This document shows, one piece after another, positions 1 to 38,930 of a DNA stretch of 38,930 nt. Source of the stretch: an uncultured Clostridia bacterium (GTDB lineage: Bacteria > Bacillota > Clostridia > Oscillospirales > Ruminococcaceae); the NCBI GenBank assembly GCA_947624555.1, contig CANQKW010000013.1:1-38930 (forward strand), given 5' to 3'. Under the pieces are notes generated by a model that did no database searches, had not been told where the DNA came from, and saw nothing but the letters and a program-made list of their open reading frames with translations. The translations under genes and the position numbers were made by a program. Every line of letters starts with the position of its first letter. The stretch's first letter is position 1.

Positions 1-1
1 A

Positions 2-73
2 GAGTTTTTGACAGGTTTATTTAACGCCATGTATGAGGAACTGCCGGCGCCAAAACCGAAAAAGAAAAAATAA
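2..73 (+). CDS. C-terminal end of an unidentified protein (partial)
   Basis: An open frame enters from the left edge and ends at TAA 71-73, giving 23 residues that finish in a proline/lysine tail (ELPAPKPKKKK). The lysine-rich end is typical of many basic proteins and is too little to assign a family. Everything 5' of it lies outside the window. The following 460 bases hold no convincing gene, so this gene closes a transcription unit or marks the edge of the degraded accessory region. Confidence 0.4.
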   Translation, partial: EFLTGLFNAMYEELPAPKPKKKK

Positions 74-537
74 GCAACTTCCGGTTTATTAAACTTGTGT
101 ATATTTAATACACCAAAACGACGATGAATTTCAATATGTTTTTATTTATCAAAATGACATCTAATATAATGTGTCAAATTCTGAAATTTGCAGAGATATT
201 TGATTTTTACGAATGAATTTTAATAAATGTGTTTTTATGGAGTTGTGGTATCGGAAAGCGTAATTTGCAAAATCCCGGTCGGCAAGCTCCGAGAAACGCA
301 TATTTTCGATGTTCACGAAAATACTCCCCAATACCAACGGCATTACAGAACGTATCGAGCGTAACACAGCACTCCACAGGGTCAGCAACCGAGCAAATCA
401 GCTTTATATACAATTTACATCTTGAATTTTGCCTATATTAAACGCTGTAAATAGTTTCAATTATTGTTTCATGCACGATCGGATTTTGAAAATGCCGATA
501 ATGTTGATAGTTCAGAAAAAGTGCATACATAAGGACT
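74..537. other. Gene-poor AT-rich stretch
   Basis: No convincing gene lies here. Several overlapping short ORFs of 60-75 codons occur on both strands (161-441). None has a good ribosome binding site or recognisable motif, and their overlap suggests chance ORFs or decayed sequence. The stretch ends where methyltransferase-like sequence begins, and it may contain the lost 5' part of that gene, decayed beyond recognition. Confidence 0.4.
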
Positions 538-1181
538 GTGAGAGTAGCTTTGATTACGGCGGAATCGAAGTTACAGATTATGAAAATTAAACAAAAATAT
601 CCGTCAAAACGTCTTGCATCTCTGCTCTATTCAGCTGATAAGAGTGCTAATACCGTAGGCCATTACGATGCTTACATAAAGGGACACGATATTTCTGACA
701 CATTTATATTTGATCTTATTACTCCATATAAAACAAAAAAGTCGCAAATAGCTATAATAAGTTCGCTCACAAGCTGAAATGCGATATAGTTTATATTGAT
801 CCACCCTACAATTCAAGGCAGTATAGCAGATTTTATCATGTTCTCGAGAACATCACCTGTTGGCGAAAGCCTGAGCTTCACGGAGTAGCGTTAAAGCCTG
901 CTCCTGAAAACATGAGCGACTACTGCCGCAATAAAGCCAAAATAGTATTCAAGGAGCTTATTGACAGCCTTGATTGCAAATATATTGTTGTTTCGTATAA
1001 TAATACCTACGAATCAAAGAGCAGTTCTTCAAAAAACAAAATGACGCTTGAAGATATTGAAACTGCTCTATCCGCAAGAGGAGAAGTTCAGCGATTTGAA
1101 ACGTCACACAACTTCTTCAATGCAGGAAAAACCGATTTTAACGACCATAAAGAACTGATTTTTATTGTTAAAGTGAAGTGA
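538..1181 (+). pseudogene. Degraded adenine-specific DNA methyltransferase (first MTase of an R-M system)
   Basis: Two reading frames together give the C-terminal two thirds of a DNA adenine methyltransferase of the COG3392 type. Frame one, from 538, carries a stretch around SADKSANTVGHYDAYIKGHD. About position 730-770 homology moves to a second frame containing DPPYNSRQYSRFYHVLENI, the catalytic DPPY motif IV and its flank, then NMSDYCRNKA, SYNNTYESKS and FNAGKTDFNDHKE up to TGA 1179-1181. The N-terminal SAM-binding part is not seen. A stop (729-731) in the second frame and the frame change make this a pseudogene. Six bases separate its stop from the ATG of a second methyltransferase remnant. 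Such pairs are known for type IIS systems with asymmetric sites, where each enzyme modifies one strand. The family call is by motif recognition. Confidence 0.75.
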
Positions 1182-1186
1182 TTACT

Positions 1187-1850
1187 ATGAAAACTCAGAT
1201 AGCTGCTTCTTTCAGAAGGTCTCCATTCTTTTATGTAGGGGATTTAAGCTCGTTCCACAGCTTAAAGAACATTTCCCAATTGATATTGACAGGTTCATAG
1301 AGCCTTTTTGCGGTGGCGGCAGTGTATTTCTTAATGTTGATGCCGAAAGTTATCTTGTTAATGATATAGACAGCTACATGATAGCCCTGCATAAACTTTT
1401 ATTTGATTACAGTAACGATGTTGACAGTTTCTGGAGCAGACCGACGGATATTATCAATGACTATGGTCTTTCTGCTTCTTTCCTGGGCAGGGCTGTTCCT
1501 GACGAATATAAAGTCAACTTTGTAAAAACTTACTATGCTAAGTATAATAAAGAGGCATATATGAAGCTCAGAGCTGATTTTAACAACGATAAGTCCGACC
1601 TGTTGAAACTCTATGTGTTGCTAATCTATGGCTTTAACAGTATGCTGAGGTTTAACGGCAATAGAGATTTCAATCTGCCTGTAGGAAATGTTGACTTTAA
1701 TCAGAATGTAGTAAACGCTCTTAATGCGTATTTTGAGTATGTATCTGAAAAGGATATTGAGTTATTCAATATGGACTTTGAAGATTTTCTTGATAAAATA
1801 GAGCCGACTACCGATGACTTTATTTATCTTGATCCGCCATTATGCAGGCA
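1187..1850 (+). pseudogene. Truncated, frameshifted D12-class DNA adenine methyltransferase (second MTase)
   Basis: ATG 1187 opens a frame reading SFRRSPFFYVGD, the usual N-terminus of D12-class (Dam-like) methyltransferases. Around 1243-1246 the frame changes, with a short deletion where the family normally has a KYK-like motif. It continues as KLVPQLKEHFP, then FIEPFCGGGSVFLN (SAM-binding motif I), NDID, and finally FIYLDPP (motif IV, about 1826-1840). The expected Tyr and all following C-terminal sequence are missing. Right after DPP the sequence changes to what looks like the end of a different protein, so a deletion appears to have joined the two. The protein would be inactive because motif IV is incomplete. 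Confidence 0.75.
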
Positions 1851-2093
1851 AGGACACAAGCTACCAATGAAATGCCTGCAATTACAAGGCATCTGGCAGA
1901 AGCTATCGAGAAATATCCTGATACAAAGGTATTTACGCTTTTTATAGCACCTGCACTTCATGCTGATACAATCTATATGGCGAAATTCTCTAAGTTTCAG
2001 TATAATGTTGATATTATAACGCTTAATATCAAGGATTTTATTGAGAAGCTCGGTGAAGTAGTACATATTCTGGATTTTGTTGAGAATAATTAA
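1842..2093 (+). pseudogene. C-terminal remnant of a probable type II restriction endonuclease
   Basis: An open frame of 83 codons begins at the deletion joint and ends at TAA 2091-2093. It contains MPAITRHLAEAIEKYP, KVFTLFIAPALHADTIYMAK and a helical end rich in Ile and Leu. This resembles the C-terminal part of type II restriction endonucleases that sit beside paired adenine methyltransferases (AlwI/FokI-like neighbourhoods). The exact family is a guess. Most of the enzyme, including any catalytic PD-(D/E)XK core, is absent. Together with the two methyltransferase remnants this is a dead R-M locus: M1, M2, then the tail of R. Confidence 0.5.
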
Positions 2094-2167
2094 TCAAGAA
2101 TATAAATATGCTTAAAGTTATGGGTCGGTATGATTTATGTTCTGAAATTGAAATTAGGTGATTTATT

Positions 2168-4003
2168 ATGATAAAAGAGATACATATCAAAAATTTCAAA
2201 TCTATTTTAGATTTAAGAATTAAAACAGATAAACAGTTTAATATTATTATTGGCGAAAACAACATCGGCAAAACTACAATATTTGAAGCAATTCACCTTT
2301 GGAAGATTTGTTACGAAGCAAATATTCAAAAGCGAAATAAGAAATTGTTTTATTCGAATCCGAAAAATATAAATTTCGCAGACAATGAGTATTTACGTGT
2401 TTTTGAAGATAAAGATTTATTTAATGCGGAAAATTATAAAGAAAATCAGGATATATTTATCAAAATATGTTTGGATTTCAAAGGAAACGATTATAACCTT
2501 GGCTTTAAAATATCAAAAGTAAAAGGATTGGATAATGCCTATTTGCAAGTTGAATATATTGACAAATCTCAATTTATGGCTTTTTCAAATGCTGTATATC
2601 CCGAATCTTTTAACCTAACAAATGTTATATTAATATGTGAGTCAAGACCTATTGCCAATATAGTTGCTAAAGAGCCGTATATGTATAAAGCTCAGATATT
2701 AGATAAATTACGTCGCGGAAAAGGTTATGAGGTTCTTAGAAATAAGATTATCAAATCCGATCAAGAAGATTTTGCAAAACATATGAGTGATATCATGGGA
2801 AAGGATTATACATTTTCAGAAGTCGATAAAGATAATAAAACCTATATAAGATTAATGGTAAACGGCACAAATATTCTTTCTCAGGGAAGTGGATTTTTAC
2901 AGATTGCAGAAATATTTTCTTCTCTTGAATACTCAGCTGAATCTGATTTGAGCGTTTTATTGATTGATGAACCAGATTCACATATTCATATATCGTTACA
3001 AAGAAAACTAATAGATGAGTTAAGAGGCATATCAAAAAGCCAGGTCTTTATAATTACACATAATGAAAAATTTATAAATTATATTCCTGATGAAGAAATA
3101 TTATATATTGATGCCAGAAGAAAACAAAGTGGAATCATCGAACATCTTCAAAATGGATATAAAAATCTGATACTTAAAGGATTGAGTGGAACAATAGAAA
3201 GAATTGATGAACTAAGAAATGCTAAAACTATAATTTTATGTGAAGGCGAAACAGATGTAAAGTTTATCAGAAAAAGCATGGATCGATATTCAACATTAAA
3301 TAACATTGAAATTCCAAATATTTATATAGAACAACTACATGGTATAGACACTTTGTATGATAAATTACTTTCGTATTCAAGAGCATATGATGATTTGATA
3401 CAAGATGATGTAAGGTGGATTGTTTTAAGGGATTCAGACTGTTTGCCATTAGATATGCAAAGTAAGTCAACAAAAAAATGCCTAAAATATATAACAGGTG
3501 ATTCAAAAGAAATTCTTTATCAAAACGGATATGGCGTTGAATCTATATTCGTAACAGAAATAAATAAACTGTGTTCATTACTCATTAAGTATTACAATAT
3601 TCCATAAGATATTCGCAGCGACTTAACAACCAAAATAGAACAGGTCAAAGAAGAATATTCAAATAATATTTGTGATTTTACTTCAGACTTATATAAAGAA
3701 TTAAAAAAACATTTTGACAGACAAATACAAAAACGTTCTGAATATAAAGAAATCAGTTTTGAAGCATTCTTAGGCCCAATTGCTAGAAACAGTGGTAAAA
3801 TACAGTATATTTTCACGAAAAAAATAACAAATTTATTCTTAACGGAAATTCATTCATTCTTATCTGGTAGATATCAGATTAGTAAAGATGCGTTAAATAG
3901 TTCTACAATCATCGATTATTATCTTGACAATTTGGATTTGATTGAAGATTTTTATGAATGCCATTTGGAGATTATTCGAAAAATACTGAATGAAAATATT
4001 TGA
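2168..4003 (+). pseudogene. OLD-like AAA ATPase with TOPRIM domain, interrupted by one in-frame stop
   Basis: The frame from ATG 2168 runs 479 codons to TAA 3605-3607, then continues without any other stop to TGA 4001-4003, giving 611 codons plus one nonsense codon. The N-terminus has the SMC/RecF-type start IKNFKSI and Walker A GENNIGKT (residues 29-36). Walker B LLIDEPDSH lies near residue 265 and is followed by the ITHNEKF switch. A TOPRIM domain follows, with LCEGETD near residue 358 and the acidic pair in LRDSDC near 421. The part after the stop (DIRSDLTTKIEQVKEEY onward) is a lysine-rich helical tail that matches the gene in composition. OLD-family proteins are nucleases, several of them anti-phage (for example GajA of Gabija), but no helicase partner is seen here. 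The gene is strikingly AT-rich, which suggests recent transfer. It is either a fresh nonsense mutant or a truncated yet functional protein. Confidence 0.75.
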
Positions 4004-4028
4004 TAGTCTATGAAACTTTTAATATAAA

Positions 4029-4057
4029 AGCAGCCGTACCTTTTAGACGCAGCTGCT
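4029..4057 (-). terminator. Possible terminator at the end of the 4043-4297 ORF
   Basis: AGCAGC (4029-4034) pairs with GCTGCT (4052-4057) around a 17-base loop. Read on the minus strand the stem is followed by TTTTATATT. The stop codon of the minus-strand ORF sits inside the loop. The stem is only 6 bp, so the call is weak. Confidence 0.3.
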
Positions 4058-4297
4058 CAAATCATCAAATATAAACCATAACCCCAAGCTCCGTTTCTTT
4101 CGCAATGCAGAAAAGCGATCCTCCGGATTGAACGTTTCCTCAGTATCACCGTTGATGACGGCTTTCCTAAATATCATTAAAGTGTTTTTGATCTTATCTC
4201 TATTGGCACCCTTGCGAAGCCTGTCAAATGCAGCCTTGTATGTTTTGTCAGTATTATTTATTCCGGATAGACAAAACAGGTCATAATCTCTCCGCAC
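4043..4297 (-). CDS. Small hypothetical protein or remnant
   Basis: A minus-strand frame of 84 codons starts at GTG 4297 and ends at TAA 4043-4045. The product is basic in its first half (DRLRKGANRDKIKN) and ends with a hydrophobic patch (SLGLWFIFDD). No family is recognised. There is no clear ribosome binding site before the GTG, so this may be the 3' part of a decayed gene. The hairpin at its stop is mild support for it having been a real gene. It lies opposite in direction to the flanking accessory genes. Confidence 0.25.
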   Translation of the reverse strand: MRRDYDLFCLSGINNTDKTYKAAFDRLRKGANRDKIKNTLMIFRKAVINGDTEETFNPEDRFSALRKKRSLGLWFIFDDLSSCV

Positions 4298-4874
4298 ATA
4301 TCAAATTGAATGCAGAGATGTGCCAACGCAATTGGTCAACTTTTGGTCAATAAAATTCCAAAAACATATGAAAAATTGCAGCAAGAAAAGCCTTTACAAA
4401 TTGCTTACACATCACTGAAAGCTTAGAAATATGATGTTACAGCAAAACGGCATAAATAATGAGGTAAACTCGAAGAGATAATTTTCACTTTTTCGGAATG
4501 CCATGGTTCGGCAATTTTCTGACCTGTCAATTGTACATCGGTCTTTATTTGGTTTGTATCAAAGGATTTTACAGAGCTGCTTTGATTTTGGGGCGGCTCT
4601 CGGTTCTTGCAAAAGCAGCATGATAAAATCTGTGCTTTTGAGCTGAAGAACCAAAACCTGCTTTGAAATATCTCTTCTTTTCTGCTATTATAACCCGACA
4701 AAAACTGCAAATCAATGCAATCTTCAAAAAACGGCTCATCTTTCACATAATGCGACTGTGTCTTTTGTTCTTGCGACAGTAATAACTGACAGATGCAGAG
4801 AAATATCAAAAAGGTCAGCCATTCCGTTGGCTGCCTAAAAATTAAACAAATCAGGATTTGTAGGTGAAATTTTT
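4298..4874. other. Accessory spacer without a supported gene
   Basis: A 577-base AT-rich stretch. One minus-strand ORF of 128 codons (4423-4809) spans most of it. It starts in a run of Cys and Leu, has no clear ribosome binding site and shows no motif, so I do not call it. AAAAGCA/TGCTTTT near 4610-4645 can form a weak hairpin. The repeated phrase TTGGTCAACTTTTGGTCAA at about 4334-4352 is a short direct repeat that could be an integration scar, but nothing confirms this. Confidence 0.3.
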
Positions 4875-5274
4875 ATGGAAGCAAGACTTGAATATTGTGG
4901 TAATTATATAGAAATCACAAATTTTCACCACTCTGTTGATGACGAAAAAAATGGGAATCCTCATAATTGTTCATTTTATATTAAAGTGAAATCAAGCGTG
5001 TTCTCCGGTATTGCGGACGGCTGTGAATATGATTATCATGAGCTGCAGAAATTCATTAAAGCTCTGGAAGAAATGCTCTCATTTAAAAGATAAAGAAGTA
5101 ATGTTTGTCGAAATAGGGTATGGGAATATGATCAAATTCAATTGCGACAGAACAGGACACATAATTGTATCCGGCGATATACAAAGCGGTATAGGCGACC
5201 ATGTGCTAAAATTTGAATTTCTGACAGACCATACAATTTTTCCGGAATTTATAAAGGAACTGAAACGCTTGTAA
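4875..5274 (+). pseudogene. Frameshifted small protein resembling WapI-family immunity proteins
   Basis: Two overlapping frames make one protein of about 130 residues. The first starts at ATG 4875 (MEARLEYCGNYIEITNFHHS) and stops at TAA 5091-5093 just after EEMLSFKR. The second carries on with KEVMFVEIGYGNMIKFN to EFIKELKRL and stops at 5274. Removing one T near 5091 would join them smoothly (SFKR-KEVMF), so a +1 insertion is the likely lesion. The length, mixed beta pattern and C-terminal phrase DHTIFPEFIKEL resemble WapI-type immunity proteins, which neutralise polymorphic toxins. That assignment is from memory of the family and is tentative. No toxin gene lies next to it, so it would be an orphan immunity gene. 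Nine bases before ATG 4875 the sequence GTAGGTGAAATTTTT gives a weak ribosome binding site. Confidence 0.55.
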
Positions 5275-5352
5275 ATTCTGATGTATCATTCATTAAAAAT
5301 TGCTAAAAATCAACTATTTGTGTGACACAGCCTTTTTATTTAAAACAGATTT

Positions 5353-6210
5353 TCAGCCAAAAAGTTTTTTATTACGTGCAAGCTGTGCATATTTTTCGAG
5401 ATTAAGCTCCTCCGCTCTTGCGGTAGGTTTTATTTCAAGCTCTTCAAAAATCTCTTCGAGCATTTTCTTGTCAACGCCTAATGCCACGGAAAGAGGATTG
5501 ACAAGCTGTTTTCTACGCTGAGAAAAGCCTGCCCTTATCATCTTGAACAGCCGCTTTTCCTCGTCATCGGAAAGAAGACGCTCGCTTTTTATGTCAAGCC
5601 GTATTACCGCACTGTCAACGTTCGGTGAAGGCATAAAACTGCCTCTGTTTACACGAAAAAGTATTTTCGGCGTGCTGTAATACCTTACGGCGTAAGAAAC
5701 GGCTCCGCACTCCCTTGTGGCAGGAGAGGCGCAAATTCTGTCCGCAGCCTCTTTCTGCACCATAACCGTAAGCGATTTTATCGGCAGACGCTCTTCGAGA
5801 ATTTTCATAATAACGGGAGAAGTTATATAGTAAGGAAGATTTGCACAGACGACTGCGTCAAGTCCCTCAAAATTCTCCTTAATAACATGACGCAGGTCGG
5901 TTTTAAGAACGTCGGCGAAAATTATCTTCACATTGTCAAATTCTGAAAGAGTTTCTTCCAAAACAGGTCTAAGACGCTCGTCAAGCTCTACCGCAACGAC
6001 CTTATCGCACCGCTTTGCAAGCTCTTTTGTGAGAACGCCGACGCCTGTGCCTATTTCGACTGCGCCGACGCCTTTTTCGCAGCCGCCCATTTCGGCTATT
6101 TTCGGGCAGACCGAAGGATTTATGAGAAAATTCTGCCCCAGCGTTTTGGAAAACGAAAACCCATGCCTTGAAAAAAGCTCTTTTATTACACCGATATCAG
6201 TCAGTTCCAT
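5353..6210 (-). CDS. rsmA: 16S rRNA (adenine1518-N6/adenine1519-N6)-dimethyltransferase
   Basis: RsmA (KsgA) transfers four methyl groups from SAM to two adjacent adenines in the helix 45 loop of 16S rRNA late in small-subunit assembly. The protein shows the family entry SKTLGQNFLINPSVC, the SAM-binding motif AVEIGTGVGVLTKELA, the acidic loop VAVELDERL, motif IV NLPYYITSPVI with the catalytic Asn, and a C-terminal helical domain with FSQRRKQLVN. ATG 6210 gives 285 residues, normal for the family, with the start aligned to relatives (MELTDIGVIKELF). An in-frame TTG at 6225 would overlap the upstream dCMP deaminase stop by 4 bases and is the alternative start. The gene is third in a unit with the TPR-like gene and the deaminase. 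Confidence 0.95.
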   Translation of the reverse strand: MELTDIGVIKELFSRHGFSFSKTLGQNFLINPSVCPKIAEMGGCEKGVGAVEIGTGVGVLTKELAKRCDKVVAVELDERLRPVLEETLSEFDNVKIIFADVLKTDLRHVIKENFEGLDAVVCANLPYYITSPVIMKILEERLPIKSLTVMVQKEAADRICASPATRECGAVSYAVRYYSTPKILFRVNRGSFMPSPNVDSAVIRLDIKSERLLSDDEEKRLFKMIRAGFSQRRKQLVNPLSVALGVDKKMLEEIFEELEIKPTARAEELNLEKYAQLARNKKLFG

Positions 6211-6221
6211 ATCAAGACCGC

Positions 6222-6713
6222 TCAATATCCGTCTGTGCCGTCAAGACTGTCGTCATTGTAGACCCATGCGCTGACGATAAATTCCTTATGCATATCGGGA
6301 GAAGTTCTGACAATGACCTTTTCAATTCCCGCATTGATGATAAGACGTTTGCACATAGAACAAGGCTCAACATTGCCCGAAAGCTCTCCTGTCTGTGCGT
6401 CAAGGCAGGCAAGGTATAAAGTCGAACCCAGCATATCCGTCCTTTTTGCGGAGATAATGCAGTTTGCCTCGGCGTGTACCGAGCGGCAAAGCTCGTACCT
6501 TTGTCCGTGAGGAATATTGAGCTTTTCACGGGTGCAGCTTTTAAGGTCGAAGCAGTTTTTTCTTCCTCTTGGCGCACCGTTGTATCCCGTCGCTATAATT
6601 TCGTCGTTTTTGACGATTATAGCGCCGAAATTTCTCCGCAGACAAGTACCTCTTTCGGCGACTGTCTGTGCAATATCAAGATAATAATTTATTTTGTCAA
6701 CACGGGATTCCAT
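6222..6713 (-). CDS. comEB: dCMP deaminase family protein
   Basis: A 163-residue zinc-dependent deaminase that converts dCMP to dUMP, feeding thymidylate synthesis. Zinc ligands are visible as HAEANCI (His plus the catalytic Glu) and EPCSMCKR (two Cys). The N-terminal half has the family phrase CLRRNFGAIIVKNDEIIATG followed by YNGAPRG. An additional CTREKLNIPHGQ segment contributes the extra Cys typical of ComEB-like proteins. Its stop lies 12 bases before the preferred rsmA start, so the two are probably co-transcribed, while 25 bases separate it from the TPR-like gene upstream. The symbol follows the Bacillus homologue, and no role in competence is implied. Confidence 0.88.
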   Translation of the reverse strand: MESRVDKINYYLDIAQTVAERGTCLRRNFGAIIVKNDEIIATGYNGAPRGRKNCFDLKSCTREKLNIPHGQRYELCRSVHAEANCIISAKRTDMLGSTLYLACLDAQTGELSGNVEPCSMCKRLIINAGIEKVIVRTSPDMHKEFIVSAWVYNDDSLDGTDGY

Positions 6714-6738
6714 AAATTCTGTCCTCTCCTGATGAAAG

Positions 6739-7170
6739 TCACTTTTTCTCTTTTGCCGTCTTATTTACGGTTTTCTTTTCCGTCGCAGCTGGCTTTTTTG
6801 CGGCGGTTTTTTTGGTTTCGGCTTTTTTGGTTTCGGTTTTTTTAGCGCCTGAAGTCTTTTTCTCCGTATCGGATTTTTTTACGGTCTTTTTTACGCTCAC
6901 CTTGCTGAGATAACCCTCTGCTATCTCGCGCTGTTTGGGAAGAGAGCCTGTCTTTATGCAGTATGAAACGACCTTGACAAACTCTTCGTTTGCCTCGTCT
7001 TTTTTGCCTAAATTTGCAAGAAGTTCTGCGAGAACGCAGCGATATTCCGTTGCGGCGGACTCGTTTTTATTTTCGGTTTCCTGGGCGATAGCCTCGTTAA
7101 GACGCTCAACGGCTTTGTCATAAGAACCCAGATTGATAAGCTGAAGAGCCACTTCAAAACTGATATTCAT
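6739..7170 (-). CDS. TPR-like protein with a lysine/alanine-rich tail
   Basis: A 143-residue protein in two parts. Residues 1-92 are helical and look like two to three tetratricopeptide-like repeats (ALQLINLGSYDKAVERLNEA, then YRCVLAELLANLGKKDEANEEF). Residues 93-143 are almost entirely Lys, Thr, Ala and Glu in repeats of the KKTETKKAETKK type, like histone H1 or HU tails, and should be disordered and nucleic-acid-binding or polyanion-binding. No specific family is recognised. It is the first gene of a unit with the deaminase and rsmA, behind a near-consensus promoter at 7217-7245. A good ribosome binding site (AGAGAGGAAAAA) precedes ATG 7170. Confidence 0.7.
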   Translation of the reverse strand: MNISFEVALQLINLGSYDKAVERLNEAIAQETENKNESAATEYRCVLAELLANLGKKDEANEEFVKVVSYCIKTGSLPKQREIAEGYLSKVSVKKTVKKSDTEKKTSGAKKTETKKAETKKTAAKKPAATEKKTVNKTAKEKK

Positions 7171-7216
7171 TGTATTTTTCCTCTCTTTCGGAAATATTCC
7201 TTAATTATTCTTTTAT

Positions 7217-7245
7217 ATTGTAACATAAATCTGCCGTTTTGTCAA
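7217..7245 (-). promoter_or_regulatory. Sigma-A promoter of the TPR-comEB-rsmA unit
   Basis: On the minus strand TTGACA (7245-7240) and TACAAT (7222-7217) are 17 bases apart, and a TG lies one base before the -10. It directs the minus-strand unit beginning at 7170. Confidence 0.75.
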
Positions 7246-7300
7246 ACAATTTCGTTAAATCTCCCGAAAAAATTATTTTTTCCCATAAACCTTTGCTTGC

Positions 7301-7330
7301 TTGCGACAGAATTTTTCCTGATTTTATGCT
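7301..7330 (+). promoter_or_regulatory. Possible spoIIE promoter with a Spo0A-like box
   Basis: TTGCGA (7301-7306) and TATGCT (7325-7330) are 18 bases apart, upstream of spoIIE. The -35 overlaps TGTCGCA on the opposite strand (7303-7309), one mismatch from the Spo0A box TGTCGAA. In Bacillus, spoIIE is transcribed by sigma-A with Spo0A, which makes this arrangement plausible. It is an inference from one weak match. Confidence 0.35.
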
Positions 7331-7382
7331 ATTATTTAGGGAGAATACAAAATTCGGGGATATAAAAACGGGGGATAAAAAA

Positions 7383-9644
7383 ATGAATGAAAAAGCGGCA
7401 GAATTTAAGCATACGACCTCTTCGGCAAATTGGAAGGAAATCCTGAAAAACTGTGTTGTGTGGGTGGTTTCGGGGCTTGTTCTGGAATTATCGGGTTCGG
7501 ATTTATCGGCAGCTCCTACGTCGTTTGCGCTTGTATCGGGATTATCGAGAAAACGTGCCGTTCCGGCTCTTTTCGGAGGTGCGCTCGGAGCGCTTTTGAA
7601 AGGTTTTCCCACGGCTCTTACAGGACTTTCTGCACTTATTATTGCTGTAGCGGCGAAAATAATTCCCGATTTCGGAAAACCTAAAATCCGTGCGGCAATA
7701 TCTGCCTTTTCGGCTGCGATTGCCTGTTATTTTTCGAGAACGGCGCAGACAAGCAGCACCTCTGAACTGCTTATGCTGATAATCTCTTCGATCACAGCCG
7801 GAATTTTCGCTTTTTGCGTAAGCTCGCTTGAAAACGACGTTTCCGAGCGGGGATTTAATATCTCCGAGCCGCAGGAACGTGCGGCTGTTATCGTGATAAC
7901 TGCGCTGGGATTTTTTTCGCTCGGACAGCTTGATTATGCTTATTTCAACGTAGGACGTTTTCTGCTCGGACTTATGATACTTTGTCTGACCGCAAGAAAA
8001 GGACTTGCCCTGAGCGCAGTTTCGGGACTTTCCGCTGTTTTCGGACTTTGTGCGGCAGATCCCGAAATGGGTGCGGCAGGAGCCTGCGTCGCTTTTTCGG
8101 CTGCTTTGAGCTGCGCCTGTTCAAGATACGGAAAAATAATACGCTCTTTATGCTTTGTTTTCATCACGGCGGCTGTTACGCTTATCACACGAATAGATGA
8201 AGGCTCCTGGAGAATTATGATCGAAACGCTGTCATCAGCATTGATTTTTGCGGTTTTGCCTGTTGAGAAAATCAAAACCGATGAGCGTGATTTTTCCGAC
8301 AGCACGGTTTCAATAATAATGCGCGAACGCCTTGAATTTGCCGCAGATGCAATCGCAGGCGTAGGTTCGGGACTGACCGCCGCTGCGGAGGCTCTCGATA
8401 AAAAATACGGTTTTTCCATTGAGGAAATTTCCGACAGAGCCGCCGACAGAGTATGCCGCTCCTGTCCGAACAGTATGGTTTGCTGGGGACGAAAATACGA
8501 GATTTTCCACAACGAATTTTCACGGCTTGTAATGCAGCTCAGAACAGGTTTTGAGCTTACGGAATTTTCGCTCTCCCCCGAATGCGCCGAAGAATGTATA
8601 AACCATTCGGGCGTCGCAAAAGCGGTAACCGCCGAATATTCACGGTTTATTTCTGCAAAGGCGGACGAAAGAAGAATAAGAGAGCTGCGGAGGATTTACA
8701 TAGACCAGCTTTCGGGTATGCAGGAAATTCTGCGAGGTATAGGACGCTCAAACGATTTTTTTAAGCCTTCGTCAAGAAACCGTGCAGCCGAAATTCGTGT
8801 GGAAAAAGTCCTCAGAGAAAGCGGAGTGGAATTTCCGCAGGCTTTTGTCGAAAAAGATAAGAACGGCAAGCTGAAAATCGAGGCTTATGGTGCGACGGAG
8901 CCTGCTGTTACACGAGATTATCTCGGTGCGCTTTTGGGCAGATCTCTCGGAAAGGAGCTGGATATTCCCGAAATTTCGGGCGGAGGCGGACGCTATCGGA
9001 TAACGGCAAATGAGATACGGCAGCTTTCGGCAAAAATCGGTATTTATCAGCTCGCTCAGGGGCAGAATAAGGTCTGCGGCGACTGCTGCGAGAGCTTTAC
9101 CGACGCATCGGGTATACTGTATGTGATACTTTCCGACGGAATGGGAACGGGCAGCCGTGCGAGAATTGATTCGGCTGTGGCTTGTACGGTACTTTCAAAG
9201 CTCATCAAGGGCGGTATACCTCTTCCTGCTGCTTTGGAAACGGTAAATACAACGCTGCTGGTAAAAAGCTCTGATGAAAGCTATGCGACTCTCGATATAT
9301 GCAAAATCAACCTCAACAGCGGAGAATGTGCGATCTACAAGGCTGGTGCAGCGACTACATATATAAAATCTTCAAACAGGCTTATCAGGGCGGCAATCTC
9401 ATCGCAGCCGGCAGGCACGGGAGGAAAAATGTCGCTCCCCGCACAAAAATTCAGAGTTACGGCAGGCGACATCATAATTATGACTACGGACGGCGCTGTC
9501 ATTGACGAAAAATGGCTTGCAGGAGAGCTTTCAAAGCCGTCTGAACCGAAAGAGCTTTCGGAAAGGATAGCAAAAGCGGCACGAGCCGCCGAAAACGGTT
9601 CGAGAGATGACATCAGCGTGGTGGCTGTTTCTGTTGTAAGATAA
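7383..9644 (+). CDS. spoIIE: Stage II sporulation protein E, PP2C-type phosphatase
   Basis: SpoIIE sits in the asymmetric division septum and dephosphorylates SpoIIAA, which frees sigma-F in the forespore. From ATG 7383 the protein has 753 residues. The first 300 or so form a membrane region of about ten hydrophobic helices (for example SALIIAVAAKIIPDF). A central regulatory domain holds VCRSCPNSMVCWGR, a pair of CxxC-like clusters typical of clostridial SpoIIE. The C-terminal PP2C domain starts near residue 565 with the metal-binding ILSDGMGTGSRAR, then MTTDGAV and RDDISVVAVS. An in-frame upstream start at 7239 would add 48 residues that overlap the promoter region. ATG 7383 has GGGGGATAAAAAA before it and a normal N-terminus. 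The gene shows the organism can sporulate or descends from a sporulator. Confidence 0.93.
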   Translation: MNEKAAEFKHTTSSANWKEILKNCVVWVVSGLVLELSGSDLSAAPTSFALVSGLSRKRAVPALFGGALGALLKGFPTALTGLSALIIAVAAKIIPDFGKPKIRAAISAFSAAIACYFSRTAQTSSTSELLMLIISSITAGIFAFCVSSLENDVSERGFNISEPQERAAVIVITALGFFSLGQLDYAYFNVGRFLLGLMILCLTARKGLALSAVSGLSAVFGLCAADPEMGAAGACVAFSAALSCACSRYGKIIRSLCFVFITAAVTLITRIDEGSWRIMIETLSSALIFAVLPVEKIKTDERDFSDSTVSIIMRERLEFAADAIAGVGSGLTAAAEALDKKYGFSIEEISDRAADRVCRSCPNSMVCWGRKYEIFHNEFSRLVMQLRTGFELTEFSLSPECAEECINHSGVAKAVTAEYSRFISAKADERRIRELRRIYIDQLSGMQEILRGIGRSNDFFKPSSRNRAAEIRVEKVLRESGVEFPQAFVEKDKNGKLKIEAYGATEPAVTRDYLGALLGRSLGKELDIPEISGGGGRYRITANEIRQLSAKIGIYQLAQGQNKVCGDCCESFTDASGILYVILSDGMGTGSRARIDSAVACTVLSKLIKGGIPLPAALETVNTTLLVKSSDESYATLDICKINLNSGECAIYKAGAATTYIKSSNRLIRAAISSQPAGTGGKMSLPAQKFRVTAGDIIIMTTDGAVIDEKWLAGELSKPSEPKELSERIAKAARAAENGSRDDISVVAVSVVR

Positions 9645-9974
9645 GATATAATCGAGGGAAATCATAAGGTTTCCCTTGACCGATTTTATAAAAGAATTAC
9701 AACAGAATGTTTATTATCCCTCTGTAATGAAAGCGTTTTCACGGTGTTTTCACAATTTTTTCGTCATAATCCACAAAATCAACAGTGTGAAATTTCAAAA
9801 ATAATAGAATATTAACAAAGCCCTTGAAAAAATATATCAATTATGCTAGAATAGAATTAGTTTAAATGGGAATTTTTGTTCAAATCTACAATATCGACAA
9901 AGTTTCCGTAAAAACAAACCTTGCACTCTTGGGAAAATTGAGGCTGCAAAGGTAAAAAAAGGAGGCATTGATAA
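9645..9974. other. spoIIE-glgB intergenic region with glg operon leader
   Basis: The 330-base gap starts with a small inverted repeat AGGGAAA/TTTCCCT around 9655-9677, a weak candidate end for spoIIE transcripts. The glg promoter lies at 9824-9852. In the leader a 29-codon ORF (ATG 9866 to TAA 9953-9955) and an imperfect hairpin ACCTTGCA/TGCAAAGGT (about 9918-9953) precede the glgB ribosome binding site AAGGAGG (9959-9965). Confidence 0.45.
9824..9852 (+). promoter_or_regulatory. Promoter of the glgBCD operon
   Basis: TTGAAA (9824-9829) and TAGAAT (9847-9852) are 17 bases apart, with a TATGC element just before the -10. Transcription would begin near 9859, leaving a leader of about 115 bases before glgB. 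Confidence 0.6.
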
Positions 9975-11990
9975 ATGTCAATAACGGTTCCCGAAGAATA
10001 CCAAGTTCCGCTGCATTTATTTTTTAACGGCGAAAACTCGCACTCATATGATTTTTTCGGTTCTCACAAAATGGTAAAAGACGGCAGGGAAGGCGTTGTT
10101 TTCAGGTGTTGGGCGCCGCACGCAAAGTCGGTAAGCGTTGTGGGAGATTTTAACCACTGGGACAGATCCCGCGGCTATATGAACAAAATCAACGACGGCG
10201 GTATCTGGGAGCTTTTTGCGGAGGGTATCAAAACCTTCGACAACTACAAGTACAGCGTCGAGGCAAAGGACGGACTTATCAAGCTGAAAGCAGACCCGTA
10301 CGGCACTCATATGGAGCTGCGTCCGAATACCGCAACAAAGTTTTTCGACCTTGACGGTTATAACTGGAAGGATAAAGCCTATACCGAAAAGCTCTCCAAA
10401 ACAAACGTTTACAAAAGTCCTATGAATATCTACGAGGTAAATATCGGTTCGTGGAAAAAAGCCGGAGAAAATTATCTCGGCTACCGCCAGATCGCCGACG
10501 AGCTTATCCCGTATGTAAAGGAAATGGGATATACTCATATCGAGCTTATGCCTATCGGAGAATATCCGTTTGACGGCTCGTGGGGTTATCAGCAGATCGG
10601 ATATTACGCCCCCACGTCACGTTTCGGCACTCCGCACGACTTTATGGAATTTGTCGATTCGTGCCACCAGGCAGGAATAGGCGTTATCCTCGACTGGGTT
10701 CCGGGTCACTTCCCGAAGGACGCAGCGGGACTTTATGAATGGGACGGTGAAAGCTGTTACGAATATGCAGACCCGTTCAGAAGAGAACACAAATCCTGGG
10801 GAACGCACATTTTTGACTGGGGCAAGCCTGAAATTCAATCGTTCCTTGTTTCCAACGCAAACTACTGGATAGAAAAATACCATATCGACGGTCTGAGAGT
10901 GGACGCAGTAGCGTCTATGCTCTATCTTGACTATGACCGCCGTGACGGAGAATGGCGTCCCAACAACAAGGGCGGCAAGGAAAATCTTGAGGCTATTGCT
11001 TTTCTGCAAAAGCTGAATGCAGCTGTTTTCAGAGAACATCCGAATATTTTGATGATCGCCGAAGAATCGACAGCGTGGCCTATGGTCACAAAGCCTGCCG
11101 ATATAGGCGGACTTGGATTTAACTTCAAGTGGAATATGGGCTGGATGAACGATATGATACGTTATATGAGTATGGACCCTCTCGGTCGTCCGTATAACCA
11201 CAATCTTGTAACGTTCTCGTTCTATTATGCGTTCTCGGAAAATTTCGTGCTCCCGATAAGTCACGACGAGGTGGTTTACGGAAAATGCTCGATGCTGGAC
11301 AAAATGGGCGGTCCCCGTGAATACCGTTTCCACTCGATGAGGACTTTCCTGGGATATATGATGGCTCACCCCGGCAAAAAGCTGATGTTTATGGGACAGG
11401 AATTTGCTCAGTACAAGGAATGGAATTTCCAGTCGCAGCTTGACTGGGAGGTTCTTGAATTTGAACCTCACCACAAATATTTCAACTATGTCAAGGCACT
11501 GAATAAGTTCTATAAGGAAACGCCGGCTTTGTGGGAATGTGATACGAGCTGGGAAGGTTTCCACTGGATCTCCGCAGAGGATAACTCCAACAGCGTGATC
11601 GCTTTCAGGAGAATTGCGGACAACAAGGACGAATTGATCGTTGTGTGCAACTTCCAGCCTGTCCGTCACGAAATATACGAGATAGGCGTTCCGTATTATG
11701 CGGATTATGTCGAGGTATTCAATTCCGACGACGTTAAGTTCGGCGGCAGCGGAATTACAAACGGCACTGTTACTGCCAAAGACGAACCTATGCACGATGA
11801 GCTGTACAGAATTTCTTTGGATATACCGCCGATGTCGGTGATGTATTTCAAGCCGAAAAATATCCGTGACCCACAGCTCGACAGGAAAAAAGCTGTTGAT
11901 GCGGAAGGCGTTGTAAAGGCTGACGGAAAGTCTGACAAATCATCGGAAAAAACCGATTTGAAGAGCGATAATACTAAGGCAAAATCTTAA
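9975..11990 (+). CDS. glgB: 1,4-alpha-glucan branching enzyme
   Basis: GlgB cuts alpha-1,4 glucan chains and re-attaches them in alpha-1,6 linkage, making branches in glycogen. The 671-residue protein has an N-terminal CBM48-like domain ([20 protein letters not shown] followed by HWD), then a GH13 barrel. Conserved regions visible are [29 protein letters not shown], the nucleophile motif [12 protein letters not shown], the acid/base region [10 protein letters not shown] and the transition-state motif [11 protein letters not shown]. The last 35 residues are a Lys/Ser/Asp-rich tail not needed for catalysis. The start ATG 9975 has a strong AAAGGAGG site. The glgC start follows 19 bases after the stop, and the three glg genes form one operon. 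Confidence 0.97.
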
Positions 11991-12009
11991 AAATTACAGG
12001 AGGAAAGTT

Positions 12010-13215
12010 ATGAACCACATTAAAAAAGAGTGCGTCGCAATGCTGCTGGCAGGCGGACAGGGCAGCCGTCTTTACGCTCTTACCCAAGATATGGCAAAGC
12101 CTGCCGTTCCCTACGGCGGAAAGTACAGAATTATCGACTTCCCGCTTTCAAACTGCGTTAATTCGGGTATTGATACGGTCGGTGTTCTGACACAGTATCA
12201 GCCGCTCGTTCTTAACGAGTATATCGGAAACGGTCAGCCGTGGGGTCTTGACAGGGCTCACGGAGGAGTACACGTTCTTCCGCCTTATGAAACAGCGTCG
12301 GGAAAGGCTTGGTACTCGGGAACAGCAAATGCTATCTATCAGAATATCGGATTTGTAGACCGCTATAACCCCGAATATGTCGTAATCCTTTCGGGCGACC
12401 ATATTTACAAAATGGATTATGCGAAAATGGTCGATTTCCATAAACAGCACGCAGCAGACGCTACTATCGCTGTTCTGGAAGTGCCGTGGGAAGAGGCGTC
12501 ACGTTTCGGCGTTATGAGCGTAAACGCTGACGGAGAGATTTACGAGTTTGCCGAAAAACCGAAAGAGCCGAAATCCAACCTTATTTCTATGGGTATTTAC
12601 GTTTTCACCTGGGCAAAGCTGCGTAAGTATCTTATCGAAAACGAACAGGATGAAAGCGCTACCAAGGACTTCGGTAAAAATATTATTCCGGCTATGCTTG
12701 ACAATAAGGAGAAAATGGTCGCTTACCACTTCGACGGATACTGGAAGGACGTTGGTACAATTGACTCTCTCTGGGAGGCAAATATGGACGTTCTTGACCC
12801 GAACGTACCGCTCGACCTCCTCGACGACAGCTGGAAAATCTATTCGAGAAACCCTGTAATGCCGCCGCATTATGCAGGCGCACAAAGCCACATTGAAAAC
12901 TCTATGATAGCTGAAGGCTGCGAAATCAACGGTATGATAGATTTCTCGGTTCTTTTCGCAGGAGTAACCGTTGAAGAAGGCGCTGTTGTACGCGACAGTA
13001 TCGTAATGCCGAATTCCGTTATCAAAAAAGGCGCTATCATCGAATATGCTATTGTCGGTGAAAACTGCGTTATCGGAGAAGGCGCACATATCGGCGAACG
13101 TCCCGAACTTATCGAGGACAAGGACCAGTGGGGCGTCGCTGTTATCGGACATAATGTAAATGTTTCCGACAAGGCAATTGCTCCTCCCAAGGCTATGATT
13201 TCTAAAGATATTTGA
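12010..13215 (+). CDS. glgC: Glucose-1-phosphate adenylyltransferase, catalytic subunit
   Basis: GlgC makes ADP-glucose from ATP and glucose-1-phosphate, the committed step of bacterial glycogen synthesis. In the 401-residue protein the nucleotide-binding loop is intact ([15 protein letters not shown]) and is followed by [20 protein letters not shown]. The substrate-site phrases [22 protein letters not shown] and EFAEKPKEP follow. A C-terminal left-handed beta-helix (hexapeptide repeats such as [17 protein letters not shown]) closes the protein. It lies between glgB and glgD. In clostridia and bacilli GlgC works with GlgD as a hetero-oligomer. Confidence 0.96.
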
Positions 13216-13237
13216 TTAAGGAAAGGATGTTTTTGAT

Positions 13238-14362
13238 ATGGCAAGTATGGCTAATGTTCTGGGTTTGATTTTTGCTAATATGCACGAACAAATTCTTCCC
13301 GAACTTACAAAAGCGAGAGCTATGGCAAGCGTTCCCTTCGGAAGCAAATACCGCCTGGTGGACTTCCCGCTTTCAAGTATGGTAAATTCGGGTATTACAC
13401 AGGTTGGAATAATCACTAAACAGAATTATTACTCTCTGATGAACCACCTCGGAATGGGCTCTGAGTGGGATCTGGCAAGAAAAACAGGCGGTCTGCATAT
13501 CCTTCCTCCTTACGGAAGAGAGGGCAGCGGCATTTACAGAGGCAGGCTTGAGGCTCTTGCAGGAGCTTATGAGTTTATCGAAGAGAGCGACGCCGAATAT
13601 GTGGTAATGTCCGACAGCAATATCATCGCAAATATGGATATAAAGCCTATCGTTGAATTCCACGAGAAGAGCGAGGCTGATATTACCTGCGTTTACGGAA
13701 GAGGCGTTTACCCCACCGAAAGAGCTATGGCTCAAACGGTTCTTTGTGTTGACGACAAGAACGTCGTTTATGATGTTCTTTCAAGACCTTCCATAAGCGG
13801 CGAGATGAATGTTGCTCTGAACGTTTACGTTATGAAGAGAAAGTTCCTTGAAGATCTGATAAAGGAAAGCGAATGCCGCAGCCTTTACAGCTTTGAAACC
13901 GATATTCTCCAGCATAAACTGCACGATTATAAGGTTCTCGGATATAAGTATGAGGGTTATTATGAGATAATCGACTCTATGAAAACCTACTACAAGGCTA
14001 CAATGGATATGATGAACCGACAAATCTGCAAGGAAGTATTCTCGCTTGATACGCCGATTTATACAAAGGTTCGCGATGTCGCTCCGGCAAAATACGGCAT
14101 TGACTGCTCCGTAAAGACATCTCTTGTAGCGGACGGCTGCATTATCGAGGGCACCGTTGAAAACAGTATTCTTTTCAGAGGCGTAAAAATCGGCAAGGGC
14201 GCTATCGTAAAGAACAGTATCGTAATGCAGGACGCTGTAATTGAAGATAAGGCGTCGCTTATCAATGCAATCACCGATAAGGACGTTACTATCTCCAAAA
14301 ACCGCTCAATTACCGGTTCGGCAGATTTCCCTGTCTACATCAGCAAGGGCGCTGTGGTTTAA
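13238..14362 (+). CDS. glgD: Glucose-1-phosphate adenylyltransferase, GlgD subunit
   Basis: A 374-residue paralogue of GlgC from the same operon, 22 bases downstream. It keeps the overall fold (SVPFGSKYRLVDFPLSSMVN, GIYRGRLEALAGAYEFIEES, C-terminal hexapeptide repeats). The ATP-binding loop is altered: where GlgC has AGGQGSRL this protein reads GLIFANMHEQILPEL, so the Gly-rich signature is gone. In Firmicutes GlgD is known to raise GlgC activity without being an efficient catalyst itself, and the sequence agrees with that role. The stop is followed directly by a terminator, so this is the last gene of the operon and no glycogen synthase is present nearby. Confidence 0.93.
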   Translation: MASMANVLGLIFANMHEQILPELTKARAMASVPFGSKYRLVDFPLSSMVNSGITQVGIITKQNYYSLMNHLGMGSEWDLARKTGGLHILPPYGREGSGIYRGRLEALAGAYEFIEESDAEYVVMSDSNIIANMDIKPIVEFHEKSEADITCVYGRGVYPTERAMAQTVLCVDDKNVVYDVLSRPSISGEMNVALNVYVMKRKFLEDLIKESECRSLYSFETDILQHKLHDYKVLGYKYEGYYEIIDSMKTYYKATMDMMNRQICKEVFSLDTPIYTKVRDVAPAKYGIDCSVKTSLVADGCIIEGTVENSILFRGVKIGKGAIVKNSIVMQDAVIEDKASLINAITDKDVTISKNRSITGSADFPVYISKGAVV

Positions 14363-14371
14363 TTTACGTAA

Positions 14372-14408
14372 AAAAGAGCGCAGACTTTTAACAGCCTGCG
14401 CTTTTCTT
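14372..14408. terminator. Shared terminator between glgD and the HAD gene
   Basis: AAAAGAGCGCAG (14372-14383) pairs with CTGCGCTTTTCTT (14396-14408) around a 12-base loop. T-rich flanks on both strands let it end glgD (plus) and the converging HAD gene, whose stop codon overlaps its edge. Confidence 0.75.
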
Positions 14409-14946
14409 ATGCTTTTATTTTGTAATTTTGCCAATCTTCTATGTAATCGTCAACATAAGGCTTGATATTTCCGTCGTTTACCGTTATCGGATCAAAGACG
14501 CCCACTACGTAAAAACCTGCCTGCTTAGCTGCTTTGGCGGCTTGCGGAGAGTCTTCAAAAACAACACATTCCGAAATATCTGCGCCAAAACGCTCCGCCG
14601 CAAGAAGAAAAATATCGGGACGGTCTTTGTAAACGCCGATTTCGTGACAATCTATATAAAACTCCATAAAGTCCATTACTCCCGAACGTTTCAGGAACGG
14701 TTCGGCGACGTCTTTTCGTGTAGCGCTGGCAATGCACATTCTAATTCCCGCTTTTTGGGCTTTTTTCAGAAAATCAGAAACGCCGTCTTTAAGCTCAACG
14801 TCATTGCGGTAATGATTTTTCATTCTCTGAAAAATCTGCTCCCAAACATCTTCGTTTTCCCAATCTTCAACGGTCGCCGCACCTCGCCAATATCTCATGG
14901 AAGAGGCAAGCGTGCCGTCCATATCAAAAATATAAAATTTCTTCAT
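14407..14946 (-). CDS. HAD-family phosphatase (beta-phosphoglucomutase-like)
   Basis: A 179-residue haloacid dehalogenase-superfamily hydrolase. Motif I is FYIFDMDGTLASS with both catalytic Asp residues, motif II lies in RMCIASATRKD, and motif III/IV is VVFEDSPQAAKAAKQAGF. A small helical cap is inserted after motif I (residues 20-75), as in subfamily I proteins such as phosphoglycolate phosphatase and beta-phosphoglucomutase. The natural substrate cannot be read from sequence. ATG 14946 is chosen over an upstream in-frame start because AGAGAGGTGG sits 4-13 bases before it and the motif I position is then normal. The gene has its own promoter (14966-14994). Confidence 0.85.
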   Translation of the reverse strand: MKKFYIFDMDGTLASSMRYWRGAATVEDWENEDVWEQIFQRMKNHYRNDVELKDGVSDFLKKAQKAGIRMCIASATRKDVAEPFLKRSGVMDFMEFYIDCHEIGVYKDRPDIFLLAAERFGADISECVVFEDSPQAAKAAKQAGFYVVGVFDPITVNDGNIKPYVDDYIEDWQNYKIKA

Positions 14947-14965
14947 AATCCACCTCTCTTTGTAT

Positions 14966-14994
14966 AGTATAACATATTTCGTATGATTTGTAAA
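14966..14994 (-). promoter_or_regulatory. Promoter of the HAD gene
   Basis: On the minus strand TTTACA (14994-14989) and TATACT (14971-14966) are 17 bases apart, with TG one base before the -10. The ribosome binding site follows within 15 bases, so the leader is very short. Confidence 0.65.
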
Positions 14995-15129
14995 TACATA
15001 ATTTTCACGCAATTTTCACAAATATGAGGTATAATAAAGGTTAAGCGATATCCCTTTTCGGATATACGGCTTTAAAATTGCAAGTCTGAATTCGGATAAG
15101 GCAATAACAATTTACATAGGAGGGAAAAA

Positions 15130-16017
15130 ATGGTTAAAATCAGAGGACTAAAAAAATCCTACGGAAATTTCCCCGTACTTCGGGGGCTTGATATGAATGT
15201 CAACGACGGCGACATATACGGCTTTCTCGGAAGAAACGGCAGCGGAAAAACCACTACTATGAACATTATCACAAATATCATCGAAAAGGACGACGGCGAG
15301 GTCGAAATCGGCGGCGGAAAATCGGTAAAGGTCGGATACCTGCCCGAAAGCCCCACTATTTTCGGGTATATGACCGCCCGGGAATATCTCGAATATATCG
15401 CTGCTTGCGCAGATTTTGACGGGGATATAAATAAACGTGTATCAGAGGTACTGGATATCGTAGGTCTTACAAACTCTTCGGACAGACGCACCAAAGGCTT
15501 TTCGAGAGGTATGACGCAGCGTCTGGGTATAGGTGCGGCTATTATCAGAAATCCCGATTTGCTGCTCCTTGATGAGCCGACTTCTGCGCTTGACCCACAG
15601 GGCAGACTTGAAGTTATCGACATAATAAACCGATTGAAAGCAATCGGCTGTACTATTATTCTTTCAACGCACATTCTTTCGGACGTTGAAAGGGTTGCCG
15701 ACAGAATAGGCATAATGACGGGCGGCACGCTTGCGGAAGAGGGAAAGCTCTTTGAAATACTGAGAAATCACGGCGGCGATATTATCAATCTGAGCGTGCG
15801 AAATCTTACTCAGGAAAACAAGATGGCTCTGCTGAGGATAGATTTTGCAAGAGCGGAATTTGACGAAAGAACGGGAATTTTCAGATTTGGCTCGGATAAT
15901 GCAGAGGAAGTTTCAAAGCGGCTTATAAAAATTATCGCCGATAATGAAATGATCGTGGAAAGCTTTAAAATAGGCACGGCGACCCTGGAAGAAGTTTTCA
16001 GAAAGGTGGCGGGATAA
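15130..16017 (+). CDS. ABC transporter ATP-binding protein
   Basis: The ATPase of an ABC-2 type exporter, 295 residues. Walker A is GRNGSGKTT, the Q-loop region is GYLPESPTIFG, the signature is FSRGMTQRLG (a variant of LSGGQ), Walker B is LLLLDEPTSALDP, and the switch His is in LSTHILSDVE. The C-terminal 80 residues are an extension of the type found in CcmA/NatA-like ATPases. Its stop codon touches the permease ATG (TAA-ATG), so the two are translationally coupled. Substrate is unknown. A small hairpin (ATATCC/GGATAT, 15048-15065) lies in the leader, with a TATAAT at 15030-15035 but no clear -35. AGGAGG precedes the start. Confidence 0.93.
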   Translation: MVKIRGLKKSYGNFPVLRGLDMNVNDGDIYGFLGRNGSGKTTTMNIITNIIEKDDGEVEIGGGKSVKVGYLPESPTIFGYMTAREYLEYIAACADFDGDINKRVSEVLDIVGLTNSSDRRTKGFSRGMTQRLGIGAAIIRNPDLLLLDEPTSALDPQGRLEVIDIINRLKAIGCTIILSTHILSDVERVADRIGIMTGGTLAEEGKLFEILRNHGGDIINLSVRNLTQENKMALLRIDFARAEFDERTGIFRFGSDNAEEVSKRLIKIIADNEMIVESFKIGTATLEEVFRKVAG

Positions 16018-16893
16018 ATGCAGCTCAAATACAGCCTAAAAAAAGAATGGAAACATTTCACGAGGACTTTTCGTCTGGGAGGAATAATAATCACGGCTTT
16101 TGCTGTGGTTCTTGCAAATTTGCTGATGTTTAAGTTCACGGGAGCAATTCTTGAAAATCTTGAACAATCGCAAAATGTGGCAATTTCAACGGCGAATTTT
16201 TCGGGCGATGATATTCTCGGAGGATTAAATCTCGGCGATATGGCGTCAATGTATTATGACGCAGGATTGATGTATGCGGCGACTTTGTCGAGTATGATTT
16301 CGACGGTAATGCTGGTTATTATGCTGGTTCTCTGCTCCGCTGCCGGCGGAGAACAGAAAAAACGTGCGATGATAGTGCCTCTTTGCTCCGGATTGAACAG
16401 CAAGAGTTATGTCCTTGCGAAATTTATTCTCTACCCCGTTTCGACCTTTATTATTATCTTCCTTGCAAGTTTGTTCTGCGGAGTGCTTTGTAATGCGTTT
16501 TTCCCCGACAATCAGATAAGTTTCGGGATCATTCTTCTCGCAAGTGCACTGGCAGGAATATATATGGTGTTTACGATTTCAATTTTCCTGTCTTTGGGAC
16601 TTTGCACCTCCAGACCGGGAGTAATGACTGCTGTCATTTATATCGGTACGACAATTATCCAAACGATCACACAAGGATTAGACCGTTTTGACTACAATCC
16701 TTTTACGCTTTTGGAGCTTATTTCGGGAGAAATGCTCGTAGACCCCGATTTTTCGCTTTCCGATAATGCGGCGAGCATTGCGGTAGGAACTGCAATTTCA
16801 CTTCTGGTGAGCGTTTTGATGTGCCTGCTTGCTATTGCGGTACTCAATGCTAAAAAAATCGACAACAAGGAAGAAAAGAAACCCGAATTTTGA
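16018..16893 (+). CDS. ABC-2 type transporter permease
   Basis: A 291-residue membrane protein with about six hydrophobic helices, for example IIITAFAVVLANLLMFKFTG near residue 25, STVMLVIMLVLCSAAGG, STFIIIFLASLFCGVLC and VGTAISLLVSVLMCLLAIAV near the end. The soluble segment EQKKRAMIVPLCSGLNSKSY after the second helix resembles the coupling region of ABC-2 permeases. It starts right at the stop of the ATPase gene and is its membrane partner. The C-terminus is short and charged (KKIDNKEEKKPEF). It could export a peptide, drug or lipid, and nothing in the sequence decides. Confidence 0.85.
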   Translation: MQLKYSLKKEWKHFTRTFRLGGIIITAFAVVLANLLMFKFTGAILENLEQSQNVAISTANFSGDDILGGLNLGDMASMYYDAGLMYAATLSSMISTVMLVIMLVLCSAAGGEQKKRAMIVPLCSGLNSKSYVLAKFILYPVSTFIIIFLASLFCGVLCNAFFPDNQISFGIILLASALAGIYMVFTISIFLSLGLCTSRPGVMTAVIYIGTTIIQTITQGLDRFDYNPFTLLELISGEMLVDPDFSLSDNAASIAVGTAISLLVSVLMCLLAIAVLNAKKIDNKEEKKPEF

Positions 16894-16920
16894 TCGGGCG
16901 ATTTTACCCAAATTTTGTCA

Positions 16921-16949
16921 TTGATATTTCCTCGAATTTTGTACAGAAT
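16921..16949 (+). promoter_or_regulatory. Possible promoter of the 16978 gene
   Basis: TTGATA (16921-16926) and CAGAAT (16944-16949) are 17 bases apart, between the permease stop and the next gene. The -10 matches four of six bases. A sporulation sigma factor is an alternative that I cannot test here. Confidence 0.35.
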
Positions 16950-16977
16950 AATTCTATGGAAAGAGAGGTAATTATCA

Positions 16978-17421
16978 ATGTCAAACTTCAAAAACCAGCA
17001 AAGTGCGGAAATCCTGAATGCCGTTTACAGGAACTCTCAAATGGCTTATGAGGCATCTTCGGACGTTTTAAAGCACTGCAAGAACAACAAGCTTTTCCGT
17101 GAAATCAACCGTGAAAAGGAGCGCTATAAAAGCGTGGCTCAGCAGGCGAAAAACGAGCTTTTACGCAGGAACGAACAGGCTGAAGATGTTCCTCCGTTCG
17201 GGAAAATGATGTCGAAAATGGGAATTGCAATGAAAACCGCCTCTGACCAGAGCAGTCAGAATATCGCTAAAATTATGCTCAGAGGCACAACAATGGGTAT
17301 TATCGATATGCAGCACGCCGTAAACCGTTCGCACGGCGCTGAAGAAAAAATCAAGGAAAACGCACAAAGACTGCTCGAAAGAGAACAGGAATACTGCGAC
17401 AGCCTGAAAAAATATCTATGA
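16978..17421 (+). CDS. Helical hypothetical protein, possibly ferritin-like
   Basis: A 147-residue soluble protein that is almost entirely helical, with heptad-like spacing of hydrophobic residues and many Gln, Lys and Glu. Two helices at each end (EILNAVYRNSQMAYEASSDV and EEKIKENAQRLLEREQEYCD) flank a central more hydrophobic pair (MMSKMGIAMKTASDQS). The pattern suggests a four-helix bundle of the DUF2383/ferritin-like or spore-coat CotF-like kind, but the metal-binding Glu/His set is not obvious. A strong AGAGAGG lies before ATG 16978. It is a single gene with its own possible promoter and a terminator 137 bases downstream. Confidence 0.6.
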   Translation: MSNFKNQQSAEILNAVYRNSQMAYEASSDVLKHCKNNKLFREINREKERYKSVAQQAKNELLRRNEQAEDVPPFGKMMSKMGIAMKTASDQSSQNIAKIMLRGTTMGIIDMQHAVNRSHGAEEKIKENAQRLLEREQEYCDSLKKYL

Positions 17422-17557
17422 GAAACCGCTCCAAATCGGAATTTATTCCCTGCGACATAAGCGCAGGAAAGGGAAAATCCGCACACTCCCCTGTTTCCTG
17501 CGAAGAAAAAAATCTTAAAGGCTGTTAACCGCAATCCCGCTCCATTCAAACCGCAAA

Positions 17558-17586
17558 ATGCCCCCGATAACGAGGGCATTTCTTGT
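17558..17586 (+). terminator. Terminator downstream of the helical protein gene
   Basis: AATGCCC (17558-17564) pairs with GGGCATT (17574-17580), followed by TCTTGTTTT. AAAA on the other side means it may also stop rnpB read-through. Confidence 0.65.
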
Positions 17587-17663
17587 TTTCCTGCTAAATG
17601 AGCGAAATAAAAATCCCCCCAAATACGGAAGGAGCAGATTTATGCGATAATGCAAAATAATTA

Positions 17664-18021
17664 AATGCTGTCCGTCGATAAGCCGGGTTCTGTCGTGTAT
17701 AATCATCTATCTAGCTCTTTCGTCGCCAAAAGAGTCCAGCCGCCTTAAACGGGGTGCGTCGAGCAGACACATTATTCCCCGTACCAATCGGCGTTGCATC
17801 GGATAGGGTTTACATGGCAATCCGGTCTCCCGAATTCCGGTGAGCTCTTGCCTCGCCTTTCCACCCTTACAGCCGCTGAAAGCCGCTGCGGTATATCTCT
17901 GTTGCACTTGCCCTAAGGTCGCCCTCGGCTGATGTTATCAGCTACCCTGCTCTGTGATGCCCGGACTTTCCTCATAATGTTCCCACACTACGCGATTATA
18001 TAACGAACAGCGTTTAATTAC
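17664..18021 (-). ncRNA. rnpB: RNase P RNA, type A
   Basis: RNase P RNA is the catalytic RNA that removes 5' leaders from pre-tRNAs. Read on the minus strand the gene shows universal elements in order: GAGGAAAGTCCGGGC near the 5' end (P4 and CR I), GCAGGGTAGCTGATAACATC, AGGGCGACC, the conserved AAGTGCAACAGAGA with GATATACCGC, GGGTGGAAAGGCGAGGCAAG, and the 3' ACAGAACCCGGCTTATCGAC that closes P4. The P7-P12 arrangement and the lack of the Bacillus P5.1 layout fit type A. The 5' end is placed by its promoter (-10 at 18028-18033). The 3' end is approximate. Confidence 0.95.
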
Positions 18022-18027
18022 TATACT

Positions 18028-18056
18028 ATTGTAACACATCAGAATAATTTTTTCAA
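18028..18056 (-). promoter_or_regulatory. Promoter of rnpB
   Basis: On the minus strand TTGAAA (18056-18051) and TACAAT (18033-18028) are 17 bases apart, with a TG extension before the -10. Confidence 0.8.
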
Positions 18057-18131
18057 GACCTTTTATCAAAAGATAAATCACTCAATGTGCAATATACACA
18101 TAAATTACACATAATTTTCAATGTCCAAATC

Positions 18132-18160
18132 TTGACAAAGTATAATTTATATATTATAAT
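18132..18160 (+). promoter_or_regulatory. Promoter of the AMP-ligase gene
   Basis: TTGACA (18132-18137) and TATAAT (18155-18160) are both exact consensus and 17 bases apart. The leader of about 65 bases has no obvious regulatory structure and a poor ribosome binding site. Confidence 0.8.
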
Positions 18161-18231
18161 GATAATGGAAGAGAATAAAATACCGGTTTTACCGCTAAAT
18201 AAACAAGAAGGGTTGGGAATTAAGACTAAAT

Positions 18232-19899
18232 ATGGACGTTGAGTCATATCACCTCAATTTTGTCACCGAAGAATACGGGGAGGACGGTTTGCTGAAAAAA
18301 TTCGGCATAAAATACCCCGAAAACTTCAACTTCGGTTATGACATCATAGACAAAATTGCACAGCTTGAACCCGACAGACGGGCTTTATTGTGGGTCGACC
18401 TTGAAGGAAATGAAAAAACGCTGACATACGGGGATTTGTCGCTTTTGTCAAATCAGGCGGCAAATATGTTCCTCGAAAAGGGCATAAAAAAAGGCGACCA
18501 CGTTATACTTGTGATGAAAAGGCATTATCAGTTCTGGTATACGATGATCGCTTTGATTAAGATAGGGGCAGTGGCTATTCCTGCGACCTATCTTCTTACG
18601 GTAAAGGATTTCGTTTACCGTATGAATGCGGCAGATGTCAAGGGAGTTGTTTGCACTCACGACGGAGAAGTCGCTGATTTCATCGACGAGGCAGAAAAAA
18701 AGACCGACGGAGAGCTTAAATTCAAGTATATCGTAAACGGTTCCAAAGAAGGCTGGCTCAGCTTTGACGAGGAAATAAAAAAATATCCCGAAACTCTTGA
18801 AAGAGTGCCCACAAAGGCTGACGAATATTTCTTGCTGTACTTTACAAGCGGAACAACGGGTTATCCGAAAATGGCTGTTCACGACCACACGCTTGCTCTT
18901 GCTCATATTCAGACTGCAAAGCACTGGCAAAAGGTCTGTCCGAACGGCATTCATCTCACTGTTTCCGATACGGGCTGGGCAAAGTCCGCCTGGGGAAAAA
19001 TCTACGGTCAAATGGCTTTGGGCACCTGCATTTTCGTTTATGATTTCGACAAGTTCATACCTGAAAATATGCTGGCGATTATGGAAAAATACAAAGTCAC
19101 AACGTTTTGCGCTCCGCCGACAATGTACAGATTTTTCATCAATGCGGGTCTTGAAAAATACGATCTGTCAAGCCTTAAATATTGCAATATCGCAGGTGAG
19201 GCGCTCTCGGCGGACGTGTTTAACCGCTGGAAAGAGGCAACGGGTCTTACTCTAATGGAAGGTTTCGGGCAAACGGAAAGCACCTGCCTCATAGGAAATA
19301 TCATAGGAATGACGCCGAAACCCGGTTCAATGGGAAAGCCTACTCCGCTTTATGAGATCGATTTGGTCGATAAGGACGGAAATTCTGTTCCGCCGGGAGT
19401 TGTGGGTGAAATTGTCGTAAAGGGAGATTACAAGCATACTCCGGGACTGTTCAGAGGCTACTACAACAACGAAGAGGCTACAAAAAAGGTGTGGCACGAC
19501 GGATATTACCACACGGGCGACACGGCAAAGCGTGACGAGGACGGATATTACTGGTATGTCGGAAGAAATGATGATGTGATAAAGTCAAGCGGTTACAGGA
19601 TAGGTCCGTTTGAGATAGAGTCTGTTCTGGCAACTCACCCAGCGGTGCTTGAATGTGCGGTAACGGGCGTTCCTCATCCGATAAGAGGCGAGGTAGTCAA
19701 GGCGACAATCGTTCTTACGGAGGGATATGAGCCTACGGAAGAGCTTAAAGCCGATATACAGACATATGTTAAGAAGAACACGGCGCCGTATAAGTATCCG
19801 AGAGTTGTGGAGTTTGTGAAGGAACTTCCAAAGACGGTCAGCGGAAAAATCCGCCGTGTGGAGATACGGGAAAACGACCGCAGCAAGGATGACAAATAA
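18232..19899 (+). CDS. AMP-forming acyl-CoA synthetase / acetyl-CoA synthetase-like ligase
   Basis: A 555-residue member of the ANL adenylating family, which activates a carboxylic acid with ATP and passes it to CoA (or, in some relatives, to a carrier protein). Core motifs are YFTSGTTGYPKMAVHDH (P-loop-like), EGFGQTEST (A5), YYHTGDTAKRDEDGYYWYVG (A7-A8) and the hinge RNDDVIKSSGYRIGPFEIES. The catalytic Lys is in PKTVSGKIRRVEI near the C-terminus. The phrase VSDTGWAKSAWGKIYGQ is typical of the medium-chain/ACSM-like branch related to acetyl-CoA synthetase. Substrate is probably a short or medium acid. The gene stands alone with a perfect promoter but converges on the ketosynthase operon 335 bases away, so a role in feeding it is possible but unproven. 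Confidence 0.85.
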   Translation: MDVESYHLNFVTEEYGEDGLLKKFGIKYPENFNFGYDIIDKIAQLEPDRRALLWVDLEGNEKTLTYGDLSLLSNQAANMFLEKGIKKGDHVILVMKRHYQFWYTMIALIKIGAVAIPATYLLTVKDFVYRMNAADVKGVVCTHDGEVADFIDEAEKKTDGELKFKYIVNGSKEGWLSFDEEIKKYPETLERVPTKADEYFLLYFTSGTTGYPKMAVHDHTLALAHIQTAKHWQKVCPNGIHLTVSDTGWAKSAWGKIYGQMALGTCIFVYDFDKFIPENMLAIMEKYKVTTFCAPPTMYRFFINAGLEKYDLSSLKYCNIAGEALSADVFNRWKEATGLTLMEGFGQTESTCLIGNIIGMTPKPGSMGKPTPLYEIDLVDKDGNSVPPGVVGEIVVKGDYKHTPGLFRGYYNNEEATKKVWHDGYYHTGDTAKRDEDGYYWYVGRNDDVIKSSGYRIGPFEIESVLATHPAVLECAVTGVPHPIRGEVVKATIVLTEGYEPTEELKADIQTYVKKNTAPYKYPRVVEFVKELPKTVSGKIRRVEIRENDRSKDDK

Positions 19900-19907
19900 A
19901 ACCCGGC

Positions 19908-20221
19908 TGTCAGCTTACAGTGTATAGTGTATAGTGAATAGTAAGAAGTGCTGCGCTTGCAGCGCAGTTATCAAAAAGTTTTTTGAAGAGTCCAGAGAAA
20001 CTTTTTTTCAAAAAAGTTTCTCTGGTCGCCGAAGGCACGGTTCAAAGGCGCTAAAGGGGTATGGGGGAAAACAAGAGTTTTCCCCCATTTTTTTGCGTTC
20101 AAAGGACGCAAAAAACCAGCCGATTTTGGCAGTTTACAATGCACAGTGCATAGTGCATAGTAAAATGTGCCGCACCTGCTCAAAAAAGCAGGAAAAACAA
20201 ATTGATTTTTTGCGTTCAAAG
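19908..20221. repeat. Cluster of direct repeats and long hairpins between convergent units
   Basis: Several repeat types share this gap. A motif built on GTGYATAGTGNATAGTAA occurs twice, about 19919-19944 and 20136-20165. CTGCGCT/AGCGCAG (19951-19967) is a 7-bp hairpin. A perfect 16-bp inverted repeat, CCAGAGAAACTTTTTT, lies at 19992-20007 with its complement at 20010-20025. A 12-bp hairpin ends in a T run (20061-20094). TTTTTTGCGT pairs with ACGCAAAAAA (20089-20115). The 16-mer TTTTTTGCGTTCAAAG is present at 20089-20104 and again at 20206-20221. This looks like a nested miniature repeat element rather than a gene. It carries no supported ORF. Confidence 0.6.
20061..20094 (+). terminator. Strong terminator inside the repeat cluster
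   Basis: ATGGGGGAAAAC (20061-20072) pairs perfectly with GTTTTCCCCCAT (20077-20088) around AAGA, followed by seven T. It should end the ligase transcript. Confidence 0.75.
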
Positions 20222-20234
20222 ATACTTTTTGAAT

Positions 20235-20945
20235 TTATTTCATCTGATGCTCCCAATGAGCGGAGGTTATCGTTTCAAACCCCTTCGGCGACAAAATAGG
20301 CTTTGAAATGCGCTTTTTCGTTTCCTCGCTCAACGAGAGCTTTTCGGCAAACTCCTCGCCCGCTTTTTTTATGTCCGAAAGATACCCGTCACGCTGACGT
20401 TTGGCATTCTCCGAAATAAAAAGCTCGCCCTGTGCGCACAAAATAGCCGTGTATTTTCCCTCTCCGCAAATCAGGTCATACTGCCTCAAAAGAGCAGGAT
20501 AAACCGCATTTGCATCAACATATCCGCAGGAAGAAATAACTACCAGCTTTTTATTGAGCAGGATTTTTTCACGCAGCTCGTGAAAACAGATATTCCTGTT
20601 CTCGGAAAAACCGCCTAAATAAGGCAGCATAAACGGCAGACAGCGGTCTGTCATCGCCTTGACCTTTGACGGCATACCGAAAAAATACAGCGGAAAACTC
20701 TCGATAATAATGTCCGCAGAGAGTATTTTTTCCCTGAGAGCCTGCATATCGTCGTTGATAACGCAGCGTCCGTTCGTTTTGCCCCAACAGGAATAACACC
20801 CCAAACAAGGCTTTATATCCAGCTTGTGAAGTTCAACCGTTTCAATGCCGACGCTTTCGGGAAAACCGCTCAAAAATGCACGGGTGACATTCATTGTGTT
20901 GGATTTTTCGCCTTTGGGACTGCCGTTTATTACAAGAACCTTCAT
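20235..20945 (-). CDS. Flavodoxin-like / NADPH-dependent FMN reductase family protein
   Basis: A 236-residue protein of the flavodoxin-like superfamily. The FMN phosphate loop is VLVINGSPKGEKSNT at the start, and the second FMN-contact region is ADIIIESFPLYFFGMPSKVK. A Cys-rich segment PCLGCYSCWGKTNGRC (four Cys, about residues 46-62) is common in the iron-sulfur flavoprotein-like group and hints at a metal or FeS site. It is the last gene of the biosynthetic operon, and its ATG overlaps the phosphopantetheinyl transferase stop by 4 bases (ATGA), so translation is coupled. Its role may be electron transfer to a desaturation or reduction step, but it could also be a passenger. The reductase substrate is unknown. 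Confidence 0.8.
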   Translation of the reverse strand: MKVLVINGSPKGEKSNTMNVTRAFLSGFPESVGIETVELHKLDIKPCLGCYSCWGKTNGRCVINDDMQALREKILSADIIIESFPLYFFGMPSKVKAMTDRCLPFMLPYLGGFSENRNICFHELREKILLNKKLVVISSCGYVDANAVYPALLRQYDLICGEGKYTAILCAQGELFISENAKRQRDGYLSDIKKAGEEFAEKLSLSEETKKRISKPILSPKGFETITSAHWEHQMK

Positions 20946-21601
20946 TGTTTCTCCTCAATCTCGGACAGCTCTTCTTCGGTAAGCTGAGGACGGTTTATGC
21001 TGTAACGGTAACGCTCGCCGCAAAGATAAATTTCCCCGTCTATAAAAAATTCGCCGTTAAGATTGGCTGTTTTCAGCGTATCAAAGATGTCCGAACCTGC
21101 ACGTTTCACATAAGCCTCACGGTGCGTCCAGGCGGTAAAAAAGCGCTCGGGGTCGTGATTTGAACGCTTGAACTCTTCAAGCTCATCATCGTTCATAAAC
21201 GCTTTTGAAAGCTCTGACATCTTTTCGGGTGAATAATCTCTTATCCTTTGAACATCGCAGCCTATTATCACGTCCTCCGTGCTGTTTCCTATCGCAAGAG
21301 CACAAATTGCACAACCCTCGCTGTGTGAAATGCTGAAATCAAGCCCTTGAACGGAAACGTGCGGACGATTATGCTCGTCAACAGTAATGATAAGCTCGGA
21401 ACGGGCTATTTTATTCTTCTGGAGCAGACTGTCCAAAAGCAGAAATCCGCAGGCGCTGTCACAAAACGCCTCCTTGCGCTTTGACAAAATCATTTCAAAA
21501 TAATCAACAGAAGCGGCGTGGTAATTCTCCATTGCGTTTTCAACTCTCAAACGAAGAAAAGAACCGCCCGTTACAATGCAGGAAGCAAGGTCAATTTTCA
21601 T
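20942..21601 (-). CDS. Sfp-type 4'-phosphopantetheinyl transferase
   Basis: This enzyme moves phosphopantetheine from CoA to a Ser of a carrier protein, turning it into its active form. The 219-residue protein shows the family motifs in order: NRPHVSVQGLDFSISHSEG (residues 78-96, P1-P2), VIIGCDVQRIRDYSPEKM (Mg-binding Asp, about 111-128) and RFFTAWTHREAYVKRAG (P3, with Arg where many have Lys in KEA). It lies in the same operon as an ACP gene and a ketosynthase, so it probably activates that ACP rather than relying on the housekeeping AcpS. Spacing to the dehydratase stop is 15 bases. Overlap with the flavodoxin-like gene downstream is 4 bases. Confidence 0.92.
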   Translation of the reverse strand: MKIDLASCIVTGGSFLRLRVENAMENYHAASVDYFEMILSKRKEAFCDSACGFLLLDSLLQKNKIARSELIITVDEHNRPHVSVQGLDFSISHSEGCAICALAIGNSTEDVIIGCDVQRIRDYSPEKMSELSKAFMNDDELEEFKRSNHDPERFFTAWTHREAYVKRAGSDIFDTLKTANLNGEFFIDGEIYLCGERYRYSINRPQLTEEELSEIEEKQ

Positions 21602-21616
21602 AAATCATCACCGCTT

Positions 21617-22069
21617 TTATTCGCCGTAAACGGCGTTTTTATCCATAGAAGTAAACAGCATACTGCCCTTGGCTTTTACCACTCCGTCGACTGAAATTTT
21701 CGCCTCAAACTCGTATGCTGCAGCGCTTGCCAGAACACAATTCACGGAAATCTGCAAGGTATCTCCGGGAATAACGGGCTTTAAAAACTTGAAATCCTTG
21801 ACTTTCAAAAGAACGTACAACTTATTTTCATCGGATGCTGCGCTTTCAGGTGCGATTACAAGGCTGCAAAGCTGCGCCGCACTCTCAATAAGAAGAACAC
21901 CCGGCATTATCGGTGCGTCGGGAAAATGCCCGATAAAATACGGCTCGTTGACCGAAACATTTTTAATACCGACTGCGCTTTTATCGGGGATAAGCTCTGT
22001 TACACGTTCGATCATCTGAAACGGCGGACGCTGTTTAATTCTCTTGTTTATTTCGAGTAAATTCATCAT
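21617..22069 (-). CDS. FabZ-like 3-hydroxyacyl-ACP dehydratase
   Basis: A 150-residue hot-dog fold protein that removes water from 3-hydroxyacyl-ACP to give the trans-2-enoyl product. The catalytic His is in YFIGHFPDAPIMPG (His48) and the partner acid in VLLIESAAQLCSL (Glu62), in the same spacing as FabZ. The N-terminal IKQRPPFQMIERV is the usual FabZ entry (RYPFLLVDRV-like). The start MM- has GGGAG upstream. It follows the ketoreductase after 12 bases and precedes the phosphopantetheinyl transferase, so it acts in the same chain-building cycle. It could equally be a dedicated dehydratase of a polyene pathway. The two cannot be told apart from sequence. Confidence 0.87.
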   Translation of the reverse strand: MMNLLEINKRIKQRPPFQMIERVTELIPDKSAVGIKNVSVNEPYFIGHFPDAPIMPGVLLIESAAQLCSLVIAPESAASDENKLYVLLKVKDFKFLKPVIPGDTLQISVNCVLASAAAYEFEAKISVDGVVKAKGSMLFTSMDKNAVYGE

Positions 22070-22081
22070 TTTTTCTCCCTG

Positions 22082-22816
22082 TCACAGGCTTAAACCGCCG
22101 TCAAGGACGATTACCTGACCTGTCATATAGCTGAATGCGTCAGAGCAAAGCGAAACTACAACCGAAGCGACCTCGTCCGCTGTGCCGAAACGTCCCGAAG
22201 GAACGGACTTTAAGTAACCCTCTCGCTTATCCTCGGGGATTGCGTCTATCATCTCGGTTTCAATAAATCCCGGAGCTACAGCATTCACGGTGATTTTCCT
22301 CGGCGCAAGCTCCTTGGCAAGAGTGGCTGTCATTGAGTTGACAGCACCCTTGGTTGCCGAATAGACGCCCTGTCCTTCAACTGCCAGAACGGAGCTTACC
22401 GACGAGATATTGATTATTTTTCCGCCTGTTTTTATCATTTTGAGAGCGGCAGCCTGCGCACAATGAAAATATCCCTTGATGTTAATATCAAGGCTCTTGG
22501 ACAGGCTATCCTCGTTTATCATAAGCAAATAAGCGTCATCGACGACTCCTGCGTTGTTTACGAGAACGTCAAGCCTGCCGAATATCTTGTTAATCTCACG
22601 GAACATATTCTGAACCGCTTTCAGATCGGCGGTATCCGCTTTGAACGCAGCGGCTTTTCTGCCCGTTTTTTCGATTGCGGCAACGACTTCTGCGGCTTTT
22701 TGCTCGTTTGAATTATAATTAACGCATATATCATAACCGTTTTCGGCTAATTTAAGAGCGCAGGCACGTCCTATTCCTCTTGAAGCGCCTGTTACAAGTG
22801 CGACTTTATTTTCCAC
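22082..22816 (-). CDS. fabG: 3-oxoacyl-ACP reductase (FabG-like, SDR family)
   Basis: A 244-residue short-chain dehydrogenase/reductase reducing 3-ketoacyl-ACP with NADPH. Visible are the cofactor loop TGASRGIGRACA, NNAGVVD, and the catalytic triad region INISSVSSVLAVEGQGVYSA with YSATK. The C-terminus carries PGFIETEMID and the closing GQVIVLDGG typical of FabG. The start is GTG 22816, only one base after the ketosynthase stop, so the two genes are tightly coupled. The gene symbol reflects family resemblance. In this operon it is probably the pathway-dedicated reductase, and the housekeeping fabG should lie elsewhere. Confidence 0.92.
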   Translation of the reverse strand: MENKVALVTGASRGIGRACALKLAENGYDICVNYNSNEQKAAEVVAAIEKTGRKAAAFKADTADLKAVQNMFREINKIFGRLDVLVNNAGVVDDAYLLMINEDSLSKSLDINIKGYFHCAQAAALKMIKTGGKIINISSVSSVLAVEGQGVYSATKGAVNSMTATLAKELAPRKITVNAVAPGFIETEMIDAIPEDKREGYLKSVPSGRFGTADEVASVVVSLCSDAFSYMTGQVIVLDGGLSL

Positions 22817-22817
22817 A

Positions 22818-25058
22818 TTAACCTACTTTCTTCAATACGACAGCCGAATACTGTCCGCCCGAACCGACAGAAACTGCCAGCGCATAAGTGCCGTTATTGC
22901 CTTCATTGAGGGTCTTTGCAAGCACGGCTGCCTGTTCAGCGGCAGCGGCAGCGCCTGCCTCTCCGACCTCTTCTCTCACGTTTATAAACCTGCATTTTTC
23001 GCCGAAAAGCTTTGCAAAAACATTCTTTTCAAGCTCATCAAGCTCTTTATCGCCGTTTGCAAATCCGCTTACAATATCAATGTCGGCGGTGCTTATTCCG
23101 GCATTTTCGCAAGCCCCCAAAATTGCCTTTTCCAGAGCGCTCTCTGAGCCTGCTATGCTGCCAAACTCAACGGATTTATGAGCGCAGGACCAGCCTTTAA
23201 GCTCTGCATATTTCTTCGCACTGCGAGCATTTGCAGACTTTTCCGTTTCGAGGATAAGCGAAACCGAACCTTCTCCCAGCACAACGCCCTTATCGGTAAG
23301 TCCCAGTCTGCCGCTGAGAAATTCAGTAACATCGGTACATTCGTCAACTCCTGCCGCAACCATAATGCTTTCGTCGCCGTTTCTGAGGACATCTGCTGCA
23401 TAGCACAAGCTCTGCAAGCCTGCCTGATTGCCGTTAGCATTGGTTACGTTGTAACCCTTTATTCCCGCAAAAATCGAGAAATAGCCGCCTGCCGCATTGT
23501 AAACGGTATTCGGGAAAGAAAACGCAGAACCGCTTGCCGTGCCGTTTTCTATAACGTTTTTCTGGAAATTTACTATTTCGGTAAGAGGACCGTTTGCCGT
23601 ACCGATGATAATTCCTATATCTGCCGAATTGTTGTCATCAACGGTAATTCCTGCGTCACGGAGTGCTCTCATACCGCCGACAAGCTGGAGCTGTGAAAAT
23701 CTGTCAAGCTTTCTCCAGAACGCCATTTTAATGCCGTGCTCTTTGTAATCGTCGGAGGATATTTCAATGCGGTTTTTGCCGATTATCTCGCCTATGCCCG
23801 TAACAAAAATGCGCTCATTATTGGTATTGTCGGGGATTTTATGAGGCTCTTTTGCAAATACCACGGACGCATTGTTTCCGCCGAACGCAAAGGAGTTTGA
23901 CGCAGCGTAATTTATGGTTTTTTCGTGCTTTTTGTTGGGTACGAAATCAATATTTCCTGCTTTTTCTTTGAGCGTTTCAAGATTTTCTTCGGTATAGCCT
24001 ATCGTCGGAGGAACGACATTTTCGCAGACGGATTTAACGGTAAGAACAGCCTCAATAGAGCCTGCCGCACCAAGGCAGTGTCCCGTCATAGATTTTGTGG
24101 AGCTTACGGAAAGGTGGTTGTTTTCGCCAAAAATCGTGTGCAGCGACAGAAACTCTGCCTCGTCGTTCTTTGCCGTACCCGTGCCGTGAGCGTTGATATA
24201 GTCAATGTCCTTCGGCTCAAGTCCGGATTTCTTTATTGCCCTGTTTATCGCAAGCATCTGACCCTCTCCGTCGGGACGCGGAGCTGTGATGTGATGTGCG
24301 TCGGAACTTACGCCCGAACCCAATATCTCGCAGTAAATCTTAGCTCCTCTTGCAGCGGCGTGCTCGTAGCTTTCGATAATGAGAACGCCCGCACCCTCTC
24401 CGAGAGTAATGCCGTGGCTGTTGTTAAACGGAGAGCAAGGGTTTTCATCAAGTGCGTGAAGAGCGTGAAATCCTGCAAAAGCAAGCGAAGTAAAGCTGTC
24501 TGAGCCGCCTGCCGCAAAAGCGTCCGCTTTTCCTGCTCTTATCAAATCGCAGGCATAGGAAAGGCTTATCGTACCTGCTGCACAGGCATTTACGATATTT
24601 GCGGTCACGCCGTTCATTCCGAAATGCTTTGCGACGTTATTTGCAATAGCCGAAGCGGTCATTTTGAGAATATCGGAGGACTTTCCGCCGCCGTTTTTCA
24701 TTTCATCGGTGTAATAAACGTCAATGCTTGCTGCACCGCCTACGCAGTTGCCTATAATAACGCCTATCCTGTCGGAATTTTCCTCTGTGATTTCGTATCC
24801 TGCGTCCGAAAGCGCCTCTCCGGCAGCTTTTATGCACAGCAGCGACGAGCGGTCATAATCCTCGCCGGACAGCTCCTTTGAGGGGATATGCGACTCTGCG
24901 CCGAGCTTTGCATAACAGCCTTCCGTATCAAATGTGTTTATTTCTTTTATGCCCGTAATGCCGTTTACCGCATTGTTCCAACATTCGGAAACATTGTCGC
25001 CGAGAGCGCAGCAAAGTCCAAGACCTGTTACGACAACTCTTCTATCGGAATTATTCAT
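22818..25058 (-). CDS. Ketosynthase fused to a chain-length-factor-like ketosynthase domain
   Basis: A 746-residue didomain protein, close to twice the length of FabF. The N-terminal domain (1-405) is a complete condensing enzyme: Cys159 in VNACAAG, His291 in NAHGTGT and His327 in KSMTGHCLGAAG, with SNSFAFGGNNAS near its end. The C-terminal domain (about 415-746) has the same fold signature (RIFVTGIGEI, IGIIIGTANGP, LGEGSVSLILE), but the Cys position reads NGNQAG (Asn544) and both His motifs are lost (SGFANGDKE, VREEVGEAGAAAA). This is the state of chain-length factors in type II polyketide synthases, normally a separate protein. Fusion would give a fixed 1:1 KS-CLF pair. Start ATG 25058 has GAGGAAAAACG upstream. 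It lies 141 bases after the ACP gene across two hairpins. Confidence 0.92.
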   Translation of the reverse strand: MNNSDRRVVVTGLGLCCALGDNVSECWNNAVNGITGIKEINTFDTEGCYAKLGAESHIPSKELSGEDYDRSSLLCIKAAGEALSDAGYEITEENSDRIGVIIGNCVGGAASIDVYYTDEMKNGGGKSSDILKMTASAIANNVAKHFGMNGVTANIVNACAAGTISLSYACDLIRAGKADAFAAGGSDSFTSLAFAGFHALHALDENPCSPFNNSHGITLGEGAGVLIIESYEHAAARGAKIYCEILGSGVSSDAHHITAPRPDGEGQMLAINRAIKKSGLEPKDIDYINAHGTGTAKNDEAEFLSLHTIFGENNHLSVSSTKSMTGHCLGAAGSIEAVLTVKSVCENVVPPTIGYTEENLETLKEKAGNIDFVPNKKHEKTINYAASNSFAFGGNNASVVFAKEPHKIPDNTNNERIFVTGIGEIIGKNRIEISSDDYKEHGIKMAFWRKLDRFSQLQLVGGMRALRDAGITVDDNNSADIGIIIGTANGPLTEIVNFQKNVIENGTASGSAFSFPNTVYNAAGGYFSIFAGIKGYNVTNANGNQAGLQSLCYAADVLRNGDESIMVAAGVDECTDVTEFLSGRLGLTDKGVVLGEGSVSLILETEKSANARSAKKYAELKGWSCAHKSVEFGSIAGSESALEKAILGACENAGISTADIDIVSGFANGDKELDELEKNVFAKLFGEKCRFINVREEVGEAGAAAAAEQAAVLAKTLNEGNNGTYALAVSVGSGGQYSAVVLKKVG

Positions 25059-25086
25059 CGTTTTTCCTCATTTCATGACATATTTT

Positions 25087-25141
25087 AAGGCAGTACAATG
25101 CTGCCTTATGCCGCAGAATAGCAGCCGTTTTTCGGCTGCTA
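25087..25141. promoter_or_regulatory. Tandem hairpins between the ACP and ketosynthase genes
   Basis: Two perfect inverted repeats lie side by side in the only long gap of the operon: AAGGCAG/CTGCCTT (25087-25107, 7-base loop) and TAGCAGCCG/CGGCTGCTA (25119-25141, 5-base loop). Neither is followed by a good T run, so processing, stability or partial attenuation are more likely than full termination. They would let the ACP be made in excess over the ketosynthase. Confidence 0.5.
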
Positions 25142-25199
25142 CCCGTAAATAATTACAATCGGAAGTCCCACAGCGCAGGCGAGACTTTGCAAAATTCTC

Positions 25200-25442
25200 T
25201 TACAGATGCTCTTCAACGAACTTTGCAAGAGTATTTATGCTCTGGAAATTCTCTCTTGCAGCGCCTGTCATCTGAACTCCGAAGAGATTGTCAATTCCAG
25301 CAATAATTTCAATTGAATCGATCGAGTCAAGTCCGATGTCATCGCCGAAAAGCTCAGAGTCGTTTTCAAGCTCATCTTCGGGTATTCTTAAATTTTCGAC
25401 CAGCATCGCTTTGATCTTAGCGCAGATTTCTTCGTTTGTCAT
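25200..25442 (-). CDS. Acyl carrier protein
   Basis: An 80-residue acidic carrier protein that holds the growing chain on phosphopantetheine. The attachment Ser is Ser40 in IGLDSIDSIEI, the standard DSL-like site, with helix I (residues 2-18) and helix III-IV in the usual places. Ile after the Ser instead of Leu, and the second DS (residues 42-43), are small differences from housekeeping AcpP. A strong site (GGAGG) precedes ATG 25442. It is the second gene of the operon, 26 bases after the acyltransferase, and is presumably activated by the Sfp-type transferase encoded downstream. Confidence 0.92.
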   Translation of the reverse strand: MTNEEICAKIKAMLVENLRIPEDELENDSELFGDDIGLDSIDSIEIIAGIDNLFGVQMTGAARENFQSINTLAKFVEEHL

Positions 25443-25468
25443 AACTTTTTCCTCCGTAAAAATATCAT

Positions 25469-26182
25469 TTAATCGGTTATTTCACCGTTTTTTACAATTT
25501 TGCCGTACTTCTCTTCAAGAAGAGCGTAATTTTCCACCACTGCCGTATGTGCCTTTGAGATAAGATCTCTTGCGTATCTGCTATGACGGACATCGGGAGG
25601 GCAAGCGCTCTCTATCGGCTGTCCGATATAGAACTTCTGCCTCATACCGAAGAAAAACCTGTAAGTACCGTAATTTGCGCAAGGTACTATCGGAATGCCC
25701 GTTTTCGCCGAAATCAAAGCCGCACCGGGCTTAAAGTCTTCTATTTTACCGCTCTTTGAAAGTCCGCCTTCGGGAAATATAATAAGCGAGCCGCCTCGGC
25801 TTATGATTTCTTCGGAGATTTTAAACCACTCTCCGTCAGCCTCGTCAAGAGCAATCGGTATACACCTGCATAGCGAGATGAGCTTGCCGACTTTCGGCTT
25901 GTCAAACCATTTTTTCGTGACAAGCACCCACGGCTTGTATCTGCCCAGAACCGCTCCGCAAAACGCTCCGTCAAAATGGTGCGTATGATTTGCGACAAAA
26001 ACGCAGGGCTTTTTTTTCAGGCTTTTTTTCAAAAATTTATCTGCATAAATTATTTTGGGACGAAAAAAAATATAAACCAAAAAGGTTATCAGCCCCTGAA
26101 AGATTTTTCCGCCAAAGCTTTGTTCCGACGGATTTTTCTTCAAAAAATCACTTCCCCAACGGATAAAACCGTCAAATATCAA
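25469..26182 (-). CDS. PlsC-like lysophospholipid acyltransferase
   Basis: A member of the 1-acyl-glycerol-3-phosphate acyltransferase superfamily that moves an acyl chain from ACP or CoA onto a lipid or other hydroxyl acceptor at the membrane. Motif I is VANHTHHFDGAF (His and Asp of the HX4D box), motif III is LIIFPEGGLSKSG, and motif IV region is IPIVPCANYG. An N-terminal hydrophobic helix (GLITFLVYIFFRP) anchors it. The frame opens at TTG 26182, which lies almost at the expected transcript start, so translation would be nearly leaderless. TTG 26143, with GGGGAAGTG before it, is a better alternative. As first gene of the operon it probably hands off the finished chain. Confidence 0.85.
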   Translation of the reverse strand: MIFDGFIRWGSDFLKKNPSEQSFGGKIFQGLITFLVYIFFRPKIIYADKFLKKSLKKKPCVFVANHTHHFDGAFCGAVLGRYKPWVLVTKKWFDKPKVGKLISLCRCIPIALDEADGEWFKISEEIISRGGSLIIFPEGGLSKSGKIEDFKPGAALISAKTGIPIVPCANYGTYRFFFGMRQKFYIGQPIESACPPDVRHSRYARDLISKAHTAVVENYALLEEKYGKIVKNGEITD

Positions 26183-26190
26183 CCTCTTTT

Positions 26191-26219
26191 ATTATACTAT
26201 TTTTGAGCGTTTTTTACAA
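26191..26219 (-). promoter_or_regulatory. Promoter of the ketosynthase (KS-CLF) operon
   Basis: On the minus strand TTGTAA (26219-26214) and an exact TATAAT (26196-26191) are 17 bases apart. It is placed directly before the acyltransferase gene, so all seven genes can be one transcript of about 6 kb. Confidence 0.75.
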
Positions 26220-26310
26220 TGGACAAATTATCGTTTTTAGGGAAATAAAGGACAAATTATAATAATTAGTTGCTTATTAACATTTTGTTTACATTTTTTC
26301 TCCGTTTTAA

Positions 26311-26340
26311 CGAACAAAACGCCGAAAGAATCGGCGTTCG
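26311..26340 (-). terminator. Terminator of the BofC-like gene
   Basis: ACGCCGA (26319-26325) pairs with TCGGCGT (26331-26337) around AAGAA, and outer CGAAC/GTTCG can extend it. On the minus strand it is followed by TTTTGTT. Confidence 0.7.
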
Positions 26341-26351
26341 TTGTGAAAATT

Positions 26352-26633
26352 TCAATTCTCCAAATCCAAATCTTCGATAAGCCTTGAAATTTCAGCCTCG
26401 GTTTTTAATCGAATGCCGTCCCTGAGAAGCTCTTTGTCGGCAGGATAAAGCGAATTGATAGGAGTTTTATAAACCGCCAGAGGTTCGCTTTCGTTTTCCT
26501 GAAAGAGGGCGATTTTTCCGTCATATTCACGAAGAACAAAATAAACCGAATCAGCGCTTGCACTGCACAGCGAAAGCGTCTGTGAAGTCAATAATGCGGC
26601 GGCAAATAAAGCAGGTTTTTTTAGCTTTGACAT
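26352..26633 (-). CDS. Small secreted or membrane-anchored protein with BofC C-terminal-like domain
   Basis: A 93-residue protein with an N-terminal signal (KLKKPALFAAALLTSQTLSL, about residues 3-22, with a possible signal peptidase site after CSASA). The mature part YFVLREYDGKIALFQENESE and ELLRDGIRLKTEAEISRLIE matches the small C-terminal domain of BofC, which in Bacillus inhibits SpoIVB protease signalling during sporulation. Stand-alone versions are common in clostridia and their role is unknown. ATG 26633 is preferred over TTG 26639 because AAAGGAGTG sits about 9 bases before it. It is monocistronic with its own terminator. Confidence 0.65.
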   Translation of the reverse strand: MSKLKKPALFAAALLTSQTLSLCSASADSVYFVLREYDGKIALFQENESEPLAVYKTPINSLYPADKELLRDGIRLKTEAEISRLIEDLDLEN

Positions 26634-26764
26634 ATGCAATCACTCCTTTTTGAGGTAATATCTGACGAAAATATTATCTGTCATGATTTGCAAAATATCC
26701 GCTTGATAAAAGGATTTTAAACGATTTCAACACGTTTTCAACAAATTTTACAAAATAAGCCTTT

Positions 26765-26959
26765 TCAGGTGCGGTTTCTTGGCTCCGGCGAAGCTGCATT
26801 CGGGAGAAAATCATAGGTTTCTTCGTAGCTTTCATACTCGTCTTCGGTCACGGGAGCAGCAGGTATAAGACCCGTGCAGTCCTGTCCGCTGGATACGTGC
26901 ATAAGCTGTTCCTCGTCGTTCGGGTCGGGATTATTTATCTCATCGGGATAGGGATACAT
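26765..26959 (-). CDS. Small acidic hypothetical protein
   Basis: A 64-residue acidic, proline-rich protein (MYPYPDEINNPDPNDEEQL, later EDEYESYEETYDFLP) with no hydrophobic helix and little predicted structure. No family is recognised. ATG 26959 with GAGGTG six bases upstream is the better start, and a GTG three codons earlier is less likely. It stands alone, facing away from secA. Confidence 0.55.
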   Translation of the reverse strand: MYPYPDEINNPDPNDEEQLMHVSSGQDCTGLIPAAPVTEDEYESYEETYDFLPNAASPEPRNRT

Positions 26960-27021
26960 TTTTTTCACCTCGCTTTCATGGGTTTACATCTATTATTGCC
27001 CAAAATAACGCTAAAATTCTG

Positions 27022-27050
27022 TTGACAAAAGCATAAAATTAGTGTATAAT
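27022..27050 (+). promoter_or_regulatory. Consensus promoter of secA
   Basis: TTGACA (27022-27027) and TATAAT (27045-27050) are both exact and 17 bases apart, giving a strong constitutive promoter 50 bases before the start codon. Confidence 0.85.
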
Positions 27051-27101
27051 ATATTTGTATGTTTTAATTTTTTGCAGTAGTTGAAAGAAAGGCAGAAAAT
27101 A

Positions 27102-29780
27102 ATGGGAATTATCAAATCAATCTTTGGAACGTATTCTTCAAGAGAATTGAAAAGAATTGAGCCTATCAAGCAGGCAGTGCTTGATTTAGAGCCTAAATAT
27201 CAGGCAATGAACGACAAGGAGCTGAAAAACCAGACAAATCTGCTAAAGGAGCGTCTTGCAAACGGAGAAACGCTTGACGATATTCTTCCCGATGCATTTG
27301 CGGTTTGCAGAGAGGCGTCAAGCAGAGTTATCGGCATAAAGCACTATCCCGTGCAGATTATAGGCGGTATCGTTCTTCATCAGGGAAGAATTGCAGAAAT
27401 GAGAACAGGCGAAGGAAAAACCTTTGTCGCAACCCTTCCTGCGTATCTTAATGCGCTTTCGGGAAAAGGCGTGCATATCGTTACCGTAAATGATTATCTT
27501 GCAAAACGCGACAGCGAGTGGATGTCAAAGGTTCATCGTTTTCTCGGACTTACGGTAGGACTTATCTCTCACGAGCTTGACAACGACCAGCGCCGTGCGG
27601 CTTATGCGTGCGATATTACCTATGCGACAAACAACGAGCTGGGATTTGATTATCTTCGTGATAATATGTGTATCTACAAAAAGGATCTGGTTCAGCGAGG
27701 ACATAATTTTGCAATTGTCGACGAGGTAGACTCGATACTGATAGACGAGGCAAGAACTCCGCTTATCATTTCGGGACGAGGCGACAGCTCAAGCGATCTG
27801 TATGAAAGAGCAGACAAATTCGCTAAAACTCTTAAAAAAGACGTTGTTGTTGAGGTCGATACAAAGGAAGAATATGATGACAAGTTTGACGGAGATTATC
27901 TTGTCGATGAGAAGTCAAAAACCTGCAACCTTCTTCCCAACGGCGTCGCAAAAGCAGAAAAATACTTCGGCGTTGAAAATCTTATGGATCCCGATAATAT
28001 GACCCTGCTCCACCACATCAATCAGGCGATACGTGCGAACGGTATTATGAAACTTGATGTCGATTACGTCATAAAAGACGGAGAAATCGTCATTGTAGAC
28101 GAGTTTACGGGACGTCTGATGTTCGGACGCCGCTACAATCAGGGACTTCACCAGGCAATAGAGGCAAAAGAAGGCGTTAAGGTAAACCACGAAAGCAAAA
28201 CGCTTGCAACTATTACATTCCAGAATTTTTTCAGACTTTACAATAAACTTTCGGGTATGACCGGTACGGCTATGACGGAAGAGGACGAATTCAGGCAGAT
28301 TTACTCTCTCGATGTTATCGAAATACCCACCAACAAGCCTGTTATCCGTATAGATAACCACGACAAAATATACAAGAACATCAACGGCAAACTTAAAGCC
28401 GTATGCGACCAGGTAGAGGAATGTCACAGAAAAGGACAGCCTGTTCTTGTGGGTACTGTCACTATCGAAAAATCCGAACAGCTTTCAAAGCTCCTCAAGG
28501 CAAGAGGCATAAAGCACGAGGTGCTCAATGCAAAGAACCACGAACGTGAGGCGGAAATCGTCGCTCAGGCAGGCAAAAAAGGTGCGGTGACCATTGCCAC
28601 GAATATGGCGGGACGAGGCACGGATATTAAGCTTGGCGGTAATGCCGAGTATCTTGCTATCGCTGAGATGAAAAAGCTCGGCTATTCCGAGGACCTTATA
28701 AGAGAGGCAACGGGATTTGCCGAAACAGACAGCGAGGAGATTATTTCTGCAAGAGAAAAGTATCAGGAGCTAAACAAGAAATACGAAGAGAAAATTTCTC
28801 CCGAGGCAAACGAAGTGCGTAATATAGGCGGACTTTATATCATAGGTACGGAGCGTCACGAGTCAAGACGTATAGATAATCAGCTCAGAGGACGTTCGGG
28901 CCGTCAGGGCGACCCCGGAGAAAGCTGTTTCTTTATCTCAATGGAAGATGACCTTATGAGGCTGTTCGGCGGCGAAAGAGTACAGCGGCTTATGGAAACT
29001 ATGAATTTCGACGAGGATACTCCGATTGCCGCAGGATTTCTCACTCACGCTATCGAAAGCGCCCAGATGAAGATAGAGGGCAACAACTTCGCTATGCGTA
29101 AGCACGTTCTTGATTACGACGACGTTATGTCGCAAATGCGCCAGACTATCTACTCGCAGAGAAAGAAGGTGCTGGACGGCGAAAATATCCGTGATAATGT
29201 TATTCAGATGATGAATCAGGATATTGAAGAGAACGTAAAGACCTACTGCTCGGACGATATTGCGGATAACTGGAATCTTGACGGACTTCGTTCGCATTAT
29301 ATGAATTTGTTCGTTATGGACCTTGATTTGCGTTATACTACCGATGAGCTTAACAATCTTACACAGAAGGATATTATAGACTTTATTCAGGGCAGAGGCA
29401 ATATGATCTACAATATGCGTGAGCAGGATATGGGTTCGGATAATATGCGTGAGGTCGAGCGTGTTTGTCTGCTGAAAACCGTTGATAAGTACTGGATGGA
29501 TCATATTGACGCTATGGACGAGCTGAAAAACGGTATCGGTCTGCGAGGTTATGCTCAGAGAAATCCTGTCGAGGAGTACCGCTTTGAGGGATTTAATATG
29601 TTCGACGAGATGATAGCGGCTATCCGTGAGGAAACAGTAAGACTGGTTCTGACTATTCCTATCCGTGTCGAGCCGCCTCAGCGTGAACGTGTTATGAATC
29701 CCGACGCTCCGAATGCAGGGGCAAACGTTCCTTACCGTTCCGAAAGAAGAGCGGCAAAGAAATCAAAAAGCAGAAAATAA
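27102..29780 (+). CDS. secA: Preprotein translocase ATPase SecA
   Basis: SecA drives unfolded preproteins through SecYEG with ATP. The protein has 892 residues from ATG 27102 (GAAAGG upstream). Walker A is MRTGEGKTFVA, Walker B with DEVD is AIVDEVDSILIDEARTPL, and the second nucleotide domain has TNMAGRGTDIKLGG and QLRGRSGRQGDPGES. The preprotein cross-linking domain and helical scaffold follow in the normal order. The C-terminus ends in SERRAAKKSKSRK, with no zinc-binding CxCxSGxxYKKCC motif, so the SEC-C finger that binds SecB or ribosomes in many bacteria is missing. An in-frame TTG seven codons upstream (27081) is less likely. It is monocistronic with a terminator. Confidence 0.97.
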   Translation: MGIIKSIFGTYSSRELKRIEPIKQAVLDLEPKYQAMNDKELKNQTNLLKERLANGETLDDILPDAFAVCREASSRVIGIKHYPVQIIGGIVLHQGRIAEMRTGEGKTFVATLPAYLNALSGKGVHIVTVNDYLAKRDSEWMSKVHRFLGLTVGLISHELDNDQRRAAYACDITYATNNELGFDYLRDNMCIYKKDLVQRGHNFAIVDEVDSILIDEARTPLIISGRGDSSSDLYERADKFAKTLKKDVVVEVDTKEEYDDKFDGDYLVDEKSKTCNLLPNGVAKAEKYFGVENLMDPDNMTLLHHINQAIRANGIMKLDVDYVIKDGEIVIVDEFTGRLMFGRRYNQGLHQAIEAKEGVKVNHESKTLATITFQNFFRLYNKLSGMTGTAMTEEDEFRQIYSLDVIEIPTNKPVIRIDNHDKIYKNINGKLKAVCDQVEECHRKGQPVLVGTVTIEKSEQLSKLLKARGIKHEVLNAKNHEREAEIVAQAGKKGAVTIATNMAGRGTDIKLGGNAEYLAIAEMKKLGYSEDLIREATGFAETDSEEIISAREKYQELNKKYEEKISPEANEVRNIGGLYIIGTERHESRRIDNQLRGRSGRQGDPGESCFFISMEDDLMRLFGGERVQRLMETMNFDEDTPIAAGFLTHAIESAQMKIEGNNFAMRKHVLDYDDVMSQMRQTIYSQRKKVLDGENIRDNVIQMMNQDIEENVKTYCSDDIADNWNLDGLRSHYMNLFVMDLDLRYTTDELNNLTQKDIIDFIQGRGNMIYNMREQDMGSDNMREVERVCLLKTVDKYWMDHIDAMDELKNGIGLRGYAQRNPVEEYRFEGFNMFDEMIAAIREETVRLVLTIPIRVEPPQRERVMNPDAPNAGANVPYRSERRAAKKSKSRK

Positions 29781-29806
29781 GGCGTTCCCGACAGCCTTGC
29801 AAATCA

Positions 29807-29839
29807 CAAAAAAAGCTCCGCTTTTGACGGAGCTTTTTG
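29807..29839 (+). terminator. Terminator of secA (first copy)
   Basis: AAAAAGCTCCG pairs with CGGAGCTTTTT around CTTTTGA (29810-29838). The 25-base core is repeated almost exactly at 29958-29982. Confidence 0.85.
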
Positions 29840-29955
29840 GCTGTATAAACTCTCAGACTGTCGAGAAAACCTTAGATGCTAGAAAGCGTTACTGCAACTA
29901 GCCTTTGTGGCTGTTGCAGTGACGCTGACGACGCAGATAAGGCTTTATCGGCAGT
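29840..29955. repeat. Structured element between two copies of one terminator
   Basis: A sequence of about 115 bases with a very stable hairpin: GCGTTACTGCAAC (29886-29898) pairs with GTTGCAGTGACGC (29913-29925), and AGCC/GGCT extend it around the loop TTTGT, with one T bulge and one G-T pair. Outer CCTTA (29870-29874) and TAAGG (29938-29942) can enclose it. No ORF is supported. It may be a miniature mobile element or a small structured RNA. Confidence 0.5.
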
Positions 29956-29957
29956 AT

Positions 29958-29990
29958 GAAAGCTCCGCTTTTGACGGAGCTTTCTTTTTT
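29958..29990. terminator. Second terminator copy, between secA and khpA
   Basis: GAAAGCTCCG pairs with CGGAGCTTTC around CTTTTGA, followed by TTTTTT. On the minus strand the same stem may end the khpA transcript, whose stop lies at 30007. Confidence 0.75.
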
Positions 29991-30006
29991 TCCTTAAAAT
30001 CAATTA

Positions 30007-30243
30007 TCAGTCGATTTCAACGGAAATCTTCTCGTTCACACGAACAGCACCTGCACGCATAACCGTGCGGATAGATTTGGCAATTCTGCCCTGTTTTCCA
30101 ATTACTCTGCCCATATCGTCGGGACCAACGTGGAGGTGATAAACCACAACGTCCTCTTCATTGGGAGCGTCAACCGTAACTTCAACGGCAGACTTGTCCT
30201 CTACCAGAGCAGCAGCTATTGTAATAAGAAGTTCCTTTAACAT
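30007..30243 (-). CDS. khpA: KH-domain RNA-binding protein KhpA
   Basis: A 78-residue single KH domain with the GxxG loop as VIGKQGRIAKSIRTV. KhpA with its partner KhpB (EloR/Jag) binds many small RNAs and mRNAs in Firmicutes and affects cell elongation. Its place directly after rpsP is the classic order (ffh-rpsP-khpA-rimM-trmD), but here rimM and trmD do not follow and the unit ends at a terminator. The start is ATG 30243 with GGAAGGGAAAGTTT upstream. Length is normal for the family. Confidence 0.92.
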   Translation of the reverse strand: MLKELLITIAAALVEDKSAVEVTVDAPNEEDVVVYHLHVGPDDMGRVIGKQGRIAKSIRTVMRAGAVRVNEKISVEID

Positions 30244-30299
30244 AAACTTTCCCTTCCGTAGGTTAATTGTCTGAACAAAAAACCATACCCTGAAAATAA

Positions 30300-30530
30300 T
30301 TAGCCCTTCAACAGTCTTTTAACTGTATCGGTGGGCTGAGCGCCTTTTTTGATCCAAGCGTCTGCTTTTTCCTTGTCGATGTTTACAACAACGGGTTCCT
30401 TTGTGGGATCATAATATCCTATTTCCTCGATAAAACGACCGTCACGGGGGAAACGAGAGTCAGCAACAACAACACGATAGAACGGAGCTTTCTTAGCGCC
30501 CATTCTTCTGAGTCTGATTTTTACTGCCAT
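30300..30530 (-). CDS. rpsP: 30S ribosomal protein S16
   Basis: A 76-residue S16, which stabilises the 5' domain of 16S rRNA during 30S assembly. The N-terminus [20 protein letters not shown] and the phrase [16 protein letters not shown] are diagnostic, and [16 protein letters not shown] closes it. The start has a ribosome binding site (AAAGGAG) eight bases upstream. It lies 104 bases after ffh in the same direction and is followed by khpA after 56 bases. Confidence 0.97.
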
Positions 30531-30633
30531 CGGATTATACTCCTTTCAATAATCATTATATAAAATCAGGTAAAACCTGTTTTATGCGAAAATATTTCTC
30601 ATATTTTGCAAAAACCCTGCTTATCGGCGCAAA

Positions 30634-31983
30634 TCACATCGGAAAACCGCCCATATTCATCGGGAATTTCGGCAAACGCCTTTTCTTGCCTTTTCCCGTA
30701 AAGCCCATCTGTTTCATAACCTTCTGCATCTGCTCAAACTGCTTTAAAAGCTGATTTACTTCTTCAACGGACGTGCCTGAACCTGCGGCAATTCGGCGCT
30801 TTCTCTTTGCATCTATTATTGACGGCTTTTCACGCTCACGCTTTGTCATTGAGGTAATAATTGCCTTTGTGTGCGGCATTTTCTTCTCGTCAATGTCCTC
30901 GTCCTTGACCTTTCCCGCAACGCCCGGTATCATATTGAGCAGGCTTTTGATATTGCCCATTTTTTCTATCTGCACAAACTGAGCGTACAAATCGTTAAGG
31001 TCAAACTTGTTTTCTTCGAGCTTTTTGACGGTTTTTTCAGCCTCTTTTTCGTCAAAAGTGGCTTTTGCCTTATCAATGAGTGTAAGCACATCGCCCATTC
31101 CGAGTATTCTCGACGCCATTCTGTCGGGATAAAACGGCTCTATATCGTCGGGTTTTTCGCCTATTCCGGCAAACTTTACGGGCTTGCCCGTTATAGCGAG
31201 AACCGTAAGCGCAGCACCGCCTCTTGTATCTCCGTCAAGCTTTGTCAGAATAACGCCCGTTATATCAAGAGCATCATTAAAGCTCTGTGCAACGTTTACT
31301 GCGTCCTGACCCGTCATAGAGTCGACTACAAGCAGAATTTCATTCGGTGAAGTTTCTGCCTTGATTTTTTTCAGCTCGTCCATGAGCGTTTCGTCAATAT
31401 GCAAACGTCCTGCCGTATCAAGCAAAACCGTGTCAAATCCCTGATCTTTTGAATATTTAACGCCGTGCTTTGCAATCTCAACGGGATCTCCCAAACGCTC
31501 TTCATAAACGTGTGCGCCTACCTTTTCGCCCACGATTTTCAACTGGTCGATAGCCGCAGGACGGTAAACGTCGCAGGCAACCAAAAGCGGTCTGCGGTTT
31601 TGTGCCATAAGCCACTTGGCAAGCTTTGCACAATGTGTCGTTTTACCTGCGCCCTGAAGTCCGCACATCATAATCACGCAAGGCGGTTTTGACGGAAAAT
31701 CAAGCTTTGCCGTGGTATTTCCCATAAGCTCGATAAGCTCGAAACGGACTATATCAATAACCTGCTGTGCAGGAGTAAGGCTTTCCATAACCTTTGCGCC
31801 CAACGCCTTTTCGCTTACTTTATTTACGAAATCCTTTGCGACCTTAAAGCTCACGTCTGCGTCAAGAAGTGCTATTCTGACCTCACGCATTGCGTCCTTT
31901 ATATCCTTTTCGGTAAGCTTTCCGTGACCTTTCAGCTTACTGAAAACCGCATTTAGCTTTGACGACAATCCCTCAAAAGCCAC
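30634..31983 (-). CDS. ffh: Signal recognition particle protein Ffh
   Basis: Ffh binds 4.5S/6S RNA and signal sequences and targets nascent membrane proteins to SecYEG through FtsY. The 449-residue protein has the N-terminal helical bundle, the G domain with GLQGAGKTTHCAKLA, DVYRPAAIDQLK, LLDTAGRLHID and TKLDGDTRGGAAL, and the Met-rich M domain containing RIAAGSGTSVEEVNQLLKQF and ending KFPMNMGGFPM. The start is GTG 31983 with AAGGGGGTG upstream. It follows ylxM by 12 bases, the usual pairing in Firmicutes. Confidence 0.97.
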   Translation of the reverse strand: MAFEGLSSKLNAVFSKLKGHGKLTEKDIKDAMREVRIALLDADVSFKVAKDFVNKVSEKALGAKVMESLTPAQQVIDIVRFELIELMGNTTAKLDFPSKPPCVIMMCGLQGAGKTTHCAKLAKWLMAQNRRPLLVACDVYRPAAIDQLKIVGEKVGAHVYEERLGDPVEIAKHGVKYSKDQGFDTVLLDTAGRLHIDETLMDELKKIKAETSPNEILLVVDSMTGQDAVNVAQSFNDALDITGVILTKLDGDTRGGAALTVLAITGKPVKFAGIGEKPDDIEPFYPDRMASRILGMGDVLTLIDKAKATFDEKEAEKTVKKLEENKFDLNDLYAQFVQIEKMGNIKSLLNMIPGVAGKVKDEDIDEKKMPHTKAIITSMTKREREKPSIIDAKRKRRIAAGSGTSVEEVNQLLKQFEQMQKVMKQMGFTGKGKKRRLPKFPMNMGGFPM

Positions 31984-31995
31984 AACAACACCCCC

Positions 31996-32337
31996 TTATA
32001 TCAGCTTTTCCATTTCATCAATGATACCCGACAGCCTTGCAAGCCGCTCGTCGGGAAAATCTCTGCTTATCTGCTCTATAAGAGCCTTTGCCTCGCCGAT
32101 TTTCTTATTCCCTGCCGCCAGCCTTTCAGCGTTTCCGAGAACTTTCTCCAACTCCAACAGCTTTTTTTCGCCGTTTCTCTGAGCCTCGTTTACCGACTGT
32201 CTTGAAACTCCGCCCATTTCCTCTGCTATTTCCGACAGCGACAAATCGGAATTATATTTCATATCGAGAGCCTCTCGCTGAGTTTTTGAAAGCAGCTCTC
32301 CGTAAATATCCAAAAGCAGCACCAAATTACCGTTCAT
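31996..32337 (-). CDS. ylxM: YlxM-family DNA/RNA-binding regulator of SRP genes
   Basis: A 113-residue helix-turn-helix protein (UPF0122). The N-terminus LLDIYGELLSKTQREALDMK followed by YNSDLSLSEIAEEMGGVSRQ is a sigma-70 region 4-like HTH. The usual C-terminal helix is longer and more divergent than in Bacillus YlxM (QRNGEKKLLELEKVLGNAER). Relatives interact with Ffh and tune SRP formation. It is the first gene of the ylxM-ffh-rpsP-khpA unit, behind a perfect promoter. Confidence 0.88.
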   Translation of the reverse strand: MNGNLVLLLDIYGELLSKTQREALDMKYNSDLSLSEIAEEMGGVSRQSVNEAQRNGEKKLLELEKVLGNAERLAAGNKKIGEAKALIEQISRDFPDERLARLSGIIDEMEKLI

Positions 32338-32428
32338 AAATAAAATCTAACCGCAAATTATGCGCCGAGATATGAAAAAATCTTCCCGGCGTACTGTAAA
32401 TACAAATATCTTTACACCAACAAAGGTT

Positions 32429-32457
32429 ATTATAACAGATATTCTTCCTTTTGTCAA
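32429..32457 (-). promoter_or_regulatory. Consensus promoter of the ylxM-ffh operon
   Basis: On the minus strand TTGACA (32457-32452) and TATAAT (32434-32429) are exact and 17 bases apart, with TG before the -10. A leader hairpin GCCGGGAAGA/TCTCGGC (about 32363-32390) lies between it and ylxM. Confidence 0.85.
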
Positions 32458-32497
32458 GGGGAATTTTTAAATTTTCTTAATTTTTTGAAAAAACCGC

Positions 32498-32525
32498 TTT
32501 TCAAAATGCTTTTTATATGGTATAA
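32498..32525 (+). promoter_or_regulatory. Promoter of the 32557 gene
   Basis: An exact TATAAT (32520-32525) is preceded by TTTTCA (32498-32503) at 16 bases. It may serve the unit of the membrane protein, lepA and hemW. Confidence 0.5.
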
Positions 32526-32556
32526 TCAAATTGTGTGTATTATAGAAAGGAATAAT

Positions 32557-33171
32557 ATGAGTAAATTCAAGAAAATTTTTTTAAAAATTCTTCCTATGCT
32601 GATAGTAGTCGTATCAACGGGAATTTTTGCTTTGGCGATAAAGCTTGTCGTGGGCGCTTTTTATGAGCCTCGTGATACTGTTTATCAAAAGGAATACGGC
32701 GAGGAGAAATTTGTGGTGGTACAATGCTACCAAAATCCCGCAAGCCACTATTATGTATATTCTGAAGATTACTCCTATGACGAGAGCGAATATACTAAAA
32801 TTGCGTCAGAACACGATAAAACTCACGCAAAAGGCAAGCCGCTTGCCATTTTCACGCTGAATGAAACTCCTGTCGTTATGGAAAAAACGGTTGTGAAAAC
32901 GCTGTTTAAAGGAAACGGGCTTGACGTATATCAATTCGGAGAGTTTATACTGTACCGTCTTGAGGGAGAATACGGCGTTTTTGCTCCTTTAAGAGAATAC
33001 AAGGAGTCCGCTACAAAGCGCAAAAACGACCTTTACGTTGTACGGCAGCTTATGAAGAATGAACGCTGGAAGAATTTCGACCTGCCGAGCTGGGAAACTG
33101 AAAAGGATTTTCTCAATAATCTTGAAAAAATCGAATGGTATCTTGACGCTGAATATATGGAGGATAACTGA
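32557..33171 (+). CDS. Membrane-anchored hypothetical protein
   Basis: A 204-residue protein with one N-terminal membrane helix ([20 protein letters not shown], about residues 11-30) and a soluble, tyrosine-rich remainder that should lie outside the cell. The soluble part alternates strands and charged turns ([20 protein letters not shown]) and ends acidic ([12 protein letters not shown]). No family is recognised. ATG 32557 with GAAAGGAATA upstream is preferred to an in-frame start 24 codons earlier that overlaps the promoter. Its stop lies 4 bases before the lepA start, so it is probably co-transcribed with lepA and hemW. Confidence 0.65.
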
Positions 33172-33175
33172 CCGA

Positions 33176-34984
33176 ATGGAATATCTGGATAAAATTAGAA
33201 ACTTCAGCATAATCGCACATATCGACCACGGAAAGTCTACTCTTGCGGACAGAATACTGGAGCAGACGGAAACTGTCGCTCTCCGTGATATGGAAGAACA
33301 GCTCCTCGACAATATGGATATTGAACGGGAGCGAGGAATTACCATAAAAGCACGGGCAGTCCGTCTGAAATATCACGCTGACGACGGCGAGGAATATATC
33401 TTCAACCTTATTGATACTCCCGGTCACGTTGACTTTAACTATGAGGTGTCACGGTCGCTGGTTGCCTGCGAGGGCGCTGTGCTTGTTGTTGACGCATCTC
33501 AGGGAATTGAGGCTCAGACGCTTGCAAACACTTATCTTGCGGTAGAAAACGATCTTGAAGTTATTCCCGTGATCAATAAAATCGATCTTCCAAGCGCCCG
33601 TCCCCAAGAAGTAAAAAACGAAATTGAGGACGTGATTGGAATTGAGGCTATGGACGCTCCCGAAATTTCCGCAAAAATGGGTATCAATATTCACGCAGTT
33701 ATGGAAGATATTGTGAAGAAAATACCTGCCCCGAAGGGAGATATAAACGCTCCGTTAAAGGCGCTTATTTTTGACAGCGTTTACGACAGCTACAAGGGAG
33801 TTATCGTTTACGTCCGCATAAAAGAAGGTTCGGTAAAACCGGGCGATAAAATTCGTATGATGTTTTCGGGTGCGGAATTTACCGTTGTTGAAACGGGTTA
33901 TATGGGAGCGACAGAACTTGTCCCCGCAAGCGGTCTGAAAGCAGGCGAGGTAGGCTATATCACTGCCTCAATAAAGTCGATAGGCGACACAAAGGTCGGC
34001 GATACCGTAACAAATGCACAAAATCCTGCCGATGAGGCTCTTCCGGGTTACAGAGAAGTAAATCCTATGGTTTTCAGCGGAATTTACCCTGCCGACGGCG
34101 CAAAATATCCTGATTTGCGTGACGCTCTTGAAAAGCTGCAATTGAACGACGCCTCGCTGTCATTTGAACCCGAAAGCTCGGTGGCACTCGGATTTGGTTT
34201 CAGGTGCGGTTTTCTGGGACTTCTCCATATGGAGATAATCCAGGAAAGAATTGAAAGAGAATATAACCTCGACATTATCACAACTGCGCCCTCGGTCGTC
34301 TACAAAATCGAAATGACGGACGGCACGGTAAAAATGATAGACAACCCCACCAACTTCCCCGATACAACGCTTATCGCACAGAGCTGCGAGCCTATGGTGA
34401 ACGCTCACGTTTACTCTCCGTCGGATTATGTCGGAAGTATTATGGAGCTTTGTCAGAACAGACGGGGCATATTCAAGGATATGAAATATATTGATGAAAA
34501 GCGTGTCGACCTGCATTATGAGCTGCCGCTGAACGAGATCGTCTATGACTTTTTTGACGCGCTTAAATCAAGGACACGGGGCTATGCAAGCTATGATTAC
34601 GAGATGATAGGATTTGCTCCGTCAAAGCTTGTAAAGCTTGATATTATGCTGAACGGCGAGGTTATCGACGCACTTTCGTTCATTGTATTTGCGGACAGAG
34701 CCTATGAAAAGGCTAGAAGAATGGCTGAAAAGCTGAAGGAAAATATTCCCCGTCAGCTCTTTGAAGTGCCTATTCAGGCTTGCGTCGGCGGCAAAATCAT
34801 AGCGAGAGAAACAATCAAAGCTCTGCGTAAGGACGTACTTGCAAAGTGCTACGGCGGCGATATTACCCGTAAGAAAAAGCTCCTCGAAAAGCAAAAAGAG
34901 GGCAAAAAGCGTATGAGGCAGTTCGGTACGGTGGAAGTTCCGCAGGAGGCTTTTATGGCGGTGCTTAAACTCGATGATGAGTAA
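33176..34984 (+). CDS. lepA: Elongation factor 4 (LepA)
   Basis: LepA is a ribosome-bound GTPase that acts on stalled or assembling ribosomes. The 602-residue protein begins at ATG 33176 ([20 protein letters not shown]) and shows G1 AHIDHGKST, the switch I region [11 protein letters not shown]3 DTPGHVDF, G4 NKID and the family-specific C-terminal domain ending RRAK-like basic residues ([20 protein letters not shown]). The long in-frame extension back to 33059 overlaps the previous gene and is not used. The stop overlaps the start of hemW by 11 bases. Confidence 0.96.
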
Positions 34985-36059
34985 ACCCGTCGGACTGTAT
35001 ATACACGTTCCGTTCTGCCGAAAAAAATGCTCGTACTGCGACTTCTATTCGGTGGGCTTTAACCCTCAGCTAACTCCCGAATACAGCAACCGACTTGCCA
35101 AAAAATATATGGACGCTGTTATCAGAAATATCCGACGTTATCAGGAGAGATTTGGTGCGATTTTTGATACTGTGTATTTCGGAGGAGGAACGCCGATACT
35201 GTTGGCACGGGAAATTTCGCAAATTCTCTCCGAAGTAAAACGAACAAAAAGCGCCGAAATCACGGTTGAATGCAATCCTGTTGAAATGGACGAGGAAACG
35301 CTGAAAATACTTTTCGGGTGCGGCGTGAACAGGCTCTCCGTCGGATTGCAGTCGGCGTCGGACAGCGTACTTCGTGCTCTTGGGAGAACGCACACGTTCA
35401 AGCAGGCAAGGCAGGCTGTACTGGCGGCGAATAAGGTCGGTTTTCGCAATATTTCGGCGGATCTAATGCTCGGCGTTCCAAATCTTGACCGTTCGGCGCT
35501 TATGTATACTGCTGCACAGCTAAAAGAGCTGCCTATAACGCATATTTCGGCATATCTGCTGAAAATTGAACCGAACACGGCTTTCGGGAAAAATCCTCCG
35601 CTGCTGCCTGATGATGACGAAACCGCCGAAATATATCTTTCGGCAGTGGAATTGCTAAACAACAGCGGTTTCACACAATATGAGATAAGCAACTTTGCAA
35701 AGGACGGTATGAAATGCTGTCACAATCTCAAATATTGGCACTCGGAGGAGTATGTCGGGATAGGACCTGCCGCTCACTCTTATTATAACGGGAAACGTTA
35801 TGCCGTGGCGAGAAATCTTGGGGATTTTCTTGAAAAAGAGTTTCAGGAGGAGCTGATTACGGAGGAAAATCCCGATAAATACGAGGAAAGCGTTTTGCTG
35901 GGGCTGCGGCTTTCGGAGGGCATCTCTCTTGATGAACGGCTTGAAAAGCGGCTGAAATTTGTTCCCCGTGAGCTTTACAGAACTGAAAACGGGAAACTGT
36001 CGCTTACAGCGAAGGGTTTTCTTGTGTCGAACGAGATCATTTCGACGCTTTTGTCATAA
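34974..36059 (+). CDS. hemW: Radical SAM heme chaperone HemW
   Basis: HemW delivers heme to respiratory proteins and is often mis-called coproporphyrinogen III oxidase. The 361-residue protein has the radical SAM motif [12 protein letters not shown] (CX3CX2C), FGGGTPILL, the SAM-contact [12 protein letters not shown] and the family phrase [17 protein letters not shown] with the conserved His. The lack of the extra N-terminal Cys of HemN fits HemW. Two ATGs (34974, 34977) lie inside the lepA end, so translation is coupled. It is the last gene of the unit. Confidence 0.92.
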
Positions 36060-36067
36060 AACAGTAA

Positions 36068-36090
36068 TCCCCGCCCTATTCAGGTGGGGA
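36068..36090. terminator. Possible bidirectional terminator between hemW and the chemoreceptor
   Basis: TCCCCGCC (36068-36075) pairs with GGTGGGGA (36083-36090). The stem is stable but T runs are poor on both sides. Confidence 0.45.
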
Positions 36091-36121
36091 ATTGCTATAA
36101 TAAACTTGTGTTTTAGCTTTA

Positions 36122-38062
36122 TTACGCTTTGAGCTTTGAAACCTCTTCCTGGAGAATATTTGACATTCCGCTCAGCTCTTCGCAGGACGCTGCGGACTGC
36201 TCGGCAGTCAAGCTGTTTCGTTCGGTTACAGAACGAATTTGCTCCGTATCCTCCTCAATACGCTTAACACTGTTCAACTGAATTTCAGACGCTTTGGAAA
36301 TTTTTGCGATATACTCGCCCGTCTGCTCGGAGAAACTCTTGACTTCCGCCATTGCCGCAGCGGTTCTTTCGGCAATTTCTGCGCCGTGGTTTACGGCTGT
36401 AATCGTAGCCGTGATAAGCTCGGTCGTGCTGCCTGCCGCCTCGGACGATTTAGTAGCAAGATTTCTTACCTCGTCCGCAACGACCGCAAATCCCTTGCCT
36501 GCCTCTCCTGCCCTTGCCGCCTCGATAGCGGCATTGAGCGAGAGTATATTAGTCTGGAATGCAATATCTTCGATAGTCTTGATAATATCGCCAATCTGAT
36601 TGGAGCGCTCTTTGATCTCCTGCATAGCGTCAAGCATATTGGAAATTTCTCTGTCCTGATTGGAAATTCTGTCGGCTGTGACCTTGGAAAGCTCGTCTGC
36701 CTTTTCTGTGTTTTCGGTATTTATATGAATTTGATCGGAAATCTCTTCAATAGCCGCTGCAAGCGTTTCAATCGCAGAAGTCTGCGTCGATGTGCCGTTA
36801 GCGAGTCGCGATGCACCGTCAGCCATTTCCTCTGCGCCTTTTCTTACGCTGTCGGCGGAGGTATTGATATTCTGGATAATATCGCTCAAATTCTTTCTGA
36901 TAAGCTTGAACGAGTCGTCTATCTGTACAAAATCACCGATATATTCGTAGTTTGGATTTCCCGAAAAATCTCCCTTTGCCATCATAGAAATCAGCCTTGA
37001 AATATCGTTTATATAATCTCTCAGATTATGCTTTGCCTCTTCGAGCTTTTTCGCAAACAGACCTATTTCATCATTGCCGAATTTAAAATTCGAGTCGGGC
37101 GTGCTCAACTGACCTGTTCGCATTTCTTCGGCAATTCGGTTAGACTCGACAATGGGCTGTCCGACAAACCTTCTTATGAATATCATCATTACCAGATCAA
37201 TCAACACAAGCACGACAACAGCCAAAATGCCTGAAACGACAGCCATATTGACAAAGGACGAGTCGGACTCCGACGAAGAAACTCCTGCAAAGTATGCGCC
37301 GACTACATTTCCCTGATAGTCCGTCATAGGCTGATAGCTGACAAAATAATTCTGACCGAAAAGATTTGCCTGACCGACATACTCACGACCGTCTGTTATA
37401 ACGGCCTTGCTAATCGAGTCCGACATTGGCGTATCTGTCGCACGATTTCCCGATTCGTCGGTTATGGTGGTGGCATAGCGATTATTTCCGCTGAACAACG
37501 AAACATCGGCACCTGTCTGTAATTTTACCCCGTCAAGAGCGGACGTTTCCCGCAAATCCATTCCGACAAGGAAATATCCCACGATTTCGCCTGTTGTATT
37601 GAATGTAACAGGTCCTACATAACGGACGGAAATCCCCGTGTTTGAATTTGTAAAAATTCCGCTTACGGCATTTTCATTCAATCCTGCAAAAAATTCGGGA
37701 TCATCAAATTCACAATTTTCCGTTTTCCACGAGATAATGCCGTTAAGGTCGGTTATACAGGCATAATCATAGTCTGAACCTTTTGACTCTTCCCACCTTT
37801 GGTCGACCTTATCCAACTTTTTTCCCGTTACAGCGGTATAATCTATCTCATCAATTCCCCATGCAAGCGCAATGCTTTTAAGACGGTCAATTTGCGTCTG
37901 AATACTGTTTTTAAGGACTCCTACGCTTACATTGACCTGAGAATACATTATATTATCGCTGTGATTTTTTGAAATAACGACATTTACCGATACAATGATA
38001 ACAATCATTATCACAAGAGCAATTGTGATAATTGTCAACATTTTCTTTACTATCATTGACAT
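36122..38062 (-). CDS. Methyl-accepting chemotaxis protein
   Basis: A 646-residue chemoreceptor. Residues about 6-28 form the first membrane helix ([20 protein letters not shown]). An extracellular part of about 240 residues follows and resembles a double Cache sensor ([20 protein letters not shown], then [20 protein letters not shown]). The second helix is [25 protein letters not shown] linker and a long signalling coiled coil follow. Its hairpin tip is visible as [20 protein letters not shown] with [15 protein letters not shown], which docks CheA/CheW. Adaptation sites (Gln/Glu pairs) flank it. The ligand is unknown, as dCache domains often bind amino acids or organic acids. ATG 38062 with GGGGGGGAAG upstream is preferred to an upstream in-frame start. 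Confidence 0.93.
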
Positions 38063-38129
38063 ACTTACTTCCCCCCCGAAATAATGCAAATAACCTCAGT
38101 CCGCCTGACTGCCCCATTCACTTATAATA

Positions 38130-38158
38130 ATTATAACACATCGTTGGGTAATTGTAAA
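38130..38158 (-). promoter_or_regulatory. Promoter of the chemoreceptor gene
   Basis: On the minus strand TTTACA (38158-38153) and TATAAT (38135-38130) are 17 bases apart, with TG before the -10. A small hairpin CAGTC/GACTG (about 38099-38113) lies in the leader. Confidence 0.7.
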
Positions 38159-38228
38159 GAATATTTGGCAATTTCTACATTATCAAATAAATTCGGCAAA
38201 ATCATTTGTGCAATATTACAACAAAAAT

Positions 38229-38250
38229 CCCCCGTTCGTGTGAACGGGGG
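38229..38250 (-). terminator. Terminator of the M23 peptidase gene
   Basis: CCCCCGTTC pairs with GAACGGGGG around GTGT. On the minus strand the stem is followed by ATTTTTGTT, 15 bases past the stop. Confidence 0.8.
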
Positions 38251-38264
38251 AAGTTTTTTGCCGA

Positions 38265-38930
38265 TTAATTTGCATTATCAATGACAGACATGGGGTCTAT
38301 CCATAAGCCGTTCTGTCTTACGGCAAGATGCAAATGCGGCTGTTCCAGACTTTCAACAAAGTTTGTGTTGCCTGTTTTGCCGATAATTTCACCTTGCTTT
38401 ACCACCGAGCCCGCTTTGACGTTAAGTTCTTTCGCAAGACCGCAGTATTCCACGGTAAGACCGTTAGACTGCTCCACGGTAACGCACACGCCGTATACCG
38501 AGGAGTTGTCGATAAACTTAACCACGCCATCGTACATGGATTTTACGTCTGTTCCGAGTTCGCACAGGATATCGCACCCGTCGTGGGTTTTCCATACTCC
38601 GAGCGTTTCGAATAATACCGGCTCGCCGTTGCTGAACGGGTTTGACACCTCGCCCTCTACGGGGAGAATGTTGCCTATGTCAACGGTAACGGGGCTGTCG
38701 ACAGGCTTTTTGGAAGAAGAGGACGAGCTTTTTGACGAGCTGCTTTTTGAACTGCTTGAACTTTTTGAACTGCTCAAACTTGCCGAGCTGCTCGAACTTT
38801 TTGAACTGCTCGAACTTGCCGAGCTGCTTGAACTTGCCGAACTGCTCGAACTTGACGAGCTGCTCGAACTTGACGAGCTGCTCGAACTTGACGAGCTGCT
38901 CGAACTTGACGAGCTGCTCGAACTTGACGA
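38265..38930 (-). CDS. M23-family cell wall peptidase with serine-rich region (partial)
   Basis: The C-terminal 222 residues of a gene that enters from the right edge. The last 140 residues are an M23 (LytM-type) metallopeptidase domain: KTHDGCDI holds the first zinc His and Asp, the following YDGVVKFIDN and VKAGSVVKQGEIIGKTGNT are core strands, and PHLHLAVRQ gives the HxH pair, so the zinc site looks complete. The part before it is nearly all Ser with a few Ala and Lys, coded by 18-bp repeats. Such tracts are flexible, often glycosylated linkers between a membrane anchor and an enzyme. SpoIIQ-like or general amidase/endopeptidase roles are possible. The N-terminus and start codon are outside the window. 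Confidence 0.85.
   Translation of the reverse strand, partial: SSSSSSSSSSSSSSSSSSSSSSSSSSSSSSSASSSSSASSSSSKSSSSSASLSSSKSSSSSKSSSSKSSSSSSKKPVDSPVTVDIGNILPVEGEVSNPFSNGEPVLFETLGVWKTHDGCDILCELGTDVKSMYDGVVKFIDNSSVYGVCVTVEQSNGLTVEYCGLAKELNVKAGSVVKQGEIIGKTGNTNFVESLEQPHLHLAVRQNGLWIDPMSVIDNAN
38821..38930. repeat. 18-bp tandem repeat coding the serine tract
   Basis: The unit GAGCTGCTCGAACTTGAC occurs four times exactly from 38857 to 38928 and continues off the window. Two earlier units differ by one or two bases, and weaker copies reach back to about 38767. Each unit is six codons, so copy-number change keeps the reading frame. On the coding strand they read as Ser using both TCN and AGY codons. Confidence 0.9.

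Follow-up and report, generated by a model that had tools for sequence, protein, structure and literature searches.

A fused ketosynthase–chain-length factor operon in a Clostridia genome: a possible alternative fatty acid synthase for membrane lipids

Analysis of a 38,930-nucleotide stretch of DNA from an uncultured Clostridia bacterium, hereafter the window, points to an alternative fatty acid synthase (FAS) for membrane lipids, encoded by a presumably horizontally spread cassette with a fused, FabF-like ketosynthase–chain-length factor (KS-CLF) and with a flavoprotein as its likely enoyl reductase. We place the probability of this reading slightly below one half (approximately 0.48).

Gene content and organisation of the operon

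The seven genes named in the preliminary description, and their order, were confirmed at positions 20235..26219 by coordinates and by Pfam matches over cut-off. All features given below lie on the minus strand, and the operon reads, in 5'->3' direction, PlsC, ACP, KS-CLF, ketoreductase (KR), FabZ, Sfp and flavodoxin-like protein. Intergenic gaps measure 26, 141, 1, 12 and 15 bp, and one pair of genes overlaps by 4 bp, in agreement with the reported tight packing except for the 141-bp spacer between the ACP and KS-CLF genes. Strong hairpins were predicted for this spacer (25062..25199; MFE -46.8 vs -33.2 for shuffled sequences, z -4.1), and folding z values of ACP/KS-CLF spacers of five relatives ranged from -0.45 to -2.5. 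A candidate sigma-70-like promoter, TTGTAA-17-TATAAT (26191..26219), was identified by consensus scan only, with 10/12 matching positions, and ends 9 bp upstream of the TTG assumed as PlsC start; it makes the proposed transcription of all seven genes from a single promoter plausible rather than proven.

The first gene (25469..26182, TTG start uncertain) encodes a PlsC-type 1-acylglycerol-3-phosphate acyltransferase (Pfam Acyltransferase, 70.3 bits), of which the H and D of the H-x4-D motif were present in 60/60 aligned homologues. It is followed by a dedicated ACP (25200..25442; Pfam PP-binding, 41.7 bits) with the DS motif conserved in 81/81 aligned homologues. The FabG-like 3-ketoacyl-ACP reductase of the SDR type (22082..22816) matched adh_short and adh_short_C2 (220.6 bits), scored 253.3 bits against TIGR01830, below the cut-off of 297.75, and its S/Y/K catalytic residues were found in 81/81 aligned homologues. 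The 3-hydroxyacyl-ACP dehydratase (21617..22069) was assigned to the FabZ type by NF000582 (128.4 bits, cut-off 113), with 127 bits against TIGR01750 (under the cut-off of 155), 84 bits against the Pfam FabA-like model and 19 bits against the ApeI-like model (under the cut-off of 28.5); its catalytic H/E pair was kept in 77/77 aligned homologues. The Sfp-type 4'-phosphopantetheinyl transferase (20942..21601) was recognised by Pfam ACPS (36.4 bits, cut-off 25).

Apart from the KS-CLF fusion, every domain is encoded by its own gene, with a single ACP of 80 aa. None of the seven proteins matched FabI, FabK, FabV or FabD models as its own family, which bears out the earlier statement that known enoyl reductases and malonyltransferase are missing among these genes. 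It should be added that the window operon contains only one KS gene, and no second KS, aryl starter ligase, or tailoring, transport and release genes were found in it. Catalytic residues were invariant across the aligned homologues of KS, FabZ, KR, ACP and PlsC, and, as judged from these alignments, this invariance far exceeds chance expectation.

Ketosynthase fusion and flavoprotein

The KS-CLF protein (25058-22818) consists of 746 aa and contains two stretches each of the ketoacyl-synt N and C Pfam matches. As a whole, it scored 479 bits against TIGR03150 (fabF), just under the cut-off of 493.75, and 463.6 bits against NF005589, over the cut-off of 387. The FabF-like KS half (23847..25058) is predicted to be catalytically complete: C159, H291, K322 and H327 align with the catalytic residues of E. 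coli FabF and were invariant in 82/82 homologues. In the FabF alignment, the CLF half (22818..23846) has lost the catalytic Cys and both His, with position 544 occupied by a residue other than Cys in 81/82 aligned homologues; nevertheless it is a FabF relative over its whole length, the CLF profile spanning residues 17-426 of the E. coli FabF entry. The pairing of a predicted active KS with a CLF devoid of the active-site Cys, as read from aligned residues, is that of KS-CLF type II polyketide synthases (PKS). Compared with solved sequences, the KS half matched FabF with 315 bits, the ishigamide KS with 210, 6smo with 179, the aryl-polyene ApeO-ApeC entry 6qsp with 172 and actinorhodin KS with 168 bits. 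Among the matches listed, all 35 solved sequences ranking above the ishigamide KS were named 3-oxoacyl-ACP synthases; in the fold comparison the ishigamide KS was tied with FabF within 1 Z. Use of the phylogenetic tree was confined to two clades, that of the KS (support 94/80) and that of the CLF (99/100), since among the 12 family FabF rows L016 was left out and L012, L014 and L024 formed long noise branches.

The last gene (20235..20945) encodes a flavodoxin-fold flavoprotein of 236 aa (FMN_red, 63.7 bits, cut-off 24; also Flavodoxin_2), a candidate enoyl reductase carrying the motif C-x2-C-x2-C-x7-C, which was kept in 67/68 homologues. Together with the FMN_red domain, this compact motif corresponds to that of iron-sulfur flavoproteins (Isf), CX2CX2CX5-7C (PMC3164229). 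Cluster binding is putative here; differently from Isf, the flavoprotein is located in a lipid synthesis operon. The closest solved sequence was 7D38 (E 2.5e-12 with profile), the Flavonifractor plautii flavone reductase FLR, which is a flavodoxin-fold ene-reductase with a C-terminal tail needed for activity (PMC7862272). Both proteins share the flavodoxin-like FMN fold and four cysteines at the same alignment region, but FLR has approximately 310 aa and acts on flavones, the sequence match spans only residues 1-106 of the flavoprotein, its N-terminal part, and no counterpart of the essential tail was matched. The structure model of the flavoprotein had a pLDDT of 91.8, and its fold is one shared generally by azoreductases and quinone reductases; identity to 7D38 in the fold alignment was 17 percent. 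The FLR-class paper requires an identity of 30 percent or more across 80 percent, and membership in this class was consequently rejected. We consider the flavoprotein to be the probable enoyl reductase of the cassette on the grounds of its sequence and operon context.

Distribution of the cassette and of other fatty acid synthesis genes

The genome scan revealed 107 confirmed relatives, of which the best 80 loci were analysed, with gene calls based on open frames and similarity, not annotation. They belonged to Oscillospiraceae, Ruminococcus bromii, Lachnospiraceae, Treponema and Anaeroplasma; among named strains, the carriers included R. bromii ATCC 27255, Lachnospira eligens ATCC 27750 and Anaeroplasma bactoclasticum ATCC 27112, the L. 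eligens copy residing on a 626-kb plasmid. In these best 80 of 107, ACP was present in 77, KR in 77, FabZ in 74, the flavoprotein in 65, PlsC in 58 and Sfp in 32 loci. The order PlsC-ACP-KSCLF-KR-FabZ-Sfp-flavoprotein, for which the preliminary description knew of no named pathway in Clostridia, recurred in 30 of the same 80 loci. The missing malonyltransferase is likewise no general trait of the family: FabD was found in the cluster at 14 of these best 80, mostly together with ACC subunits, with AccD at 12 and AccA at 11. The operon of A. bactoclasticum ATCC 27112 reads ACP-KSCLF-KR-FabZ-flavoprotein-ACP-AccB-AccC-AccD-AccA-FabD, followed by BirA- and BioY-like genes. The earlier view of a dedicated lipid-type cassette is supported, and because 71 of the best 80 loci carried PlsC, a patatin-like protein or PlsX, the case for delivery to a membrane glycerolipid gains weight. 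Six loci whose downstream sequence exceeds 5.5 kb (L079, L088, L107, L111, L115 and L121) showed no flavoprotein, and KR and FabZ were likewise not found at L115 and L121.

The genome containing the window also holds an ordinary FAS (FabF, FabH, FabD, FabG, FabZ, ACC and AcpP); therefore, the cassette is a second system there, and the outcome that would have spoken against a specialised role, namely the cassette being the organism's sole FAS locus, does not apply. FabV is encoded elsewhere in the same genome. It should also be added that this host FabV could serve the cassette in the flavoprotein's stead.

Other genes of fatty acid synthesis were then surveyed in 50 genomes chosen from the 80 loci (best 80 of 107), with distant ones favoured. 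Ordinary FabF accompanied the cassette in 34/50. In 11/50, all MAGs by title, searches for FabF, FabH, FabK and FabV found none, with no convincing FabI either, and the cassette was the only FAS found; one missing contig could remove several FAS genes from such assemblies, because these genes lie in one operon. The flavoprotein adjoined the cassette in 10 of these 11 genomes, and in the eleventh the contig ended too early. The FabI search used one E. coli query and returned weak matches (up to 73.7 bits) in 48/50 genomes; the strongest was the KR of the Anaeroplasma cassette, and some others, at 30-34 percent identity, we take to be FabG-like. The 14 control genomes yielded FabF in 10 cases, FabH in 11 and FabK in 7, of which one passed the cut-off, but no FabV; FabV thus had no positive among the controls, though 15/50 genomes scored over its cut-off. 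Canonical FabF was absent from 9/14 genomes with a FabD-bearing cassette vs 7/36 others (p 0.005, kinship ignored). In the isolate genome of A. bactoclasticum ATCC 27112 no other FabF and no FabH were found, and a FabK-like protein with 402 bits stayed short of the cut-off of 453. Presence of the flavoprotein was not statistically linked to a lack of other enoyl reductases (p 1.0). In the survey of the 50 genomes, L122 was entered as flavoprotein-less despite having the gene.

Possible product and its significance

In the proposed alternative FAS, the Sfp-type enzyme would arm the dedicated ACP, and malonyl groups would come from FabD, the host copy here and the in-cluster copy in some relatives. 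KS-CLF would extend the chain, probably priming itself via malonyl decarboxylation, with the CLF half setting chain length; KR and FabZ would process the beta-carbon, the iron-sulfur-type flavoprotein would most likely reduce the enoyl double bond, and PlsC (PlsX or patatin-like protein in relatives) would transfer the acyl chain onto glycerophospholipids or away from them. With type II FAS the cassette shares FabF-like KS, FabG-like KR, FabZ, free ACP and the PlsX/PlsC context, and in some relatives ACC and FabD. It differs in the fusion of KS to an inactive CLF, in having no known enoyl reductase, in the dedicated Sfp of the window-type cassette and, here, in its presence in a genome that also has an ordinary FAS. 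A bolder version appears doubtful to us: an autonomous self-priming FAS, in which KS-CLF replaces FabH and FabF and the Isf-type flavoprotein represents a new enoyl-ACP reductase class, perhaps ferredoxin-linked, acting as sole FAS in Anaeroplasma and some gut Clostridia and as a second, insulated FAS for particular phospholipids in the window's organism.

The preliminary description had inferred from the missing enoyl reductase that a polyene may be made. This step is insecure because the flavoprotein carries the Isf cysteine motif and has an ene-reductase as nearest solved relative, and the 11/50 MAGs with the cassette as sole FAS found do not support it either. We hold it unlikely that a conjugated polyenoyl chain is placed on a glycerolipid, with the flavoprotein as an accessory, e.g. 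in protection or electron transfer. The lack of FabI, FabK and FabV among the seven genes would fit, as would CLF, dedicated ACP and Sfp, typical of specialised synthesis, and the MAGs without detected enoyl reductase might keep the cassette as fatty acid auxotrophs with a special lipid. The nearest named polyketide KS moreover belongs to a polyene system, the highly reducing type II PKS of ishigamide (Iga11-Iga12), with which an active KS plus CLF, ACP, KR and DH are shared; its KS and CLF are reportedly separate proteins and its product has four conjugated bonds (PMC8358021). In the window they are fused, however, and the KS is nearer to FabF by 105 bits and nearer to it than to any listed polyene KS; the dehydratase is a FabZ, and a reductase-type flavoprotein is kept in 65 of the best 80 of 107 loci. 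Aryl polyene clusters (ApeO-ApeC) also share KS-CLF, KR, DH and ACP, but are described (PMC8358021) as having a CLF of half size, ApeR as a second KS, ApeH/ApeP and a pair of ACPs; such a cluster was rejected here given the full-length CLF, the absence of the FabB-like second KS and the sub-cut-off ApeI-like score, and the two ACPs and ApeH/ApeP are not in the window operon.

An anaerobic unsaturated fatty acid arm, with KS-CLF as the elongating enzyme for unsaturated intermediates and the iron-sulfur flavoprotein responsible for introducing or shifting the double bond, is in our estimation improbable. FabX of Helicobacter, an FMN and [4Fe-4S] enzyme, performs such a step but has a different fold. 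In its favour, Clostridium acetobutylicum reportedly makes its unsaturated acids via a novel, unknown enzyme (PMC2700279), and co-occurrence with ordinary FabF would also agree; yet such an arm would be assumed to draw on the AcpP of the main FAS, whereas ACP and Sfp are dedicated here and some genomes seem to hold the cassette only. Least probable, we consider a small type II PKS of secondary metabolism, like those for cispentacin or flexirubin, making an acyl product other than a membrane lipid. Priestia megaterium and Streptomyces plasmids do have fused KS-CLF proteins of 34 percent identity, in gene clusters of another, metabolite-like kind, and there were matches to AmcB (37 bits), AmcE (56), AmcF (271) and FlxB models; all Amc and Flx matches, however, were below cut-off (80, 140 and 325 for the three Amc models), and AmcF and FlxB are matched just as well by FabF and FabG of the ordinary FAS in this genome, though not specifically. 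The lack of tailoring, transport and release genes and the PlsC, PlsX or patatin genes in 71 of the best 80 of 107 loci further disagree with it.

In PUFA synthase (Pfa), which is of type I, several domains and tandem ACPs share one protein; it was ruled out by the separate single-domain genes and the one small ACP. Celluxanthenes, polyene pigments of cellulolytic Clostridia, are likewise made with ACP and PPTase but are products of an iterative type I PKS (PMC12144888), a gene not among the seven.

Should the alternative FAS be confirmed, gut bacteria would possess a second and mobile pathway for supplying their membranes with acyl chains, and some lineages may depend on the cassette alone. 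Known enoyl-ACP reductase families include FabI, FabK, FabL and FabV, and a new class beside them would account for genomes seemingly without one. If the product is instead a polyene or unsaturated lipid, the cassette would be relevant to the search for the enzyme that forms double bonds in Clostridia. Current annotation scatters the genes of the cassette under generic names.

Gene content and the KS-CLF fusion

All seven genes of the cassette were confirmed on the minus strand (window 26182 to 20235), in agreement with the preliminary description, and Pfam and NCBIfam names were concordant with it: PlsC-type acyltransferase, ACP, a single 746-aa protein with two ketoacyl-synthase units, FabG-like reductase (KR), FabZ dehydratase (NF000582, 128 bits, cut-off 113), Sfp-type transferase and an FMN_red/Flavodoxin_2 protein, the flavoprotein. 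Aligned with E. coli FabF, the first half of the 746-aa protein showed 41 percent identity and the second 28 percent; Cys159, His291, Lys322 and His327 were kept in the first half and gone from the second. These residues of the KS half were unchanged in 82 of 82 homologues, and 81 of the 82 carried a residue other than Cys at the active-site Cys position of the CLF half. The protein is a genuine KS-CLF fusion; its AlphaFold model reached a pLDDT of 89.8 and a pTM of 0.93. It should be added that the KS gating loop (residues 391-394, window 23877-23888, minus strand) reads AFGG, versus GFGG in FabF, with A391 present in 82/82 homologues; GFGG is described as conserved in FAS ketosynthases in a passage of PMC7138838.

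Distribution, descent and gene neighbourhood

The KS-CLF query matched 111 of 148 genomes of the family, mostly through the KS half alone, and ORFs of fusion length occurred in four of the 148 (the window's own genome, one congener and two others). A CLF-half profile had matches in 7/345 genomes of the order, six of them strong. One scan of 84,980 species genomes returned 107 confirmed relatives; hosts among the best 80 of these 107 were Oscillospiraceae MAGs, Ruminococcus bromii ATCC 27255, Ruminococcaceae P7, Eubacterium AF22-9, Lachnospiraceae, Treponema, Anaeroplasma bactoclasticum ATCC 27112 and others. In Lachnospira eligens ATCC 27750 a 54 percent relative is encoded on a 626-kb plasmid, where its operon also holds ACP, KR, FabZ, FabD, AccD, PlsX and a flavodoxin family protein.

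When 21 KS and 21 CLF halves were placed in one tree, the two kinds formed one clade each (support 94/80 and 99/100, respectively), with Bacillota, Mycoplasmatota and Spirochaetota intermixed, which suggests a single old fusion event that later spread laterally. One cassette (L078) comes from a 5-kb contig whose title names Bacteroides sp., which may be a binning error. Priestia megaterium pBM500 (L160) and a Streptomyces plasmid (L161) also encode fused KS-CLF proteins (34 percent identity over about 90 percent); these sit in clusters very unlike the cassette, together with FabD, KR and dehydratase genes, and the Priestia cluster adds a thioesterase and a glycine-cleavage-T-like protein.

Among the best 80 of 107 loci, ACP was present in 77, KR in 77, FabZ in 74, the flavoprotein in 65, PlsC in 58, Sfp in 32, a patatin-like protein in 15 and PlsX in 12, and the exact gene order of the window recurred in 30. 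Nine of the 15 loci without flavoprotein end at a contig edge within about 3.2 kb, and six do not. FabD (14/80), AccD (12/80) and AccA (11/80), names checked on examples, also occurred in-cluster; the Anaeroplasma operon extends to a second ACP, AccB, AccC, AccD, AccA, FabD and BirA- and BioY-like genes (AccB, BirA and BioY named by eye). The membrane or cell-wall lipid destination proposed earlier gains support from the presence of PlsC, a patatin-like protein or PlsX, singly or together, in 71 of these best 80 of 107 loci. PlsX converts acyl-ACP to acyl-phosphate and PlsC acylates lysophosphatidate; the acyl chain therefore most likely ends in glycerophospholipids.

Relation to ordinary fatty acid synthesis and probable product

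The window's genome (2.2 Mb, 98.9 percent complete) holds one further ketosynthase by KS-CLF query, FabF (544 bits), in a locus with FabH (336), FabG (320) and FabZ (160, NF000582), all above cut-offs, FabD (248 bits, slightly below the cut-off of 260.9), and AcpP and ACC subunits named by eye. The enoyl reductase of this genome is FabV, encoded on a separate contig (580 bits, cut-off 400); no FabK was found. The preliminary description had named the cassette being the only FAS as one case against its proposal; given the separate locus and FabV, that case does not apply here, and the cassette is a second system.

FabF, FabI, FabK, FabV and FabH were searched in 50 genomes behind cassette loci. 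A separate FabF was above cut-off in 34, FabK was found in 22 (17 above cut-off), FabV in 15 and FabH in 19 (18 above cut-off); E. coli FabI gave weak matches only, the top one being a cassette KR (73.7 bits). FabF, FabH, FabK and FabV were all missing in 11 of the 50, all titled as MAGs; the flavoprotein adjoins the cassette in ten, and the eleventh contig is too short to tell. Searching the isolate genome of A. bactoclasticum revealed no second FabF and no FabH, and an isolated FabK-like protein at 402 bits (below the cut-off of 453). Canonical FabF was missing in 9/14 genomes with FabD in the cassette versus 7/36 others (Fisher p 0.005, kinship not corrected). Single absences could be explained by missing contigs. 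We read these genomes as pointing to a cassette capable of serving as a full FAS; alternatively, these bacteria may take up fatty acids from outside and retain the cassette for a special lipid. Separately, 15 of the 50 (R. bromii among them; loci L082, L087, L090, L091, L095 and others) had FabF with FabK or FabV and no FabH match.

As to the product, the KS half scored 315 bits with Bacillus FabF, 210 with the ishigamide KS, 179 with 6smo, 172 with 6qsp (the ApeO-ApeC entry according to PMC8358021) and 168 with actinorhodin. An ApeI-like identity of the dehydratase was rejected in favour of the FabZ type (Pfam). The half-size CLF and second KS that passages of PMC8358021 ascribe to aryl polyene systems were not seen in the cassette. 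Taken together, these features favour fatty-acid-like chemistry, and the polyene-like product proposed earlier is unproven and judged less likely. A third possibility is that the cassette makes unsaturated fatty acids, in view of the double-bond enzyme of Clostridium, which the abstract of PMC2700279 reports as unknown. The cassette is real and conserved and, as far as our literature search reaches, undescribed; most likely it is a second, FAS-like cassette that supplies membrane lipids, the flavoprotein being a possible new enoyl reductase.

Other features of the window

Directly upstream of PlsC lies a 95-aa ORF (window 26352-26639, minus strand) with a signal-peptide-like start by eye and no match in Pfam; relatives occur near the cassette in nine other loci of the best 80 of 107. 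Convergent with the operon is an acyl-CoA synthetase gene (window 18232-19899, plus strand; MbcS-like, 523 bits, below the cut-off of 850), which may supply a starter unit; relatives lie near the cassette in 9 of the best 80 of 107 loci. A bacterial class A RNase P RNA was located at window 17663-18011 (minus strand, 268.6 bits). Furthermore, accidental peptides resembling GKTLVFPHTPLALLKR were noticed by eye between genes at window 19910-20220 and in two other loci (L032, 129-467; L033, 366-626), and their likeness suggests a dispersed intergenic repeat in the window's genome and its genus mate.
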